Assembly (NCBI RefSeq): GCF_003947415.1
Contig: NZ_QHKL01000001.1
Coordinates: 1,736,001 to 1,800,000, forward strand
DNA length: 64,000 nt
Source: Amycolatopsis sp. WAC 01376
GTDB lineage: Bacteria; Actinomycetota; Actinomycetes; Mycobacteriales; Pseudonocardiaceae
Direction: 5' to 3'
The notes beneath the pieces are model-generated. The model saw nothing but the letters and a program-made list of their open reading frames with translations, ran no database searches and was not told the DNA's origin. This document shows positions 1 through 64,000 of the stretch, one piece after another. A program made the translations under genes and the position numbers. How positions within the stretch are numbered: position 1 is the stretch's first letter; each line of letters starts with the position of its first letter.

Positions 1-624
1 CAGGTGTCGCTGGGCTACACGCCGACCGCGGCCGGCCTCGCCGGACTGCCGATCACCGTCATCATGCTGCTGTTCTCCGGCCGGTCCGGTGCGCTCGCGC
101 AGAAGATCGGGCCGCGTACGCAGCTGGTCGCCGGCCCGATCCTGGTCGGTGTCGGCATGTTCCTGCTGATGCGCGTCGGGCCGGGATCCTCATACCTCGG
201 TTCGGTGCTGCCCGCGGTCGTCGTGTTCGGCGCCGGACTGGCGACGGTCGTCGCACCGGTGACCGCGACGGTGCTGGCCGCCGCGCCGGACCGGTACGCC
301 GGCGTCGCCTCCGGGGTCAACAACGCCATCGCCCGGTCCGGTGGCTTGCTCGCGATCGCCGTGCTGCCCGCCGTCGCCGGACTGTCCGGCGCCGCCTACA
401 CCGATCCGGTGGCGCTGACCGCGGGCTGGCGGATGGCGTTGCTCGTCTGCGCGGCGCTGGCGATCGGCGGCGGCCTGATCGCGCTCGGCATCCACAACGG
501 TGTCCTCGACACGCCTTCCGAATCCGACACCGCCGACACCGACGAGTCGCCGCACCCCGGCGAATGTCTCCACTGCGGGGTCGACTCCCCGCCGACGCAC
601 GTCCGCCCCGCCGGACACACGTGA
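1..624 (+). CDS. MFS drug exporter, DHA2/EmrB-QacA type (3' part)
   Basis: The reading frame is already open at base 1, so the N-terminal half lies outside the window. The visible 207 residues hold about five hydrophobic helices (for example near ITVIMLLFSG, LVAGPILVGVGMFLLM, VLPAVVVFGAGLATVVAPVT and ALLVCAALAIGGGLIALGI). The motif PDRYAGVASGVNNAIARSGG is typical of the last third of 14-helix DHA2 exporters. Such proteins expel drugs or dyes through the inner membrane by proton antiport; the substrate here is unknown. The C-terminal tail of about 40 residues is hydrophilic and acidic, with a CLHC pair. The gene converges on the dehydratase gene, with a 21-bp repeat array between them. Confidence 0.85.
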   Translation, partial: QVSLGYTPTAAGLAGLPITVIMLLFSGRSGALAQKIGPRTQLVAGPILVGVGMFLLMRVGPGSSYLGSVLPAVVVFGAGLATVVAPVTATVLAAAPDRYAGVASGVNNAIARSGGLLAIAVLPAVAGLSGAAYTDPVALTAGWRMALLVCAALAIGGGLIALGIHNGVLDTPSESDTADTDESPHPGECLHCGVDSPPTHVRPAGHT

Positions 625-630
625 TCAGAC

Positions 631-733
631 GCGTAACTCGCGTGCTTGAAGGCGTAACTCACGTGCTTGAAGGCGTAACTCGCGAGTTACGGCTCCAATC
701 ACGCGAGTTACGGCGGCGAACACGCGAGTTACG
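631..733. repeat. Dyad-symmetric array of 21-bp repeats
   Basis: Three forward units begin at 631, 652 and 673 (core CGTAACTCGCGTG, then CTTGAAG). Three inverted copies of the core (CGAGTTACG) begin at 683, 704 and 725. All steps are exactly 21 bp, about two helical turns, and the two halves meet at a palindrome around 682. The array fills the gap between convergent genes, and its last unit contains the stop codon of the dehydratase gene. Function unknown. The array at 33080 has the same architecture but a different core. Confidence 0.85.
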
Positions 734-1667
734 CCAGCAGGGTGGCCAGGGTCGCCGGGTCCAGGTTGCCGCCCGAAACGACCGAAACGACTTTGCCGGG
801 CGGTAGCGCGTCGCGGTGGGAGAGGAACGCCGCGGTCGCGGTGGCGCCGCTCGGCTCGGCGATCAGTCGCGCGCGGTGCGCCAGCGTCCGGACGGCCTCC
901 CCGATCTCCGCCTCGGAAACGGTGATGACGTCGTCGAGCACCGCCTGGAGGTGGGCGAAGGTCAGGTCCGAAGGCTGGGCGCGCAGGCCGTCGGCGCTGG
1001 TCCGGGCCCGCAGGTCCATCGGCCACTCGATCCGCCTGCCCGCGCGGAAGCCCTCGGCGGTGTCGGCAGCCAGCTCCGGCTCGACGCCGATGACCTTCGC
1101 GCCGGGAAGCAGTTCCTTGATCGCCGTGCCGACGCCCGAGGCCAGCCCGCCGCCGCTGAGCGGGACGAGCACGACGCCGGCGTCCGGCAGGTCTTCGGCG
1201 ATCTCCAGGCCGACGGTGCCCTGCCCGGCGATGACGTCGCGGTGGTCGAACGGCGGGATCATGGTGAGTCCCCGTTCTTCGGCGACGGCGAGCGCCGAGG
1301 ACTCCTGAGCGTCGATCGGGACCTCGATCACTTCGGCGCCGAGCGCCTTGGTGGCTTCGATCTTGGCGCGCGGCGCGACATCCGGAATGAGGATCACCGC
1401 GTGGATTCCGAATCGCTTCGCCGAGTAGGCGACCGCTTGCGCGTGGTTGCCACTGGAGAACGCGACGACGCCGCGGGCGCGCTGATCTTCGTTCAACGCG
1501 GCGATCGCATTGTACGCCCCGCGCACCTTGAAAGCGCCGATCGGCTGAAGGCTTTCCGGTTTGAGCCACAGCGGCGCCCACGTTTGTTCCAGTAACGGTG
1601 TGCGCACCGCGACGCCTTTGACACGGCTCGCCGCATCGCGGATTTCCTCGATCGATACCAGGTCCAT
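729..1667 (-). CDS. Threonine dehydratase-like PLP enzyme (fold type II)
   Basis: The 312-residue protein has the layout of biodegradative threonine/serine dehydratases and serine racemases. The Schiff-base lysine sits in GAFKVRGAYNA (Lys47), the substrate loop is SSGNHAQAVA, and the phosphate-binding loop is LSGGGLASG near residue 175. These enzymes deaminate threonine or serine to 2-oxo acids in the cytosol. There is no C-terminal ACT domain, so it resembles the catabolic rather than the isoleucine-feedback form. The start was placed at ATG 1667 because the protein begins in the family-typical way there (MDLVSIEEIRDAASRV); the frame stays open far upstream but without family similarity. It could also be a serine/threonine dehydratase of the hydroxyaspartate type. 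Confidence 0.85.
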   Translation of the reverse strand: MDLVSIEEIRDAASRVKGVAVRTPLLEQTWAPLWLKPESLQPIGAFKVRGAYNAIAALNEDQRARGVVAFSSGNHAQAVAYSAKRFGIHAVILIPDVAPRAKIEATKALGAEVIEVPIDAQESSALAVAEERGLTMIPPFDHRDVIAGQGTVGLEIAEDLPDAGVVLVPLSGGGLASGVGTAIKELLPGAKVIGVEPELAADTAEGFRAGRRIEWPMDLRARTSADGLRAQPSDLTFAHLQAVLDDVITVSEAEIGEAVRTLAHRARLIAEPSGATATAAFLSHRDALPPGKVVSVVSGGNLDPATLATLLA

Positions 1668-1817
1668 ACGGCCGATTATGTCAAGGAGTTGTGAGCCGTG
1701 GACAGTCCTTTTTGGACAGATGGCGTGGCGCTCCTCACGTGCGGACAACGAAGGGAGCATCCCGTGCGCCTTACTCGTTAGGACTGGGTGAGGACCGACT
1801 AGCTGCAGAACGGGATC

Positions 1818-2543
1818 ATGACCAAGGAGACTTCCGAGAAGGACACCGAGAAAACCGAAAAGACGGAAAAGCAGGGCCGGATCGTCCAGGTGACCGCGGC
1901 CGCGATGGCCGCGATCACCGCGGCACTGCTGGGTTCCACGCTCGGCGTCGCCGGGACGGTGGCGGGTGCCGGGCTGGCGAGTGTGATCACCACGCTCGGC
2001 GGCGAGCTGTACTTGCGTTCGCTTCAGCGGACGAAGGACGCGGCGCTGAAGGCGCGGGTGGTGCTGACCGTGCCGGGACGGCGCCGGGTGCTCGACCCCG
2101 GCGAGCAGGAAACCGTCCGGTTGAAGCCGTCCGAGGACGAAGAGGAACCGTCGGGGCGGAAGTTCAAGCCACGCTGGGCGGTGATCGCCGGGGTCAGTGT
2201 GGCGGCGTTCGCGGTGGCGCTCGTCGCCATCACCGGCTTCGAGGGGGCGACCGGCAAGACCTTCGGCGGCGGCACCGGGACGACCATAGGGAAGATCATC
2301 GGCGGCGGGCAGGCCCAGGAACGCCAGGACAAGCACGACACCCCGCCGGCGACATCGCCTTCGGAGACGCCGGGCAAGCAGCCCGAGACGACACCGCCGA
2401 CCACGCCGCCGCCGACCACGACACCGACGGCTCCGACGACCACTCAGGCGCCGCCGACGACGCCGTCCACGGCGCCTTCGACCTCGCAGGCGCCCCCGAC
2501 GACGCCCTCGGCCCCGCCTGCCTCGAACACCCCCGTGCCCTGA
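1818..2543 (+). CDS. Unknown membrane protein with Pro/Thr-rich tail
   Basis: I do not recognise this 241-residue protein. It opens with a charged segment rich in Glu, Lys and Thr (about 20 residues), followed by an Ala/Gly/Thr-rich hydrophobic stretch at about 30-65. A basic and acidic middle region comes next, then a clear membrane helix at about 115-135 (WAVIAGVSVAAFAVALVAIT). The last 70 residues are Pro/Thr/Ser-rich and low in complexity, as in extracellular wall-spanning tails. This suggests a membrane-anchored protein with both ends outside the hydrophobic pair. The gene stands alone upstream of thiE in convergent orientation, and its stop codon lies inside the hairpin at 2539-2627. 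Confidence 0.7.
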   Translation: MTKETSEKDTEKTEKTEKQGRIVQVTAAAMAAITAALLGSTLGVAGTVAGAGLASVITTLGGELYLRSLQRTKDAALKARVVLTVPGRRRVLDPGEQETVRLKPSEDEEEPSGRKFKPRWAVIAGVSVAAFAVALVAITGFEGATGKTFGGGTGTTIGKIIGGGQAQERQDKHDTPPATSPSETPGKQPETTPPTTPPPTTTPTAPTTTQAPPTTPSTAPSTSQAPPTTPSAPPASNTPVP

Positions 2544-2627
2544 TCCCCCTCCCGCATTTCGTCCTCTGGATGCGGTAGTTCGCGCTGCCAACTACCGCGT
2601 TCAGAGGACGAAATGCGTGGGATCAGG
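2539..2627. terminator. Long imperfect palindrome enclosing both convergent stops
   Basis: The left arm 2539-2580 and right arm 2590-2627 match over about 38 bp, with one 3-4 nt insertion and two mismatches. Both arms share CGCATTTCGTCCTCTG and CGGTAGTT. The TGA of the plus-strand gene (2541-2543) and the stop of thiE (2623-2625) occupy mirror positions in the arms. It probably acts as a bidirectional terminator. No U-tract follows on either strand. Confidence 0.65.
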
Positions 2628-3288
2628 GGAGGGCGGAGCGAAGCGTGCGAGCCGCCGCTTCGGGGTCTTCGGCCTCGGTGATCGCCCGGACGACGACGAT
2701 CCGCGACGCGCCGGCGTCCAGCACCTCGGGCAGCCGGTCGGCGTCGATCCCGCCGATCGCGAACCACGGTCGCGAAGTCCCCAGCGCGGCGGTGGAGCGC
2801 ACCAGGTCGAGCCCCGGGGCGGACCGGCCCGGCTTCGTCGGGGTCGGCCAGCAAGGGCCGGTGCAGAAGTAGTCCACGCCGGGCTCCCCGGCCGCGGCCT
2901 CGGCCTGTTCGGCCGAATGGGTGGACCGGCCGATCACCACGTCGTCGCCGAGGACCCGGCGGGCGAGCGACACCGGGATGTCGTCCTGGCCGAGATGCAG
3001 CACGTGCGCGCCGACGGCGAGCGCGACGTCCGCGCGGTCGTTCACCGCCAGCAGCTTGTCGTGCTTCTCGCACGCCTCCGCCAGCACTTCCAGTGCGGCG
3101 ATCTCGTGTTTCGCCTCGATCGGGGCGCCGCCGGTCTTGTCCCTCAGCTGGATGATGTCGACGCCGCCGGCCAACGCCGCGCCGGCGAATTCGGCGAGAT
3201 CAGCGCGTCCGGACCGGGCGTCGGTGCAGAGGTACAGGCGGGCGTCCGCGAGCCGGGCGCGGATCAGCGAACCAGACAGGGTGGGCAT
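2623..3288 (-). CDS. thiE: Thiamine-phosphate synthase ThiE
   Basis: ThiE couples 4-amino-5-hydroxymethyl-2-methylpyrimidine diphosphate (HMP-PP) to the thiazole phosphate, giving thiamine monophosphate in the cytosol. The 221-residue protein is a TIM barrel of normal length. It shows the family signatures [33 protein letters not shown] (the pyrophosphate-binding turn) and PWFAIGGID. It lies back to back with the thiO-thiS-thiG operon (131 bp between starts), but the riboswitch in that gap faces the other strand. No separate TPP element is visible for thiE. The same thiE/thiOSG divergence is found in M. tuberculosis (Rv0414c/Rv0415). Confidence 0.95.
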
Positions 3289-3325
3289 GGCGGGGACGGT
3301 ACCCGCGCGCTACGGTGGGGTGGTC

Positions 3326-3416
3326 CGCACGGGAGCCCGAGGACGGGCTGAGAGGGAGCCGAGACCGCTCCGACCGTGGAACCTGATCCGGGTCATGCCG
3401 GCGCAGGGAGCGTGCG
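3326..3416 (+). promoter_or_regulatory. TPP riboswitch (thi-box) of thiO-thiS-thiG
   Basis: Conserved TPP aptamer elements are in order: CTGAGAG at 3348-3354 and ACCTGATCCGGGTCATGCCG at 3381-3400, followed by GCGCAGGGAG. A closing P1 helix can form between CGCACG (3326-3331) and CGTGCG (3411-3416). The ribosome-binding sequence GGGAG (3406-3410) lies inside the aptamer, and the thiO ATG is only 3 nt beyond P1. TPP binding should therefore hide the ribosome-binding site, which means translational repression. Confidence 0.93.
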
Positions 3417-3419
3417 TTC

Positions 3420-4492
3420 ATGAGAGAACTTTCGGTTGTCGGCGGCGGGGTCATCGGCCTCTCGGTCGCTTGGCGCGCGTCCGCGCGCGGCCATCGCGTC
3501 ACCGTGTACGACCCCGAGCCGGGGCGTGGCGCGTCGTGGCTCGCGGGCGGCATGCTCGCGCCGGTCACGGAGGCCTGGCCCGGCGAGGAGGACGTCCTCG
3601 CCCTCGGTGAAGCGTCGCTTCGGCGCTGGCCGGATTTCGCCCGTGACCTGGCCGAAGAGGGCATCGACCCGGGCCTTTCGCCGCACGGCACGCTCGTCGT
3701 CGCGCTGGACAGCGCCGACGCGGGCAACCTCGAGATGCTCGCCGCGTACCTCACCGAACTCGGCCGCGAGGTCGAGCAGCTGACCGGCCGCGAGGCCCGC
3801 CGCGCCGAACCCGGTCTCGCCGGGTCCGTCCGAAGTGGACTGCTGGTGCCCGGCGATCTGGCCGTGGACAACAGAAGGCTGCTGCACGCGCTCGCGCATG
3901 CCTGCGGCAGGCACGGGGTCGAGTTCCGCCACGAGACGGTCACGGATCTCGAAAACCTCGAAGGCGACGTCGTCCTCGCCGCGGGCGCCTGGACCGGACG
4001 CCTGCATCCCGCGCTCGCCGGCGCCGTCCGCCCGCTGAAGGGCGAGATCCTCCGCCTGCGACCGCGGCGGGGCTGCCTGCCGCCACCGAAGCGGACCGTC
4101 CGCGCGATGGTCGAGGGCCGCCCGATCTACCTCGTCCCGCGTGACGACGGCCAGCTCGTCCTCGGCGCGACCCAGTACGAGGCGGGTTTCGACGAGACCG
4201 TCACCGTCCGGGGCGTTCGTGAGCTGCTCGAAGGGGCGGAGCGTGTCTTCCCCGGCCTCACCGAGTACGAACTCGTCGAGACCGCCGCCGGGCTTCGCGC
4301 GGCGAGCGTCGACACGATGCCTTTCATCGGTGAGCTGGGCGAAGGCGTCTTCGCCGCGACAGGTCACCATCGCAACGGCCTCCTGATGGCCCCGGTCACC
4401 GCGGACGCCGCGGTCGCCTGGCTGGACGGCGTGCCGTTGCCGGACGAGGTCGCGGCGGCCACGCCGTCACGGCGAAGCGAGGAGCGGGTGTG

Positions 4493-4493
<1 letters not shown>
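3420..4493 (+). CDS. thiO: Glycine oxidase ThiO
   Basis: ThiO is an FAD-dependent oxidase that converts glycine to the dehydroglycine (imine) used by ThiG for the thiazole ring. The 357-residue DAAO-family protein starts with the dinucleotide-binding fold VVGGGVIGLSVAW. It carries GASWLAGGMLAP near residue 40 and a C-terminal substrate/FAD segment with GLRAASVDTMPFIG and ATGHHRNGLLMAPVTA, as in B. subtilis ThiO. The ATG lies directly after the riboswitch. The last base of its TGA is the first base of the thiS ATG, so thiO and thiS are likely translationally coupled. Using ThiO rather than ThiH implies an aerobic route. Confidence 0.95.
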
Positions 4494-5453
<960 letters not shown>

Positions 5454-5560
5454 CCCTTTTGTACGGTTCACGGCCTTGACAGCGAGTGCGCTCCGGATGC
5501 CCGTATGGTTGACGGCACTTTCCGGAGGCGCCCGCCGCCGTGTACCCAGAGGAGCCAGTG

Positions 5561-5995
5561 GTGACCACGTCAGCGGTCCAGGACGTTTCGGGCAGGTTGT
5601 TCCTGGCGGTCGGCCGGTTGTCCCGGTCTCTTCGCCAGGCGGGCGTGCCAGGACCCGGCCACGGCGCGATCTCGGCGCTCGCCACGCTCGTGAACTACGG
5701 CCAGCTCCGCCTGGGTGATCTCGCGGCGAAGGAAGGCGTCGCCGCGGCCACCATGTCGAGGATCGTCGCTTCGCTGGTCGAAGCGGGCTACGTCAGCCGT
5801 GAATCGGACCCGATCGACAGGCGCGCCTGGCTCGCGGAGGCCACCGAAGAAGGCGAGAGGCTGGTTTCCGGTGTCCGGTCGACTCGGGTCAACGAACTGG
5901 GCAAACGCCTCGAACGGCTGACCCCGGAGCATCAGGCGGCCCTGGCGGCGGCCCTTCCGGCGCTTGAGGCGCTCATCGCGGACGAAGAGCGCTGA
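5561..5995 (+). CDS. MarR-family transcriptional regulator
   Basis: This 144-residue protein has a winged helix-turn-helix of MarR type. The recognition region is LRLGDLAAKEGVAAATMSRIVASLVEAGYVSR and the wing is ESDPIDRRAWLAEATEEG. Start GTG 5561 has AGAGGAG at 5548-5554 with good spacing; GTG 5540 is in frame but lacks one. Ligand and targets are unknown. It runs tail-to-tail into the channel gene with a 23-bp overlap of coding ends, so transcription of the two is likely mutually interfering. The upstream gap of about 100 bp contains a TTGACA (5476-5481) without a well-spaced -10 element. Confidence 0.85.
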   Translation: MTTSAVQDVSGRLFLAVGRLSRSLRQAGVPGPGHGAISALATLVNYGQLRLGDLAAKEGVAAATMSRIVASLVEAGYVSRESDPIDRRAWLAEATEEGERLVSGVRSTRVNELGKRLERLTPEHQAALAAALPALEALIADEER

Positions 5996-6779
5996 GTTCC
6001 GCGACTTCCGCGCGAAGGGCGCGGAGCTCGTCGAGGATCTCCTTGTTCGCCCGAGCCTGGGTTTCGGTCTGCTTCGCCTCTTCCTCGCGGATGTCCTGGC
6101 GAAGCTCGTCCTCCATCCCGCTGACCACGACGGCGATGAAGAGGTTCAGCACCGCGAAGCTGGACACGAGGATGTAGAGCACGAAGAACACCCAGGCCAT
6201 GGGTGCTTCCTTCATGATCTCCTTGGCGATGTCCGGCCAGGCCTCGCCGGTCATCACCTGGAACAGCGTGAACAGCGAAGTGCCGAGGTCGCCGAAGTTC
6301 TCCGGCGAGATCGCGCCGAACAGCTTCGTCGCCATCACGCCCGCGACGAAGATGATCAGCGCGAGGAGCGCGGCGATGGACGCCATACCGGGGATCGCCG
6401 CGAGCAGGCCGGTGACGACCTTCCGCATCGACGGCACGACCGAGATCAGCCGCAGCACCCGCAGGACCCGCAACGCCCGCAGCACCGCGAACGGGCCAGT
6501 CGTGGGGAGCACCGCGATACCGACGACGACCAGGTCGAAGATGTTCCACGGGTCGCGGAAGAACTTTCCGCGATAGGCGTAGAGCTTCGCGCCGAGTTCG
6601 AGGACGAAGATCCCGAGCGCGAGGTAGTCGACCGTGTGCAGCAGGCTCCCGTACTCCGCGACCATTCTGGTCGAGGTCTCCAGGCCGAGGGTGATGGCGT
6701 TGAAGACGATCACCGCGATGATGAAGTTCTGGAAGCGGCGGTCTTCGACGACCCTGGCCACCGTTTCACGTCCGGTCAC
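5973..6779 (-). CDS. Voltage-gated cation channel, NavBac-like
   Basis: The protein is a single-domain six-helix channel subunit of the bacterial sodium-channel (NaChBac) type, 268 residues from GTG 6779. S1 begins RFQNFIIAVIVFNAITLGLE. The S4 voltage sensor is VLRALRVLRVLRLISVVPSM, with Arg at every third position. The pore helix and filter read LFQVMTGEAWPD, and S6 ends with VLNLFIAVVVSGM. A charged coiled coil (about 35 residues rich in Glu, Arg and Leu) forms the C-terminus, as in tetrameric NavBac channels. A GTG at 6809 overlaps the thiD stop (GTGA) and would add 10 residues. The filter TGEAW differs from the classic TLESW, so ion preference is uncertain. Confidence 0.88.
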   Translation of the reverse strand: MTGRETVARVVEDRRFQNFIIAVIVFNAITLGLETSTRMVAEYGSLLHTVDYLALGIFVLELGAKLYAYRGKFFRDPWNIFDLVVVGIAVLPTTGPFAVLRALRVLRVLRLISVVPSMRKVVTGLLAAIPGMASIAALLALIIFVAGVMATKLFGAISPENFGDLGTSLFTLFQVMTGEAWPDIAKEIMKEAPMAWVFFVLYILVSSFAVLNLFIAVVVSGMEDELRQDIREEEAKQTETQARANKEILDELRALRAEVAELSALRPR

Positions 6780-6805
6780 GGCACAGATCGTAACCGGACG
6801 TGTGC

Positions 6806-7636
6806 TCACTGCTCCGGCGCAAGCCGCCAGAACGCCGAAACCGGGCCGACCTTCGCGCCCATCGGATAGGCGTTTTCGACCGCGTGTGAAACGAACCACT
6901 TGCCGTAGCGGGCGGCCTCCACGACGGACATCCCCTTCGCGAGACCGGCCGTCAGCGCCGACGCCATGGTGTCCCCGGCGCCGTGGGTGTGCTGCGTCGC
7001 GAACCGCTCACCCGGCAGTTCGACGAACGTGGAGCCGTCGAACAGCACGTCGACGCATTCCGGGTCGGAGACGAGGTGACCGCTCTTCACGAGCACGTAC
7101 TTCGGCCCCAGCCGGTGCAGGACGACGGCCGCCTGATGCATCTGTTCGCGGGTGGTCACGGTCATCCCGGTCAGCAGGCGGACCTCGTCGAGGTTCGGCG
7201 TGAGGACGGTCGCGCGCGGCAGGAGCTCGTCCCGCAGCGCGACCAGCCCGGCCTCGTCGAACAGCGGATGACCGTGCATCGACGCCGCGACCGGGTCGAC
7301 CACGAACGGCACCTTGGCGTCGCGGCCGATCTCGGCCTTGTCGCACGCCGCGGCGACGGCGTGGATGATCTCGGCCGAAGCGAGCATGCCGGTCTTGGCC
7401 GCGTTGACGCCCATGTCGGCCGCGACGGCCTCGATCTGGCCCGCGACGATCCGCGCCGGGATGTCGGTGCGGTCGTGTACGCCGAGGGTGTTCTGGACGG
7501 TCACGGCGGTGACCGCGACCAGACCGTGCACGCCACAGGTGAGGAACGTGCGCAGGTCCGCCTGAAGGCCGGCGGCACCGCCGGAATCGGACCCCGCGAT
7601 GGTCAGCGCCGACGGCGGGCTCGGGTTCTCGCTCAT
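6806..7636 (-). CDS. thiD: HMP/HMP-phosphate kinase ThiD (copy 1)
   Basis: ThiD phosphorylates hydroxymethylpyrimidine and its phosphate to HMP-PP for thiamine synthesis. The 276-residue ribokinase-fold protein has the N-terminal LTIAGSDSGGAAGLQADLRT, DMGVNAAKTGML in the middle, and the anion-hole/catalytic-base motif THGAGDTMASA. ATG 7636 gives the usual N-terminus; ATG 7651 is an alternative. It lies 23 nt after the oxidoreductase gene and just before the channel gene on the same strand, with no TPP element of its own. It is a close paralog of the riboswitch-linked ThiD at 10747. This copy might be used for pyrimidine salvage, but that is inference. Confidence 0.92.
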   Translation of the reverse strand: MSENPSPPSALTIAGSDSGGAAGLQADLRTFLTCGVHGLVAVTAVTVQNTLGVHDRTDIPARIVAGQIEAVAADMGVNAAKTGMLASAEIIHAVAAACDKAEIGRDAKVPFVVDPVAASMHGHPLFDEAGLVALRDELLPRATVLTPNLDEVRLLTGMTVTTREQMHQAAVVLHRLGPKYVLVKSGHLVSDPECVDVLFDGSTFVELPGERFATQHTHGAGDTMASALTAGLAKGMSVVEAARYGKWFVSHAVENAYPMGAKVGPVSAFWRLAPEQ

Positions 7637-7659
7637 GGGTCCATTTTCCACGCGCGTTC

Positions 7660-8583
7660 TCAGAGGGTCAGGACGAGCTTCCCGGTCACCCTGCCGCCTT
7701 CGCCGACTTCGTGCGCCTTCGCGACGTCTTCGAGTGGGAAGGTCTGGTCGACGTGGACACGCAATTCACCCTTCTCGATCAGGCCGGTCAGCGCCAGCAG
7801 GCCGATCTCGTCGGGTTCGGCGAGCATCCCCGACGTCCGCACGCCCAGCTTCTCGGCCTTCGCGGCGACAGCCTCGCTCACGCCGCCCGGGACCGCGATG
7901 AGCAGGCCGCCCGGTTTCACCGCGTCCAGCCAGCGCAGGTCGCTCTGCTCGCCGACCAGCCCGAACACGACGTCCACGCCGGCCGCCGTCGCCGTCTCGT
8001 CCCGGTAGTCGATCGGCTCGTCGACACCGAGCTCGCGGAGGAAGTCGTGCTTCCCGGCGCTCGCCGTGCCCAGGACGTACGCGCCGCGCGCCTTCGCCAC
8101 CTGCACGGCGAGGTGCCCGACCCCGCCCGCGGCGGCGTCGATCAGCACCCGCTGTCCCGGCCGGACATCGGCGATGTCCACGAGACCCTGCCAGGCGGTG
8201 AGCCCGGCCAGCGGCAATCCGGCGGCGTCCTCGTGGGTGAGGTTCGCGGGTTTGCGCACGAACTGGCGGGCGGGGGCCGTCACGTATTCGCCGTAGCCAC
8301 CGGCCTGCCGGGGGAACCACGGGAAGCCCAGGACCTCGTCGCCGACAGCGAAGCGCGTGGTGCCGACGCCGAGTTCTTCCACCACCCCGGACACGTCCCA
8401 GCCGAGGACGAACGGCGGCTCGCCCATGAAGACGCCATAGGCCCGGGTCTTCCAGTCGACCGGGTTGATCCCGGCCGCGCGCACGCGCACGAGCACCTCC
8501 GTCGGGCCGGGGGACGGCCGATCGGTTTCGGTCACCTCCAGCACTTCCGGGCCACCAAGCCGCTGCTGGGTCACGACGCGCAT
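7660..8583 (-). CDS. Zinc-free MDR oxidoreductase, quinone-reductase type
   Basis: The 307-residue medium-chain dehydrogenase/reductase has a GroES-like N-terminal half (AAGINPVDWKTR, PFVLGWDVSGVV). The Rossmann half contains AAAGGVGHLAVQVAKARGA for NADPH binding. Zinc-binding cysteines are absent, which points to quinone- or enone-reductase chemistry. It is transcribed divergently from an HxlR regulator with under 90 bp between starts. That pairing usually means the regulator controls the enzyme in response to a quinone, aldehyde or other reactive electrophile. It appears to head a unit with thiD and the channel gene (gap about 20 bp to thiD). Confidence 0.87.
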   Translation of the reverse strand: MRVVTQQRLGGPEVLEVTETDRPSPGPTEVLVRVRAAGINPVDWKTRAYGVFMGEPPFVLGWDVSGVVEELGVGTTRFAVGDEVLGFPWFPRQAGGYGEYVTAPARQFVRKPANLTHEDAAGLPLAGLTAWQGLVDIADVRPGQRVLIDAAAGGVGHLAVQVAKARGAYVLGTASAGKHDFLRELGVDEPIDYRDETATAAGVDVVFGLVGEQSDLRWLDAVKPGGLLIAVPGGVSEAVAAKAEKLGVRTSGMLAEPDEIGLLALTGLIEKGELRVHVDQTFPLEDVAKAHEVGEGGRVTGKLVLTL

Positions 8584-8650
8584 CGAAAGCTCCTCCGTTG
8601 TTGGTGCCCTCCATGTTCGGCCGCATGGTCACTTTTCGCTAGAAGGCACT

Positions 8651-8671
8651 TATAGGTAAACTAGGTACCTG
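8651..8671. promoter_or_regulatory. Candidate HxlR operator
   Basis: Two direct TAGGTA repeats (8653-8658 and 8662-8667) run into a perfect AGGTACCT palindrome (8663-8670), immediately before the HxlR ATG at 8672. This AT-rich island lies in the divergent gap with the oxidoreductase gene. Position and symmetry suggest an autoregulatory site; binding is not shown. Confidence 0.5.
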
Positions 8672-9070
8672 ATGGAAACCACCTGTGAAGTGCCGGAATC
8701 GCCGTGGGACATCTACCTGCGGAACTGCCCGTGCCGAGACGTCCTCGATCTGCTCGCCAACAAGTGGACTGCGCTGGTACTCGGCGCGCTGTCCCGGCGG
8801 CCCCACCGGTTCGGCGAACTGCGCCGCGCCGTCGGCGGGATCAGCCAGAAGATGCTGACGCAGAACCTGCGTGCCTTCGAACGCGACGGTCTGGTCACGC
8901 GCACTGTCTTCCCGACCGCGCCGCCGACCGTCGAGTACGCGCTGACCGAGCGCGGGTCGAGCGCGGGCACGCTGCTCATGGCGGTCAGCGAATGGTCGGT
9001 CGCCAACTTCGACGGGATCCTCGACTCGCGCAAGGAGTACGACTCGCGGGTGATGGAGCCCGTCGGCTGA
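8672..9070 (+). CDS. HxlR-family transcriptional regulator
   Basis: This is a 132-residue winged-helix protein. The HxlR signature [22 protein letters not shown] has Cys residues near 19 and 21, as in the redox- or electrophile-sensing subgroup. It is followed by [20 protein letters not shown] and [16 protein letters not shown]. It diverges from the oxidoreductase and probably controls it. The cysteine next to the helix may sense quinones or aldehydes, as in known HxlR/YodB proteins (inference). No ribosome-binding site of normal quality precedes ATG 8672. Confidence 0.88.
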
Positions 9071-9127
9071 AGTCCTTCGCGGGGGCACGCGGACTTCATC
9101 GTGAAGACAGTTCGGCGCACTAACTTG

Positions 9128-9144
9128 ACGAACAATTGGTTCGT
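9128..9144. promoter_or_regulatory. Inverted repeat in phosphodiesterase promoter region
   Basis: ACGAAC-N5-GTTCGT is a perfect 6-bp inverted repeat overlapping a TTGACG (-35-like, 9125-9130), 21 bp before the GTG start. It looks like an operator, but no regulator is assigned. The 5-nt spacer differs from the 4 nt of actinobacterial LexA boxes. Confidence 0.4.
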
Positions 9145-9165
9145 ACAAGTTATCTGGAGGCTTTC

Positions 9166-10683
9166 GTGCGCAGAACGCTTTCCCTCCTGTCGGCACTGGT
9201 GGCCGTCGCCGGATTGACCTCCGGCGTGGCCACCGCCGCGGCCAAGACGCCGAAGGTGCTGGTCATCGGCCTGGACGGGGCCCGGTTCGACAAGCTGATG
9301 GCCGCGGACACGCCGAACGTCCACGCGTTGGTGGAGCGCGGCTACGCCTCGCGCAGTTCGCTGTACGGCAGCGGGATGGCGCCGACGGTCAGCGGTCCCG
9401 GCTGGTCCACGATCCTCACCGGTGTCTGGCCGGACAAGCACAAGGTCAAGGACAACTCCTTCACCGGCAACGACCTCGCCTCGCATCCGAGCTGGCTCGC
9501 CCGCGCCGAAACCGCGAACCCGGCGCTCGACACGTACGCGGCCGTCGACTGGACGCCGATCAGCGACCGGATCCTGCGTACCGGCCAAGACCGCAAGTTC
9601 GTCCAGAACGGCGACAGCGACGGCTACGAGAAGACCGACGAACAGGTCGCCGTCGACGCCGAGAAACACCTCAAGCAGGACAAGGCCGACGCCTCGTTCG
9701 TCTACTTCGGACAGACGGACATCGCGGGCCACGACCACGGCGCGGACTCCCCGCAGTACGAAGCCAGCCTGCGCACCGACGACGCGCTGATCGGCCGCCT
9801 GCTCGCCGCCGTCGACGCGCGCGCGAACCGCGCGGACGAGGACTGGCTGATCATGATCTCGTCGGACCACGGCCACACGCCCTCGGGCGGCCACGGCGGC
9901 GACACCCCCGAGGAACGGATGACGTTCGTGATCGCCGCCGGTGGCGCGGTCCCGGCCGGAACCCCCGCCGTGCCACCGAAGATCGTCGACATCGCGCCGA
10001 CCGTGCTACGGCACCTCGGCGTGGCGGCTCCGGCGGTCTACGACGGCTACGCGCTCGGCGCCGCGCCCTCGGACGTCTTCGACACGGCCGTTTTGAAGCC
10101 CAGGCAGGACGAGACCGGCGTCCCGGCGGGAGTACTCGGCTGGACGCACGACGCGCCGGGCGGCTGGACCGTGCGCAACGCTTCCGGCATGCCCGCCGGC
10201 GTGACGGAGTGGCAGGGCTGGTCCTTCACCACCGATGACTTCTGGACGCGCACCGCTCCCGGCCAGCAGCGCGAGGCGAACGCCCGGGCGCGCGGCGTCT
10301 TCGCGGTCGCGGACCCGGACGAGTGGGACGACAAGGGCTCGCCTTCTTCGAGTGGGACCTTCGACTCTTCTCTGGTCTCGCCTTCGGCTGACGTTTCCGG
10401 GAAGTCCACTGTGGACGTCTCGTTCGTGTCGCACTACCGGCAGGACGGGACGCAGCGGGGTGCGCTGACGGCGTCGTTCGACGGTGGCCCGGAGCAGAAC
10501 GTGCTGGCCTACGGGCCGGAATCCGGTACGGCGAACAAGGGTGGCGACGTGCTTTCGGTGCCGACGTCGGCTTCGGTCAAGGTGCCCGCGGGGGCTCGTT
10601 CGGTGAAGCTGAGCTGGCGGCTTTATGCGGCGGGGAACAATTGGTACTGGGCCGTGGACGCTCCTCGCGTCACGATCCGGTAA
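9166..10683 (+). CDS. Secreted alkaline-phosphatase-superfamily phosphodiesterase
   Basis: The 505-residue exported enzyme of the nucleotide pyrophosphatase/phosphodiesterase type starts at GTG 9166, preceded by CTGGAGG. A signal peptide (RRTLSLLSALVAVAGLTSG...ATAAA) covers about 28 residues. Metal ligands are visible in VIGLDGARFD, TVSGPGWSTILTGVWPDKH (Thr/Ser nucleophile region), GQTDIAGHDHG and SSDHGHTPSGGHGG. After about residue 320 comes a beta-rich C-terminal domain of roughly 180 residues, perhaps substrate or wall binding. It probably releases phosphate from extracellular phosphodiesters. It sits alone, converging on thiD copy 2. Confidence 0.88.
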   Translation: MRRTLSLLSALVAVAGLTSGVATAAAKTPKVLVIGLDGARFDKLMAADTPNVHALVERGYASRSSLYGSGMAPTVSGPGWSTILTGVWPDKHKVKDNSFTGNDLASHPSWLARAETANPALDTYAAVDWTPISDRILRTGQDRKFVQNGDSDGYEKTDEQVAVDAEKHLKQDKADASFVYFGQTDIAGHDHGADSPQYEASLRTDDALIGRLLAAVDARANRADEDWLIMISSDHGHTPSGGHGGDTPEERMTFVIAAGGAVPAGTPAVPPKIVDIAPTVLRHLGVAAPAVYDGYALGAAPSDVFDTAVLKPRQDETGVPAGVLGWTHDAPGGWTVRNASGMPAGVTEWQGWSFTTDDFWTRTAPGQQREANARARGVFAVADPDEWDDKGSPSSSGTFDSSLVSPSADVSGKSTVDVSFVSHYRQDGTQRGALTASFDGGPEQNVLAYGPESGTANKGGDVLSVPTSASVKVPAGARSVKLSWRLYAAGNNWYWAVDAPRVTIR

Positions 10684-10693
10684 CGCGTGCAAT

Positions 10694-10736
10694 GAAAGGA
10701 CCGTTCCTTGCAAATTTTGCAAGGAACGGTCCTTTC
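10694..10736. repeat. Perfect palindrome, GAACGGTCC...GCAAATTTTGC family
   Basis: 21-bp arms surround a single central T, reading GAAAGGACCGTTCCTTGCAA inward. It lies between convergent genes (phosphodiesterase and thiD). Near-identical copies occur at 16097 and 38751. It likely works as a bidirectional terminator, but its sequence conservation between loci is more than termination needs. Confidence 0.85.
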
Positions 10737-10746
10737 CTAGCGCGTG

Positions 10747-13229
<2,483 letters not shown>

Positions 13230-13345
13230 TCACTCCCTACGCCGGCATTACCCGGTCAGGTTCATGCGGTCGGCGGCGCCGGGTCTTCCAGAAAAAAGAC
13301 TCCAGCCGCCCTCTCAGCCCGCCATGGCGCGAGCTCCCGCGTTGT
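13230..13345 (-). promoter_or_regulatory. TPP riboswitch of thiC-thiD
   Basis: Read on the minus strand, CTGAGAG is followed by a variable stem with a T-rich loop (around 13290-13300). Then come ACCTGACCGGGTAATGCCGG and CGTAGGGAG, just before the TTG start of thiC at 13223. This is the full TPP aptamer signature. As in the thiO copy, the GGGAG ribosome-binding sequence forms its 3' edge, so translational control is likely. Confidence 0.93.
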
Positions 13346-13385
13346 TTGGTTGTGCCCCGACCATGCCACGCCGGGGCTCGGACAA

Positions 13386-13813
13386 TCAACCCTCCAAGGC
13401 GACGGTCACTCCGAAGCCGACCAGAACACCGCCGGACGTGCGCTCCAGCCACAGCTTGACGCGATCGCGGCGCAGCCACTCACCCAGGCGTGTGACCAGC
13501 CAAGGCGAGCGACGATCTGGAGGAGGAACGAGACCGCGAACACGCCGGCCTTCGGGTTGCTCACGTTGATCAGGAAGCCGGAACGGATGCCTCGCCCGGC
13601 GGGTTCGGTGACGTCGCCGGCGCGCTTGCGGAAGAAGAGCGCTTTGACGCCGAGGCAGCGTTCCGGCGTGAGCCCTTCGCCGACTGCTTGATCAGCATCA
13701 CCGTCGCCGGGCCGGAGACCATCGCCATGAGAAGGCTGCGGGGATGAACGCCAGCAGGTTCGGCCTGCCCTGATCATCGGGGCCGCGAGTAACACGATTT
13801 CCGTGGCCGACAT
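13386..13813 (-). pseudogene. Decayed LysE/RhtB-family amino-acid exporter
   Basis: Fragments of a LysE-type exporter appear in different frames. An N-terminus (MSATEIVLLAAPMI) starts at 13813. A middle block follows (GVKALFFRKRAGD, then SGFLINVSNPKAGVFAVSF, the LysE NPK signature). The C-terminus (VKLWLERTSGGVLVGFGV) lies in another frame and ends at 13386. Several helices are missing and at least two frameshifts are needed, so no functional transporter can be made. The remnant lies upstream of the thiC leader. Confidence 0.75.
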
Positions 13814-13914
13814 GTCGACAGCGTTAGCGGTTCACCGGTTTGGAGCATGTGCTCGCGGGGGATTCACGACAGAATCCCGGAGGTTCTGCACCGTTACAGA
13901 AGTCTGGGGTGGAT

Positions 13915-16083
13915 ATGCGAAAACTCATGCTCCCGGCACTGGCAGGCGTGCTGGTCGCGGGGCTGCGCCCGGCGGTGGCCGCGGCACAGGGCGGTGAGGC
14001 GCCCGGTGCGCCCGGCGCCCATCCGAGCTGGCTCCCGGCGGACAAGACCGGCTTCGGCACCGCCCGCGAACGCGCGAGCAACGTCTGGTTCACGCTGCAA
14101 GGTGGACGGCTCTCCGAGGTCTACTACCCGGATCTGTCCACGCCGAGCGTCCGCGCGCTCGACCTCGTCGTCACCGACGGGACGAGCTTCGCGACGGTCG
14201 ATTCCTCGGCCAAGGCGCAGCAGGTGCGCCGCACCGATGGCCTCACCTACGAACAGACCATCACCGACGACCAGCGTCGTTGGAAGCTCCGCAAGACCTA
14301 CGTCACCGACCCGGCGCGCACGAGCGTGCTGATCGACGTCGACTTCGTTTCGCTGACCGGCCGTCCGTACCAGGTGTACGCGGTCGCGGATCCCGATCTC
14401 ACGAACGAGGGATCCGACGACTCCGCACGCACCGATGGGGTGAACGCGGTCGCGTCCGACGCGAAGACCGCTGCCGCATTGACCGCGGAACCGGCGTTCT
14501 CGCGCACTTCCGTCGGTTACGCGGGTTCCTCCGACGGCATCACGCAGCTGACGAAGTCCTTCGCTCTCAAGGATTACGCGAGCGCGGCCAAGGGCAACGT
14601 GCTGATCACCGGGCAGACGGCCGCCGACGGTGTCCGCTCACGGGACTTCACGCTTTCGCTCGGCATGGGCGCGAAGGACTCCGACGCGCTCTCCACCGCG
14701 AAAGCCTCGCTACGGCGCGGATTCGCCGACGCCGCCCGCGCGTACGACCGCGGCTGGAAGCAGTACCTCCGCCAGGTGAAGGACGCGCCGTCGTCGCTCA
14801 AGACCAAGCAGGAACGGGACCTCTACCAGGCGTCCGTGCTCATGCTCGCGGCGAGCGAGGACAAGATCCACCAGGGGGCGCTCATCGCGTCGCCGAGTAT
14901 GCCGTGGCGGTTCGGGAACAACGACCCGGAATGGTCGCCGTCGGGAACCTATCACCTGGTCTGGCCGCGCGACCTCTACCAGATCGCGACCGGCCTGCTC
15001 GCCGCCGGCGACCGCGACGCCGCCAACCGGTCGATCGACTACATGTTCGGCACGCAGCAGCTGCCGGACGGGCATCTGCCGCAGAACAGCCACGTCGACG
15101 GCACGCCGTACTGGACCTCCATCCAGCTCGACGAGACCGCGCTGCCGATCGTGCTCGCCCAGCAGCTCGGCCGGACCGACGCCAAGACCTGGCGGGGTGT
15201 GCGCAAGGCGGCGGAATTCCTGTTGTCCTACAAGGCGGACAACGGGCACGCGTCGCCGTACAGCCAGCAGGAACGCTGGGAAGAACAGGACGGCTACTCG
15301 CCTTCGACGATCGCCGCGGTGATCGCCGGACTGGTCTGCGCGGCCGACATCGCCAAGGCGAACGGCGCCGCCGCCGACGCGAAGCGCTACCTCGACACCG
15401 CCGACGCGTTCAAGGCGAAGCTCGCCCAATGGACGGTGACCACGAACGGCCCGCTGTCGAAGGACCCGTACTTCGTCCGGCTGACCAAGGACGGCAACGC
15501 GAACAACGGCACGAAGTACAACCTCGGCAACTCCAGTGTGACCATGGACCAGCGCGCCGTGACCGACGCCGGTTTCCTCGAACTGGTGAGGCTGGGCATC
15601 TACCGCGCCGACGATCCGGTGATCAGGAACAGCATCAAGGTCACCGACGCCGACATCGCCTTCACCACCCCGACGGGTCAGTTCTGGCACCGGTACACGA
15701 AGGACGGCTACGGCGAGAAGGCCGACGGAGCACCGTGGGACTACACGTTCCCGGCGGAAAGCCGGACCACTTTCGGGCGACTGTGGCCCCTGCTCGCGGG
15801 TGAACGCGGCGAGTACGACCTCGCCGCCGGTGACCGCGGTACGGCCGCGAAGCGCCTTCGCGACCTGGGGCGCATCAGCAGCTCCGGCGACACGATGCCG
15901 GAGCAGGTCTGGGACGAGAACGCGCCTTCGGGGCAGCCCGGCTTCCCGGCGGGCACTCCGACGGCGTCCGCGACACCGCTGGCCTGGACGCACGCCCAGT
16001 ACCTGCGGCTCGCGTGGTCGGTGCAGGCGGGGAAGGTGATCGAGCAGCCGCGGGTGGTGCGATGCCACTTCCTGGGCTGCTGA
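13915..16083 (+). CDS. Secreted glucoamylase (GH15)
   Basis: The 722-residue exported glucan 1,4-alpha-glucosidase releases glucose from starch or maltodextrin ends. A signal peptide (RKLMLPALAGVLVAG...AVAAAQ) is followed by a beta-sandwich N-domain (about 35-290) and an (alpha/alpha)6 barrel. Family landmarks are YHLVWPRDLYQIATGLLAAGD, the acid pair in ERWEEQDGYSPSTIA (Glu456/457) and the catalytic base in MPEQVWDENAPSG (Glu663). ATG 13915 follows GGGGTGGA; the frame is open further upstream but codes no signal peptide. It stands alone between the LysE remnant and def. Confidence 0.92.
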   Translation: MRKLMLPALAGVLVAGLRPAVAAAQGGEAPGAPGAHPSWLPADKTGFGTARERASNVWFTLQGGRLSEVYYPDLSTPSVRALDLVVTDGTSFATVDSSAKAQQVRRTDGLTYEQTITDDQRRWKLRKTYVTDPARTSVLIDVDFVSLTGRPYQVYAVADPDLTNEGSDDSARTDGVNAVASDAKTAAALTAEPAFSRTSVGYAGSSDGITQLTKSFALKDYASAAKGNVLITGQTAADGVRSRDFTLSLGMGAKDSDALSTAKASLRRGFADAARAYDRGWKQYLRQVKDAPSSLKTKQERDLYQASVLMLAASEDKIHQGALIASPSMPWRFGNNDPEWSPSGTYHLVWPRDLYQIATGLLAAGDRDAANRSIDYMFGTQQLPDGHLPQNSHVDGTPYWTSIQLDETALPIVLAQQLGRTDAKTWRGVRKAAEFLLSYKADNGHASPYSQQERWEEQDGYSPSTIAAVIAGLVCAADIAKANGAAADAKRYLDTADAFKAKLAQWTVTTNGPLSKDPYFVRLTKDGNANNGTKYNLGNSSVTMDQRAVTDAGFLELVRLGIYRADDPVIRNSIKVTDADIAFTTPTGQFWHRYTKDGYGEKADGAPWDYTFPAESRTTFGRLWPLLAGERGEYDLAAGDRGTAAKRLRDLGRISSSGDTMPEQVWDENAPSGQPGFPAGTPTASATPLAWTHAQYLRLAWSVQAGKVIEQPRVVRCHFLGC

Positions 16084-16096
16084 CCCTCGCGTAAAC

Positions 16097-16149
16097 GCCA
16101 TGAACGGTCCGTTCCTTGCAAAATTTGCAAGGAACGGACCGTTCATGGC
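16097..16149. repeat. Perfect 53-bp palindrome, second copy
   Basis: 26-bp arms (GCCATGAACGGTCCGTTCCT inward to GCAAA) surround one central base. It lies between the convergent glucoamylase and deformylase genes. Almost the same as the copies at 10694 and 38751; the arms differ mainly by compensatory swaps (GGTCC versus GGACC), so pairing is preserved. Confidence 0.85.
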
Positions 16150-16171
16150 ACGCGGGAAGGGTGCGAGAGGG

Positions 16172-16744
16172 TCAGTCGCCGGCCGATTCGGGCTGCGCCT
16201 CCGGCAGCCAAGAGTTGCCCGGAACGCCCCATTTGTTCGACTTGAGCATTTTCTTCGCCGCGCGAGCGTGGCGCCCGACCAGCCGGTCGAGGTAGATGAA
16301 GCCGTCCAGGTGATCGGTCTCGTGCTGCAGGCAGCGCGCGAAGTAGCCGGTTCCTTCGACCTCGATCGGATTACCGTCGACGTCGAAGCCGGTGACCTTC
16401 GCCCACGAAGCGCGGCCGGTCGGGTACGACTCGCCGGGCGCCGACAGGCAGCCTTCCCAGTCGTCGTCCGGATCCGGCATCGTCTCCGGGATCTCCGACG
16501 TCTCGAGCTTCGGGTTCACCACGAGGCCCTTGTGGCGGGTGCCCTCGTCGTCGGGGCAGTCGTAGACGAACACGCGCAGGTCGAGGCCGATCTGGTTGGC
16601 CGCGAGGCCCACCCCTTCGGCGGCGTACATGGTCTCGAACATGTCGTCGACGAGGGTGCGCAGCTTGTCGTCGAACTCGGTGATCTCCCGAGTCGGGTTG
16701 TGCAGCACTGGCTCGCCGGCGATCACGATGGGATGGACGGTCAC
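16172..16744 (-). CDS. def: Peptide deformylase
   Basis: The enzyme removes the formyl group from nascent N-terminal methionine. The 190-residue metalloenzyme shows all three motifs: [18 protein letters not shown] (metal Cys) and QHETDHLDG (two His ligands and the catalytic Glu). Start is GTG 16744. The C-terminus is about 20 residues longer than the E. coli protein, as in mycobacterial Def (Rv0429c), with which the divergent DUF3263 and LytR_C neighbours are also shared. Confidence 0.95.
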
Positions 16745-16901
16745 GCGCGCAGTTTAGTCGGACCCTTCTGGTACACCCTTACCCATGACGCGCCGACGCC
16801 GATACCGAGGCCGGGCGCCGGTTCCGTGGTCTAATGGCGCCGCGGAATGACAAGCCTGTGGTTTCACGCCGCCGAGCACTGACCTGATTGCGAGGAGTCG
16901 G

Positions 16902-17213
16902 ATGGACGCCGCGGAGTCGATGGCCGAGCCCGACCAGCCGTCCCCGTCGGAGACCGTGAACGGCCTCAGCGAGCGCGAGCTCGACATGCTCGCGTTCGAA
17001 CGTCAGTGGTGGAAATACGCCGGCGCGAAGGAACAGGCGATCCGCGAACGCTTCTCTATGTCGTCGACGCGCTATTACCAGTTGCTGAACCGGCTGCTCG
17101 AGAAGACCGAAGCCATGCAGGCCGACCCGATGCTGGTGAAGCGCCTGCGAAAGACGCGAGCGGCCCGGCAGCGCAATCGCGCGGCCCGGCGACTGGGGAT
17201 CGATCTCTCATGA
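16902..17213 (+). CDS. DUF3263 helix-turn-helix-like protein
   Basis: This small basic protein (103 residues) matches the actinobacterial DUF3263 family (Rv0430 in M. tuberculosis). The core LSERELDMLAFERQWWKYAGAKEQ and FSMSSTRYYQLLNRLL resemble a sigma-factor-like or HTH DNA-binding fold. The tail KRLRKTRAARQRNRAARR is strongly basic. AGGAGTCGG precedes ATG 16902. Its stop overlaps the start of the LytR_C gene (ATGA), so the two form a coupled pair. A regulatory role is plausible but unproven. Confidence 0.85.
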   Translation: MDAAESMAEPDQPSPSETVNGLSERELDMLAFERQWWKYAGAKEQAIRERFSMSSTRYYQLLNRLLEKTEAMQADPMLVKRLRKTRAARQRNRAARRLGIDLS

Positions 17214-17854
17214 GTCTGTTTTCGGGGCTGTCCCGGCCGATGAAGGCCGCCGGACTGGCCTTGGTCGGTGTCGCCGTGATCGCCGCCGTGATCGGCGGAA
17301 TCACCCTGACCAGTGGCGGCGGTGACTCGGACACCGCCACGCCGCCCGGCACCACGCCCACGACCTCGGACGGTGCGACGCAGCCCTCGTCTCCGGCGCC
17401 GGGGTCGCCTTCGGCCAGCACACCGCCCGCCTCGTCGGCGCCGCCGTCGAGCGCGCCCGCGAGTTCCGCCCCGCCGGCGAGCCAGCCCGGGCAGACCGGT
17501 CAGCCGGGTCAGCCCGGTCCTGGGCAGCCCGGTGGCGATCAGCAGGCGTCCCACAAGTGGGTGACCGTGCGGGTCTACAACAACAGCACGATCCAGGGGC
17601 TCGGCGAGCAGGCCGCGAAGGACTTCCGCGCTTCCGGCTGGAACGTCTCCGAGGTCAAGGGCTATCCGGGCAGGCTCCCCGAGACCGTGGCCTACTTCCG
17701 GCCGGGCACCGACGAGGAAGCGGCCGCGAAGGCGCTGGCGCTGGAGTTCGGTTTCCGTGCCGAGCCCAGGTTCAAGGAGATCGAGAACATCGGCCCCGGC
17801 GTGATCGTCATCCTCACCAAGGATTACAAGACCAACGACAAAGACGGCTCCTAG
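17210..17854 (+). CDS. LytR C-terminal-domain membrane protein
   Basis: The 214-residue protein has one N-terminal membrane helix (about 12-36, AAGLALVGVAVIAAVIGGITL), a Ser/Pro/Ala/Gly-rich extracytoplasmic linker of about 75 residues, and a LytR_C domain (WVTVRVYNNSTIQGLGEQAA to IVILTKDY). It is the counterpart of Rv0431. LytR_C domains occur in wall-ligase (LCP) proteins, but the catalytic LCP domain is absent here, so a wall-associated accessory or binding role is likely. ATG 17210 overlaps the upstream stop. Confidence 0.85.
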   Translation: MSLFSGLSRPMKAAGLALVGVAVIAAVIGGITLTSGGGDSDTATPPGTTPTTSDGATQPSSPAPGSPSASTPPASSAPPSSAPASSAPPASQPGQTGQPGQPGPGQPGGDQQASHKWVTVRVYNNSTIQGLGEQAAKDFRASGWNVSEVKGYPGRLPETVAYFRPGTDEEAAAKALALEFGFRAEPRFKEIENIGPGVIVILTKDYKTNDKDGS

Positions 17855-17860
17855 CAGCTA

Positions 17861-17902
17861 CGGAAAGGGCCCTCTTCCTCGCGGGGAAGAGGGCCCTTTC
17901 CG
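17861..17902. terminator. Strong hairpin between convergent genes
   Basis: Perfect 18-bp arms (CGGAAAGGGCCCTCTTCC) enclose a 6-nt loop. It lies 6 nt after the LytR_C stop and 3 nt before the stop of the minus-strand ATPase gene. A bidirectional terminator is likely. No clear U-tract. Confidence 0.75.
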
Positions 17903-17905
17903 TGC

Positions 17906-20185
17906 TCAGGCCTGGTTCCGCGCGTAGGCCTCCAGCGCCGCGAGCTGTGCCGGGTCGAGCGACGGCCGGACGGCCTCGGCCGCCTTCGTCAGATGCGTGG
18001 CGGTGACCTCCTTGGCCTCCAGTGACTCGCGCATCGCGGTCAGCGCGGCCTCCCTGATCAGTGCCGCGCAGTCCGCCGCCGAGTAACCGTCCAAAGTGGC
18101 CGCATACGCCGCGAGGTCCACATCGGACGCGAGCGGCGTGTTCTTGGCGCTGGCGGCCAGGATCGCCTCGCGCGCGTGGGCGTCCGGCGGCGGGACGTAG
18201 ACGCGGCGCTCCAGCCGTCCCGGCCGCAGCAGGGCCGGGTCGACCAGTTCCGGCCGGTTCGTCGCACCGAGGACGACGACCTCGCGCATCGGCTCGACAC
18301 CGTCCAATTCGGTCAGCAGGGCCGCAACGACCCGGTCCGACACGCCCGAATCCGAGGACTGGCCGCGACGCGGGGCGAGCGCGTCGATCTCGTCGAGGAA
18401 GATCAGCGACGGTGCGGCCTCGGCGGCGCGACGGAAGAGTTCCCGCACCGCACGCTCGGACTCGCCGACCCATTTGTCCATCAGTTCGGCGCCCTTGACC
18501 GCGAAGACGTTCAACGCGCCGGTGCCCGCGAGCGCGCGGACCAGGAATGTCTTGCCACCGCCCGGCGGGCCGTACAGGAGCACGCCGCGCGGCGGATCGA
18601 CGCCGAGGCGGGCGAACGAGTCCGGGTAACGCAGCGGCCACAGCACCGCCTCGGTGAGCGACTGCTTGACGTCCGTCATGTTGCCGACGTCGTCGAGCGT
18701 CAGTCCGCCGGTGGCCAGATTGTCCGAAGTGGACATCGAGATGGGGCGGACGGTGGTCAGCGCGTCGAGCAGGTCCTGCTGGGAGATCCGCGGTTCGTCG
18801 GCGTCACGCTGCCGCAGCGCGGCCCGGAGGGCGGCGTCGCGGCGGAGCGCGATGAGATCCGCGGCCACGAAACCGGGTGTGCGCTCGGCGATCGGGCCGA
18901 CGTCGACGCCGGACTCCAGCGGGGCTTCGCGCAGGAGCACACGGAGGAGTTCCGTGCGGGTCTTCGAGTCCGGGAGCGGCAGGCCGAGTTCGCGGTCGAG
19001 CAGGTCCGCGGCGCGCAGCCGGGGATCGGCCGACTCGGCCCGCCCCGTGGTGGCGATGACCGCGAAACCCTTGCTGCGCAAGGCATTACGCAAGTCGTCG
19101 AGGACGACCGTCGCGAGCGGTGGCGGCTGGGACGCGGGCAGCAGCGCGTCGATGTCGGTGATCAGCAGGACGGCGGGGTCTTCGTCGTGGGTGGCCTGTT
19201 CGATCGCCTTACGCAGCCGAGCGGCGGCCACGTTCGGGTCGAGAACGGCGATGTTCGGCGCCGCGATCGACACCACCCGCACCTTCTCGGCCTGCGCCAC
19301 GGCGCGGACCAGCGTCGCCTTCCCGACGCCTTCCGGCCCGGACAGCAGGACCCCGAGATGCGCCGACGTCCCGAGCTTCGCCAGCAGCTCCGGACGGTGG
19401 AAGGCCAGGTCGAACCATTCGGCGAGCTTGCGCGCGGCCGATTCGGAGCCGGCGAGATCCGACAGGGGAGGCACGGACTCCTCGGCCACTTCGTCGACCC
19501 GCTCGTCTTCGACGATCTCGGCGTCGATGAAGTCCTCGTGTGGCGTGGAGGGCGTGCTTCGCACCAGCGTCGTCCCGGCACGGGCGGGGACGGCGGCGGG
19601 CGCGGCCTCGCCGGTGCGGGCGCCGTCACGCCAGCTGACCACAGTGGACGGTCCGACGGCGACCGGCCCCGGCGGCTCGGTGGCGGTGACGGTGAGCAGT
19701 TCGTTCGTCCACGTCATGCCGATGGCGCGGGAAAGCTGGCCGCGGACCGCGGAGACGTCGGAGCCCGGTGCGGGCGCGAGGTCTTGGGGGAGCAGGGAAA
19801 CGGCGTCGCCGACGGTCAGGACCTTGCCGATCAGGGCGAGCCTCAGGGTGTGCGGGGAGAGCGAGACGCTCGCCATCCTCGAACCCGACACGGTGACCGT
19901 CTTCGCGGCCGACACCTCCGCCGGCGCGACGACCACTTCCGCTCCCTCGGTCACGCCGAGGTTCGACATCGTGACGTCGTCGAGGAGGATCACGCCAGGG
20001 ATGCCCTCCGCGTCCGACGGGGCGGCCAGCGCCGAGCTGACGCGGGCGCCGGTGACGCGGACGGCGTCCCAGGCCATCAGGCCGAGCGCGTCGAGGACTT
20101 CGGGGTGCAGCCGGACGACGCCGCGGCGGGAGTCCAGGGCGGACGGGGTGTGCCGGACGGTCAGCGTGATCTGGGGTGCGCTCAC
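17906..20185 (-). CDS. CDC48/p97-like double AAA+ ATPase
   Basis: The 759-residue protein has a CDC48-type N-domain (HTPSALDSRRGVVRLHPEVL; about 1-190), a linker, and two AAA+ modules. D1 has Walker A GPEGVGKA (near 285-292) but an altered Walker B, LLITDIDALLP, lacking the usual Glu. D2 is intact: GPPGGGKT near 540, IFLDEIDALAPRRG, and ATNRPELVDPALLRPGRLER. These hexamers unfold or extract proteins using ATP. It matches Rv0435c and precedes pssA in the same broad order. D1 may bind ATP without hydrolysing it. GTG 20185 is the start. Confidence 0.9.
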   Translation of the reverse strand: MSAPQITLTVRHTPSALDSRRGVVRLHPEVLDALGLMAWDAVRVTGARVSSALAAPSDAEGIPGVILLDDVTMSNLGVTEGAEVVVAPAEVSAAKTVTVSGSRMASVSLSPHTLRLALIGKVLTVGDAVSLLPQDLAPAPGSDVSAVRGQLSRAIGMTWTNELLTVTATEPPGPVAVGPSTVVSWRDGARTGEAAPAAVPARAGTTLVRSTPSTPHEDFIDAEIVEDERVDEVAEESVPPLSDLAGSESAARKLAEWFDLAFHRPELLAKLGTSAHLGVLLSGPEGVGKATLVRAVAQAEKVRVVSIAAPNIAVLDPNVAAARLRKAIEQATHDEDPAVLLITDIDALLPASQPPPLATVVLDDLRNALRSKGFAVIATTGRAESADPRLRAADLLDRELGLPLPDSKTRTELLRVLLREAPLESGVDVGPIAERTPGFVAADLIALRRDAALRAALRQRDADEPRISQQDLLDALTTVRPISMSTSDNLATGGLTLDDVGNMTDVKQSLTEAVLWPLRYPDSFARLGVDPPRGVLLYGPPGGGKTFLVRALAGTGALNVFAVKGAELMDKWVGESERAVRELFRRAAEAAPSLIFLDEIDALAPRRGQSSDSGVSDRVVAALLTELDGVEPMREVVVLGATNRPELVDPALLRPGRLERRVYVPPPDAHAREAILAASAKNTPLASDVDLAAYAATLDGYSAADCAALIREAALTAMRESLEAKEVTATHLTKAAEAVRPSLDPAQLAALEAYARNQA

Positions 20186-20198
20186 CCCGCCACCCTAT

Positions 20199-20813
20199 CT
20201 ACGCGGCGGGCCCCCAGCGGTCGAAGGACAGGATCTCCCCGGCGGGTCGCCGGACGGCCGGGGAGAAGTCGCGCTGGGTGGTGTGGGCGACGGCGAGCAG
20301 GCTGATCTGCGCGACGTCGCCGGGGATCCCGAGCAGCTCCGCGACCTCGGCCTCGCGCGCGGGCAGGTGGTACGCGCACATCGAACTGCCGAGCCCCTTC
20401 GACCGCAGCGCGAGCTGGAAGCTCCAGATCGCCGGGTACACCGAGCCGTAGTAGCCGTTCTGGATGACGGGATCCGACGGCGGGCGGCCGATCATGCAGG
20501 GGATGGCGAGCGCCGGGACGCGCCCGAGGTTGTCGACGAGGTGCCGAGCCGACCGCATGATGGCGTCGCTCGTCAGGTGGCCGTACTTCGCGATGGTCGG
20601 AATCGCCTCGGCGCGGACGATGTCCGCGACCTCGGCCCGCAGCTCCGGGTCGCGAACGATCACCCACCGCTGGGAGTCGAGCAGCATCCCCGCGGCGGGC
20701 GCCTGCTGCGCGATGCGGACGCAGTCTTCGAGAAGTCCCTCCTCGACCGGCCGGTCGAGGTCGAGCTTGCGGCGGACCGAGCGGGTGGTGGTGAGCAGCG
20801 TTTCGGTGTCCAT
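20199..20813 (-). CDS. Nitroreductase-family flavoprotein
   Basis: The 204-residue FMN enzyme of the NfsB/NfnB class starts with TTRSVRRKLDLDRPV. It contains AQQAPAAGMLLDSQRW near the FMN site and GLGSSMCAYHLPAREAEVAELLGIP, the usual C-terminal flavin motif. It likely reduces nitro-aromatic or quinone compounds with NAD(P)H. It lies 82 bp from a divergent TetR gene, with two identical-type operators between them, so it is probably the regulator's target. This pair interrupts the mycobacterial-type ATPase-pssA neighbourhood. Confidence 0.87.
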   Translation of the reverse strand: MDTETLLTTTRSVRRKLDLDRPVEEGLLEDCVRIAQQAPAAGMLLDSQRWVIVRDPELRAEVADIVRAEAIPTIAKYGHLTSDAIMRSARHLVDNLGRVPALAIPCMIGRPPSDPVIQNGYYGSVYPAIWSFQLALRSKGLGSSMCAYHLPAREAEVAELLGIPGDVAQISLLAVAHTTQRDFSPAVRRPAGEILSFDRWGPAA

Positions 20814-20830
20814 GACATCCCTCCAGGTGA

Positions 20831-20871
20831 CTTACGACGTAAGCATACGAGGTGATTACTTACGGCGTAAG
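20831..20871. promoter_or_regulatory. Twin TetR operators
   Basis: Two 13-bp palindromes, CTTACGACGTAAG (20831-20843) and CTTACGGCGTAAG (20859-20871), differ only at one central base. Their centres are 28 bp apart. One lies 18 bp from the nitroreductase start, the other 23 bp from the tetR start. This is a textbook layout for joint repression of both divergent genes. Confidence 0.85.
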
Positions 20872-20894
20872 GGGGTGCCGGTAAACTGGGACAC

Positions 20895-21539
20895 ATGGCG
20901 CTGAGCAGGGAGAAGGTGCTCGACGCCGCGTTGCGGCTGGCGGGCGAACACGGACTGGCCGGATTGTCGATGCGGAAACTCGCCGCCGACGTCGGCGTGG
21001 AAGCGATGTCGCTCTACAACCATGTGGCCAACAAGGGTGATCTGCTCGACGGGCTGACCGCGCGTGTCTTCGAAAGTGTGCCGCTGCCAGGGCCCGGGCC
21101 TTGGGACGAGCGGCTGCGGGCGCTCACCCATGGCCTGTACACGGCCTTTTCGCGGCATCCGGTGGTCGTCCGGGCACTGGCGACCGACGCGGCGAACCCG
21201 CGTTCGGCGGGCGCGTTGAAGTTCATCGACGCGATGTTCTCGGCACTGCTGGACGCCGGACTCGACGAACGTGGCGCGGCGCGGGGCTACCGGTCGCTCA
21301 TCGGGCTGGTGTTCGGCGCCGTGCTGACCGAAACAGTAGGACTCTCCGGCGCCGCTCCGGAGGCGACCGAGCTGGAACGGGCCGAGCCGGTGGTGGCGTG
21401 GTTCCAGCGATCGGTGACGGCGGACGGGCTGCCTTCGCTGCACCGGGCGCTGCCATCGCTGATGGAAGGCGACTGCCTGCGGGATTTCGAGTTCCAGCTG
21501 GACCTGGTGATCGGCGGGCTGCGCGCTTCGGTGCGCTGA
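20895..21539 (+). CDS. TetR-family repressor
   Basis: The 214-residue protein has an N-terminal HTH (KVLDAALRLAGEHGLAGLSMRKLAADVGVEAMSLYNH) of the classic TetR/TetR_C subclass. The ligand-binding half contains VVRALATDAANPRSAG and a repeated helical C-terminus. It probably represses itself and the divergent nitroreductase through the twin CTTACGNCGTAAG sites; the inducer is unknown. ATG 20895 is 6 nt after the GGTAAACTGGG stretch. Confidence 0.9.
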   Translation: MALSREKVLDAALRLAGEHGLAGLSMRKLAADVGVEAMSLYNHVANKGDLLDGLTARVFESVPLPGPGPWDERLRALTHGLYTAFSRHPVVVRALATDAANPRSAGALKFIDAMFSALLDAGLDERGAARGYRSLIGLVFGAVLTETVGLSGAAPEATELERAEPVVAWFQRSVTADGLPSLHRALPSLMEGDCLRDFEFQLDLVIGGLRASVR

Positions 21540-21555
21540 GCTTTGGCTGCCGGGA

Positions 21556-21610
21556 TGTCATGAAAGGGTCGTTCAGGACGTTTTTCGTCCTGAACGACCC
21601 TTTCATGACA
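21556..21610. terminator. Perfect 25-bp hairpin with TTTTT loop
   Basis: TGTCATGAAAGGGTCGTTCA continues to a 25-bp arm, 5-nt loop, and exact complement. It lies 17 bp after the tetR stop and before the convergent pssA. It belongs to the TGAANGGNCC palindrome group seen throughout the window. Confidence 0.8.
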
Positions 21611-21765
21611 CTTCGACCCAGCTGCCCCAAGTTGTCCACAGGCTCACGCACTTGTGGACAACTCCCGCCTCCGACCCCCGTTTCCCCCGGCCCCGTCAGT
21701 GGGCACCGATACGCTGGGCGCGGGGCCGTCCCCCAGGGACGGGCGGGGGGCTGGGGTGGCGCGAG

Positions 21766-22746
21766 TCAGCGCTTTCGGAGGCCGATCCGGCGCCACGAGC
21801 GGCGCCGTGGGCCGCGGCCGTTGTCGCGGTCCTTGTCGGTGCTGATGGTGCGCGGAGTGCGGGCGACGTGCTGTTCGCCTCGCTGGAGCCGGACGCGCTG
21901 AGCGGCGCCCGCCACCACGCGCCGCAGCGGCGGGCGGCGCAGGCCAAGACGGCGGCGGCTCGAAGAGCGCCGGATCGCGCGCCGTTCCCTCGGCGGCGCC
22001 ATCCACGCTTCGGGATGCTGCGCGAGCCAGCGGTACCGGTACACCGAGTACGGGATGTGCGCCAGGTACAGGATCAGCGCGATCGCCAGCGCCACCAGCG
22101 GGAACTGGATGATCGCGGCGGCCAGCAGGCCCACCCCGACCAGCAGCGGCGCGATCGCCTTCGGTGGCGCCTTCACCGTCTTCAGCGAAAGCGTCGGGAT
22201 CCGGCTGATCAGCAGCGCGGCCACGGCGATCGTCCACACCCACACCATGTACTGGTGCGACCACCAGCCCTGCCCGAACTGCAGCTCCAGGATCAGCGGC
22301 AGCATCGCCAGCAGACCACCGGCGGGCGCGGGCACGCCGACGAAGAACTCGCCCGCGTACGGCGGCTGCTCGGTGTCCTCGATCAGCGTGTTGAACCGCG
22401 CCAGCCGCAGGATCATGCAGACCGCGAAGATCAGCGACGCCACCCAGCCGATCCGCTCGCCCTCGGCGTGCCAGACGTACAGCACCAGCGCGGGCGCGAC
22501 ACCGAACGAGATGCCGTCGGACAGGGAGTCGAGCTCCTGCCCCATCTTCGACGTCGCGTCCAGCAGCCGCGCGATCCGGCCGTCGAGACTGTCGAGCACC
22601 GCGGCGATCCCGATCGACGCGATCGCCATCGGGTAGTTGCCGATCAGCGCGAACTGCACCGACGACAGACCGGCGCACAGGGCGAGCACCGTGATGGCGT
22701 TCGGCAACAGCCGGACGCCGGGAGTTGTCGTGGTCACGCGGACCAT
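21766..22746 (-). CDS. pssA: CDP-diacylglycerol-serine O-phosphatidyltransferase
   Basis: The enzyme makes phosphatidylserine from CDP-diacylglycerol and serine in the membrane. The CDP-alcohol phosphotransferase signature DGRIARLLDATSKMGQELDS (DGX2ARX8GX3D, then X3D in LSD) lies at about 53-76. About eight hydrophobic helices follow. The last 70 residues are an Arg-rich cytosolic tail (RRERRAIRRSSSRRR...), longer than in most homologs. The gene is 3 nt downstream of psd and certainly in one unit with it, completing the route to phosphatidylethanolamine. Confidence 0.93.
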   Translation of the reverse strand: MVRVTTTTPGVRLLPNAITVLALCAGLSSVQFALIGNYPMAIASIGIAAVLDSLDGRIARLLDATSKMGQELDSLSDGISFGVAPALVLYVWHAEGERIGWVASLIFAVCMILRLARFNTLIEDTEQPPYAGEFFVGVPAPAGGLLAMLPLILELQFGQGWWSHQYMVWVWTIAVAALLISRIPTLSLKTVKAPPKAIAPLLVGVGLLAAAIIQFPLVALAIALILYLAHIPYSVYRYRWLAQHPEAWMAPPRERRAIRRSSSRRRLGLRRPPLRRVVAGAAQRVRLQRGEQHVARTPRTISTDKDRDNGRGPRRRSWRRIGLRKR

Positions 22747-22749
22747 GGA

Positions 22750-23478
22750 TCAGCCTTCCGGGTGCGGCGCCGTGGGCAGCTCGGCGATCGGCGTCTCGCC
22801 GCCGATCGTGCGCTGGCCCTTCGAGACGAGGACCTTGCTGCCCGGCGGCAGGTACAGGTCGACTCGCGAGCCGAAGCGGATGATGCCGTACGTCGAACCG
22901 ACGCCGACCTTGTCACCCTCGCGGATCTCACAGAGGATGCGCCGCGCCACCAGCCCGGCGATCTGCACCACGACGAGCTCGTGACCGTCTTCGGTGCGCA
23001 TGAGCACGGAGTTGCGCTCGTTGTCGTCGCTCGCCTTGTCCAGGTCCGCGGACAGGAACTTCCCGGGCCGGTAGGCGACCCGCTCGATCACACCCGACGC
23101 CGGGATCCGCTGGACGTGCACGTCGAACACCGACAGGAACACGCTCACCCGCATCCGCGGTTCGGCGGACAGCCCCAGCTCGGGCGGCGGCACGGCTTCC
23201 TCGATCAGCGAGACCAGGCCGTCCGCCGACGCGACCGCGAGGCCGGACTGGGCTGGCGGCACCCGCTTGGGCTCACGGAAGAACGCGGCCGTGGCGGCCG
23301 TCGCGAGCGCGCCGAGGACGCCGAGGGGCTTGGAGAACTTCCGCAGCACCAGCGTCGCGGCGAGGCCACCGAGCACGAACGGCCTGCCGGCCGGGTGCAT
23401 CGGCGGAACGGTCTCGCGGGCCAGCTTCACGGCGTGCGTGAGTGGGTTTCCAGTGGATTCCGGCCGGTTGCCGCTCAT
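22750..23478 (-). CDS. psd: Phosphatidylserine decarboxylase (short form)
   Basis: The enzyme decarboxylates phosphatidylserine to phosphatidylethanolamine. The 242-residue proenzyme is of the PSD-A type. Self-cleavage occurs within VGST, between Gly194 and Ser195, where Ser becomes the pyruvoyl group. FDVHVQRIPASG with the essential His region and an N-terminal hydrophobic anchor are present. It is the first gene of the psd-pssA unit, starting at ATG 23478. Confidence 0.93.
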   Translation of the reverse strand: MSGNRPESTGNPLTHAVKLARETVPPMHPAGRPFVLGGLAATLVLRKFSKPLGVLGALATAATAAFFREPKRVPPAQSGLAVASADGLVSLIEEAVPPPELGLSAEPRMRVSVFLSVFDVHVQRIPASGVIERVAYRPGKFLSADLDKASDDNERNSVLMRTEDGHELVVVQIAGLVARRILCEIREGDKVGVGSTYGIIRFGSRVDLYLPPGSKVLVSKGQRTIGGETPIAELPTAPHPEG

Positions 23479-23679
23479 TGGTCGGGTTCACCGCAGTTCG
23501 TGTCGGGGGGTTGGGTATGAAGAGCCACCACGCTACCGCCCTGTCCGGGCCAGGGCCGTGCCTCCCCCGGAAGGGTTTCCCCGGCGTGAGTGGGAGGCAC
23601 CACATCCCGGTAACGGTCGGTGGAAATGAGCGATAACTCTAGGTGATTGAAGCCGATCGCCGACCCTGAGGACCCACGA

Positions 23680-23874
23680 ATGCCCGCCAGCCCGGACCCC
23701 GCAGGCGAGCGACTCGCCGAGCTGTTCCGAGCCTGGAAGAGGGACATTTCGGCGGCGCCGATGCCTTCGCTCATCGACCCCGTCCGCGCCGCCTCGGTCA
23801 TCGCCGAGGCACGCGCGTCCGGATGCATATGCCCCCCGACGGCACATGCATCCGGACGCGGCCGCTGGAACTGA
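23680..23874 (+). CDS. Small hypothetical protein
   Basis: A 64-residue frame has a convincing ribosome-binding site (GAGGA at 23667-23671) before ATG 23680. The product reads MPASPDPAGERLAELFRAWK at the start: an amphipathic helical N-terminus and a polar rest with two Cys (SGCICPP). No family recognised. Its last 20 codons coincide with a 15-bp-arm palindrome (23814-23860), so the C-terminus is coded by the hairpin itself. Moderately supported. Confidence 0.5.
   Translation: MPASPDPAGERLAELFRAWKRDISAAPMPSLIDPVRAASVIAEARASGCICPPTAHASGRGRWN
23814..23860. terminator. Hairpin overlapping end of small gene
   Basis: Arms CGCGTCCGGATGCAT (23814-23828) and ATGCATCCGGACGCG (23846-23860) pair perfectly around a 17-nt loop. 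It lies between the small plus-strand gene and the convergent GlsB-like gene, partly within the coding end of the former. Confidence 0.65.
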
Positions 23875-23953
23875 GCGAACGTCCCACTCTAGTTCGCCGG
23901 ACGCCCGTGATCACCCGTCGCGAGAAAACCGTTACCAACCGTCACTCCCTTGA

Positions 23954-24235
23954 TCACCTGCGAGAGGCGTCGCGCCGCCCGGAGCCGCGCACCAGCCGCA
24001 GCAGGGCGAGCAGCACGATCGAACCGAGAATGGCGACGCCGAAGCTGGGGAAGTCGAACTCGAAGCTCCGCTCGGTGCCCGTCGCGAGCCGGTAGATGAA
24101 ACCGCCGAGCGCCGCCCCGAGCACGCCGACCAGGATGCTGAACAGGCAGCCACCCCGCCGGTCCGGACCCCCGACCACGACGTTGGCCAGCCACCCGGCG
24201 ATGGCGCCGAACACGATCCACGAGAAGAAACCCAT
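23954..24235 (-). CDS. GlsB/YeaQ/YmgE-family membrane protein
   Basis: This 93-residue protein has three hydrophobic helices and the family marks GFFSWIVFGAIAGWLANVV, GGCLFSILVGVLGAALGG and FGVAILGSIVLLALLRLV. These Transgly_assoc-type proteins are small stress-linked inner-membrane proteins of unclear mechanism. ATG 24235 gives the usual N-terminus. Its upstream region holds the 231-bp inverted-repeat element. Confidence 0.88.
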   Translation of the reverse strand: MGFFSWIVFGAIAGWLANVVVGGPDRRGGCLFSILVGVLGAALGGFIYRLATGTERSFEFDFPSFGVAILGSIVLLALLRLVRGSGRRDASRR

Positions 24236-24281
24236 GCCGTCGAGGTTACGTGGAGTGCGCGAGCCCGGCGCAGCCGTCACC

Positions 24282-24512
24282 CGGGGTGGTCGTGAGTGGC
24301 GATTCGGGTTAGAGCCAAGGGTGTCTTAGGTATCTACGTGGGTTCCGGCTGCGGTTGATCCCCCAGCCCGGTCCGTGAAGGCCTCCAGCCAGGCGCTCAC
24401 GTGAGTGGTCGCGGTCGTGGGGATGTCGTGAAGGGCCCCTTTGAGACGGTGAAGGTCTCAAAGGGGCCCTTCACGACATAAGGGCTCATCCTCGCCACTC
24501 ACGACCACCCCG
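24282..24512. repeat. 231-bp element bounded by 21-bp inverted repeats
   Basis: Perfect 21-bp terminal arms (beginning CGGGGTGGTCGTGAG at 24282; complement at 24492-24512) enclose a non-coding region. Inside it a second perfect hairpin lies at 24425-24477 (23-bp arms from GTCGTGAAGGGCCCC, 7-nt loop). No open frame of note. Unlike most palindromes here, it sits between divergent genes (GlsB-like and ArsR), so it cannot simply end their transcripts. The outer arm sequence GTCGTGAGTGG recurs at 53453. MITE-like in shape; no target-site duplication is evident. Confidence 0.7.
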
Positions 24513-24542
24513 ACCCATGCGGCCCGCATCGCACAATGCTCC

Positions 24543-24564
24543 TTGCACAAGAGACATTGTGCAA
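24543..24564. promoter_or_regulatory. ArsR-type operator
   Basis: TTGCACAA-N6-TTGTGCAA is a perfect 8-bp inverted repeat 15 bp before the ATG of the ArsR-like gene. Extra half-sites GCACAATG (24531) and TTGTGCG (24571) flank it. Probable autoregulatory operator for the regulator-exporter pair. Confidence 0.75.
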
Positions 24565-24579
24565 CTACTGTTGTGCGTT

Positions 24580-25143
24580 ATGGCCGACCGTGAGGTACGT
24601 GAAGTCCACGATTCGAAAGTGCTCGCCGCGATGTCGCATCCGTTGCGGCGCCGCCTGCTCGACGTCCTCCGCCTCGACGGCCCGTCCACGGCGTCCGTCC
24701 TCGCCGAGCGGACCGGGCAGGCCGTCGGGAACGTCAGTCACCACCTGAAGGTGCTCGCCGCCGGTGATCTGGTCGAAGAAGCGCCGGAACTCGCCCGCGA
24801 CCGGCGCGAGCGCTGGTGGCGCCGCGTGGGTTACGCGGTCTCCTGGTCGCCGTCGGACTTCCCCGACGATCCGGTCGCGGCCGCCGCCGAATCCCTCGCC
24901 CTCGAACGCCAGGTTTCCCTGGCGCGCCAATGGTTCGCTGAACGCGACAGCTACCCCGAGGAGTGGCATCGCGCCGCCTTCGTCACCGACAGCTGGATGA
25001 AGTTGTCGGTGACGGAACTGGCCGAAATCGAGCGCCGGATCCAAGCGCTGGTCCGGGAGTACAGCGACCGCGAACAACCGGACGACGGCCAGGAACGCAG
25101 GCCGGTGTTCTTCGCGACCCGCGCCGTCCCGGCTCGCCCGTGA
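24580..25143 (+). CDS. ArsR/HTH_20-type regulator
   Basis: The 187-residue protein has an N-terminal winged helix of ArsR type (VLAAMSHPLRRRLLDVLRLDGP, then LAERTGQAVGNVSHHLKVLAAGDLV). A helical C-terminal part (about 90-187) has no obvious metal-binding Cys set, so the signal is probably organic. ATG 24580 lies just after the operator; an in-frame upstream start would include the operator in the coding region. Its stop overlaps the MFS start (GTGA), forming a two-gene regulator-exporter unit. Confidence 0.87.
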   Translation: MADREVREVHDSKVLAAMSHPLRRRLLDVLRLDGPSTASVLAERTGQAVGNVSHHLKVLAAGDLVEEAPELARDRRERWWRRVGYAVSWSPSDFPDDPVAAAAESLALERQVSLARQWFAERDSYPEEWHRAAFVTDSWMKLSVTELAEIERRIQALVREYSDREQPDDGQERRPVFFATRAVPARP

Positions 25144-26393
25144 CCACCCGCGAACGCGGCGGATTGCTGCGCTCACGCGATTTCCGGCTGCTGTGGACCG
25201 GCGAGACGACCAGCGTGCTCGGCAGTTCCATCGCCGTCGTCGCGCTGCCGCTCGTCGCGGTGGTCACGCTGCAGGCGAGCACGTTCGCGGTCGGGCTGCT
25301 GACCGCGGTCGCCTGGCTGCCGTGGCTGCTGATCGGCCTGCCCGCCGGCGCCTGGGTCGACAGACGGCCGAAACGCCCGATCATGCTGGCCTGCAACACC
25401 GTCTCCATGCTCGTGTTCCTGAGCGTCCCGGTCGCCGCCTGGTTCGGGTGGCTCACGATGACCCAGTTGCTCGTCGTCGCCTTGGCGGGCGGCGTCGCGA
25501 AGGTGTTCTTCAACGTCGCATACCGCGCGTACCTGCCTTCGTTGGTAGAGAAGAAGGACCTCCAAGAAGCCAACGAAAAGTTGCAGGGGAGTGAGTCCGC
25601 CGCGCAGATCGGCGGACCCGGTCTCGCCGGTCTGCTGGCGCAGGGTTTCGGCGCCGTCGCCGGGGTGCTCGCCGACGCCGTCAGTTTCGGGATCTCCGTA
25701 CTGTGCCTGCGATCCATCCGCTATCGCGAGCCCGAACGTCCGGCGAAGACGCGTTCGCGGCTGCGGGACGAGATCCGCGAGGGCCTCGACTTCGTTGTCC
25801 ACGACCGGTACTTGCTGGTTTTGGCGGTCTTCGGCGCGGTCTCGAATGTCGCGCTCATGGGTTACCAGTCGATCGAAGTCGTCTTCCTCGCCCGCGATCT
25901 CGGCGTGGGAGAGGCGACCGTCGGGCTCGTGCTCGCGCTCGTCGGCGCGGGTGGCGTCGCCGGTGCCGCGCTTTCGGGCAAGCTCGCCGCGCGGATCGGC
26001 ACCGCGCGCGCCTTCGTGCTCTGCGAGGCCTTCGGGGCACTGATGATGTTGCTGGGACCGCTCGCCCAAGGCGGCTGGGGGCTCGCGTTCTTCGTCGCCG
26101 CCGGGTTCGCGCTCAGCGCCGGGGTCGTCGGCTCGAACGTCCTCAACGCCACCTTCAAACAGCGGTACGTCCCGGCCTCGATGTTCGGCCGGGTCACCGC
26201 GAGCATGTCCGTGCTCAGCTTCGGCGCGATCGCGCTCGGCGGCCTGCTCGGCGGGATCCTCGGCGAGATCGCCGGGGTGCGGCAGACGCTGGGCCTGATG
26301 GCCGGGCTCGAGGTCGTCGCCGTCTTCGCGCTCCTGTTCACGCCGATCGGCCGGTGCCGCGACTTCCCCGCGGACCTGCGTTTAGCCCGCTAA
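25140..26393 (+). CDS. MFS exporter (MefA/NreB-like, 12 helices)
   Basis: The 417-residue protein belongs to the MFS_3 group (macrolide-efflux/enterobactin-exporter-like). The N-terminal signature is LLRSRDFRLLWTGETTSVLGSS, with the conserved loop GLPAGAWVDRRPKRPIM and the middle motif AANEKLQGSESAAQIGGPGL-like (EANEKLQ...GPGLAG). It is translationally coupled to the ArsR-type gene, which implies inducible efflux; the substrate is unknown. Its stop lies in a palindrome shared with the convergent moeA. Confidence 0.88.
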   Translation: MTTRERGGLLRSRDFRLLWTGETTSVLGSSIAVVALPLVAVVTLQASTFAVGLLTAVAWLPWLLIGLPAGAWVDRRPKRPIMLACNTVSMLVFLSVPVAAWFGWLTMTQLLVVALAGGVAKVFFNVAYRAYLPSLVEKKDLQEANEKLQGSESAAQIGGPGLAGLLAQGFGAVAGVLADAVSFGISVLCLRSIRYREPERPAKTRSRLRDEIREGLDFVVHDRYLLVLAVFGAVSNVALMGYQSIEVVFLARDLGVGEATVGLVLALVGAGGVAGAALSGKLAARIGTARAFVLCEAFGALMMLLGPLAQGGWGLAFFVAAGFALSAGVVGSNVLNATFKQRYVPASMFGRVTASMSVLSFGAIALGGLLGGILGEIAGVRQTLGLMAGLEVVAVFALLFTPIGRCRDFPADLRLAR

Positions 26394-26402
26394 ACGCAGG
26401 TC
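26373..26402. terminator. Palindrome containing both convergent stops
   Basis: GACCTGCGTTTAGC (26373-26386) and GCTAAACGCAGGTC (26389-26402) pair perfectly around 2 bases. The MFS TAA (26391-26393) and the moeA stop (from 26401) both fall within the right arm. Likely bidirectional terminator; only 7 bp separate the two genes. Confidence 0.7.
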
Positions 26403-27594
26403 AGAGCAGCAGGACGTCCACCTCGTCGCCCTGGTCGACCGAGTCCACGTCCTCCGGCAGGACGATCAGGCAGTTCGCCTGCGTGAACGACGCCAGCAGA
26501 TGCGATCCCGGCCCGCCGCGCGGCCCGACGATGCCGGTGACCTCGCCTTCGGAATGCGTGTAGAAGCCCCGCCGGAACTGGCGACGTCCGGCGGGGGAGG
26601 TCATCGCCTCGGTCAGCCGGGCCCGCACCCGCTGCCGGTCGACGCCCGCGTGCCCCATCGCCGCGAGCAACGCCGGCCGCAGGAACGCTTCGAACGAGAC
26701 GAGCACGCTCACCGGGTTGCCCGGCAACGTCACCACCGGCACGCCGTTCCACCGTCCGCAGCCCTGCGGCCCGCCCGGCTGCATCGCGACCTTCCGGAAC
26801 TCCACGCCCTGCCCGGTCAGCGCGTCTTTCACCACTTCGTACGCCCCCGCGCTGACCCCGCCCGAGGTCACCAGCAGGTCCACGTCCGCCAGCCGCGGCT
26901 CGATCACCGCGCGGAACTCGTCCACGTCGTCGACGACACTGCGCAAGACCTCCGCCTCGCAGCCGAGCGCGCGGATCGCGGACGCCAGCATGATGCTGTT
27001 CGACTCGTAGATCTGCCCGTGCCGCAAGGGTTCCGGCGCGTCGACGAGTTCGGTCCCGGTGGACACGACGAGCACCTTCAACGGCCTGAACACGGGCACC
27101 TCGGCGAGCCCGACGGCCGCCGCGAGCCCCAGCTGCGCCGGGCCGAGCACGGTTCCGGCGGAAAGCGCCACCGTGCCTTCGACGACGTCTTCACCCTGGC
27201 GCCGGATATGCGCGCCCGGGACGGCCGTCCTGAGAACCCGGACGTCCGTCACACCGCCGTCGGTGTGTTCCACCATCACCACCGCGTCGGCGCCCGGAGG
27301 CAGCGGGGCGCCGGTCATGATCCGGTGCGCGGTGCCCGGCTCCAGTTTCGTGATGTCGACGCGGCCGGCGGGGATGTCCTCGGCGACCGGCAGCGTCACG
27401 GGTACCTCGGTGACATCGGCCGCGCGGACGGCGTAACCGTCCATCGCCGAGTTGTCGAAAGGCGGCAGCGAAACCCCCGCGCGCACGTCCTCGGCGATGC
27501 CGGGCCCGGCGGCGGAGGCGAGCGGAAGGCGGATGACAGGGGCGTTTCCGAGCAGGCCGGTGACGGTCTCACGGTGGGCGTCGACGGAGATCAC
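26401..27594 (-). CDS. moeA: Molybdopterin molybdenumtransferase MoeA
   Basis: MoeA inserts molybdate into adenylylated molybdopterin. The 397-residue protein shows PPFDNSAMDGYAVRAADV (domain III start), AGTAHRIMTGAPLPPGADAVV, the MoCF/MPT-binding block STGTEL...GQIYESNS, LVTSGGVSAG and PGNPVSVLVSFEAFLRP. GTG 27594 was chosen because AGGAGGAT lies 7 nt upstream; an ATG 30 nt earlier has none. In M. tuberculosis moeA2 (Rv0438c) also follows psd, but here five genes have been inserted between them. Confidence 0.93.
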   Translation of the reverse strand: MISVDAHRETVTGLLGNAPVIRLPLASAAGPGIAEDVRAGVSLPPFDNSAMDGYAVRAADVTEVPVTLPVAEDIPAGRVDITKLEPGTAHRIMTGAPLPPGADAVVMVEHTDGGVTDVRVLRTAVPGAHIRRQGEDVVEGTVALSAGTVLGPAQLGLAAAVGLAEVPVFRPLKVLVVSTGTELVDAPEPLRHGQIYESNSIMLASAIRALGCEAEVLRSVVDDVDEFRAVIEPRLADVDLLVTSGGVSAGAYEVVKDALTGQGVEFRKVAMQPGGPQGCGRWNGVPVVTLPGNPVSVLVSFEAFLRPALLAAMGHAGVDRQRVRARLTEAMTSPAGRRQFRRGFYTHSEGEVTGIVGPRGGPGSHLLASFTQANCLIVLPEDVDSVDQGDEVDVLLL

Positions 27595-27667
27595 CGGACC
27601 ATCCTCCTCGGTCGGGGGTCGCATGCAAGACTCTGCGCGTCACAACGACCACCGGGGAGAAGAAGAC

Positions 27668-28345
27668 ATGCAGGTTCAGATCCGTCACCAGCCGTCGTTC
27701 GCGGTGGCGAGGCTCGTCCTCGCTCCGGGCGAACCGGCGCAGGTCGAGTCTGGCGCGATGATGGCGACGAGTTACGGCGTGCAGGTCCAGTCGCAGGCGC
27801 AGGGCGGCATCATGAAGGGGCTCGGCCGCGCCTTCCTTTCCGGCGAGTCCTTCTTCATCTCCACCTACACCGCCCCGCAGAACGGCGGCTGGGTCGACGT
27901 CGCCGCGAACCTGCCCGGCGACATGCAGATCATCAACCTCGACGGCCGCACCGGCTGGTGCGTCACCCGCGGCTCGTGGCTCGCGTCTTCGCACGGCGTG
28001 CAGACCGAGACCAAATGGGGCGGGCTCAAGAACCTCGTCGGCGGCGAGGGCGGCTTCCTGACCCACGCGACGGGACAGGGCCCGCTGGTCGTGGCCTGCT
28101 ACGGCGCGCTGGAGACGGTCACCCTGCAGCAGGGCGAGGTGATCACCATCGACACCGGGCACGTCGTCGCGTTCGCCGACACCCTCCAGTACCAGATCCG
28201 CAAGGTCGCCACCGGCGTCATCCAGTCGATGAAGAGCGGTGAAGGCCTCGTCTTCGACTTCGCCGGACCGGGTCAGCTGCTCACCCAGACCCGCAACCCG
28301 TCGGCGCTGTCCGCCTGGGTGATCGCCCAGGTCCCCTCCCGCTGA
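27668..28345 (+). CDS. AIM24-family protein (TIGR00266 type)
   Basis: This 225-residue all-beta protein of the AIM24/TIGR00266 family has the conserved N-terminal VQIRHQPSFAVARLVLAPGE. Family blocks SGAMMATSYGV, GESFFISTYTA, GLKNLVGGEGGF and FDFAGPGQLLTQTRNP follow. Function in bacteria is unclear; relatives are linked to membrane or tellurite-type stress responses. It is followed after 4 nt by a diverged paralog, so the two probably work as a pair. Divergent from moeA, with a purine-rich ribosome-binding site (GGGGAGAAG) before ATG 27668. Confidence 0.85.
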   Translation: MQVQIRHQPSFAVARLVLAPGEPAQVESGAMMATSYGVQVQSQAQGGIMKGLGRAFLSGESFFISTYTAPQNGGWVDVAANLPGDMQIINLDGRTGWCVTRGSWLASSHGVQTETKWGGLKNLVGGEGGFLTHATGQGPLVVACYGALETVTLQQGEVITIDTGHVVAFADTLQYQIRKVATGVIQSMKSGEGLVFDFAGPGQLLTQTRNPSALSAWVIAQVPSR

Positions 28346-28349
28346 GCGC

Positions 28350-28973
28350 ATGCGGGTCCAGACGAGGCACACCCCGAACTTCGGGGTCGCACGCGTGTTG
28401 CTGTCCCCCGGCGAGGCCGTCCAGGCCGCCGGGGACACCATGCTGGCCAGCAGTTTCGGCATCACCGAAACCGTTCCCGCCCGCGGTGGTTCACGGGCGG
28501 GAAAGGCCGCGCCTTCGGTGTTCAACGCGCCGGAGGGCGGCGGCTGGATCGACTTCGCGCCGCTGACCGCCGGTGACGTCTACCCGCTGGAATTCACCGG
28601 CGGGGCGGGCTGGTGCGTGAGCCGGGACGCGATCCTCGCCCGGCCGGCGACGGTCCGGCTCGATCCCGGCTGGGCGCCGCTGCAGAAACTCTTCGGCGCC
28701 GACTCCGGTTTCCTGGAGCACTACAGCGGAACCGGTCCGCTCGTGCTCGCCGCGCAAGGCCCGGTCGACGCCTTCGAACTCACCGCGGGCGAACTCGTCA
28801 CCGTGCGGCCGGACTTCCTGCTCGCCTACCCGGACACCGTGCAGTGCCGTCTCCGCGCGGTCGACCAGTCCGGCCCGCAGTCCGTCCGCACCGGCGAAGG
28901 GCTCGCGCTGGACTTCGCCGGACCAGGACGCGTCCTTGTGCAAGCGCGCAATAGGCGGCTTTCTCGCGGATGA
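28350..28973 (+). CDS. AIM24-family protein, shorter paralog
   Basis: The 207-residue protein is homologous to its upstream neighbour: TRHTPNFGVARVLLSPGEAV, ETVPARGG, GWCVSRDAIL, LQKLFGADSGFLEHYSGTGPL, and LDFAGPGRVLVQARN at the end. The central glycine-rich TIGR00266 blocks are altered or missing (no GESFF motif), so it has diverged in function. It starts 4 nt after the first AIM24 gene and lacks a free promoter region; an operon is nearly certain. A hetero-oligomer with its neighbour is possible. Confidence 0.8.
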   Translation: MRVQTRHTPNFGVARVLLSPGEAVQAAGDTMLASSFGITETVPARGGSRAGKAAPSVFNAPEGGGWIDFAPLTAGDVYPLEFTGGAGWCVSRDAILARPATVRLDPGWAPLQKLFGADSGFLEHYSGTGPLVLAAQGPVDAFELTAGELVTVRPDFLLAYPDTVQCRLRAVDQSGPQSVRTGEGLALDFAGPGRVLVQARNRRLSRG

Positions 28974-29087
28974 CCTTAAGACGAATTGAGCATTGCCGAC
29001 GCCGGTGATTCGGGTAGCGTGAACTGCACTCGAAACCGCCGTCCGGGGCAGGCGAGGCCGGCGGATCCTGTGCTGAGGGAGTGCGTC

Positions 29088-29294
29088 GTGGCAGTCGGCA
29101 CCGTCAAATGGTTCAACTCGGAAAAGGGCTACGGATTCATCGAATCCACCGAAGGGCCCGACGTCTTCGTCCACTACTCGGCCATTCAGGCCGACGGATT
29201 CCGGACGCTCGACGAGGGTGATCGCGTGGAATTCGAAGTCCAGTCCGGGCGCGACGGGCGGAGTCAGGCGGCGGACGTACGCAAGGTCTCATAG
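29088..29294 (+). CDS. Cold-shock protein (CspA family)
   Basis: The 68-residue single-strand RNA/DNA-binding protein has RNP1 KGYGFIE and RNP2 VFVHYSAI in a [12 protein letters not shown] fold. GTG 29088 is preceded by GAGGGA with 7-nt spacing. Such proteins melt mRNA structure. The 5' leader of over 100 nt (from about 28974) is unusually long for so small a gene, which suits a thermosensitive leader, though I see no specific motif. A kinase gene follows in the same direction, 112 bp on. Confidence 0.92.
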
Positions 29295-29406
29295 CAGCTC
29301 CATCCATGCCCCCGCCCCCACCCTCAACGGGGGCGCTGGCGCGCCGCTGGCCGAATTCCAGCCGACCCCCGGCGGCCTCCGGAACTGGCACGTTACGCTT
29401 CGCTGC

Positions 29407-30864
29407 GTGACAGGCGATGAGTCGGGGGACCTGACCGGTCGCCGGCTGGGCAACTACCGCATCGACGGTGTGCTCGGCAAGGGCGGCATGAGCGTGACCT
29501 ACAAGGCCACGGACGTGCGGCTCGGACGCAAGGTGGCACTGAAGGTCATCGGTGATCACCTCGGGGCCGACGCCGAGTTCCGCGAACGCTTCGTCGACGA
29601 GGCGCGGAACACGTCCGCGATCGACCATGCCAACGTCGTGCCCTTGTACGACTTCGGCGAGCTCGAAGGCATGCTCTACATCGCCATGCGGATGGTCGAC
29701 GGCGGGGACCTCGCCGGGCTGATCTCCGGCGGCCCGATCGCGCCCGCCCGCGCGCTGACCATGCTCGGCCAGGTCGCCGACGCGCTCGACACCCTGCACA
29801 ACCGGGGTCTCGTGCACCTCGACGTCAAACCGGCGAACGTACTGGTCACCAGCAAGGAGACCTCGCGCGAGCACGTCTACGTCGCCGACTTCGGCCTGAC
29901 CCGCCGCGGCGCCACCGGGCACCGCACCCGCGGCGGCGACTTCCTCGGCTCGCCCACGTACGCGGCCCCCGAGCACCTGCGCGGCGAGCCGCTCGACGGC
30001 CGCACCGACCAGTACGCGCTCACCTGCGTCCTCTACGCCTGCCTGACCGGCAGCCCGCCCTTCAAGGGCGACGTGCAGACGGTCATCAAGGGGCATCTGA
30101 ACGGGGAGCCCCCGGCCATCTCGCGGATCGTCGGCCTGCCTGCCGGGATCGACGAGGTCGTCCGGAAGGGAATGGCGAAGAATCCCGCCGATCGCTACCC
30201 CAACTGTGTTGAGATGATCGCGGCCGCCAGGCGCGCGCTCGGTCCGCTCGCGACTTCGAACGAGCCGCCCGGCACGCCCGGGGCCGCGGCGCCGGTCCAG
30301 CAGACCGCACCGCAGCAGGCGCCACGGCAGAACACGCCGCCACAGGGAGAGGGGGGCCCCGTGCACCCGTACGGAGGACAGCAGCCCGGCTACGGCCAGC
30401 AGGGACCGGGACCGCAGGGTCCCCCGCCGCAAGGCCCGCCCCAGCAGGGCCCGCCGCCCGGTTACGGCCCGCCGCCGCAGCAAGGCGGCTTCCAGCAGGG
30501 CGGGTACCAGCAAGGACCGCCCCCCGGTTACGGCCCGCCGCAGCAGCAGGGCGGCTTCCAACAGGGTGGCTTCCAGCAGGGCCCGCCCCCCGGTTATGGC
30601 CCCCCGCCGCAGCAGCAGGGCGGTTTCCAGCAGCAGCCCAAGAAGAGCGGCGGCGCCAAGTGGATCTGGATCGTCGTCGGCGCCCTCGTGGTCGCGGGCG
30701 CGATCGTCGCGGCGATCTTCATCTTCAGTGATCCGAGCGGCGGCAACGGCCCGCAGACCACCGCGCCGAATATCCCGGTCGGGCCCGGCGGCTCGCAGTC
30801 GCAGGCTCCCGGATCGTCGCTGAAGCCTCCGCCCTCGTCGATCCCCATCAAGCCGAGCAACTGA
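29407..30864 (+). CDS. Membrane Ser/Thr protein kinase (PknA/B-like)
   Basis: The 485-residue Hanks-type kinase has the glycine loop [15 protein letters not shown]-lysine Lys46 (KVALKVIG), catalytic HLDVKPANV (Asp139, HLD instead of HRD) and DFGLTRRG (Asp161). A juxtamembrane region of about 130 residues consists of Pro/Gly/Gln/Tyr repeats ([19 protein letters not shown] units). A single helix follows (about 419-441, [18 protein letters not shown]), then a short Pro/Ser-rich outside tail without PASTA domains. The activation loop THRTRGG... holds likely phosphosites. The start is GTG 29407. It lies just upstream of groEL. Confidence 0.9.
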
Positions 30865-30889
30865 ATACCACCGCGCTGACCTGCGGTTC

Positions 30890-30949
30890 TTGCACTCGAC
30901 CGTGGAGAGTGCTAAACACGACATTGGCACTCGACGCCGTCGAGTGCCA
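30890..30949 (+). promoter_or_regulatory. Two CIRCE elements upstream of groEL
   Basis: The first, TTGCACTC-N9-GAGTGCTAA (30890-30915), is close to the HrcA consensus. The second, GGCACTC-N9-GAGTGCC, sits in the perfect palindrome 30925-30949 (12-bp arms, one central base). They are on one face of DNA, 34 bp centre to centre. HrcA repression released by heat is expected. Confidence 0.9.
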
Positions 30950-31075
30950 GGCAGAGCGGTCACCGATCGCTCGCCTGAAGGTCGGGACGGTGAGGCCGCA
31001 CCCTTGATCGGGTGGGTCGTCCGTCGCGGGCACCGAGCCTGGCCGAGGAAGAGTCCTGCCGCCGCGCTTCTGTGA

Positions 31076-32755
<1,680 letters not shown>

Positions 32756-32775
32756 GTTCGAGCCCGTAACACCGG

Positions 32776-32812
32776 AAAGCCCGGACGCGCCTCGCGCGTC
32801 CGGGCTTTTCCT
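32776..32812 (+). terminator. Intrinsic terminator of groEL
   Basis: Arms AAAGCCCGGACGCGC (32776-32790) and GCGCGTCCGGGCTTT (32794-32808) with a 3-nt loop are followed by TTCCTTT. This is the clearest U-tract terminator in the window, 20 bp after the groEL stop. Confidence 0.88.
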
Positions 32813-32830
32813 TTGCCAGGTGGCGCCCGA

Positions 32831-32887
32831 AGTACATGAAGGACCCCTTCCTGTACCTAGGCGCAAGGATGGGGTCCTTCATGTACT
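32831..32887. repeat. AGTACATGAAGG palindrome, copy 1
   Basis: 17-bp arms (AGTACATGAAGGACCCC) flank a 23-nt loop that contains CTGTACCTAGGCGCAAGG. The loop sequence, not only the stem, is repeated at 44600-44617, so the two loci are true copies. It lies between groEL and the convergent unknown gene, beyond the groEL terminator. Confidence 0.8.
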
Positions 32888-33079
32888 GGGGAAGGGATTC
32901 TTCAGGTGCTGTCGCTGGGGATGACGGTGCTACTGGCGCTGGAGTGGCGTGTCGCGAAAGCCACTTTCGCGACCCGCCTCGGTTGACTTACCCCTCGATA
33001 GAACCGTCCTTGCCACTCGCGAGCCCACCCCAAAGTTGGCGGTTTCGCGTGATCCAATGGACATCACGCGTGCCTGGAC

Positions 33080-33203
33080 GGACGACACGTGTGATCAGGC
33101 GGACGACACACGTGACTGGACGGACGACACGCGCGTGACCGGGTTCAGCCGCGAGGCGTCCGTCGGATCACGCGTGTCGTCCGCCTGATCACGTGTGTCG
33201 TCC
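33080..33203. repeat. Second 21-bp dyad array
   Basis: Forward units GGACGACAC begin at 33080, 33101 and 33122. Inverted units GTGTCGTCC begin at 33174 and 33195. Every step within a half is 21 bp, and each core is followed by CGTGTGATC- or CGTGACC-like bases. It is in the convergent gap after groEL (32756-33248; the rest of that gap holds the terminator and palindrome and otherwise nothing I can identify). Confidence 0.82.
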
Positions 33204-33248
33204 CTCCGGTCACGCGACATCGCCACCCGCGCACCGGGCGCGAGGGGC

Positions 33249-34946
33249 CTACCGTTGCCCGTCCACCACGTACTTGCCGCCTTGCTGACGGCGGTCCTTC
33301 TCGTACGGGTCGATGGCGTTCGGCTCCGCGGCCTTCCTCGGCTCGAGGCCCGTCCGGTCGGTTTTGCCCGCCTCCCCGGCCGCGCCTTCCGTTTCCACGG
33401 TCTCGGGGTTGGGGTCGATCTTCCCCCGGCCCTTGTTGGCGCTTTCCCAGTCGGCGAACAGTTTCTTGAGATCGTCGGAAAGCTCGCCGTCCGTTTTCGC
33501 GTAGGCTTCGGCCGCTTTCCTGAGCTGCTCGCCGGCGAGGAGGAAGCGAGCACAGCTCGTCCTCATGAACTGTTCGACGGCGTCGCGGATCTCCAACGTC
33601 GTGTCATCACCCGTGCACGTCTGCGCCTCGCGGCCCGCGAGGTGCCGGTCGGCGACATCGGCCCCGGAGAGAATCCGCAGTTGTGCCGAATAGGCTTCGG
33701 CCGCTTCGAAGCAGGTTTGCGCCACCCGCAGGAGGAAGTGGACCTCGACCCTGATCCCCTTGTACTTCGCGCGGTCGGTCTGGTTCGGCAGCGTGTTCGC
33801 GGTGAGGTCGTAGAGCTCGAGGTTGTAGCTGTGCACCCCCGCGATCGCCTTTTGCAGCGCCAGCACGTCCCCGCCGAAGTCGTCTTCGAGGCCGCTCAAC
33901 GCGTTGTGTTCGTCCTGGATCGAGGTGGTGAGCTTCTGCAGGATGTCCTGGAGGGACATGGCGTCCTGCTCGACGGTGTGGCTCTTGAGGGCTCCGCCGA
34001 CGAAGCCGGCCAAGGTGAGGACGGCGCCGACCGGGCCGAGGACCTTCCCGCCCGCTTCATTGACGGAGTCCACGACCTTGCTGAGCTTCGCCCCCGCGGA
34101 CAGCAGATTGCTCACGATCCCGTGGATCGCCTGCGCTCGATCGAGCTTCTCCAGGATCGCGTCCGCGGTGGAGATCGTGAGAGTGACCTTTTCGTCCAGT
34201 TTCTTGGTGGCCCAGTTGAGTCGTTTGATGATGTTGAGCCGGGTCACCTGAATCGTCGTGGCGCGCGTGGAGTACAGGGTGGACAGGCTGGCGAGGATGA
34301 GTGCCTGGTTCAGGATGGTCGGTGCGATCGAGGCGAAGAATCCGGCTTTGAAGGCCTTGGCGGCGAGCCCGGTCCACTCGATGAACCATTCCTCGTTCTC
34401 GCTGGTCGTACCGTCCAGCCACTCGACGTTCCGGACGACCTCGCCCTGCCCGAGCAGTTCGGTCACCCGCCCGTTCTTGTCCTGGAAGCCGAGGTTGCCC
34501 GCGACGTTCAGGAACGTGTTGTGGGCGGTCTCCAGCTTCGTGAGGTCGGGCCCTTCCAGCTGCGGGACGAACTTGGCGATTTCCTGCCGCCGGTTCCAAG
34601 CCAGCCGCTCGATCTGTGCCAGGTTCCGTTCGACATGGCATTCGACGTATTTCTGGGTCTGCGGATTCCAGCCCTGGCAGTGGACGTCCTTGTAATGGCC
34701 GAGCATGCCGTCCATGACCCAGGTCAGGTATCCGCAGATGTCGTCGGCGCCTGACAGGTGACCGTACGATTCGGCGGGCCACTGCCAGGCCCAGGGCTCC
34801 GCCGAGCACGGGACGGTGGTCGAGAGACCCGTCATGGCGTCGACGGCGTCTTCCATCCAGCGCTTGGTGAGTGCCTTGAGGAGGTCGTCCAGCGCGCCGT
34901 CGAGCATCCTCTTGTACTCGCTGAGGGTCAGATACTTGCCGGCCAT
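33249..34946 (-). CDS. Large unknown helical protein
   Basis: I do not recognise this 565-residue protein. It starts MAGKYLTLSEYKRMLDGALD, is Trp- and Cys-containing in the first 120 residues (PCSAEPWAWQWP, DVHCQGW, VECHVERN), and then mostly alpha-helical. A hydrophobic stretch at about 205-225 (FKAGFFASIAPTILNQALILASL) and a Gly/Ala segment near 320 (GPVGAVLTLAGFVGG) are followed by coiled-coil-like regions. The last 100 residues (YAKTDGELSDDLKKLF, then a Pro/Glu/Lys-rich polar tail) resemble WXG100-type ESX substrates (YxxxD/E pattern). An ESX-secreted or wall-associated role is only a suggestion. No signal peptide; no operon partners. Confidence 0.65.
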   Translation of the reverse strand: MAGKYLTLSEYKRMLDGALDDLLKALTKRWMEDAVDAMTGLSTTVPCSAEPWAWQWPAESYGHLSGADDICGYLTWVMDGMLGHYKDVHCQGWNPQTQKYVECHVERNLAQIERLAWNRRQEIAKFVPQLEGPDLTKLETAHNTFLNVAGNLGFQDKNGRVTELLGQGEVVRNVEWLDGTTSENEEWFIEWTGLAAKAFKAGFFASIAPTILNQALILASLSTLYSTRATTIQVTRLNIIKRLNWATKKLDEKVTLTISTADAILEKLDRAQAIHGIVSNLLSAGAKLSKVVDSVNEAGGKVLGPVGAVLTLAGFVGGALKSHTVEQDAMSLQDILQKLTTSIQDEHNALSGLEDDFGGDVLALQKAIAGVHSYNLELYDLTANTLPNQTDRAKYKGIRVEVHFLLRVAQTCFEAAEAYSAQLRILSGADVADRHLAGREAQTCTGDDTTLEIRDAVEQFMRTSCARFLLAGEQLRKAAEAYAKTDGELSDDLKKLFADWESANKGRGKIDPNPETVETEGAAGEAGKTDRTGLEPRKAAEPNAIDPYEKDRRQQGGKYVVDGQR

Positions 34947-35038
34947 GAAGGCCCCCGCTTCCCGCTCCCTGTGACAAAGTCATGGGGAGTGTAACGGCGA
35001 ACGCGCGACCGCGCGGCCGAACCGGAGGAAAAGCGAAA

Positions 35039-35064
35039 AGCCCGGACATCCCCATGTCCGGGCT
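35039..35064 (-). terminator. Intrinsic terminator of the PspC gene
   Basis: AGCCCGGACAT and ATGTCCGGGCT (11-bp arms) enclose CCCC. Read on the minus strand the stem is followed by a T-rich stretch (CTTTTCGCTTTT). It lies 29 bp after the pspC stop. Confidence 0.8.
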
Positions 35065-35092
35065 CTTCACCTCGTCCCCCTTGCCCCCTCGC

Positions 35093-35305
35093 TCAGGATT
35101 CGCCGGGCCGCTCCGGAGTCAGTAACCACGCGGCGGCGTAGACCGGGATCGCGAATCCGGCGGTGAAGAAGACGCTCGCCACGAGGGCGATGCGCAGGAT
35201 CGCCGCGTCGACGCCGAGGTAGGCGGCCCAGCCGCCGGCGACGCCCGCGAGCATCTTGTCGGTACGGCTGCGGTAGAGCTTCTTGGTGGCCACGCTGTTC
35301 GTCAT
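35093..35305 (-). CDS. PspC-domain small membrane protein
   Basis: The 70-residue protein is a bare PspC domain: KKLYRSRTDKMLAGVAGGWAAYLGVDAAILRIALV with two hydrophobic segments. PspC proteins act at the inner membrane in phage-shock/envelope-stress signalling; alone, it may be a stress sensor or accessory. ATG 35305 has GGAG very close upstream. It diverges from the nucleotidyltransferase gene and has its own terminator. Confidence 0.88.
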   Translation of the reverse strand: MTNSVATKKLYRSRTDKMLAGVAGGWAAYLGVDAAILRIALVASVFFTAGFAIPVYAAAWLLTPERPGES

Positions 35306-35433
35306 GGCTCCATGTTCGCCCCGGGACGACCCCCGGCACATCGGGGAACGGCCCCGACCCGACCCTGGAATCCGACCCTGAGGGGCGCGAAAACCGGATG
35401 CCCCGGGGTGTCCGCGCGAGTACAACTTGCCAG

Positions 35434-36204
35434 GTGAAACACGACAGCCCCGAATTCGCCGCCATCGCCGAGCAGGGCACGATCCTGCGCTGCCAGGTCG
35501 GGTCCGGGCTGCACGGCACCGCCGTGCTCGGCCAGGACGACCGGGACGAACTCGGCATCTGCGTCGAGCCGCCGGACCACGTGATCGGCCTGAAGCGGTT
35601 CGAGCAGTACATCTTCCGCACGCAGCCCGAAGGCGTCCGGTCCGGTCCCGGTGACCTGGACCTGATCGTCTACTCGCTGCGCAAGTGGCTGCGCCTGGCG
35701 GTCAACGGGAACCCGACCGTCCTGTTGCCGCTGTTCGCGCCCGAGAACGAAATCGTGCGCATCGACGAGCTCGGAGCCGAGCTGCGCGAGAACGCGCACC
35801 GGATCGTCTCGCGCCGCGCGGGCCTGCGATTCCTCGGCTACTCGCGCGCACAGCGCGAGCGGATGCTGGGACTGCGTGGCAAGCCGGGGCGGCCGGAGCT
35901 GATCGAGAAGTACGGCTTCGACACGAAGTTCGCCATGCACATGGTGCGCCTCGGCGTGCAGGGTGTGGAACTGCTGGAGACCGGGCGGATCACGCTGCCG
36001 GTCCCCGAGCCGTGGCTGAGCTGGCTCCGTGATCTGAGGCAGGGCAAGAAAACCCGCGAGGAAGCGCTGGAGGCGGCCGAGTCCCTCGAATGCCGTCTGG
36101 ACGAGCTCGTGCGTGTGGCGTCGCCGTTGCCGGAGGAGCCGGACACCGGCTGGGTCGACGATTGGCTGGTGCGGACCTACCTCAGGGCGTGGAAGATGCC
36201 TTGA
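35434..36204 (+). CDS. Predicted nucleotidyltransferase (RlaP/YcgL-like)
   Basis: The 256-residue protein begins like pol-beta-fold nucleotidyltransferases: GSGLHGTAVLGQDDRDELGICVEP, where the GSxxxG and following DxxD acidic residues form the metal site. HVIGLKRFEQYIF and the helical segment KYGFDTKFAMHMVRLG match the predicted nucleotidyltransferases found in phages and RNA-repair clusters (RlaP-type). It may add nucleotides to RNA ends; no ligase partner is adjacent. GTG 35434 was chosen at the first family-like residue. Its stop overlaps the next start (TGATG), an unexpected coupling to an exported dehydratase-like protein. Confidence 0.7.
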   Translation: MKHDSPEFAAIAEQGTILRCQVGSGLHGTAVLGQDDRDELGICVEPPDHVIGLKRFEQYIFRTQPEGVRSGPGDLDLIVYSLRKWLRLAVNGNPTVLLPLFAPENEIVRIDELGAELRENAHRIVSRRAGLRFLGYSRAQRERMLGLRGKPGRPELIEKYGFDTKFAMHMVRLGVQGVELLETGRITLPVPEPWLSWLRDLRQGKKTREEALEAAESLECRLDELVRVASPLPEEPDTGWVDDWLVRTYLRAWKMP

Positions 36205-36998
36205 TGACGATCAAGGCGAAAGCACTCATCTTCGGGGTCGCGGTGCTGACCGTGCTGGGAATCGGCACGGCCGGCGCCGCGCCCGAAGGCCATGGCGCGC
36301 AAAGCAGGCTCGACGTCGTGCAGGCCCGCGGCGAACTCCGCGTGTGTTCGACGGGGGACTATCGCCCGTTCACCTATCGCGACGCCGCGGGCGCGTGGAG
36401 CGGGATCGACATCGACCTCGCGGGCGACCTCGCGAAGCGGCTCGGTGTCCGGCTCCAACTGGTCCAGACCACATGGAAGGCGATCGCCGACGACGTCGGG
36501 CGCAAATGCGACCTGGCGATGGGCGGCGTGTCGGTGACCTTGGACCGCGCGAAGAAGGGCTTCTACACCGTTCCCTATCTTCGGGACGGCAAGACGCCGA
36601 TCACCTTGTGCGAGAACGAAAAGCGGTTCCAGACCGTGGAGCAGATCGATCAGCCGGGCGTCCGGGTCATCGTGAACCCCGGCGGTACCAACGAACAGTT
36701 CGCCGACGCGAACCTCAAACGCGCGACCATCGTGCGGCATCCGGACAACAACACCATCTTCGCCGAGATCCTGGCGGGCCGCGCGGATCTGATGATCACC
36801 GACGCGACCGAAACCCGTTGGCAGGCGAAGCAGGATCCGCGGCTGTGCGCGGTGCATCCCGATCGCCCGTTCACCTTCTCCGAGAAGGCGTACCTGCTGC
36901 CGCGCGACGTCGTGTTCAAGGAGTGGGCCGACCAGTGGCTGCACCTCGCGTTGAACGACGGCACCTACGCGCGCATCGCGAAACCCTGGCTCGGCTGA
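36204..36998 (+). CDS. pheC: Exported cyclohexadienyl dehydratase-like protein (PheC)
   Basis: The 264-residue protein with a signal peptide (about 28 residues, ending AGAAPE) has the solute-binding-protein fold. Its sequence follows Pseudomonas PheC: VTLDRAKKGFYTVPYLRDGK, PITLCENEKRFQTVEQIDQP, VIVNPGGTNEQFADANLKRA, DLMITDATETRWQ and CAVHPDRPFTFSEKAYLLPR. PheC decarboxylates/dehydrates prephenate or arogenate to phenylpyruvate or phenylalanine outside the cytoplasm. Amino-acid transporter binding protein is the alternative, but the PGGTNE and DGKTPITLC blocks favour PheC. No transporter genes adjoin it. Confidence 0.78.
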   Translation: MTIKAKALIFGVAVLTVLGIGTAGAAPEGHGAQSRLDVVQARGELRVCSTGDYRPFTYRDAAGAWSGIDIDLAGDLAKRLGVRLQLVQTTWKAIADDVGRKCDLAMGGVSVTLDRAKKGFYTVPYLRDGKTPITLCENEKRFQTVEQIDQPGVRVIVNPGGTNEQFADANLKRATIVRHPDNNTIFAEILAGRADLMITDATETRWQAKQDPRLCAVHPDRPFTFSEKAYLLPRDVVFKEWADQWLHLALNDGTYARIAKPWLG

Positions 36999-37077
36999 AA
37001 CCGGTTTGAACCACTTCCGTTACCCATCCGTATCCCTGGATGTGGGTGAGGAGGACTCAGACCGGAGGAAGACATCG

Positions 37078-37671
37078 ATGATGAACAGCGCCGGGAAACA
37101 CCGCAAGCGTGCGACGATCGGCATCGCGTCCGTTCTCGGGGTGGCCGCCATCGCCGCGGTGATGTTCGCGGTCAGCACTCCGGACGGGCAAGCTGCGGAA
37201 AGCTGTCAGGGACTGGACACCGCGCTCCGTGGCAACCTCGATTTCATCGCGGGCCAGCAGGCGGATCCGGACGCCGTCTCCGCGGCGCGGATCGCGAACC
37301 GGCAGGCCGTCGTCGACCTCATCCAGCAGCGCCGCGAAGCCGCGGGTTGCACCGAAGAGGTGCTGGCGGACGGCGGCAAGCAAGAGCAGGACGCCGGGAT
37401 GGACGAAGCCGTGGCGGGCGAGGGCGAAGTCGTTTGCCCTGGTTCCACGGTGACGCTGTCCGGCGAGGGCGGCGCACCCGCCGCGTCCAGCAGCGAGTTC
37501 CCGGCGGGCACCCAGCTGAAAGTGACGAACCTGGACAACGGCAAATCCACGACCGTTGAGGTCACCGGCGTTTCCGGCAGTTGCGCGCTGCTGAACAACG
37601 CGGCCTTCGAACAGGTCCGCGAACCCGGGAAGTTCCTGATCCGCCGGGCCACCATCGAGCGGGTCGGCTGA
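37078..37671 (+). CDS. Secreted protein with RlpA-like C-terminal region
   Basis: The 197-residue protein starts at ATG 37078 (GGAGGAA 8 nt before). An N-terminal membrane or signal helix (IGIASVLGVAAIAAVMFAV, about 16-36) is followed by a Cys-containing helical segment (ESCQGLDTALRGNLDFIAGQ ... AAGC). The beta-rich C-terminus GTQLKVTNLDNGKSTTVEVT resembles the RlpA double-psi barrel (TNLxNGRS motif). Such folds act on or bind peptidoglycan, but catalytic residues are not evident. It precedes a wall peptidase gene in the same direction. Confidence 0.65.
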   Translation: MMNSAGKHRKRATIGIASVLGVAAIAAVMFAVSTPDGQAAESCQGLDTALRGNLDFIAGQQADPDAVSAARIANRQAVVDLIQQRREAAGCTEEVLADGGKQEQDAGMDEAVAGEGEVVCPGSTVTLSGEGGAPAASSSEFPAGTQLKVTNLDNGKSTTVEVTGVSGSCALLNNAAFEQVREPGKFLIRRATIERVG

Positions 37672-37828
37672 GACACCCGCACCGGAACGGGGAAGACGCG
37701 GACGGATCCGGTGCGGAGGCGGCGCGAGTCCTCCTGGTCCCCTCGGCCAGGAGGGCTCGTGGTCGTTTGTATCTCGCTTGTACGCCCTTTCGGGACGCTT
37801 CTCACGAAACGCCGAGAAAGGACACCCG

Positions 37829-38737
37829 ATGAGATTCAGACGAGTGGTCACGGCGGCCGCCACCGCCTTGCTTGGCATGGCCGGACTGGCGATCACCGCG
37901 ACGTCGGCCGAGGCCGCCGTCGGACCGCGTCCCAACTTCCAGCTCCCGTTCCCCTGCAACCAGGTGTGGAACGGCGACAACGACAACAGCAGCGCGCACC
38001 GCGCCTACGAAATCGACTTCAACCGCGGCAGCTCGGCGGGGGCGGACCTCGGCGACACCGTGGTCGCGGCCGCGGCGGGCAAGGTCGTCATCTCGGCGCA
38101 CCAGGGTTCGGAGAACGGCTTCGGCAACCTGGTGAAGATCGACCACGGTGGGGGATGGTCGACCTACTACGCGCATCTGAGGGTCCGTTCGGTCGCGCTG
38201 AACGCGCAGGTCGCGCAGGGGCAGAAGATCGGCGAGCTCGGCAACACCTCCAAGCCGGGCAACAACATCAGCCCCCACCTGCACTACGAAGTCCGCACCA
38301 ACGACTCGTCGTGGCCGAGCAACATCAAGCCCGCGTACTTCAACGGTGTGAGGTTCGGCTACCCCAACGCCAACGTCACCTCCAAGAACACCTGCAGCGG
38401 CAGCGGGAACCCCAACCCGTACGACGCCGTCGAGGTGTGCGGCGACGGTTACAAGGTCATCGACTCGCAGGCACTCGGCAGCGCGGCGACGACGTACCTG
38501 CTGTACAACGGCACGACCAAGAACAACTGCGTCACCACGATCAAGTCCACCTCGGTCGGCACGGGCAGCGCGGTTTCGGCCTTCCTCGAAGTGGAGGGTT
38601 CGGCGCGCAAGAGTGATTCCGGCAGCTTCGAGTACTACGCGGGTCCGGTGAGCGCGGCCGCCGGCGCGAAGTGCGTCAAGTGGGGCGGCTCGGCCGGGTC
38701 GGCCAGCTACGAGTCCCCGCTGGAGCACTGCGGCTGA
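37829..38737 (+). CDS. Secreted M23 metallopeptidase
   Basis: The 302-residue exported LytM-type peptidase has a signal peptide (RRVVTAAATALLGMAGLAI...AEAA) and a catalytic domain with the zinc motif SSAHRAYEIDFN, GGGWSTYYAHL and HLHYEV. Such enzymes cut peptidoglycan cross-bridges. After about residue 200 there is an extra beta-rich domain with paired Cys residues (NTCSGSG, VEVCGDG, KNNCVTT, KCVKWG, EHCG), probably disulfide-bonded. AAAGGA precedes ATG 37829. A palindrome follows 5 nt after the stop. Confidence 0.9.
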   Translation: MRFRRVVTAAATALLGMAGLAITATSAEAAVGPRPNFQLPFPCNQVWNGDNDNSSAHRAYEIDFNRGSSAGADLGDTVVAAAAGKVVISAHQGSENGFGNLVKIDHGGGWSTYYAHLRVRSVALNAQVAQGQKIGELGNTSKPGNNISPHLHYEVRTNDSSWPSNIKPAYFNGVRFGYPNANVTSKNTCSGSGNPNPYDAVEVCGDGYKVIDSQALGSAATTYLLYNGTTKNNCVTTIKSTSVGTGSAVSAFLEVEGSARKSDSGSFEYYAGPVSAAAGAKCVKWGGSAGSASYESPLEHCG

Positions 38738-38742
38738 CCGTC

Positions 38743-38810
38743 TCCCGAGCGCTATGAACGGACCGTTCCTTGCAAATTTTGCAAGGAACGGTCCGTTCAT
38801 AGCGTCGGGA
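38743..38810. repeat. Palindrome of the GAACGGTCC family, third copy
   Basis: 26-bp perfect arms (GCTATGAACGGACCGTTCCT inward) around 38777, extended by TCCCGA/TCGGGA with one bulge. The stop codon of menC (38797-38799) lies within the right arm. Its inner 40 bp equal the copies at 10694 and 16097 apart from paired substitutions. Confidence 0.85.
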
Positions 38811-39741
38811 GGTGGGCGCGGACGCGGGTGAGGCGGGCTTCCCAGGCCGCGCGGACGTCCGGAGCGGCGGCGTGCGCGGCGAACAGATCCGGGGCGGGAG
38901 CCTGGAGCGGCACCGGCAGGCGTCCGTCCACAGGGGACAGTGAAGCGCCGCAGACATCCCCGGTCAGCAAGGACATTGTGCCCAGCCCGCAGGCGAAGTC
39001 CAAAGTGGGCAGTGCGCCCGCGAGCGCCAGCCCGGCGGCGAGTCCGACGCTCGTCTCGACGGCGGAGGAGACCACGCACGGCAGGCCGCAGGCTTCGGCG
39101 ACCTCCAGCGCGCGCCGCACCCCGCCCAGCGGCGCGACCTTCAGCACGGCGATGTCGGCCGCCCCGGCCACGGCCACCTTGAGCGGGTCTTCGGCCCGGC
39201 GGATCGATTCGTCCGCGGCGATCCGCACGCCGACCCGGCGCCGGACGTCCGCCAGTTCTTCGATCGACGGGCACGGCTGCTCGGCGTACTCGAGCCCGCC
39301 CGCCGCTCGGTCCAGTTCGCCGATGGCCTTGACCGCGGTGTCCACGTCCCAGGCCATGTTCGCGTCGATGCGAACCGCGCCCCGCGGACCCAGCGCCGCC
39401 CGCACCGCCTCCACCCGGTCGCAGTCTTCGGCGAGGCTCACCCGCGGGTCGGCGACCTTCACCTTCGCCGTGCGGCAGCCCGACGCGGACACGAGTTCGT
39501 ACGCCTTCTCCGCCGACACCACCGGGACGGTCGCGTTCACCTCGACGCTCTCCCGCACCGGCGACGGCCATCCGTGTTCGCTCGCCTCCAGCGCGGAGGC
39601 GAGCCACGGCGCGCTTTCGGCGTCGGAGTAGTCGGAGAACGGGCAGAACTCGCCCCAGCCCGCGTCGCCGCGGATCAGCAGTCCTTCACGGACGGTGATG
39701 CCGCGGAACCGTGTGCGCAGGGGGATCGCGTAGACGTCCAT
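38797..39741 (-). CDS. menC: o-Succinylbenzoate synthase MenC
   Basis: MenC dehydrates SHCHC to o-succinylbenzoate in menaquinone synthesis. The 314-residue enolase-superfamily protein has the catalytic KXK in CRTAKVKVADP, the metal ligands in RIDANMAWD, YAEQPC and IAADESIRR, and a second Lys in VLKVAPLGG. The N-terminus has the actinobacterial form MDVYAIPLRTRFRGITVREG. ATG 39741 is preferred over a GTG two codons earlier. No other men gene is near. Confidence 0.9.
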   Translation of the reverse strand: MDVYAIPLRTRFRGITVREGLLIRGDAGWGEFCPFSDYSDAESAPWLASALEASEHGWPSPVRESVEVNATVPVVSAEKAYELVSASGCRTAKVKVADPRVSLAEDCDRVEAVRAALGPRGAVRIDANMAWDVDTAVKAIGELDRAAGGLEYAEQPCPSIEELADVRRRVGVRIAADESIRRAEDPLKVAVAGAADIAVLKVAPLGGVRRALEVAEACGLPCVVSSAVETSVGLAAGLALAGALPTLDFACGLGTMSLLTGDVCGASLSPVDGRLPVPLQAPAPDLFAAHAAAPDVRAAWEARLTRVRAHLPTL

Positions 39742-39798
39742 CGGCACCGATCATGCCACCGCTGGAATCATGTGCCGATTCAGGCGTTAACGGACAGA

Positions 39799-42621
39799 AT
39801 GAGCGATGTGGCACTCGACTTTCGCGTGCTGGGGCCCACCGAGGTCACGGCCGACGGGCTGCCGGTTCCGTTGGGCGGCAGCAGGCCGCTCATCGTGCTG
39901 GCAGGCCTGTTGCTGCGCGCGAACACGGTGGTGCCGGTCGAGGAACTGGGCCGCTGGCTGTGGCCGGACGACCGGAGGCGGTCCAAGGGAGCCCTGCAGA
40001 CCTACATCCTGCGGGTCCGCCGCGCGCTCGGCGACGAGGTCACCATCCGCACCGAGCGCGGCGGTTACCTGCTCGAACTCGACGAAAGCCTGCTCGACCT
40101 CGCCCGCTTCCGCGCGCTCACCGCGGAGGGAACGAGGGCCGCTGGAGACGGCGATCCGCGTCGCGCCGCGGACCGGTTCGAGGCCGCGCTGGCCGAATGG
40201 CGCGGCCCGGCGCTGCAGAACGTCCACTCCGAAGCGCTGCTTCGGGACGAAGCCGACCAGCTGGGCGAAGAGCGGCTGCGCGTTCGCGAGCAGTGGGCCG
40301 ACGCGCTCATCGCCCTCGGCGATCACGCCACCGTCGTCCCCGAGCTGACCAAGTTGTGCCGCGAGAACCCGCTGCGGGAGCGGCTGCACGAGCAGCTGAT
40401 GATCGCGCTCTACCGCTCCGGCAGGCAGGCCGAGGCGCTGAACGTCTACCGCCGGATCGGCGCGGTGCTTGCCGAAGAACTCGGCCTGGATCCCGGCGCG
40501 TCGCTGCGGCGGGCGCACCAGGCGATCCTGACCGGCGAAGAGTCCGGCAAGACCACATTGGACTCCGAGCTGACGCGATACCGGCTCGGCTCCGAACCGC
40601 TGATCCCGCGTCAGCTCCCGGCGGATCTGCGGGTGTTCTCCGGTCGGCAGCGCGACCTCAAGGCACTGCACGAACTCGTCCCGGAAGCGCTGGACACCGA
40701 GCGGTCGACGTCCATCGCGTCGATCGAGGGGATGGGCGGCATCGGCAAGACGACCCTCGCCATCCATTTCGCGCACGAGGTCGGCGATCGCTTCCCCGGC
40801 GGGCAGGTGTACCTCAACCTGCGCGGATACGGTCCCGGCGAGCCGGTCGAAGCCGCCGCCGCGCTCGAAACCATGCTCGTCTCCGTCGGTGTCCCCGCCG
40901 ACCGGATCCCCGCCGGCGCCGACGGCCGCGCGGCCACCTGGCGCACCCACAGCGCGGGCCGCCGGATGCTGATCCTGCTCGACAACGCCGCGAGTACCGA
41001 ACAGATCCGGCCGCTGCTGCCGGGCCCCGGCTGTCTGGTGCTGGTGACCAGCCGATGGCAGTTGCAGGCGCTCGTGGCGACCCACGGCGCGCGTCGCGTC
41101 GCGCTGGGGGAGCTGCCGGACGAGGACGCGATCGCCCTCGTCGCTTCGACGATCGGGCTGGACAGGGTCACCGAAGACCCCGAGGCCACCGAACGGTTCG
41201 TCCGGTACTGCGGCGGGCTGCCGCTGGCCATCCGGATCCTCGCCGTGCGGGCGGCGCAGTTCCCGGACCTGCCGCTGCGGGAATTCGTCCGGCTGCTGGA
41301 AGCCGAACAGGACAGGCTGGGCTCGTTCGACCTCGCCGACGGCGACGAGACGAACATCCGGGCCGTCTTCTCGTACTCGTACCGGGCGCTCGACGAACGA
41401 GCCGCGCGGATGCTGCGGCTCCTCGGCCTGCCCACGGGCGGCGATTTCAGTGCGGCCGCGGCCGCGGCGGTGGCCGGGGTCGACATCGCGGAAGCGCACG
41501 AGGATCTGGCGAAACTGGCCTCCGCGCACCTGATCGCACGGTCCCGGCCCGGCCGGTACCAGTTCCACGACCTCATCCGCGCGTACGCGGCCGAACTCTC
41601 GGCGGAACTCGACGGACCCGAGGCGCGGAAGGGCGTGCTGGACAGGCTGCTCCACGCGTCGCTCGCTTCTGCGCTGAACGCGTCGCGGCTTTTGCGTTCG
41701 GACCGGCACTACCGGCTCGTCGAACCGGAGCGATTCGACGGCGCCGGACTGAAGTTCGGGCACTACGAACAGGCGCTCGACTGGTTCGACGAGGAAGCCG
41801 GCAACCTCATCGCCGCGGTGAACATCGCGTACCGGGAACGGCGGTACCGGGAGTGCTGGCAGCTGGCATGGCTGCTGCAGTCGTACTTCATCGTGCGGTC
41901 CCGGCTGGAGGACTGGCGTTCGGTGTTCGGCGTGGCGCTCCGCGCCGCCCGCGACATGGGGGATCGCTCCGGTGAGGCCGCCATCCTCAGCGGACTCGGA
42001 GTGGCCTGTGGGGTCGCCCGCCAATACGAGGACAGCATCGCCTACCTCAAGCAGGTCGTCGAACTGCAGCGGCAGGTCGGCGACCGGCAGGGCGAGGCGA
42101 GGGCCCTCTACAACCTCACGCTGGCCAGTCAGGACCCCGACACGGCCTGGGAATACGGGACGCGCGCGTTGCGGCTCATCCGGGAGAGCAACGTCGGCGC
42201 CGGCATGGAGGCCAGCGCGCTGCAAGCCCTCGGCGACATCTGCGCCCAGGCGGGCCGCTTCGAGCAGTCCCTCGACTTCGCCGATCAGGCCTTGGCGCTG
42301 GAGTCGCACGCGCTCCCCGACGAAGCCCGCTTCACCCTGCACACCAAGGGCATCGCGCTCGTCGGGCTCGGCCGTGGCGACGAGGGCATCGCCTGCATGC
42401 GGCAAGCCGTCGAGATGTTCTTCGCCCACGGCGAGCTTTACGAGGCGGCCGACGTGCTGGCGCAGCTCGGCGGAATCCATCTCCGACGAGGTGATCCCCC
42501 GGCGGCACGCGAATGCTGGCTGCGCTCGGTCCGGGTGCTGACCGAACTGTCGCATCCGGACGCCGAGGACGTCCGCACGAAGCTGGCCTCGCTCGTGGGC
42601 GACGCGGCCAAGGCGGGGTGA
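39799..42621 (+). CDS. AfsR/SARP-type transcriptional regulator
   Basis: The 940-residue protein has an OmpR-type winged helix (VALDFRVLGPTEVTADG to TERGGYLLEL; about 5-95) and a BTAD helical domain (about 100-250, DLARFRALTAEG to LAEELGLDPGASLRRAHQAIL). An NB-ARC ATPase follows, with Walker A GMGGIGKTT (311-319) and MLILLDNA, then a TPR-rich C-terminus (about 700-940). SARPs switch on secondary-metabolite genes, and NB-ARC/TPR parts set their activity in response to nucleotide or partner. No biosynthetic cluster is adjacent, so it is probably global, like AfsR. ATG 39799 lacks a strong ribosome-binding site. Confidence 0.92.
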   Translation: MSDVALDFRVLGPTEVTADGLPVPLGGSRPLIVLAGLLLRANTVVPVEELGRWLWPDDRRRSKGALQTYILRVRRALGDEVTIRTERGGYLLELDESLLDLARFRALTAEGTRAAGDGDPRRAADRFEAALAEWRGPALQNVHSEALLRDEADQLGEERLRVREQWADALIALGDHATVVPELTKLCRENPLRERLHEQLMIALYRSGRQAEALNVYRRIGAVLAEELGLDPGASLRRAHQAILTGEESGKTTLDSELTRYRLGSEPLIPRQLPADLRVFSGRQRDLKALHELVPEALDTERSTSIASIEGMGGIGKTTLAIHFAHEVGDRFPGGQVYLNLRGYGPGEPVEAAAALETMLVSVGVPADRIPAGADGRAATWRTHSAGRRMLILLDNAASTEQIRPLLPGPGCLVLVTSRWQLQALVATHGARRVALGELPDEDAIALVASTIGLDRVTEDPEATERFVRYCGGLPLAIRILAVRAAQFPDLPLREFVRLLEAEQDRLGSFDLADGDETNIRAVFSYSYRALDERAARMLRLLGLPTGGDFSAAAAAAVAGVDIAEAHEDLAKLASAHLIARSRPGRYQFHDLIRAYAAELSAELDGPEARKGVLDRLLHASLASALNASRLLRSDRHYRLVEPERFDGAGLKFGHYEQALDWFDEEAGNLIAAVNIAYRERRYRECWQLAWLLQSYFIVRSRLEDWRSVFGVALRAARDMGDRSGEAAILSGLGVACGVARQYEDSIAYLKQVVELQRQVGDRQGEARALYNLTLASQDPDTAWEYGTRALRLIRESNVGAGMEASALQALGDICAQAGRFEQSLDFADQALALESHALPDEARFTLHTKGIALVGLGRGDEGIACMRQAVEMFFAHGELYEAADVLAQLGGIHLRRGDPPAARECWLRSVRVLTELSHPDAEDVRTKLASLVGDAAKAG

Positions 42622-42735
42622 GGCACGGGCGACCGGCGTGCCGACCCCCAGTCGCAGCACGCGAGTACGCCCGTGACCTCAGGCCTCACCTAACAGGACA
42701 CCGCTCACTGCGCGCTGACTGTGCAGCGTGCGCGG

Positions 42736-43551
42736 TCAAGCCAGGAGTTCCGCGAGGGCGATCGCGTTCTTCGGCGCCTCGACCTTGACGTCGTTGTCGA
42801 AGTAGACGTACGTGTCGCGGCCCCAGCCCTTGATCTTCCGGGCCCACTGTTTCAAGGCCTTGTCGCCGTACCCGCTGACGTACAGTTCCTCGTCGCCGTG
42901 CAAGCGGACGTACGCGAATTCGTCGCACGTCATCTCGTCGACGAACGGGAACTTGCCCGCGGTGTCGGCGACCACGAGCGCGATGCCGTGTTTCCGGAAC
43001 AGTGCGAGGCTTTCGGGCCCGGCGAAGCTCGGATGCCGTACTTCGACGGCGTGCCGGAGCTTCCGGCGCGGCTTCGGATCGGTGTGCGGTTCGGCCTTCA
43101 ACTTGTCGTCGTGCTTGTGCGCGAGCTCGGCGGCGGCGTGGCTGGTGCGCGGCAACAGCTCGAAGAACCCCTCGACCCGCTCGGCGTCGAACGCCAGCCG
43201 CGGTGGCAGCTGCCAGAGGAACGGCCCCAGTTTCCGGCCGAGCGCCAGCACCCCGGACGCGAAGAAGTTCGCCAGCGGCGTCTCGACGTCACGCAGCTGC
43301 TTCATATGCGTGATGAAGCGGCCGCCCTTGACGGCGAAGACGAAGTCGTCCGGTGTCTGCTCGGCCCACGCCCGGTACCGCTCGGGACGTTGCAGCGAGT
43401 AGAACGAGCCGTTGATCTCCGCCGAGTTCATCCGGGACGACAGGTATTCCAGCTCGCGCCGCTGCACCAGGCCGCGAGGGTAGAAGTCCCCGCGCCACGG
43501 TGGGTAGCGCCAGCCCGAAGTGCCGATCCTCAGCTCAGCGACGTCGATCAC
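42736..43551 (-). CDS. DUF72 (YecE-like) protein
   Basis: The 271-residue TIM-barrel protein has ELRIGTSGWRYPPWRGDFYP, SRMNSAEINGSFYSLQRPE, VEVRHPSF and YVRLHGDEELYVSGY, all DUF72 hallmarks. Biochemical role unknown. GTG 43551 starts it. It lies 52 bp downstream of the DUF4253 gene on the same strand, possibly one unit and so possibly sharing the SOS-like control of that gene. Confidence 0.9.
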   Translation of the reverse strand: MIDVAELRIGTSGWRYPPWRGDFYPRGLVQRRELEYLSSRMNSAEINGSFYSLQRPERYRAWAEQTPDDFVFAVKGGRFITHMKQLRDVETPLANFFASGVLALGRKLGPFLWQLPPRLAFDAERVEGFFELLPRTSHAAAELAHKHDDKLKAEPHTDPKPRRKLRHAVEVRHPSFAGPESLALFRKHGIALVVADTAGKFPFVDEMTCDEFAYVRLHGDEELYVSGYGDKALKQWARKIKGWGRDTYVYFDNDVKVEAPKNAIALAELLA

Positions 43552-43603
43552 CGCCTTTCCGCGTTGCCCTGATTCCCCCTCTCCCGCGCGCGCAAACGCG
43601 CCC

Positions 43604-44359
43604 TCACGCCCACGAGAACCGCCACCTGCGGGTCTGGACCAGACTGGAGGCGAACTCGCGCAGATTGCCCGGCTGGCCGGCGAACGCGGGCAGGCAGAAC
43701 GAACGGTGCTCGGCGGCGACCGTGAGCGCGCGGCCCTGGGTGCGCGGCGGCGCGGCCACCGACAGCTCCATCGAATCGAAGCCCAGCACCGTGAGCGTCG
43801 CGCCGAACCGGTCTTCCCAGCTGCGCAGGACCGCGGACAGCTCGTGGACCTGATCGGTCGCCTTGATCATGCCCGTCCAGCCGAGGATCGCCGGGATGTC
43901 GGCGGGCCGCTCGGTCTGCACCAGTGCCAGCCGATGCTGCCCGCGCGCGGCGAGGATCGAACCGGTGTTGCCCGCCTCGGCCAGCGGATCCGCCCGGCGC
44001 GACGGGCGGCGCGCCAGACCGGGGAACTTCGCGCCGAACGGGCGCAGGCAGGCGCCGTCGCAGCACGACGTGTCCCACCAGCGGGCCAGCACCTCCGCCG
44101 GATCCACCGACGAGATCCGGTGATCGGCGGGAGCGAGCCTGCCGCGGTCGTCGATCCAGTCCTCGCCGTTGGCCGCGAAACGCTGGTCGTGCGGGATCAG
44201 CACCGGCCACAGCCCGGAACGGTCGAACTCCGCGACGCAGCCGGTGTAGCGCTCCGGCCTGGCCAAAGGCAGATCCGAAACCCAGATCCGGCCGTGCCAC
44301 CGGCCGGGCGGCAGGGTCTGGACGGGCGGCGTACCCGGGCGGAACGGTGCGATCGTCAT
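43604..44359 (-). CDS. DUF4253-domain protein
   Basis: The 251-residue protein ends with the DUF4253 region (VHELSAVLRSWEDRFGATLTVLGFDSMELSVAAPP to FCLPAFAGQPGNLREFASSL). The middle has a Cys cluster (DTSCCDGACLRPFG) not typical of the family. The start ATG 44359 follows AGGGGA. Function unknown. Two LexA-box-like sites lie just upstream, so DNA-damage induction is possible. Confidence 0.82.
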   Translation of the reverse strand: MTIAPFRPGTPPVQTLPPGRWHGRIWVSDLPLARPERYTGCVAEFDRSGLWPVLIPHDQRFAANGEDWIDDRGRLAPADHRISSVDPAEVLARWWDTSCCDGACLRPFGAKFPGLARRPSRRADPLAEAGNTGSILAARGQHRLALVQTERPADIPAILGWTGMIKATDQVHELSAVLRSWEDRFGATLTVLGFDSMELSVAAPPRTQGRALTVAAEHRSFCLPAFAGQPGNLREFASSLVQTRRWRFSWA

Positions 44360-44369
44360 CGGCTTCCCC

Positions 44370-44411
44370 TCGAACTGGTGTTCGGTCAACTCTACCCGAA
44401 CACTAGTTCGA
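44370..44411 (-). promoter_or_regulatory. Two SOS/LexA-box-like sites
   Basis: CGAAC-TGGT-GTTCG (44371-44384) and CGAAC-ACTA-GTTCG (44397-44410) both match the actinobacterial LexA consensus (TCGAAC-N4-GTTCGA, one outer mismatch each). Centres are 26 bp apart. The proximal site is 11 bp before the DUF4253 start. They are also nearly inverted copies of each other. Confidence 0.7.
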
Positions 44412-44577
44412 AGCACCGACAGTTTTCGATACCCCGTTTGCGGGATGTCGCGGGTGCCGCCTCATGCGTCACTGGTGTCACAGCGGCCACAGGGAGTGTC
44501 CACAATGGATTTTTGCGCTTTGGTGGCGGCTGTCCGTGAAGGCCTCACATCCGTCACTATCCGTCGCCGCCACAGCC

Positions 44578-44640
44578 GGCAGTACATGAAGGCCCCCTTC
44601 CTGTACCTAGGCGCAAGGAAGGGGGCCTTCATGTACTGCC
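44578..44640. repeat. AGTACATGAAGG palindrome, copy 2
   Basis: 23-bp arms (GGCAGTACATGAAGGCCCCC...) and a 17-nt loop CTGTACCTAGGCGCAAG identical to copy 1 at 32831. It lies 3' of the XPB gene and 5' of the DUF4253 gene. The rest of the 44360-44807 gap holds the SOS-like sites and the hairpin at 44717; no gene is supported. Confidence 0.8.
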
Positions 44641-44716
44641 GCATGGTTCAGAGAGTGCGCGTGAAGCCCCTCGCCTCGGCTCAGCCGAGGAAACTCGCCC
44701 TTCGCGTCCGCCCAGG

Positions 44717-44768
44717 GCCGTGAGGGCCTCCTTCCCTACTTTGAGGGTAGGGAAGGAGGCATTCACGG
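44717..44768 (-). terminator. Hairpin downstream of XPB gene
   Basis: The arm 44717-44739 (GTGAGGGCCTCCTTCCCTAC) pairs with 44747-44768 except for a few inner bases (GGCC versus GGCATT). Loop TTTGAGG. It lies 40 bp after the helicase stop and may terminate it. Confidence 0.6.
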
Positions 44769-44807
44769 ACTTCGAAGCCGCCGGGGGCCAAGCGGTAGCA
44801 AAGGTCC

Positions 44808-46454
44808 CTACATGGGGCGCAGCAGGTCGTCCGCGTCCACGATCCGGTACGCGTAGCCCTGTTCGGCCAGGAATCGCTGCCGGTGCGCCGCGTACTCCGT
44901 GTCGACGGTGTCCCGCGAGACGACCGAGTAGAAATGCGCCTGCCGTCCGTCGCCCTTGGGGCGCAGGAGCCGTCCGAGCCGCTGGGCCTCCTCCTGCCGC
45001 GAGCCGAACGTCCCGGAGATCTGGATCGCGACCGAGGCCTCCGGCAGGTCGATCGAGAAGTTCGCGACCTTCGAAACGACCAGTGTCCTGATCTCACCGC
45101 GCCGGAACGCGTCGAACAGTTCCTCGCGTTCCTTGTTCCGGGTCGCGCCCTGGATCACGGGCGCGTCGAGTTCGTCGCCGATCATCTCCAGCTGGTCGAG
45201 GTAGGCCCCGATGACCAGGGTCGGCTCGCCCGGATGCCGGTCGACCAGCGATTTGATCACCTTGGTCTTGGTGTCAGCGGTCGCCGCCAGCTTGTACCGC
45301 TCCTCGGCCTCGGCGGTCGCGTACGCGAGCCTCTCGGCGTCCGTCAGGGTCACCCGGACCTCGGTGCATTCCGCCGGCGCGATCCAGCCCTGAGCCTCGA
45401 TGTCGCGCCAAGGAACGTCGTATCGCTTCGGGCCGATCAGGGAGAACACGTCGCCTTCGCGCCCGTCTTCGCGCACCAGGGTCGCTGTCAGCCCGAGCCG
45501 CCGCCGCGATTGGAGGTCCGCGGTCATCCGGAACACCGGCGCGGGCAGCAGGTGGACCTCGTCGTAGACCACCAGGCCCCAGTCCCGCGAGTCGAACAGG
45601 TCCAGGTGCCGGTACTCGCCCTTGGTCTTGCGCGTGACCACCTGGTACGTCGCGATGGTGACCGGCCGGATCTCCTTCTTCTCCCCGGAGTATTCGCCGA
45701 TCTCCTCCTCGGTGAGCGAGGTGCGCGCGATCAGCTCCCGCTTCCACTGCCGTCCGGCGACGGTGTTCGTCACCAGGATCAGCGTGGTCGCCTTCGCGTG
45801 CGCCATGGCCGCGGCGCCGACCAGCGTCTTGCCCGCGCCACAGGGCAGCACGACGACGCCGGACCCGCCGGCCCAGAACGCCTCGGCGGCCTTGCGCTGG
45901 TAGTCGCGCAGCTCCCAGTCGACCTCGGCCAGCTCGATCGGGTGCGCCTCGCCGTCGACGTAACCCGCGAGGTCCTCCGCGGGCCAGCCGACCTTCAGCA
46001 GCGCCTGCTTCAGTCGTCCGCGTTCGGACGGGTGCACGATCACGGTGTCCTCGTCGATGCGCGCGCCCAGCATCGGGCTGATCTTCTTGTGCCGGAGGAT
46101 CTCCTCCAGCACCGCGCGGTCGATGGTCGACATGACCAGGCCGTGCGCCGGGTGGTTGGCGATCTGCAACCGGCCGAACCGGCCCATCGTGTCGACGATG
46201 TCGATGAGCAGCGGCTGGGGCACGGGGAACCGTGAGTAGGACGTCAGCGCGTCGACGACCTGTTCGGCGTCGTGGCCTGCCGCACGGGCGTTCCACAACG
46301 CCAGCGGCGTGATCCGGTAGGTGTGGACGTGCTCGGGCGCGCGTTCCAGTTCGGCGAACGGCGCGATGGCGATCCGCGCGTCGTCGGCCTGGCTGTTGTC
46401 GACCTCGAGGAGCACGGTCTTGTCGGATTGGACGATCAGCGGGCCATCGGTCAC
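44808..46454 (-). CDS. XPB/Rad25-type DNA repair helicase
   Basis: The 548-residue SF2 helicase, like mycobacterial XPB, has an N-terminal domain (about 1-180; VDALTSYSRFPVPQPLLIDI, DEDTVIVHPSERG). RecA-like domain 1 has the motif VVLPCGAGKTLVGA and the Walker B DEVH (VVYDEVHLLP), motif III GLTATLVREDGREGD, and domain 2 has RTLVVSKVANFSIDLPEA and QRLGRLLRPKGDG. It unwinds DNA 3' to 5' in nucleotide-excision-type repair. GTG 46454 has AAAGGACG before it. Confidence 0.93.
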   Translation of the reverse strand: MTDGPLIVQSDKTVLLEVDNSQADDARIAIAPFAELERAPEHVHTYRITPLALWNARAAGHDAEQVVDALTSYSRFPVPQPLLIDIVDTMGRFGRLQIANHPAHGLVMSTIDRAVLEEILRHKKISPMLGARIDEDTVIVHPSERGRLKQALLKVGWPAEDLAGYVDGEAHPIELAEVDWELRDYQRKAAEAFWAGGSGVVVLPCGAGKTLVGAAAMAHAKATTLILVTNTVAGRQWKRELIARTSLTEEEIGEYSGEKKEIRPVTIATYQVVTRKTKGEYRHLDLFDSRDWGLVVYDEVHLLPAPVFRMTADLQSRRRLGLTATLVREDGREGDVFSLIGPKRYDVPWRDIEAQGWIAPAECTEVRVTLTDAERLAYATAEAEERYKLAATADTKTKVIKSLVDRHPGEPTLVIGAYLDQLEMIGDELDAPVIQGATRNKEREELFDAFRRGEIRTLVVSKVANFSIDLPEASVAIQISGTFGSRQEEAQRLGRLLRPKGDGRQAHFYSVVSRDTVDTEYAAHRQRFLAEQGYAYRIVDADDLLRPM

Positions 46455-46539
46455 ATCGTCCTTTATACGTTCCGGCCACACCGGCTCCCGTCGCGGCACC
46501 GCTGGTGGAAGGATGTGCCTCAGGTGACTGGAGGGGACC

Positions 46540-47175
46540 TTGACGACAACACCGACCGGCGGGATGCCCGAGTACGACCCGTTCAACGCGCCCGCGCCGC
46601 TGCCTCCGATGCCGGAGGTGGGACCGCCGACACCGTTCCCGAAGCCACGACCGCTGAGTGTGCTCGCCAAGGTTTCGATCGTGCTCGGCGTCGTCGCCGC
46701 GCTGGGCCTGGGGAGCCTGGCCGCCTGGGGGATTTCGCAGTCGAGCAGGTACTCCAAGGTCGAGGCGGGCAAATGCCTGTACCTGACCGACGAGGCGGGC
46801 GGCAACCAGAGCTACACGACCGCCAGCTGCACGTCGAGCCGTGCGACCTTCCGCATCGACGAGGTGCGCACGGGCTCATCCGATTGCCGCGATTCCGATT
46901 ACATCCAGTTCGAGCTGTACGGGAGTTCGTCGAGCAAGAAGGCCCAGAAGACGCTCTGCCTGGCGCTGAACGTCGAGACCGGGGACTGCCTGCGCGACGT
47001 CGTGCACGAGACGCGGATCGCGAAGGTGCGCTGCACGGACATCAGCGCGGAGGCGCGGGCCGTGGTGACGCGGGGGTCGTCGGAGAGCGCGTGCTCGTCG
47101 GACGACACGGCGCTGCACTACACCGGACCGCCCGAGCGGACAGTGTGCTTGCGGCCGACCGGGGAGAACATTTAA
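46540..47175 (+). CDS. LppU-family-like membrane protein
   Basis: The 211-residue protein has a Pro-rich cytosolic N-terminus (about 40 residues), one helix (about 42-65, VSIVLGVVAALGLGSLAAWGI) and an outside domain with six Cys residues (GKCLYL, TASCTSS, SDCRDS, KTLCLAL, GDCLRD, VRCTDI). This spacing matches LppU/SCO3897-type actinobacterial proteins of unknown role. The start is TTG 46540 after GGAGGGGACC. Its TAA shares bases with the stop of the convergent binding-protein gene (overlap of 4 bp around TTAA). Confidence 0.75.
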   Translation: MTTTPTGGMPEYDPFNAPAPLPPMPEVGPPTPFPKPRPLSVLAKVSIVLGVVAALGLGSLAAWGISQSSRYSKVEAGKCLYLTDEAGGNQSYTTASCTSSRATFRIDEVRTGSSDCRDSDYIQFELYGSSSSKKAQKTLCLALNVETGDCLRDVVHETRIAKVRCTDISAEARAVVTRGSSESACSSDDTALHYTGPPERTVCLRPTGENI

Positions 47176-48131
47176 GGCCGCGGCACCAGCGCCTGCACGT
47201 CGAGCCGGGCGCCGATCATGCCCGAGTTGTGCATCAGGTCGGCGACGCGTTGCAGCCGGATGCCGTTGAGGGAGACCGGGTAGGTCCCGAGCGAGATCAG
47301 CGAAGCCGTGGTGCGGTCGATGTCGGAGAACGTCGGCAGCGCGTCGCGGACGACGGCGGAGTCGGCCGCTCGCACCTGCGCTTCGCCGAGCACCTTCCGG
47401 AACGCCGCGAGCGTGCGGGCGTTGCCCTGGCCGAAGGCCCCTGACGAGACGTAGGCCGACATCGGGAAGTCCAGGGTCGCGCCGCGGGCGCCGTCGGCGA
47501 GGATGCTCGCCCCGAGTTCCTTCTCGGCCCTGGTGATGTACGGCTCGACCATCCACGCGGCGTCGACTTCGCCCGCCTGCAATGCCTGCGGCATCCGGTC
47601 GAACGGGTGCTGTTTGAACTGGATCCGGGTCACGTCGATGCCCGCGGTCCCGAAGACCGATCGGGCGGCCAGCACGCCGACGTCGTCGAGCATGTTCACC
47701 GCGATCTTCGGTGACTTCTTGAGCGTCGGCTCGGTGTAGTCGGAGCCGGGGAGTGTGACGAGCGCCATGGTGTTGCGGCCGGCGGTGTAGGCCTCGCCCT
47801 GGAGTTGCAGTGGCGTCCCGGCCGCGGCGGCGCGGAAGATCGAGACGTCGCTGGCGAACGCGATGTCGACTTCGCCCGCGGCGAGCTTGCCGATCGCCTG
47901 GTCGCCGGGGACATCGACGAGGGTGACGGAAAGGCCCGCGGCGGTGAACTTCCCTTCGGCGACGGCGACCCGCAGGGGTGCCGTGTCGATGGGGCTTCCG
48001 ACGCCGACGCGTAGTTCCGTCCGTTCGAGTGGCGCGTCGGTGCTTGCGTCACCACCGGAAAACACTCCGCAACCGGCGATCGCCAGCAGGGCCGCTACCA
48101 GCGGAATCGCCAAGACGCGCATCTTCGTCAC
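47172..48131 (-). CDS. NitT/TauT-type solute-binding lipoprotein (orphan)
   Basis: The 319-residue protein has a lipoprotein signal (ALLAIAGC, mature Cys near 21) and an NMT1/SsuA-type periplasmic binding fold: VGVGSPIDTAPLRVAVAEGKF, AAGEVDIAFASD, VDAAWMVEPYI. Its C-terminal IRLQRVADLMHNSGMIGARL matches the two binding proteins of the ABC cluster at 56-58 kb (pattern RLQRVPDLLxxxGxI). No permease or ATPase is next to it; instead it diverges from a histidine-kinase gene. It may deliver ligand to that sensor or serve the distant permease. Confidence 0.85.
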   Translation of the reverse strand: MTKMRVLAIPLVAALLAIAGCGVFSGGDASTDAPLERTELRVGVGSPIDTAPLRVAVAEGKFTAAGLSVTLVDVPGDQAIGKLAAGEVDIAFASDVSIFRAAAAGTPLQLQGEAYTAGRNTMALVTLPGSDYTEPTLKKSPKIAVNMLDDVGVLAARSVFGTAGIDVTRIQFKQHPFDRMPQALQAGEVDAAWMVEPYITRAEKELGASILADGARGATLDFPMSAYVSSGAFGQGNARTLAAFRKVLGEAQVRAADSAVVRDALPTFSDIDRTTASLISLGTYPVSLNGIRLQRVADLMHNSGMIGARLDVQALVPRP

Positions 48132-48166
48132 CGCTCACCTACCGAGAGAATGTGCTCCTCCTTCTG

Positions 48167-48194
48167 GATCGTATGGTCCGTGCCCCATACGATC
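48167..48194. promoter_or_regulatory. Inverted repeat between binding protein and kinase
   Basis: GATCGTATGG-N8-CCATACGATC is a perfect 10-bp repeat, 36 bp from the binding-protein start and 84 bp from the kinase start. Likely operator of the divergent pair. A TACAGT (-10-like) at 48251-48256 may serve the kinase gene. Confidence 0.6.
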
Positions 48195-48277
48195 GCCTGC
48201 GGGAGACGCCGGATTGCGCGGCTTTCGATCGTCCTCGAACCTTGTTACTCTACAGTAGGTTCGGGCTCTCGTCCCCG

Positions 48278-51022
48278 ATGTCAGCCATGGGAAAGGGTCC
48301 CGTGGTGGGAAAAGGAAACCAGGTGGCCCGTCGCGACAAGCGTCCCCGTGGGGGCGACGCGGCGGAACGGCATCCTCGTGTCGGCGGACGATGGCGGCTC
48401 CGGAACTGGCACCTGCGGACCAAGCTCTTCGTGGTGCTCCTGATCCCCGCGCTCGCGGTGGTCGCCCTCGTCGGGCTCCGGGTCGACTCGGATCTGCGTG
48501 ACGCCCGGCAGCTGGCCGAATTCGCCACCCGCGGCCGGGTCGACAGCACCGTCGCCGAAGCCGTGCACCAGCTCCAGCGTGAACGGGACCTCACCGTCCG
48601 GTTCGTCGCGGGCGATCGCAAGGGCGACGTCTCCGAACTGACCGAGCAGCGCAAGCGCGCCGACGAAGCCATCGGCACCTTCGACCGCACCCTCGGCGAA
48701 AGCAAGAACAGGCTCGGCGGCAAGGCCGCGACGAGTCTGCAACTGACCAGCGACCGCCTGCGCGTGCTCACCGGACTCCGGTTTTCCGCGGAACACTCGG
48801 CTTTTCCCGCCGACGCGGTGCTGCGCTCCTACAGCGAACTGATCTCCGGCCTGCTCGACATCAGCGATGCCACCGCCGCCGACGTATCCGATCCGGATCT
48901 GGGGAAGCTCCGCCTCGCGGGCAACGCCCTCGCGCGGGTCAAGGACCAGATGTCGGTCAAGCGCGCGATCATGGCGGCCGCGCTCGCCCAGGGCGGTCTC
49001 AACCGCGACCGGACCCGGGCGCTGCTCGGCGCGGAGGCCGAACTCGCCGCCGCCCGCAACGATTACCGCACCTTCGCGACACCCGAGCAGCAGCGGATGT
49101 ACGACGACACGGTGATCGGCCTGATCGTCGACATCGGCAACGACATGGTGGAGTCGGCGCTCATCCGCGCCGAGAACGATCAGGGGCTCGGCGGGCTGGA
49201 CCCGAACCAGTGGGACACCTCGGCCACCTACACGGTCAACCTGGCCCATCAGGTGCAGCAGGCGCTGCTCGTCCAGTTGCAGGAACGCACCGACACCCTG
49301 GCGGCACAGGCTAGAACGTCCGCGATCTGGGACGGCGGCATCGTGCTCGGCGTCCTGCTCGTCGCCGGGGTGCTCTCGGTGATCATCGCGCGTTCGCTGT
49401 TGCGGCCGCTGCGGATCCTGCGCCGCAGCGCGCTCCAGGTCGCCGAACACCAGCTCCCGGCGGCCGTCGCAGGTCTGCTCAGCGATCCCGAACCGCAGCC
49501 GGAGAACCTGCGGCGACGGCTGGCCGTCGCGCCGGTCCCGGTGTTCAGCCGCGAGGAACTCGGCCAGGTGGCGCGCGCGTTCGACGCGGTGCACGGCGAG
49601 GCGGTCCGGCTCGCCGGGGAACAGGCCATGCTGCGGGAGAACATCAACGCGATGTTCGTGAACCTGTCGCAGCGGAGCCAGGATCTGGTCGAGCGGCAGC
49701 TGTCCGTGCTGGACCGCATGGAGGCCGACGAACAGGATCCCGACACGCTCGCCGGGCTCTTCGAGCTCGACCACCTCGCGACCCGGATGCGCCGCAACAG
49801 CGAGAACCTGCTGGTGCTCTCCGGGACCGACGTCGTCCGTGAGGACGGTGGCGCCGTCGTCGCCGACGAGATCATCGGCGCCGCGCTCTCGGAGGTCGAG
49901 CACTACCAGCGGATCGAACTCGGCGCCGCGCCGCGGATCGCGGTGCGCGGCGAGGCCGTCAACGACCTCGTGCACGTGGTCTCCGAACTGCTGGAGAACG
50001 CGACCCGCTATTCGGACCGGAGCACGATGGTGCAGGTCGAGGGGCACGAGACCGAACGCGGCGAATGGCAGATCGAGATCACCGACCACGGCGCCGGGAT
50101 GCCGCAGGCGGAGATCGACCGCACCAACGCGCGGCTGGCGAACCCGCCGGACGTCGACGTCGAGGTTTCGCGGCGGATGGGCCTGTTCGTGGTCGCGACA
50201 CTGGCCGTCCGGCACCGGATCGATGTCCGCCTGCGGTCTGCCGACGGCGGCGGGATCACCGCGGTGGTCGTCGTGGTCGCCGCGCTCATCGTCGAAGCGC
50301 CCCAGGCCGCCCAACTGCCGGAGCCCCCGCCCGTCGTCGTCGTTTCCGAGCCGGAACCCGAGCCGCCGCTGGAAGTCCCGCCGCTGCCCGAACCGGAGGA
50401 GAGCGTCGAGGAGTCGCGGTTCGCGCCCGTGCTGGATCCCGGGCCGCTGCGGCGCGCTCCCGTCGTCGAACGCGAGACCCAGCCGGAGTGGCCGTCTTCG
50501 GACGACGACGCCGCCAACCATCTCGAGCTGGACTCGCCGACGGAGCGGATGCCCAAGTACCAGAGCGTGCTTTCGCAGTGGTTCGACCACGGCGGCCCGC
50601 GCGAAGGGCCTTCGCCCGCCGAACCCGGCCCGCCTTCCTTGCCCTCGTTCGAACCGGTGAAGGCGGCCGAGGGGAGCGCCGCGCGGGAGGAACCCGCGCA
50701 GGACCCGGACGAGCCGACCGAGCCGACGCTGAAGCCGGTGCGGCCGAAGGCTCTGGTGCCGAAAGAAAGGGCGCCGGAGCCGGAACCCGCTTGGCCGACA
50801 CCCGCCGAGCTGGAACAAGAGGACGGGGCGGAGGAGACCTGGCCGGTGCTGCCCGCCGTCGTTCCCGAGGCCCGGTCGCAGGACGACAGGCCGGAGAAGC
50901 CGCGAGGGGAGAGGCCGATACTCTCACTTTCCCCCGAAGCGGTCCGCGAACGGATGACCAGCCTGCAAGGCGGATTCCGGCGCGGTCGCCACGCCAGGGG
51001 TGACGACAACCCCTCGGACTAA
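48278..51022 (+). CDS. Conservon-type histidine kinase (orphan CvnA)
   Basis: The 914-residue sensor has TM1 (about 48-66, LFVVLLIPALAVVALVGL) and a large extracytoplasmic nitrate/nitrite-sensing-type helical domain (VHQLQRERDLTVRFVAGD). TM2 (about 355-378) and a HAMP domain (RPLRILRRSALQVAEHQLPA) follow. The kinase core has the H-box-like [22 protein letters not shown] (His499), N-box SELLENATRYS and DHGAGMP. The last 240 residues are Pro/Glu-rich with MPKYQSVLSQWFDHGG and a basic C-terminal MTSLQGGFRRGRHARG. It is a paralog of the kinase at 58963 but has no Roadblock, DUF742 or GTPase genes beside it. ATG 48278 chosen by analogy to that paralog (MSxMG). Confidence 0.88.
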   Translation: MSAMGKGPVVGKGNQVARRDKRPRGGDAAERHPRVGGRWRLRNWHLRTKLFVVLLIPALAVVALVGLRVDSDLRDARQLAEFATRGRVDSTVAEAVHQLQRERDLTVRFVAGDRKGDVSELTEQRKRADEAIGTFDRTLGESKNRLGGKAATSLQLTSDRLRVLTGLRFSAEHSAFPADAVLRSYSELISGLLDISDATAADVSDPDLGKLRLAGNALARVKDQMSVKRAIMAAALAQGGLNRDRTRALLGAEAELAAARNDYRTFATPEQQRMYDDTVIGLIVDIGNDMVESALIRAENDQGLGGLDPNQWDTSATYTVNLAHQVQQALLVQLQERTDTLAAQARTSAIWDGGIVLGVLLVAGVLSVIIARSLLRPLRILRRSALQVAEHQLPAAVAGLLSDPEPQPENLRRRLAVAPVPVFSREELGQVARAFDAVHGEAVRLAGEQAMLRENINAMFVNLSQRSQDLVERQLSVLDRMEADEQDPDTLAGLFELDHLATRMRRNSENLLVLSGTDVVREDGGAVVADEIIGAALSEVEHYQRIELGAAPRIAVRGEAVNDLVHVVSELLENATRYSDRSTMVQVEGHETERGEWQIEITDHGAGMPQAEIDRTNARLANPPDVDVEVSRRMGLFVVATLAVRHRIDVRLRSADGGGITAVVVVVAALIVEAPQAAQLPEPPPVVVVSEPEPEPPLEVPPLPEPEESVEESRFAPVLDPGPLRRAPVVERETQPEWPSSDDDAANHLELDSPTERMPKYQSVLSQWFDHGGPREGPSPAEPGPPSLPSFEPVKAAEGSAAREEPAQDPDEPTEPTLKPVRPKALVPKERAPEPEPAWPTPAELEQEDGAEETWPVLPAVVPEARSQDDRPEKPRGERPILSLSPEAVRERMTSLQGGFRRGRHARGDDNPSD

Positions 51023-51039
51023 AGCGAATTGGAAGGTCC

Positions 51040-51717
51040 ATGAGCCCGAAAACCGGCCTGCTGGAAGTGATCGCGCTGACCGCGGCGGACGCGGAGCGCG
51101 CACAGGAGGGCGGGGCCGATCGCCTCGAACTGGTCAGCGACATGGCCAGCGACGGTCTCACGCCGTCGGTCGAGACGCTGCGCGACGTACTCGCCGCCAC
51201 CGACCTTCCGGTGCGGGTCATGCTGCGCGACAACATGTCCTTCGCCGCCGGTGATCTCGACGGACTGCGCGCGGACGCCGTGCGGCTGATCGACGCGGGC
51301 GCCCGGGAGTTCGTGCTCGGTTTCCTGGACCTGGAAAGCGAAATCGACGTCCACGCCTGCGAGACCTTGGTCAAGGAACTCGACGGGCTGCCGTGGACCT
51401 TCCACCGCGCCATCGACCGCGCGCGGGACCCGTTGCGCGCCTACGACCAGCTGACCGCGCTCGGCTGCGACACGGTGCTCGCGGCCGGGCATCCGCACGG
51501 CGTGGCGCACGGACTTTCGGTGCTGCAGCGGCTCGCCCGCCGCTCGGCCGGGCCGCGGCTGCTGGTCGCCGGCGGCCTGCGGGCGCAGCAGGTGCATCTG
51601 CTGCGGGCGGGCGGGGTGGACGCGTTCCACGTCGGCAGCGCGGTCCGTCCCGGCGGCTGGGAGTCCGATGTGGACGTCGCGGCCGTTCGCGAGTGGGCGG
51701 CGCTGGTCAAGGAGTAG
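51040..51717 (+). CDS. cutC: Copper homeostasis protein CutC
   Basis: The 225-residue TIM-barrel protein has LEVIALTAADAERAQEGGADRLELVSDMASDGLTPS, VRVMLRD, FVLGFLDLESEID, TFHRAIDRARDP and VAGGLRAQQVHLLRAGGVDAFHVGSAVR, all CutC landmarks. Its link to copper is debated. It starts 17 nt after the orphan kinase gene (ATG 51040 after GGAAGG), so it may be cotranscribed with it. The next gene begins 89 bp on. Confidence 0.9.
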   Translation: MSPKTGLLEVIALTAADAERAQEGGADRLELVSDMASDGLTPSVETLRDVLAATDLPVRVMLRDNMSFAAGDLDGLRADAVRLIDAGAREFVLGFLDLESEIDVHACETLVKELDGLPWTFHRAIDRARDPLRAYDQLTALGCDTVLAAGHPHGVAHGLSVLQRLARRSAGPRLLVAGGLRAQQVHLLRAGGVDAFHVGSAVRPGGWESDVDVAAVREWAALVKE

Positions 51718-51806
51718 GCCGTACGCAAGGGGTCAGGTCCAGACCACATACGGTGATACGAGGTTGCATCTTCAACTATCGGGTTCCGACCAGATACCGT
51801 GTGGTC

Positions 51807-53390
51807 ATGGCTACCCGCACCGTACGTGACGCGACCAGGGAACTGCTGCGCGATCTGGGCCTGACCACCGTTTTCGGCAATCCCGGCACGACCGAGATCG
51901 CCTTCCTGACGGAATGGCCGGACGACTTCACCTACGTCCTCGCGCTCCACGAGGCGTCCGTCGTCGCGATGGCCGACGGGTACGCGCGGGCGACGCGGCG
52001 GGCGACGCTGGTGAACCTGCACTCCGCCGGCGGGGTCGGCCACGCGCTCGGGCACATCTTCACCGCGTACCGCAACAACGCGCCGCTGATCATCGTCGCC
52101 GGCCAGCAGACCAGGTCGCTGCTGCCGGACGATCCGTTCCTCGGTGCCGTCGAGGCGGCGAACTTCCCCAAGCCGTACGTGAAGTGGAGCTGCGAACCGG
52201 CGAGGGCCGAGGACGTCCCGGCGGCGCTGGCGCGGGCGTATCACGTCGCGACCCAGGCACCGATGGGTCCGGTGTTCGTCTCGGTACCCGTGGACGACTG
52301 GGACGTCGAGACCACGAAGCCGATCGTCTCCCGGCCGACGATCCGCGGTTTCGCGCCCGATCCGTCCGCTTTGGACGAATTGGTGTCCGCTTTGGACGCC
52401 GCCGAGCATCCGGCCATCGTGGTCGGCGCGGGTGTCGACGACGAGGGCGCCGTACCGGATCTCGTCGAGCTGGCCGAGAAGGTCGGCGCGGGCGTCTGGG
52501 CGTCGCCGATGGCGGCGCGTTGCTCGTTCCCCGAGGACCACCCGCAGTTCTTCGGTTTCCTGCAGCCGGAACGCAAAATGCTCGCGAGCGCGCTGATCGA
52601 CCACGACCTCGTGGTCGTCATCGGTGCCCCGGCGTTCATCTACCACGTGTACCGCGGCGAGTCGGAGATCTCGATGCCGCCGCTGTTCGTGGTCAACGCC
52701 GACGAACAGGTCCTCGCCAGGGCCGAGGCGGGCACCGGCATCCGCGCGACGCCGAAGCTCGCGATCCGCGCGCTGCTGGAGCGCGCCGCGCCGCGGGAGG
52801 CGCCGAAATCCCGCGCCCGGATGGAAAAGCCCGCCGCGGTCACCCCGATCACGCCGGGCTTCGCCTACTCGGTGATCTCGGAAGTCCTGCCGGACAACGC
52901 GATCGTCGTCGAAGAGACCCCGAGCCACCGCAACGAACTGCACGACCACCTGCCGATCAAGTCCACCGACTCCGGCTTCTTCACCGTCGCCAGCGGCACC
53001 CTGGGCTACGGCCTGCCCGCCGCCGTCGGCGTCGCGCTGGCCCGCCCGGACCGCAAGGTCGTCGCCATCCTCGGCGACGGGTCGAGCATGTACTGCGTCC
53101 AGGCACTGTGGACGGCGGCGCAGCAGCACCTGCCGGTGACGTTCGTGATCTTCGACAACTCGCAGTACGCCGCCGTGCGCATCCTCGGCGAGGCCGCGGG
53201 CGGCGAGAAGGTGCCGGGCGTCGACCTCGGCGGCATCGATTTCCCGGCGCTGGCGAAGAGCCTGGGGCTGGGAACGTCCGTCGTCGAGAAGGCCGAAGAC
53301 CTCAAGCCGACGCTGGAAGCCGCGCTGCCGGACGAGCGGCCGCATCTGGTGCACGTCCGCATCGACGCGAACCCCCGCACGCTGTACTGA
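51807..53390 (+). CDS. mdlC: Benzoylformate decarboxylase-like ThDP enzyme
   Basis: The 527-residue thiamine-diphosphate enzyme closely follows the Pseudomonas BFD layout. FGNPGTTEIAFL has Thr28 where BFD has the active-site Ser26; Glu49 in LHEAS; NLHSAGGVGHALG with His72; FIYHVY with His280; and GDGSSMYCVQALW with FDNSQYA for Mg-ThDP. All key residues but Ser are kept. It likely decarboxylates an aryl- or branched 2-oxo acid. No other mandelate-pathway genes are near. The upstream region has an imperfect inverted repeat (GACCACATACGGT/ACCGTGTGGTC) overlapping its leader. Confidence 0.88.
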   Translation: MATRTVRDATRELLRDLGLTTVFGNPGTTEIAFLTEWPDDFTYVLALHEASVVAMADGYARATRRATLVNLHSAGGVGHALGHIFTAYRNNAPLIIVAGQQTRSLLPDDPFLGAVEAANFPKPYVKWSCEPARAEDVPAALARAYHVATQAPMGPVFVSVPVDDWDVETTKPIVSRPTIRGFAPDPSALDELVSALDAAEHPAIVVGAGVDDEGAVPDLVELAEKVGAGVWASPMAARCSFPEDHPQFFGFLQPERKMLASALIDHDLVVVIGAPAFIYHVYRGESEISMPPLFVVNADEQVLARAEAGTGIRATPKLAIRALLERAAPREAPKSRARMEKPAAVTPITPGFAYSVISEVLPDNAIVVEETPSHRNELHDHLPIKSTDSGFFTVASGTLGYGLPAAVGVALARPDRKVVAILGDGSSMYCVQALWTAAQQHLPVTFVIFDNSQYAAVRILGEAAGGEKVPGVDLGGIDFPALAKSLGLGTSVVEKAEDLKPTLEAALPDERPHLVHVRIDANPRTLY

Positions 53391-53452
53391 GGCGCTGGGA
53401 GTACATGAAGGTGCCGGCGCACGATTTGGGTCTTTTGCGCGGCTTCGCGTGG

Positions 53453-53502
53453 GGGTCGTGAGTGGTAAAGGTCGTTCTAACGCTCATTACCACTCACGAC
53501 CC
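53453..53502. terminator. GTCGTGAGTGG hairpin
   Basis: GGGTCGTGAGTGGTAA (53453-53468) pairs with TTACCACTCACGACCC (53487-53502) around 18 nt. It lies between the convergent decarboxylase and ABC genes. The stem contains the same GTCGTGAGTGG as the terminal repeats at 24282/24492. Confidence 0.7.
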
Positions 53503-53539
53503 TCAGCGAGAACCGCACAACTACTCACCCCCCGACGAG

Positions 53540-54409
53540 TCAGCTCTTCGCGCGCACCTCGGAGGTGGCAGCGTCGGCTGCGGCGTCCTGCTGCGCGAGT
53601 TCGTACTCGGCCGCGTCGGAAGCCGCGGTGACGGCTTCCGGGGCGCCACCGTGCAGCAGCCGCGCCACTTCACCGCGCAGCGTCACGAACTCAGCGGACT
53701 CGCGCGTGGTGATCTGGTTCCGCTCCGCGGGCAGCCCGACCGGCAGATCCGCGACGATCTTGGCGGGTGACTTCGACAGCACCAGCACCCGGTCCGACAG
53801 GTAGACGCTCTCGTCGATGTCGTGCGTGACAACGAGAACCGTGCTGCCGTTCTCGCGCTGCACGCGCCGGGTCAGGTCTTCGAGTTCGAACCGCGTCTGC
53901 GCGTCGACCGACGCGAACGGCTCGTCCATCAGCAGCAGGGCGGGACGGCTGGCCAGTGCTCGCGCGATCGACACGCGCTGCTGCATACCGCCCGAGAGCT
54001 GCCACGGGAACTTCGAGCCGACTTCGGACAGGCCGACCGAATCCAGCGCCTCCTGCGCCCGCGTCCGGCGCTCGGAGCGGCTCAAGTTACGCCACCGCAA
54101 GGGGAATTCGACGTTCTTCGCAACCGAGAGCCACGGGAACAGCGAGCGGCTGTAGTCCTGGAACACCACGGCCAGATCCTCCGGCACGCCGGAGACGTCA
54201 TCGCCGTGCAGGCTGACGCGGCCGGACGTCGGCTTGATCAGCCCGGCGATGCAGCGCAGCAGCGTCGACTTGCCGCAGCCCGACGGACCGACGATGCTCG
54301 CGAGCTGTCCCGCTTCCACGGTGAACGACAGATCGTTGACCGCGATGTGCGCCTTTTCTCCCGCGCCGTAACGGTGGTTCAGCCCGGAGACTTCGAGCAT
54401 GGTTGACAT
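53540..54409 (-). CDS. NitT/TauT-family ABC transporter ATPase
   Basis: The 289-residue ATPase has Walker A GPSGCGKST, Q-loop VFQDYSRSLFPW, signature LSGGMQQR, Walker B LLLMDEPFASVD and H-loop VTHDIDES. These belong to the nitrate/sulfonate/taurine-type importers (SsuB/TauB). The last 50 residues extend past the domain with an Ala/Glu-rich tail. It is the last gene of the five-gene importer unit (binding proteins, two permeases, ATPase), 19 bp after the second permease. Confidence 0.93.
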   Translation of the reverse strand: MSTMLEVSGLNHRYGAGEKAHIAVNDLSFTVEAGQLASIVGPSGCGKSTLLRCIAGLIKPTSGRVSLHGDDVSGVPEDLAVVFQDYSRSLFPWLSVAKNVEFPLRWRNLSRSERRTRAQEALDSVGLSEVGSKFPWQLSGGMQQRVSIARALASRPALLLMDEPFASVDAQTRFELEDLTRRVQRENGSTVLVVTHDIDESVYLSDRVLVLSKSPAKIVADLPVGLPAERNQITTRESAEFVTLRGEVARLLHGGAPEAVTAASDAAEYELAQQDAAADAATSEVRAKS

Positions 54410-54428
54410 CTTGCTGACCCTTCGAAAA

Positions 54429-55262
54429 CTAGAGACGGCCGTTGCGGGTGGGCTGCCAGCGGAGCACTCTCTGCTCCACCGCGAGGAAGGCCGCGTTGAA
54501 CCCGAAGCCGAGGAGCCCGAGCAGGACGAGCCACGACCACATGAGCGGGAAGTCGAACGCCTGCTGGGCGTCCATCAGTGACCGGCCGATGCCGTTGTAG
54601 GAGCCGACCAGTTCCGAGATCACCATCAGCAGCAGGGAAATGGACAGGCTCAGCCGCAGCCCCGCGAAGATCTTCGGCCCGGCGGCGGGAAGCACGATCG
54701 AGCGCACCCAGTACGACCGCGGGGTCCGGAACGATTTCGCGGTGTCGATCTTCACCTGGTCCACCGACCGGACACCGTCCACGGTGTTGAGCAGCACCGG
54801 CCAGATCGCGCCGAAGATGATCGATCCGGTCTGCATGCCCGGCCCGAGTCCGAAAAGGACGATGAACACCGGGATCAGCGCGGGCGGCGGCACCGAGCGG
54901 AAGAACGCGAAAAGCGGTCCGACGTAGTCCATCCCGGTCCTGGACCGGCCGAGCATGACCCCCAGCGCGACGCCGATCGCGCCGGCCAGCAGCCAGCCGC
55001 CGAGTGTCCGGCCGAGGCTCGGCAGGACGTTGGCGAACACGGTGTCGGTGAGGAACAGTTGTGAGGCAGGGCCGGTGAACCACAGTTTCGCCGACGTGGT
55101 CAAGATTTCGGTCGGCGGCGGGAAGAACGGGCTCTCCGCGAGCCGGGTCGCGAGCTCCCAGATCCCGAGCAGGGCGAAGAAGAGCAGCCAGTTGCGGACG
55201 AGGATGCCGATACCCCGGCCCACGCGCCTGCCGACGCGGCTGGTCAGCGTGAGGGTCGTCAC
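54429..55262 (-). CDS. ABC transporter permease (inner subunit B)
   Basis: The 277-residue permease of the BPD_transp_1 class has about six helices. The EAA loop is VDQVKIDTAKSFRTPRSYWVRSIVLPAAGPKIF, followed by GLRLSLSISLLLMVISELVGSYNGIG. Start GTG 55262 overlaps the stop of the other permease (GTGA). It probably forms a heterodimer with it. Confidence 0.92.
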   Translation of the reverse strand: MTTLTLTSRVGRRVGRGIGILVRNWLLFFALLGIWELATRLAESPFFPPPTEILTTSAKLWFTGPASQLFLTDTVFANVLPSLGRTLGGWLLAGAIGVALGVMLGRSRTGMDYVGPLFAFFRSVPPPALIPVFIVLFGLGPGMQTGSIIFGAIWPVLLNTVDGVRSVDQVKIDTAKSFRTPRSYWVRSIVLPAAGPKIFAGLRLSLSISLLLMVISELVGSYNGIGRSLMDAQQAFDFPLMWSWLVLLGLLGFGFNAAFLAVEQRVLRWQPTRNGRL

Positions 55263-56029
55263 GAGACCGCCTCCCGGTCGACCGTGCTCCAGCGGAACGC
55301 CCGCCTGCCGATCATCTCGAGTCCGCCGTTGATGAGGAAGCCGAGCGCGCCGACCACCACGGTGCCCGCGAGCACGAGGTCGAACCTGGTGGAGCCGGTG
55401 CTGGCCTGCATGATGAAGTTGCCGATGCCGAGTTTGGCCCCGGCGAGGAATTCGGTGCTGACCACCGCGATCAGCGCGATGTTGGCGGACAGCCGGACCC
55501 CGGTGAACACGAACGGCGCGGTATGCGGCAGCGCCACCGACGTCAACGTCCGGAACTTGCTGGTACCGCAGGCTTTCGCGGTCTCCTGCAGGACGGGGTC
55601 GATCTCGCCGAGCGCGTAGATCGTGTTGAACATGATGGGCCACAACGACGCGTACACGGCCAGCGTGATCTTCGCTTCGGGGCCACCGCCGATCAGCAGG
55701 AGCACCAGCGGGATCAGCGCGACGGCGGGGATCGGCCGCAGGAACTCGATGACCACCGCGGTCGCGGTGCGCAGGCCGGGGATGCTGCCCAGCAGCAGAC
55801 CGGCGGGTACGGCGACGGCGACGGCGATCAGCAGGGCGATCGCCCACGCGAGGAACGTGGCGATCAGGTCCCGGATGAACTGCGTCTCGCCGAACTGTTC
55901 GAAGATCGTCACGAGGACGACGGTCGGCGGGGGAAGGAACTCTTTACGGACCAGGCCGGCCTGGACGATCGCTTCCCAGACGAGGAAGAAACCGGCCAGA
56001 CCGGCCAGGGCACGGAGAAGTCGTGGCAC
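55259..56029 (-). CDS. ABC transporter permease (inner subunit A)
   Basis: The 256-residue SsuC/TauC-like permease shows FLPPPTVVLVTIFEQFGE, FLRPIPAVALIPLVLLLIGGGPEAKI, the EAA loop DPVLQETAKACGTSKFRTLTSVALPHTAPFVFTGVR, and ANIALIAVVSTEFLAGAKLGIG. GTG 56029 is 8 nt after the stop of the binding-protein gene, with a weak AAGG. It differs in sequence from subunit B, so the channel is a heterodimer. Confidence 0.92.
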   Translation of the reverse strand: MPRLLRALAGLAGFFLVWEAIVQAGLVRKEFLPPPTVVLVTIFEQFGETQFIRDLIATFLAWAIALLIAVAVAVPAGLLLGSIPGLRTATAVVIEFLRPIPAVALIPLVLLLIGGGPEAKITLAVYASLWPIMFNTIYALGEIDPVLQETAKACGTSKFRTLTSVALPHTAPFVFTGVRLSANIALIAVVSTEFLAGAKLGIGNFIMQASTGSTRFDLVLAGTVVVGALGFLINGGLEMIGRRAFRWSTVDREAVS

Positions 56030-56037
56030 CTTGACCT

Positions 56038-57060
56038 TTATCCAGCTTGAGGGGCGAGCATCGGAGCGGCGTCGAGCTTGGCCGAGATCACTCCGGTCTG
56101 CAGCAGCAGATCCGGCACGCGCTGCAGGCGACGGGCGTCCAGGGTGGCCCCGAACGTCGGCAGCGTGAGCAGTGAGGCGGTTTCGGCGTCGACCTTGGCG
56201 TACTTGACGATCATCGGTTCGATCTTGGAGCGGTCGGCCGATTCGCGCACGGCCTTGGCCAGTGCGCGCTGGAACGCGGCCAGCGTCTTCGGGTTCTTGT
56301 CCACGAAGGAGCCGAGCGCGCCGAAGCCGGCCAGGGGGAAGTCCGTGGTGGCGCCGGTCGCGATGTCGACGATCGGGGTCGCGCCGACGACCTTGGAAGC
56401 CTGGGTCAGGAAGGGCTCGGGCAGGTAGCCCGCGTCGACCTGGCCCGAGCCGAGAGCGGCGGCGATGTTGGGCAGCTGCATCGGCACCCACTGGACCTTG
56501 CTGGTGTCGACGCCGTGGTCCTTCATCACCGAGACGGTGAGCAGGTGGGAGGCGGTGTTCTTGTCGGTGATCGCGATCTTCTTGCCCGCGAGGTCGTTGA
56601 TCGTCTTGACCGTGGAGTTCGGCACCGTGACGACCGCGTTGCTCTTGGGGCTGGCCGACACGGAGTCGGCGACGAGCCGGATGTCGGCGGCGCCCTTGCT
56701 CTTCGCGACGAAGAACGGCATGTAGGTGGAGAAGGCGATGTCGACCTCGCCACCGATCATCTTGGTCATCGCCTGCTGGCCGCTGGGGGCGTCGACGGCT
56801 TCGACCTCGAGACCTTCGGCCTTGAAGTAGCCGGCCTCCTGCGCCAGCCGCAGCGGAGCGAGGTCGACGACGGGCAGCAGGGCCACCTTGATCTTCGGTT
56901 TCTCCAGTGCGCCGTCACCACCACCGGACGCTTTGGACGTGTCATCGCCGCCGAGGGCGCCACAGGCACCCAACGTGGCCAGCATGAGCGCGCTCAGGGC
57001 GACGCCGATGGCACCTCGGCCTCTACGCGCACCACTCCTGCTCATGGCGTTTCGAAACAA
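56038..57060 (-). CDS. Solute-binding lipoprotein 1 of the ABC importer
   Basis: The 340-residue NMT1/SsuA-fold protein has a lipobox LATLGAC, a DLAPLRLAQEAGYFKAEGLEVE start to the ligand fold, GGEVDIAFSTYMPFFVAKS, VDAGYLPEPFLTQAS and the end RRLQRVPDLLLQTGVISAKL. It is a close paralog of binding protein 2. TTG 57060 was chosen because GAGGAG lies 6 nt upstream; an ATG 15 nt later has none. It captures a small anionic or amine-type solute and hands it to the permeases. The substrate is unknown. Confidence 0.9.
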   Translation of the reverse strand: MFRNAMSRSGARRGRGAIGVALSALMLATLGACGALGGDDTSKASGGGDGALEKPKIKVALLPVVDLAPLRLAQEAGYFKAEGLEVEAVDAPSGQQAMTKMIGGEVDIAFSTYMPFFVAKSKGAADIRLVADSVSASPKSNAVVTVPNSTVKTINDLAGKKIAITDKNTASHLLTVSVMKDHGVDTSKVQWVPMQLPNIAAALGSGQVDAGYLPEPFLTQASKVVGATPIVDIATGATTDFPLAGFGALGSFVDKNPKTLAAFQRALAKAVRESADRSKIEPMIVKYAKVDAETASLLTLPTFGATLDARRLQRVPDLLLQTGVISAKLDAAPMLAPQAG

Positions 57061-57140
57061 AGCCAGCTCCTCGGAAACAATGAATCACCGTTGGGGTTTT
57101 TTCATCCGTGTCGTGGCTTCGATTCGCCAGGCACGCGGTC

Positions 57141-57169
57141 ACCTTAGAGATTTGCCCACCTGCTCACAA
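57141..57169 (-). promoter_or_regulatory. Promoter of binding protein 1
   Basis: Minus-strand TTGTGA (57164-57169) and TAAGGT (57141-57146) are 17 bp apart. The 14-nt block around the -35 (GCTCACAATGGGTG on the plus strand, 57162-57175) is identical in the promoter of binding protein 2. Confidence 0.65.
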
Positions 57170-57180
57170 TGGGTGTTGTC

Positions 57181-57228
57181 AGCGGGTGATCATTTTAGGC
57201 CATTCGCCCGATCACCTGATCACCCGCT
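57181..57228. promoter_or_regulatory. Operator-like inverted repeat upstream of binding protein 1
   Basis: AGCGGGTGATCA (57181-57192) and TGATCACCCGCT (57217-57228) are perfect 12-bp complements with a 24-nt spacer, containing another GATCACC. It lies just upstream of the -35 in the 233-bp gap between the two binding-protein genes. GATCACCCG also occurs at about 58471, near the other promoter. Confidence 0.6.
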
Positions 57229-57293
57229 TGGACAACATTACTTTCAGTGATCGAATTACGGGTGGAACCGCAATTCGGAGTAACCGCGTGTCA

Positions 57294-58322
57294 TCAGCTG
57301 GTGGTCTGCGGCGCGATCATCGGGCCGACGTCGATCTTGGTCTGGATGGCGCCCATCTGCAGGAGCAGGTCCGGGACCCGCTGGATGCGGCGGGGGTCCA
57401 GGGTGGACTGGAAGGTCAGCAGCGTGGTCAGCGCGGCGGTGTCCTGGTCGATCTTGGCGTACTTGACCAGCAGCGGCTCGATCTTGGAGCGGTCCGCGGC
57501 GTCCCGGGTGGCCTTCTGCATGGCGCGCTGGAAGGCGGCCACGGTCTTCGGGTTCTCGTTCACGAACTTGCCGAGCGACCCGTAGCCCGCGGTGGGGAAG
57601 TCCTGGGTGGCGCCGGTGGCGGTGTCCACGACCGGCACGGTGCCCGCCTGCTTCGCGGTCTGGGTGATGAAGGGCTCGGTCAGGAAGCCGGCGTCGATGT
57701 CACCGTTCTTGAGCGCGGCTCCGACGTTCGGCAGCTGGATCGGGACCCACTGCACCTTGCTCGCGTCGACGCCGTGGTCCTTCATGACCGATTTGGACAG
57801 TGTGTCGGACACGGTGTTCGGCGCGGTGATGCCGATCTTCTTGCCCGCCAGGTCGCTGACGCTCTTGACCGTCGACGTCGGCAGGGTGACCAGCATCGTG
57901 CTCTTCGGACCGGCGGAGGAGGCGTCCGCGACCAGCTTGATGTCCGCGGTGCCCTTGCTCATCGCGATGAAGAACGGCGTGTAGCTCGCGTACGCGATGT
58001 CGACCTCGCCGCCGATCAGCTTGGTCAGCGAGACCTGGCCGGTCGCGGCTTCGATCGCCTCGACGTCGAGGCCCTCGTTCTTGAAGTAGCCGCCGTCCTG
58101 CGCGAGGCGCAGCGGGGCGAGGTCGATGGTCGACATCACGGCGACCTTGATCTTCGACTTCTCGAGGTTCCCCGAGCCGCCGGAGGAGGACGAATCGTCG
58201 CCGCCGAGGAGGCCACAGCCGCTGACCGATACCGAAACGACGGCCGCCATCGCGAAGGCGAGGGCTCCACGCCGGCCCAGGCTGACGCTCAAGGCCTTCT
58301 TCGAGCTTGCAGAGCCAAGCAA
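57294..58322 (-). CDS. Solute-binding lipoprotein 2
   Basis: The 342-residue protein parallels binding protein 1: lipobox region VSVSGC, TIDLAPLRLAQDGGYFKNEGLD, GGEVDIAYASYTPFFIAMS, VDASKVQWVPIQLPN, AGFLTEPFITQT and RRIQRVPDLLLQMGAIQTKI. The start TTG 58322 has CAGGAG 7 nt upstream. Tandem duplication followed by divergence suggests two ligands or two affinities for one permease. It is divergent from the conservon kinase. Confidence 0.9.
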   Translation of the reverse strand: MLGSASSKKALSVSLGRRGALAFAMAAVVSVSVSGCGLLGGDDSSSSGGSGNLEKSKIKVAVMSTIDLAPLRLAQDGGYFKNEGLDVEAIEAATGQVSLTKLIGGEVDIAYASYTPFFIAMSKGTADIKLVADASSAGPKSTMLVTLPTSTVKSVSDLAGKKIGITAPNTVSDTLSKSVMKDHGVDASKVQWVPIQLPNVGAALKNGDIDAGFLTEPFITQTAKQAGTVPVVDTATGATQDFPTAGYGSLGKFVNENPKTVAAFQRAMQKATRDAADRSKIEPLLVKYAKIDQDTAALTTLLTFQSTLDPRRIQRVPDLLLQMGAIQTKIDVGPMIAPQTTS

Positions 58323-58408
58323 AGGGGTGCTCCTGATCAAGGGAGGGACACGTGATGACGTGGCCTGATGTGGAATTCGGAAGTGACTCTTTGTCGAGCC
58401 ACGGGCCC

Positions 58409-58437
58409 ACTGTAGAGAACGGACACAGCGCTCACAA
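58409..58437 (-). promoter_or_regulatory. Promoter of binding protein 2
   Basis: Minus-strand TTGTGA (58432-58437) and TACAGT (58409-58414) have a 17-bp spacer. It shares the 14-nt block 58430-58443 with the binding-protein 1 promoter at 57162. The 640-bp gap 58323-58962 holds this promoter and the leader structures listed next; no gene is supported there. Confidence 0.65.
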
Positions 58438-58553
58438 TGGGTGGTCATCCCATGATCCCAAGTGGTAACGATCACCCGAACAGGTTGTTTGTCAGAAGTG
58501 AACACAACTGGGCGTGTTCGTGGCGGGGACTTGTTGACAACTGAGCGCCAACG

Positions 58554-58592
58554 GGTCAAGACCCGTACGGGGTCTTCTTGCACGTCTTGACC
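58554..58592 (+). promoter_or_regulatory. Overlapping alternative stems in conservon leader
   Basis: GGTCAAGAC (58554-58562) can pair with GTCTTGACC (58584-58592). Alternatively AAGACCC (58558-58564) can pair with GGGTCTT (58570-58576). The two stems share bases and exclude each other. This resembles an RNA switch or attenuator, or else overlapping operators. Confidence 0.4.
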
Positions 58593-58669
58593 GAAGGGTT
58601 ACATCTGGCCCTCCCGTTCGCTACCCTCATGCACCGGTAGTGAGGTGTGGACCACTGATGTAGTGAAAG

Positions 58670-58724
58670 AGAGTGCCTTGGATGGCCGAACGCTCTGGAC
58701 CTTTCCCGAGGTGCAAGGCACTCT
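58670..58724. promoter_or_regulatory. Long-spaced inverted repeat upstream of conservon
   Basis: AGAGTGCCTTG (58670-58680) and CAAGGCACTCT (58714-58724) are perfect 11-bp complements with a 33-nt spacer, about 240 bp before the kinase ATG. Possible operator pair or leader stem. Confidence 0.5.
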
Positions 58725-58962
58725 GTGTTGAACACGTCGAACACGTCCGTGCTTCACTGGTGCGTCCCCGCGCACTGGCGGGTTGGGCCGAATAGACCAA
58801 TGGCGTCAGGCAGGGTTTCGGTCAAGTGCACTTGAGAGACTGCGTCAAAGACGACTTCCGCATTTCCAGGAGTGGACCCGCACGCCGTGCGCGCCCCTCC
58901 AGGGTGACGGGAGCGAGCGGATAGTGGTCTCCGACAACCGACCCAGACAGCAGCAGTACGGC

Positions 58963-61900
58963 ATGTCCAAAATGGGCTTTCCCGGCCCGGATGAAGATGA
59001 TGGTGGTGCGGCGGTGCCGAACGAAGACACCGCGGGGGTGGGAGGGGCCCCTGCGCGGGATACCGGAGACGGTCCTGGCGGGAAGGCCGGGTCGTTCCTG
59101 GGCCTGCGTAACTGGCGTCTGCGATCGAAGCTCGCGGCCGTTCTGATCATCCCGACGCTGACCGCGCTCGCGCTCGGCACGCTGCGCGTGATCGACGACA
59201 GCAGCGAGGCGGCACGGTTCCAGGACACGGCCGACCAGGTCGCGTTCGCCGACAAGATCACGCTCGTGGTGCACGAGCTGCAGAGCGAACGCGCGCTCGC
59301 CGTCGCCAAGATCGCCTCCGGTGACGCGTCGCGCCAAGCCGGTCTCGACGCGCAGATCTCCAAGGTCGACCGCGCGGTCGACGATCTGCGGGCTTCGGCG
59401 AACCAGATCAACCCGGACGATCAGGACACGAGGGACCGTTATTCGCGTGGTCTGCAGCGGCTCGACGCCCTGCGCCCGCTGCGCGGCGCGATGAACACCT
59501 CGCTGCTGGGCGACACCCCGGTCCTCATCGCCTACTCCGGCATCCTCGACTCGCTGGTCCAGCTCGGCCGCGAGGTGACGACCGCGGTGGCGAACCGCGA
59601 CGTGCTCCGACTCGGCGTGACCGTGCAGGCCGTCAGTGAGAGCAAGGAGTTCATCGCCCGCGGTGACGCGGCGCTGCTGATCGCCTCCTTCCGCTCCTCG
59701 TTCCCCGGCGACCTGTTCGACCAGGCGCGTTCGGCGGTCGCGAGCGGTGACGCCTCGACGGCGGCCTTCCTCGCCAACGCCAGCCCCGAACAGCGGCAGC
59801 TCTACTCGGACACCTTCTCCGGCCCCGAGGTCGACGACCGCCGCCGGATCACCACGATGGCGTTTTCGCTGCACCAGCAGAACGAGCCGCCGTCGATCGA
59901 CAACGTCGCGCTCGGCAACGACAGCCGGGTCGCGCTGGACAAACTGCGCGCGGTCGAGACCAATCTGCTCGGCCAGCTGCGGGCACAGGCCGACGAACTG
60001 GCGACCGACGCGATCAACTCGGCCTGGATCGGCGGCGCGATCGTGCTGCTGGCCCTGCTCGCGGCGCTGTTCCTGATGCTCGTCATCGCCAGGCTGATGC
60101 TGCGCCCGCTGCGGATCCTGCGGAAGACCGCGCTCGACGTCGCGTACACACGACTGCCGGAAACCGTGCAAGCGATCCTCGACGACCCGGACCCGGTCAA
60201 CGCCTCGAAGCGGTCGGTCGAGCCGGTGCCGGTCACCTCGCGTGACGAGATCGGTGAAGTGGCGCGGTCCTTCGACGTCGTCCATGCACAGGCCGTCAAG
60301 ATGGCCGCCGAGCAGGCCCTCCTGCGAGAGAACGTCAACGGCATCTTCGTGAACCTGTCCCGCCGGTCGCAGCGCCTGGTGGAACGCCAGCTCGGCGTGA
60401 TCGACCGGCTCGAGGCCGACGAGCAGGACCCGGACCACTTGGCCAGCCTGTTCGAGCTCGACCACCTCGCCACGCGGCTGCGCCGCAACGGTGAAAGCCT
60501 CCTGGTGCTCTCGGGCGCCGGTCTCGCGAAGTCGGTGCCCAAGCCGGTGCCTGCCGCCGACGTCATCGGCGCCGCGGTCTCGGAGATCGAGCAGTACGCC
60601 CGGATCGAGATCGGGATCGTCCCCGAGGTCGCCGTCCAGGGCCTGACGATCCACGACCTCGTGCACGTGCTCGCGGAACTGCTGGACAACGCCACCTACT
60701 TCTCCGAGCCGGAGACGAAGGTGACCGTCCGCGCGGTGATCACCCGCAAGAAGGCGCTCGCCATCCAGGTCACCGACCACGGTGTCGGCATGACCGAGGA
60801 GCGGCTCGCCGAGGTCAACCAGCGCCTGGCCGACCCGCCGGACCTGGACGTCTCGGTGACCCGGCGGATGGGCCTGTACGTGGTCGCGCGCCTGGCGCGC
60901 CGCCACGGTATCGAGGTCCGGCTGCGGGAGAACGAGGACATCGAGGGCGGCGTGATCGCGCGGGTCGTCGTGCCCGCCGAACTGCTCACGCAGATGCGGC
61001 CCGGCGTGCGGACCCCGCCGCCGTCGAACCGCTCGGAAACGTCGATGCCTTCGATGCCGTCGGCGTCCGAGATGTCGACGTCGCTGCCGAACATCTCCGC
61101 TTCCGACCGCGGCCTGGAGATGACCCCGCCGCCGCCGTCGAAGCCGCCGGCTTCGCAACCGATCGCGCAGCAGGGCGGGCTCGTCCCGCTCGATCAGCCG
61201 ATCAGCCTCGACGACCTGGTCGCGGGCAAGAACGCGGCCGGACCGTTCCTCAGCCCGGCGGTCCCCGCCGAGGAGACCCCGGCGTGGCCGACGGCGGAGG
61301 ACATCTCGCCGCCGAACGGCGACGGCGCCTCCAGCGGCACCGAGACCCAGTTCTCGTCGCTGGTGCTGCCGAAGCGGGAGCCGAAGTACAACCCGGTCGA
61401 AACGCCGAACAGGGCCGTGGGGTTCTCGGAGTCTTCGGCTTCCGAGCGGTCTTCGGACGAAGGCAAGTCGGCGCTCGACGACGACGTGCCCACCCGGCGG
61501 CTGCCGATCTACCAGTCGGTGCTGTCCCGTTGGTTCAGCGAAGGCGACGAGGCAGGCGCCGACACCCCGACCACCTACACGGAGCCGGTCGAGTCCGCCC
61601 TGCCCGAGCAGACCCGCGACACCGCCGCCGACGCGGTGGAACCCGACGTCGGGGACACTGGCGACACTCCCGAAGAGGCATTGCCCACTCGGACCCCTCG
61701 GACTGTTCCGCCGGAGACCGCGCTCCAGGACAATGGCTGGCGCAGCGCGTCGGACGACGGCTGGCAGGCGGCACAGGTCCTGTACGAAGACCGGAACGAC
61801 GAGATCACCCCGGCGGGCCTGCCGAAACGGGTGCCGAACCAGTATCTCGTCCCCGGCTCGATCGGCGGGAACGAGCCGAAGAAGGAAGACTCGTTCGCCG

Positions 61901-62097
61901 ACAAGACCTCCGGAATGCCGGGAACGGGTGCGATCGCCCGCTCGGCGACGGCGGCGAGGAGTCGGATGGCAAGCTTCCAGCAGGGCTACAAGTCGGGACG
62001 GCACGCGTTGAAGGATCGTCCGATCGACGCGCTGGATGACAACGGCGTTCCGGTGACCGGCGGAGGTTCCTCCGCCGATGACAGCAGTAAGGAGTGA
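58963..62097 (+). CDS. Conservon histidine kinase CvnA
   Basis: The 1044-residue sensor has TM1 (about 54-73, [19 protein letters not shown]), an outside NIT-type helical domain ([19 protein letters not shown]), and TM2 (about 350-373). HAMP ([21 protein letters not shown]) and the kinase core follow, with [22 protein letters not shown] (His501), [11 protein letters not shown] and DHGVGMT. The C-terminal 360 residues are Pro/Ser/Glu-rich, contain [16 protein letters not shown], and end with a basic [18 protein letters not shown]. It heads the four-gene conservon. GTG 58924 (13 codons earlier) is an alternative start; ATG 58963 matches its paralog. Divergent from binding protein 2. Confidence 0.9.
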
Positions 62098-62099
62098 CA

Positions 62100-62576
62100 G
62101 TGACACGGGCGGGTGCGATGCAGCCGGGTGGTCCGGCGCAGCCTGGCGGCCAGGCGCAGGGTAAAGGACACACGAGCAGCTTTGCCTGGCTGATCACGGA
62201 TTTCGTGCACCGGGTCCCGGGCGCGGCGCATGCCGTGGTGGTGTCGGCGGACGGTTTGCTGCTGGCCTCTTCGAAGGGACTTCCCAAGGACAGGGCCGAT
62301 CAGCTGGCCGCGGTCGCGTCGGGGCTCACGAGCCTGGCGCGCGGTGCGGCGAAGGTGTTCGAAGGCGGCACGGTCGCGCAGACGGTGGTCGAGATGGCCA
62401 ACGGCTTCCTCTTCCTGATGTCGGTGTCCGACGGGTCCTGTCTGGCGGTCCTCGGATCGCCGGAGAGTGACATCGGCCTGGTCGTCTACGAGATGACCTT
62501 GCTGGTGGAACGGGTGGGGCAACAGCTGACACCGGAGATGCGCGCGCAGCTGCAGGGCGCGTCGGTCCGCCGCTGA
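62100..62576 (+). CDS. Roadblock/LC7 conservon protein CvnB
   Basis: The 158-residue protein has a Gly/Gln/Pro-rich N-terminus (about 25 residues) and a Roadblock/LC7 fold: [55 protein letters not shown]. Such proteins act as GTPase-activating or dimer-scaffold partners of the conservon G protein. GTG 62100 is 6 nt after AAGGAG; GTG 62094 overlaps the kinase stop but buries that site. Confidence 0.92.
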
Positions 62577-62601
62577 GCGACCGGGAACCGAGGAGAATGC
62601 C

Positions 62602-63387
62602 GTGGACGACGGGCGCTTGAGGGGCGATGGCCGGCTCGGTGACGACTTCTCCGGCGGGTGGTCGGAACGTGACGACGGCCGGGAGGACTGGACGTCCTTC
62701 CGGGACCGGGTCGACCGCGAATGGCGATCGCGACGGGCACAGGGGTCGGACAATGACCCCGTGTCCCCGGACGAGGCCTCCCGCTGGCTGACCGATTCGA
62801 ACGCGGGACAGGGACCCGCCGATTTCAGCGTCACGGACTACCGGGAACGCCTGCTCGGCGGACCCGGGGCCGAACTGTTCGGTGGTGGCAGCGGCCCGCT
62901 CTACGATTCCGGCGAGTTCGCCAAGTTCTCCTTCGACAAGGAGGAGGAACGCCGGGCGGCCGCGGCCGCCGCGGATCCGCTCGCCGCGGCACTGCCGCAG
63001 CAGGCACAGAACGAATACGTCGACGAGCAGTACACCACCGACGTCGAATCATCCGGCCTGGTCCGGCCGTACTTCCGCACGCGGGGACGGACCAAGCCGA
63101 CGTACGACCTTGCCATCGAGGCGTTGATCTCGACCAGTGAACAGGGACGTGTGCTCGACCGGGTACGCGTCCCCGAACACCGGTCGATCTGCGACCTTTG
63201 CCTGGACACCCGGTCCGTCGCCGAAGTCGCGGCGCTGTTGCGCCTGCCGCTCGGCGTGGTCCGGGTGCTGATCGGAGACGTGGCCGGCCTCGGCCTGGTC
63301 CTGGTGCACACTGCCAGCCAGAACGTTGGTGACCGGCCCAGTATCGAGTTCATGGAGAGGGTGCTCAGTGGGCTTCGGAGAATTTGA
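62602..63387 (+). CDS. DUF742 conservon protein CvnC
   Basis: The 261-residue protein has a C-terminal DUF742 winged-helix-like domain (LVRPYFRTRGRTKPTYDLAIEALIST to SIEFMERVLSGL). An unusually long acidic N-terminal extension of about 140 residues (GWSERDDGREDWTSF and so on) precedes it; most DUF742 proteins are about 110-140 residues in all. GTG 62602 has GAGGAGA before it. It overlaps the GTPase gene by 20 bp. Confidence 0.9.
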   Translation: MDDGRLRGDGRLGDDFSGGWSERDDGREDWTSFRDRVDREWRSRRAQGSDNDPVSPDEASRWLTDSNAGQGPADFSVTDYRERLLGGPGAELFGGGSGPLYDSGEFAKFSFDKEEERRAAAAAADPLAAALPQQAQNEYVDEQYTTDVESSGLVRPYFRTRGRTKPTYDLAIEALISTSEQGRVLDRVRVPEHRSICDLCLDTRSVAEVAALLRLPLGVVRVLIGDVAGLGLVLVHTASQNVGDRPSIEFMERVLSGLRRI

Positions 63388-63976
63388 CTCCGACGCGAAT
63401 GCGCCGCAGGTGGCCGGGCCGACGTCGTCGGCCAAGATCGTGGTCGCTGGCGGATTCGGCTCGGGGAAGACCACGCTGGTCGGAGCGGTTTCGGAGATCG
63501 ATCCGCTGACCACCGAGGCCATGATGACCGAGGCCAGTACCGGCGTCGACGACAATTCGGCCACCCCGAACAAGTCGACGACGACCGTGGCCATGGACTT
63601 CGGCCGGATTTCGCTGGACTCGGATCTGGTGCTGTACGTGTTCGGTACGCCGGGCCAGCACCGGTTCTGGTTCATGTGGGACGACCTCGCGGTCGGCGCC
63701 ATCGGTGCCGTCGTGCTGGTCGACACGCGGCGGCTCGCCGACGCGTTCCCGTCGATCGACTTCTTCGAGAACCGGAAGCTGCCGTACGTCGTGGCGATCA
63801 ACTGCTTCGACCGGCTGCTGCACCACCAGATCGAGGACGTCCGGCACGCGCTGACGATCTCGCCGTCCGTGCCGATCATGGCCTGTGACGCCAGGGAGCG
63901 TGACTCCGCCAAGCAGGTGTTGATCTCGGTCGTGCAGCACGCCATCGCACACGATTCGGCGTTGCGCGCGGGCTAA
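63368..63976 (+). CDS. Conservon GTPase CvnD (MglA-like)
   Basis: The 202-residue small G protein has G1 GGFGSGKTT (28-36; Lys34), switch STGVDDNSATPNKSTTTVAMDFG, G3 FGTPGQHRFW and the G4-like NCFD (AINCFDRLL). Conservon GTPases relay kinase/Roadblock signals, as in Streptomyces Cvn systems. GTG 63368 lies inside the end of the DUF742 gene with GAGAGGG upstream, indicating tight coupling. It is the last complete gene; only 24 bases follow, with nothing identifiable. Confidence 0.93.
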   Translation: MGFGEFDSDANAPQVAGPTSSAKIVVAGGFGSGKTTLVGAVSEIDPLTTEAMMTEASTGVDDNSATPNKSTTTVAMDFGRISLDSDLVLYVFGTPGQHRFWFMWDDLAVGAIGAVVLVDTRRLADAFPSIDFFENRKLPYVVAINCFDRLLHHQIEDVRHALTISPSVPIMACDARERDSAKQVLISVVQHAIAHDSALRAG

Positions 63977-64000
63977 AAGGGACGAAACCCCTGAGCGGAT

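Follow-up and report, generated by a model that had tools for sequence, protein, structure and literature searches.

In several bacterial sensory systems, among them XylFII-LytS, TorT-TorS, LuxP-LuxQ and ChvE-VirA, the signal reaches the sensor domain of a kinase by way of an external binding protein, and these kinases feed two-component response regulators. In the accessible part of one report, 10 of 11 binding-protein-activated kinases were genomically associated with the protein that activates them, and no activation was seen in two adjacent kinase/binding-protein cases (PMC11113362). For the conservons, the four-gene kinase, Roadblock, DUF742 and GTPase operons numbered Cvn1-13 in Streptomyces coelicolor, the accessible text of PMC13343842 states that an accessory protein can modulate the kinase and that CvnE (a P450) and CvnF (a GAF protein) accompany CvnA kinases without a sensory domain; there the sensing target of the NIT-bearing CvnA kinases is left for future tests. 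NIT domains are present in Cvn1-6 (PMC8510531, in its accessible part). In NasR, a nitrate-responsive antiterminator, the NIT domain controls the RNA-binding domain, and R176 is a predicted nitrate-pocket residue (PMC7496416, likewise in its accessible part). Judged by titles and the start of abstracts, the open-licence literature yielded no description of binding-protein input to conservons or NIT kinases and no report of a binding protein docking on a NIT domain.

The window, by which we mean the whole 64,000-nucleotide stretch of Amycolatopsis DNA analysed, contains at 53540-63976 a complete conservon divergent from a five-gene NMT1 importer with two binding lipoproteins. This arrangement had been proposed from the letters of the sequence, and Pfam assignments confirmed it:

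53540..54409, minus strand, importer ATPase of the NitT/TauT type (PF00005, ABC_tran, E 1.1e-35)
54429..55262, minus strand, importer permease B (PF00528, BPD_transp_1, and gene call)
55259..56029, minus strand, importer permease A (PF00528, BPD_transp_1, and gene call)
56038..57060, minus strand, SBP2, NMT1-type binding lipoprotein, second in order (PF09084/PF13379; lipobox by eye)
57294..~58328, minus strand, SBP1, NMT1-type binding lipoprotein divergent from cvnA (PF09084/PF13379; lipobox by eye; start inferred by eye from an RBS, with the open reading frame extending to 58355 and beyond)
58924..62097, plus strand, cvnA, conservon NIT-domain sensor kinase (NIT, HAMP and HATPase_c by Pfam; gene call)
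59266..59979, plus strand, NIT sensor domain of cvnA, the proposed docking site
62094..62576, plus strand, cvnB, Roadblock/LC7 protein (PF03259)
62602..63387, plus strand, cvnC, DUF742 protein (PF05331)
63326..63976, plus strand, cvnD, small Ras-like GTPase (PF03029)

Importer (minus strand) and conservon (plus strand) are transcribed outward from a common intergenic stretch. The order cvnA-B-C-D (58924-63976) is that of a conservon by Pfam, kinase, Roadblock, DUF742 and small GTPase, and the homologues of cvnD include GTPases of other conservons; an NMT1 protein, two BPD_transp_1 permeases and an ATPase in a single run likewise make the importer a NitT/TauT transporter by Pfam. A further Roadblock and DUF742 pair lies just beyond the window end (L009:15407-16420), as it does in Amycolatopsis relatives. 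SBP1 and SBP2 are 62-63% identical, and the AF2 model of SBP1 (pLDDT 86) has SsuA, TauA and Thi5 as its nearest folds. Among related loci, 22 of 25 came from Amycolatopsis, with the closest binding-protein matches 96-97% identical to those of the window. In each of the 22 named Amycolatopsis loci an SBP1/SBP2-type protein adjoined cvnA; the number of binding proteins varied, and several Amycolatopsis loci carried one, not two.

About 10 kb to the left of the conservon the window holds a second pair, in which an orphan NIT kinase is divergent from a third binding lipoprotein:

47172..48131, minus strand, SBP3, orphan NMT1-type binding lipoprotein (PF13379, E 9.6e-14; PF09084, E 3.9e-11)
48287..51022, plus strand, orphan NIT kinase (NIT, E 5.4e-43; HAMP; HATPase_c)

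SBP3 shares about 35% identity with SBP1 and SBP2 and has no permease or ATPase gene beside it, and no Roadblock, DUF742 or GTPase genes stand behind the kinase. The pair recurs in four other genomes (G001, G003, G004 and G010). A small gene at window positions 46540-47175 was not called by the gene caller. The source genome has only 7 NMT1 matches in 9.07 Mb and 6 NIT matches, and 4 of the 7 adjoin 3 of the 6 NIT kinases, namely the two window pairs and locus L056; three of the seven lie in the window, beside its two NIT kinases. At L056 the genes for a binding protein, permease, ATPase, kinase, Roadblock protein, DUF742 protein and GTPase follow one another on one strand, the ATPase and kinase genes sharing a 4-bp overlap. 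The association of NMT1 proteins with NIT kinases in this genome is far beyond chance.

To extend the comparison to the family, 80 genomes from 46 genera were searched with the window NIT domain and SBP1. The NIT domain gave 120 matches in 74 genomes and 44 genera, and SBP1 had matches in 71 genomes, the best 150 of these matches entering the pairing counts. Counted on the listed matches, an SBP match stood no more than 2 kb from 88 of the 120 NIT matches. It always lay 5' of the kinase, divergently in 79 cases and co-directionally in 9, and the 88 pairs came from 39 genera and 66 genomes. With the distance raised to 5 kb the listed matches gave 90 of 120, where 0.34 would be expected in a genome of 7 Mb; seven NIT-bearing genomes had no pair at that distance among the SBP matches listed. 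The sequence-only reading had staked its proposal on the pairing not being absent from related genera, and it occurs in 39 of the 44 that bear the NIT domain. A binding-protein gene recurrently adjoining the kinase gene is the arrangement of binding-protein-activated sensor kinases. Among the best 150 DUF742 and SBP matches, 47 of 51 DUF742 matches with a window-like NIT domain within 8 kb had an NMT1 match within 10 kb, versus 0 of 99 without one, where "without" means no match at E 1e-6 to the window NIT domain within 8 kb, so that another NIT domain may be present. The corresponding p value of 1e-34 overstates independence because the species are related; the split stands without it. NIT matches were paired both with a DUF742 gene near (45/53) and without one (43/67, among the matches listed). 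We conclude that the layout of conservon or NIT kinase beside a lipoprotein is genuine and widespread in the family, where, as far as conservons are concerned, the pairing is confined to those that have a window-like NIT kinase.

Across the class, 197 genomes were sampled, 78 of them with NIT, and we examined 116 loci around listed NIT matches plus L056 from the source genome, about 30 of the best 150 matches and all later ones falling outside this sample. The count rests on 127 NIT kinases for which an upstream gene was visible. A binding protein was among the first three upstream genes in 29 of the 127 at these loci, and was the first gene in 25; the other 98 had none among those three genes, nor did 20 further NIT kinases drawn via DUF742. 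Grouping at 70% core identity gave 30 clusters, of which 7 contained any binding-protein pairing. Conservons without NIT gave 0 of 26 (Fisher p 0.0045 versus 29/127). The partners, assigned by Pfam or by profiles built from Pfam-assigned proteins, were NMT1 (genome family f25, 8; f16, 1; f1, 1, this last being L056), Peripla_BP_6 (f26, 7; f10, 2), Peripla_BP_4 (f27, 6) and OpuAC (f25, 3, all in importers with two OpuAC lipoproteins; f27, 1). Since the counting profiles were built from neighbours of NIT kinases and are biased to that extent, the upstream proteins of the 26 control conservons were also scanned with all of Pfam: the first upstream proteins showed no binding protein among the 25 listed of 29 families, and the same scan of 106 NIT neighbours gave NMT1 in 10, Peripla_BP_6 in 6 and Peripla_BP_4 in 6.

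Several choices define these counts. The first 20 and later 80 loci were picked blind to their neighbours, and some others were picked while a pattern was suspected in their family; leaving out L056, which was chosen after its nearby NMT1 gene was known, gives 28 of 126. The loci that had been drawn as relatives (L073-L075) were excluded, and the truncated kinases L059_0 and L064_17 were dropped before counting. Four kinases missed by the NIT profile (L077_0, L119_7, L152_7 and L152_12) were counted as NIT, three lying at or beside Pfam NIT matches and all four having a region of sensor length in the kinase alignment; L077_0 and L152_12 are second kinases in their loci, with no Pfam NIT among the matches listed. 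The Peripla_BP_6 genes of L041, L050 and L081 were identified from open frames rather than by the gene caller. In Planomonospora parontospora (L033) the genes of an NMT1 importer diverge from that of a kinase whose NIT-bearing half matches cvnA at 35%; the locus ends within this kinase. A tree of 155 kinase cores (FastTree, with some long branches) required at least 12 changes of the partner label, 7 for NMT1, 2 each for Peripla_BP_6 and OpuAC, and 1 for Peripla_BP_4. With the case described below, five binding-protein families occupy the same slot: NMT1, Peripla_BP_4, Peripla_BP_6, OpuAC and SBP_bac_3.

That case is a genome of the genus Amycolatopsis (G004), in which an SBP_bac_3 lipoprotein, a BPD_transp_1 permease and a further protein occupy the slot of the NMT1 importer, the synteny being otherwise as in the window (orphan pair, cutC, cvnA-B-C-D, second Roadblock). 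Its cvnA product is 77% identical to that of the window over HAMP-DHp and 84% over HATPase, versus 31% over NIT; in G011, where the NMT1 importer is kept, the values are 81%, 80% and 50%. The NIT divergence of G004 is out of proportion to its kinase core and coincides with the importer swap. When NIT identity was compared with core identity, a comparison that mixes orthologues and paralogues, kinase pairs at 80-90% core identity averaged 65.7% in NIT with the same partner family (24 pairs), 31.2% with different ones (2), 33.6% for paired versus unpaired kinases (11) and 49.3% where both were unpaired (147). In the same category order, the values were 49.9 (11), 35.8 (14), 33.0 (24) and 32.4 (56) at 70-75% core identity and, less clean in their ranking, 41.5 (19), 31.7 (5), 37.2 (24) and 47.5 (39) at 75-80%; at 60-65% there was no difference between the categories.

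A 13-bp element precedes both binding-protein genes of the window as an exact repeat:

58431..58443, minus strand, 13-bp element CACCCATTGTGAG before SBP1
57163..57175, minus strand, 13-bp element CACCCATTGTGAG before SBP2

At no more than 1 mismatch these were its only 2 sites in the genome. At the same tolerance it was found before the SBP adjacent to cvnA in 22 of 22 loci (L011-L032), and it preceded both SBPs in 10 of 10 (L011-L020); at up to 2 mismatches it was absent from the loci of G004 (L074) and G011 (L201). Read by eye, the element would fit a -35/-10 promoter of the form TTGTGA, 17 bp, TACAGT or TAAGGT; a strict promoter scan did not list it. As the element has, at up to 1 mismatch, no other site in the genome, the importer seems to be under dedicated control.

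The importer proteins fell below the cut-offs of all 25 best NCBIfam models, those for nitrate, taurine and sulfonate transporters included: ntrB scored 97.2 and 73.8 against 209, SsuA_fam 117-122 against 163.5, and the taurine binding model 65 against 304, with ntrCD also below. A search of solved structures with the SBP profile returned 3qsl, NrtA/CmpC, TauA and SsuA, all distant, and neither it nor the SBP1 fold search favoured a single ligand. A benzoylformate decarboxylase-like gene (PRK07092, above cut-off) converges on the importer ATPase gene. In four other genomes of the genus Amycolatopsis, a gene nearest to 3-sulfinopropanoyl-CoA desulfinase lies near the importer, with SfnB further down, all below cut-off. 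As hints at the substrate, the decarboxylase-like and desulfinase-like neighbours are suggestive only. The cvnA sensor is a NIT domain (PF08376) with the NasR fold by fold search. A search of the PDB with the single NIT sequence gave no match, whereas a profile search did; among the fold-search matches a XylFII-LytSN complex appears by title, and TorS is not among the 50 listed. Of the two arginines of the predicted pocket, the window cvnA keeps the one in helix 1 and has Asp at the R176 position; at that position Asp stands in 26 of 27 aligned Amycolatopsis cvnA orthologues, and Asn in the remaining one and in G004.

We consider it probable that a ligand-loaded lipoprotein docks on the NIT domain of CvnA and would thereby drive the kinase and the Ras-like GTPase, a reading inferred from the gene pairing across the family and its confinement there to NIT-type conservons, from the five binding-protein families in one slot and from the binding proteins that lack a transporter. 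In such a scheme the NMT1-type lipoprotein encoded back to back with cvnA would bind its ligand outside the cell, the loaded form would dock on the extracytoplasmic NIT domain, and docking, presumably dependent on ligand, would alter the kinase and so switch the relay of Roadblock, DUF742 and GTPase proteins. The importer would let a single lipoprotein serve both uptake and sensing; where there are two, SBP1 beside the kinase may present and SBP2 may feed, which is a guess. The orphan NIT kinase and SBP3 might be the same sensor minus the transporter and minus a G protein of its own. More tentatively, and with somewhat less than even confidence, we suggest that CvnA kinases use their NIT domain as a general receptor for docking, before which lipoproteins of NMT1, ribose, leucine, betaine and glutamine type have been swapped while the kinase-GTPase module stayed constant, the NIT surface being retuned each time; this would be a parallel, in bacteria, to receptor-coupled G-protein pathways.

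The sequence-only reading had left open whether ligand capture or transport state feeds the kinase. Ligand capture is well supported by comparison, through the family-wide pairing, the varied binding-protein families in the slot and the swap with its diverged NIT domain. Transport-state sensing is less likely because lipoproteins without a permease also pair with NIT kinases. By the gene lists, no permease run of their own stands directly behind SBP3, the first pair of L064, L092, the six Peripla_BP_4 lipoproteins, the binding proteins of L042, L072 and L130 or the OpuAC protein of L152, and such orphans argue for a sensing role of the binding protein itself. That the kinase reads the permease/ATPase cycle, as transporter-coupled kinases do, is for this reason quite improbable, even though the L056 importer and conservon form one run with overlapping ATPase and kinase genes and permeases accompany most NMT1 pairs in family f25. 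A better, though still unlikely, alternative is that the importer is output rather than input, the conservon controlling its transcription and the lipoproteins never touching the kinase. The divergent layout around a common intergenic region and the 13-bp element confined to the two SBP genes would suit it, but NIT kinases retain neighbouring lipoproteins that lack a transporter, different importers have the binding protein in common, and NIT divergence accompanies the importer swap; such control would, moreover, be compatible with docking.

Nitrate sensing by the NIT domain is unlikely here, and the fuller proposal, that it senses nitrate or nitrite directly while the importer brings nitrate in, is very improbable. 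Membership in PF08376, the NasR fold and NrtA among the SBP-profile matches speak for it; the Asp at the R176 position, the ntrB and ntrCD scores and the pairing of other NIT kinases with Peripla_BP_4, Peripla_BP_6, OpuAC or SBP_bac_3 proteins speak against it. Least credible of all is inherited synteny without function. Neighbours do persist within the genus, the orphan kinase, cutC and the benzoylformate decarboxylase-like gene being conserved together, but pairings recur across several families with five kinds of binding protein, and the control was 0 of 99 among the matches listed. Of the readings weighed, lipoprotein input to the kinase has the best support. In Amycolatopsis and 38 related genera the lipoprotein is paired with a sensor kinase, often one at the head of a G-protein switch, and is likely the part that would report outside conditions to that switch.

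The pairing offers a candidate answer, open to testing, to the question of what NIT conservons detect. Should the lipoproteins prove to be the input, each such conservon's ligand could be sought in screens with a soluble protein that is easy to purify, the path from nutrient to Ras-like GTPase would become testable, and the lipoproteins would be a third class of accessory protein, complementing CvnE and CvnF.

Compared with known systems, the locus shares its four-gene operon with the conservons, including CvnF8-CvnA8, but CvnE and CvnF go with sensorless CvnA kinases, whereas here a binding lipoprotein goes with a NIT-bearing one. Its importer has the architecture and folds of SsuABC, TauABC and NrtABCD; unlike them, it falls below every NCBIfam cut-off among the best 25 and has two lipoproteins, each with its own upstream element. 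In contrast to the NIT domain of NasR (PDB 4AKK), that of cvnA resides in a membrane kinase and has no equivalent of R176. With the binding-protein-activated kinases it would share an external binding protein as presenter of the signal, as proposed here, and it shares the usual association of the genes (PMC11113362, in its accessible part); it differs from them in its sensor, a NIT domain, and in having a Ras-like GTPase relay behind the kinase.

The genome that holds the window carries a second importer-conservon pairing (L056), in which the importer ATPase gene and the kinase gene overlap by 4 bp.

L056:4872-11578 (C11), NMT1 importer and complete conservon in a single co-directional run

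Behind the window conservon, the following extra pair occurs without a second GTPase gene; its Roadblock protein is 94-100% identical across the named Amycolatopsis loci that extend that far.

L009:15407-16420, additional genes for a Roadblock and a DUF742 protein, beyond the end of the window

Two kinds of enzyme gene were found near the importer.

51801-53390 (window), benzoylformate decarboxylase-like gene (PRK07092), convergent with the importer ATPase gene
L196:7770-8987, L199:5862-7079, L200:6163-7380 and L201:6053-7273, acyl-CoA-dehydrogenase-like gene close to the importer

The former, which scored 670 bits against PRK07092 (cut-off 493), is retained at the ATPase end of the importer in all 22 of the 22 named Amycolatopsis loci, and is a possible hint to the importer substrate. 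For the latter, present in four genomes of the genus, the top model was 3-sulfinopropanoyl-CoA desulfinase, followed further down by SfnB, both below cut-off.

Among NIT kinase loci surveyed class-wide, a Peripla_BP_6 lipoprotein gene adjoins the kinase gene in L041, L050, L080, L081 and L083, and NitT-like ATPase and permease genes come after it; in L041 and L080 the lipoprotein that follows, of 387-400 aa, had no Pfam match at E 0.001. At these loci the kinase-paired lipoprotein may act as sensor and the Pfam-unmatched one as feeder. Of 106 neighbours scanned, 6 were MHYT-domain membrane proteins, each encoded immediately upstream of a NIT kinase gene in one genome family of that survey (f27).

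L116, L121, L122, L139, L141 and L153, MHYT-domain protein upstream of the NIT kinase, loci assigned by sequence likeness

MHYT-domain proteins are possibly another class of accessory sensor for NIT kinases.
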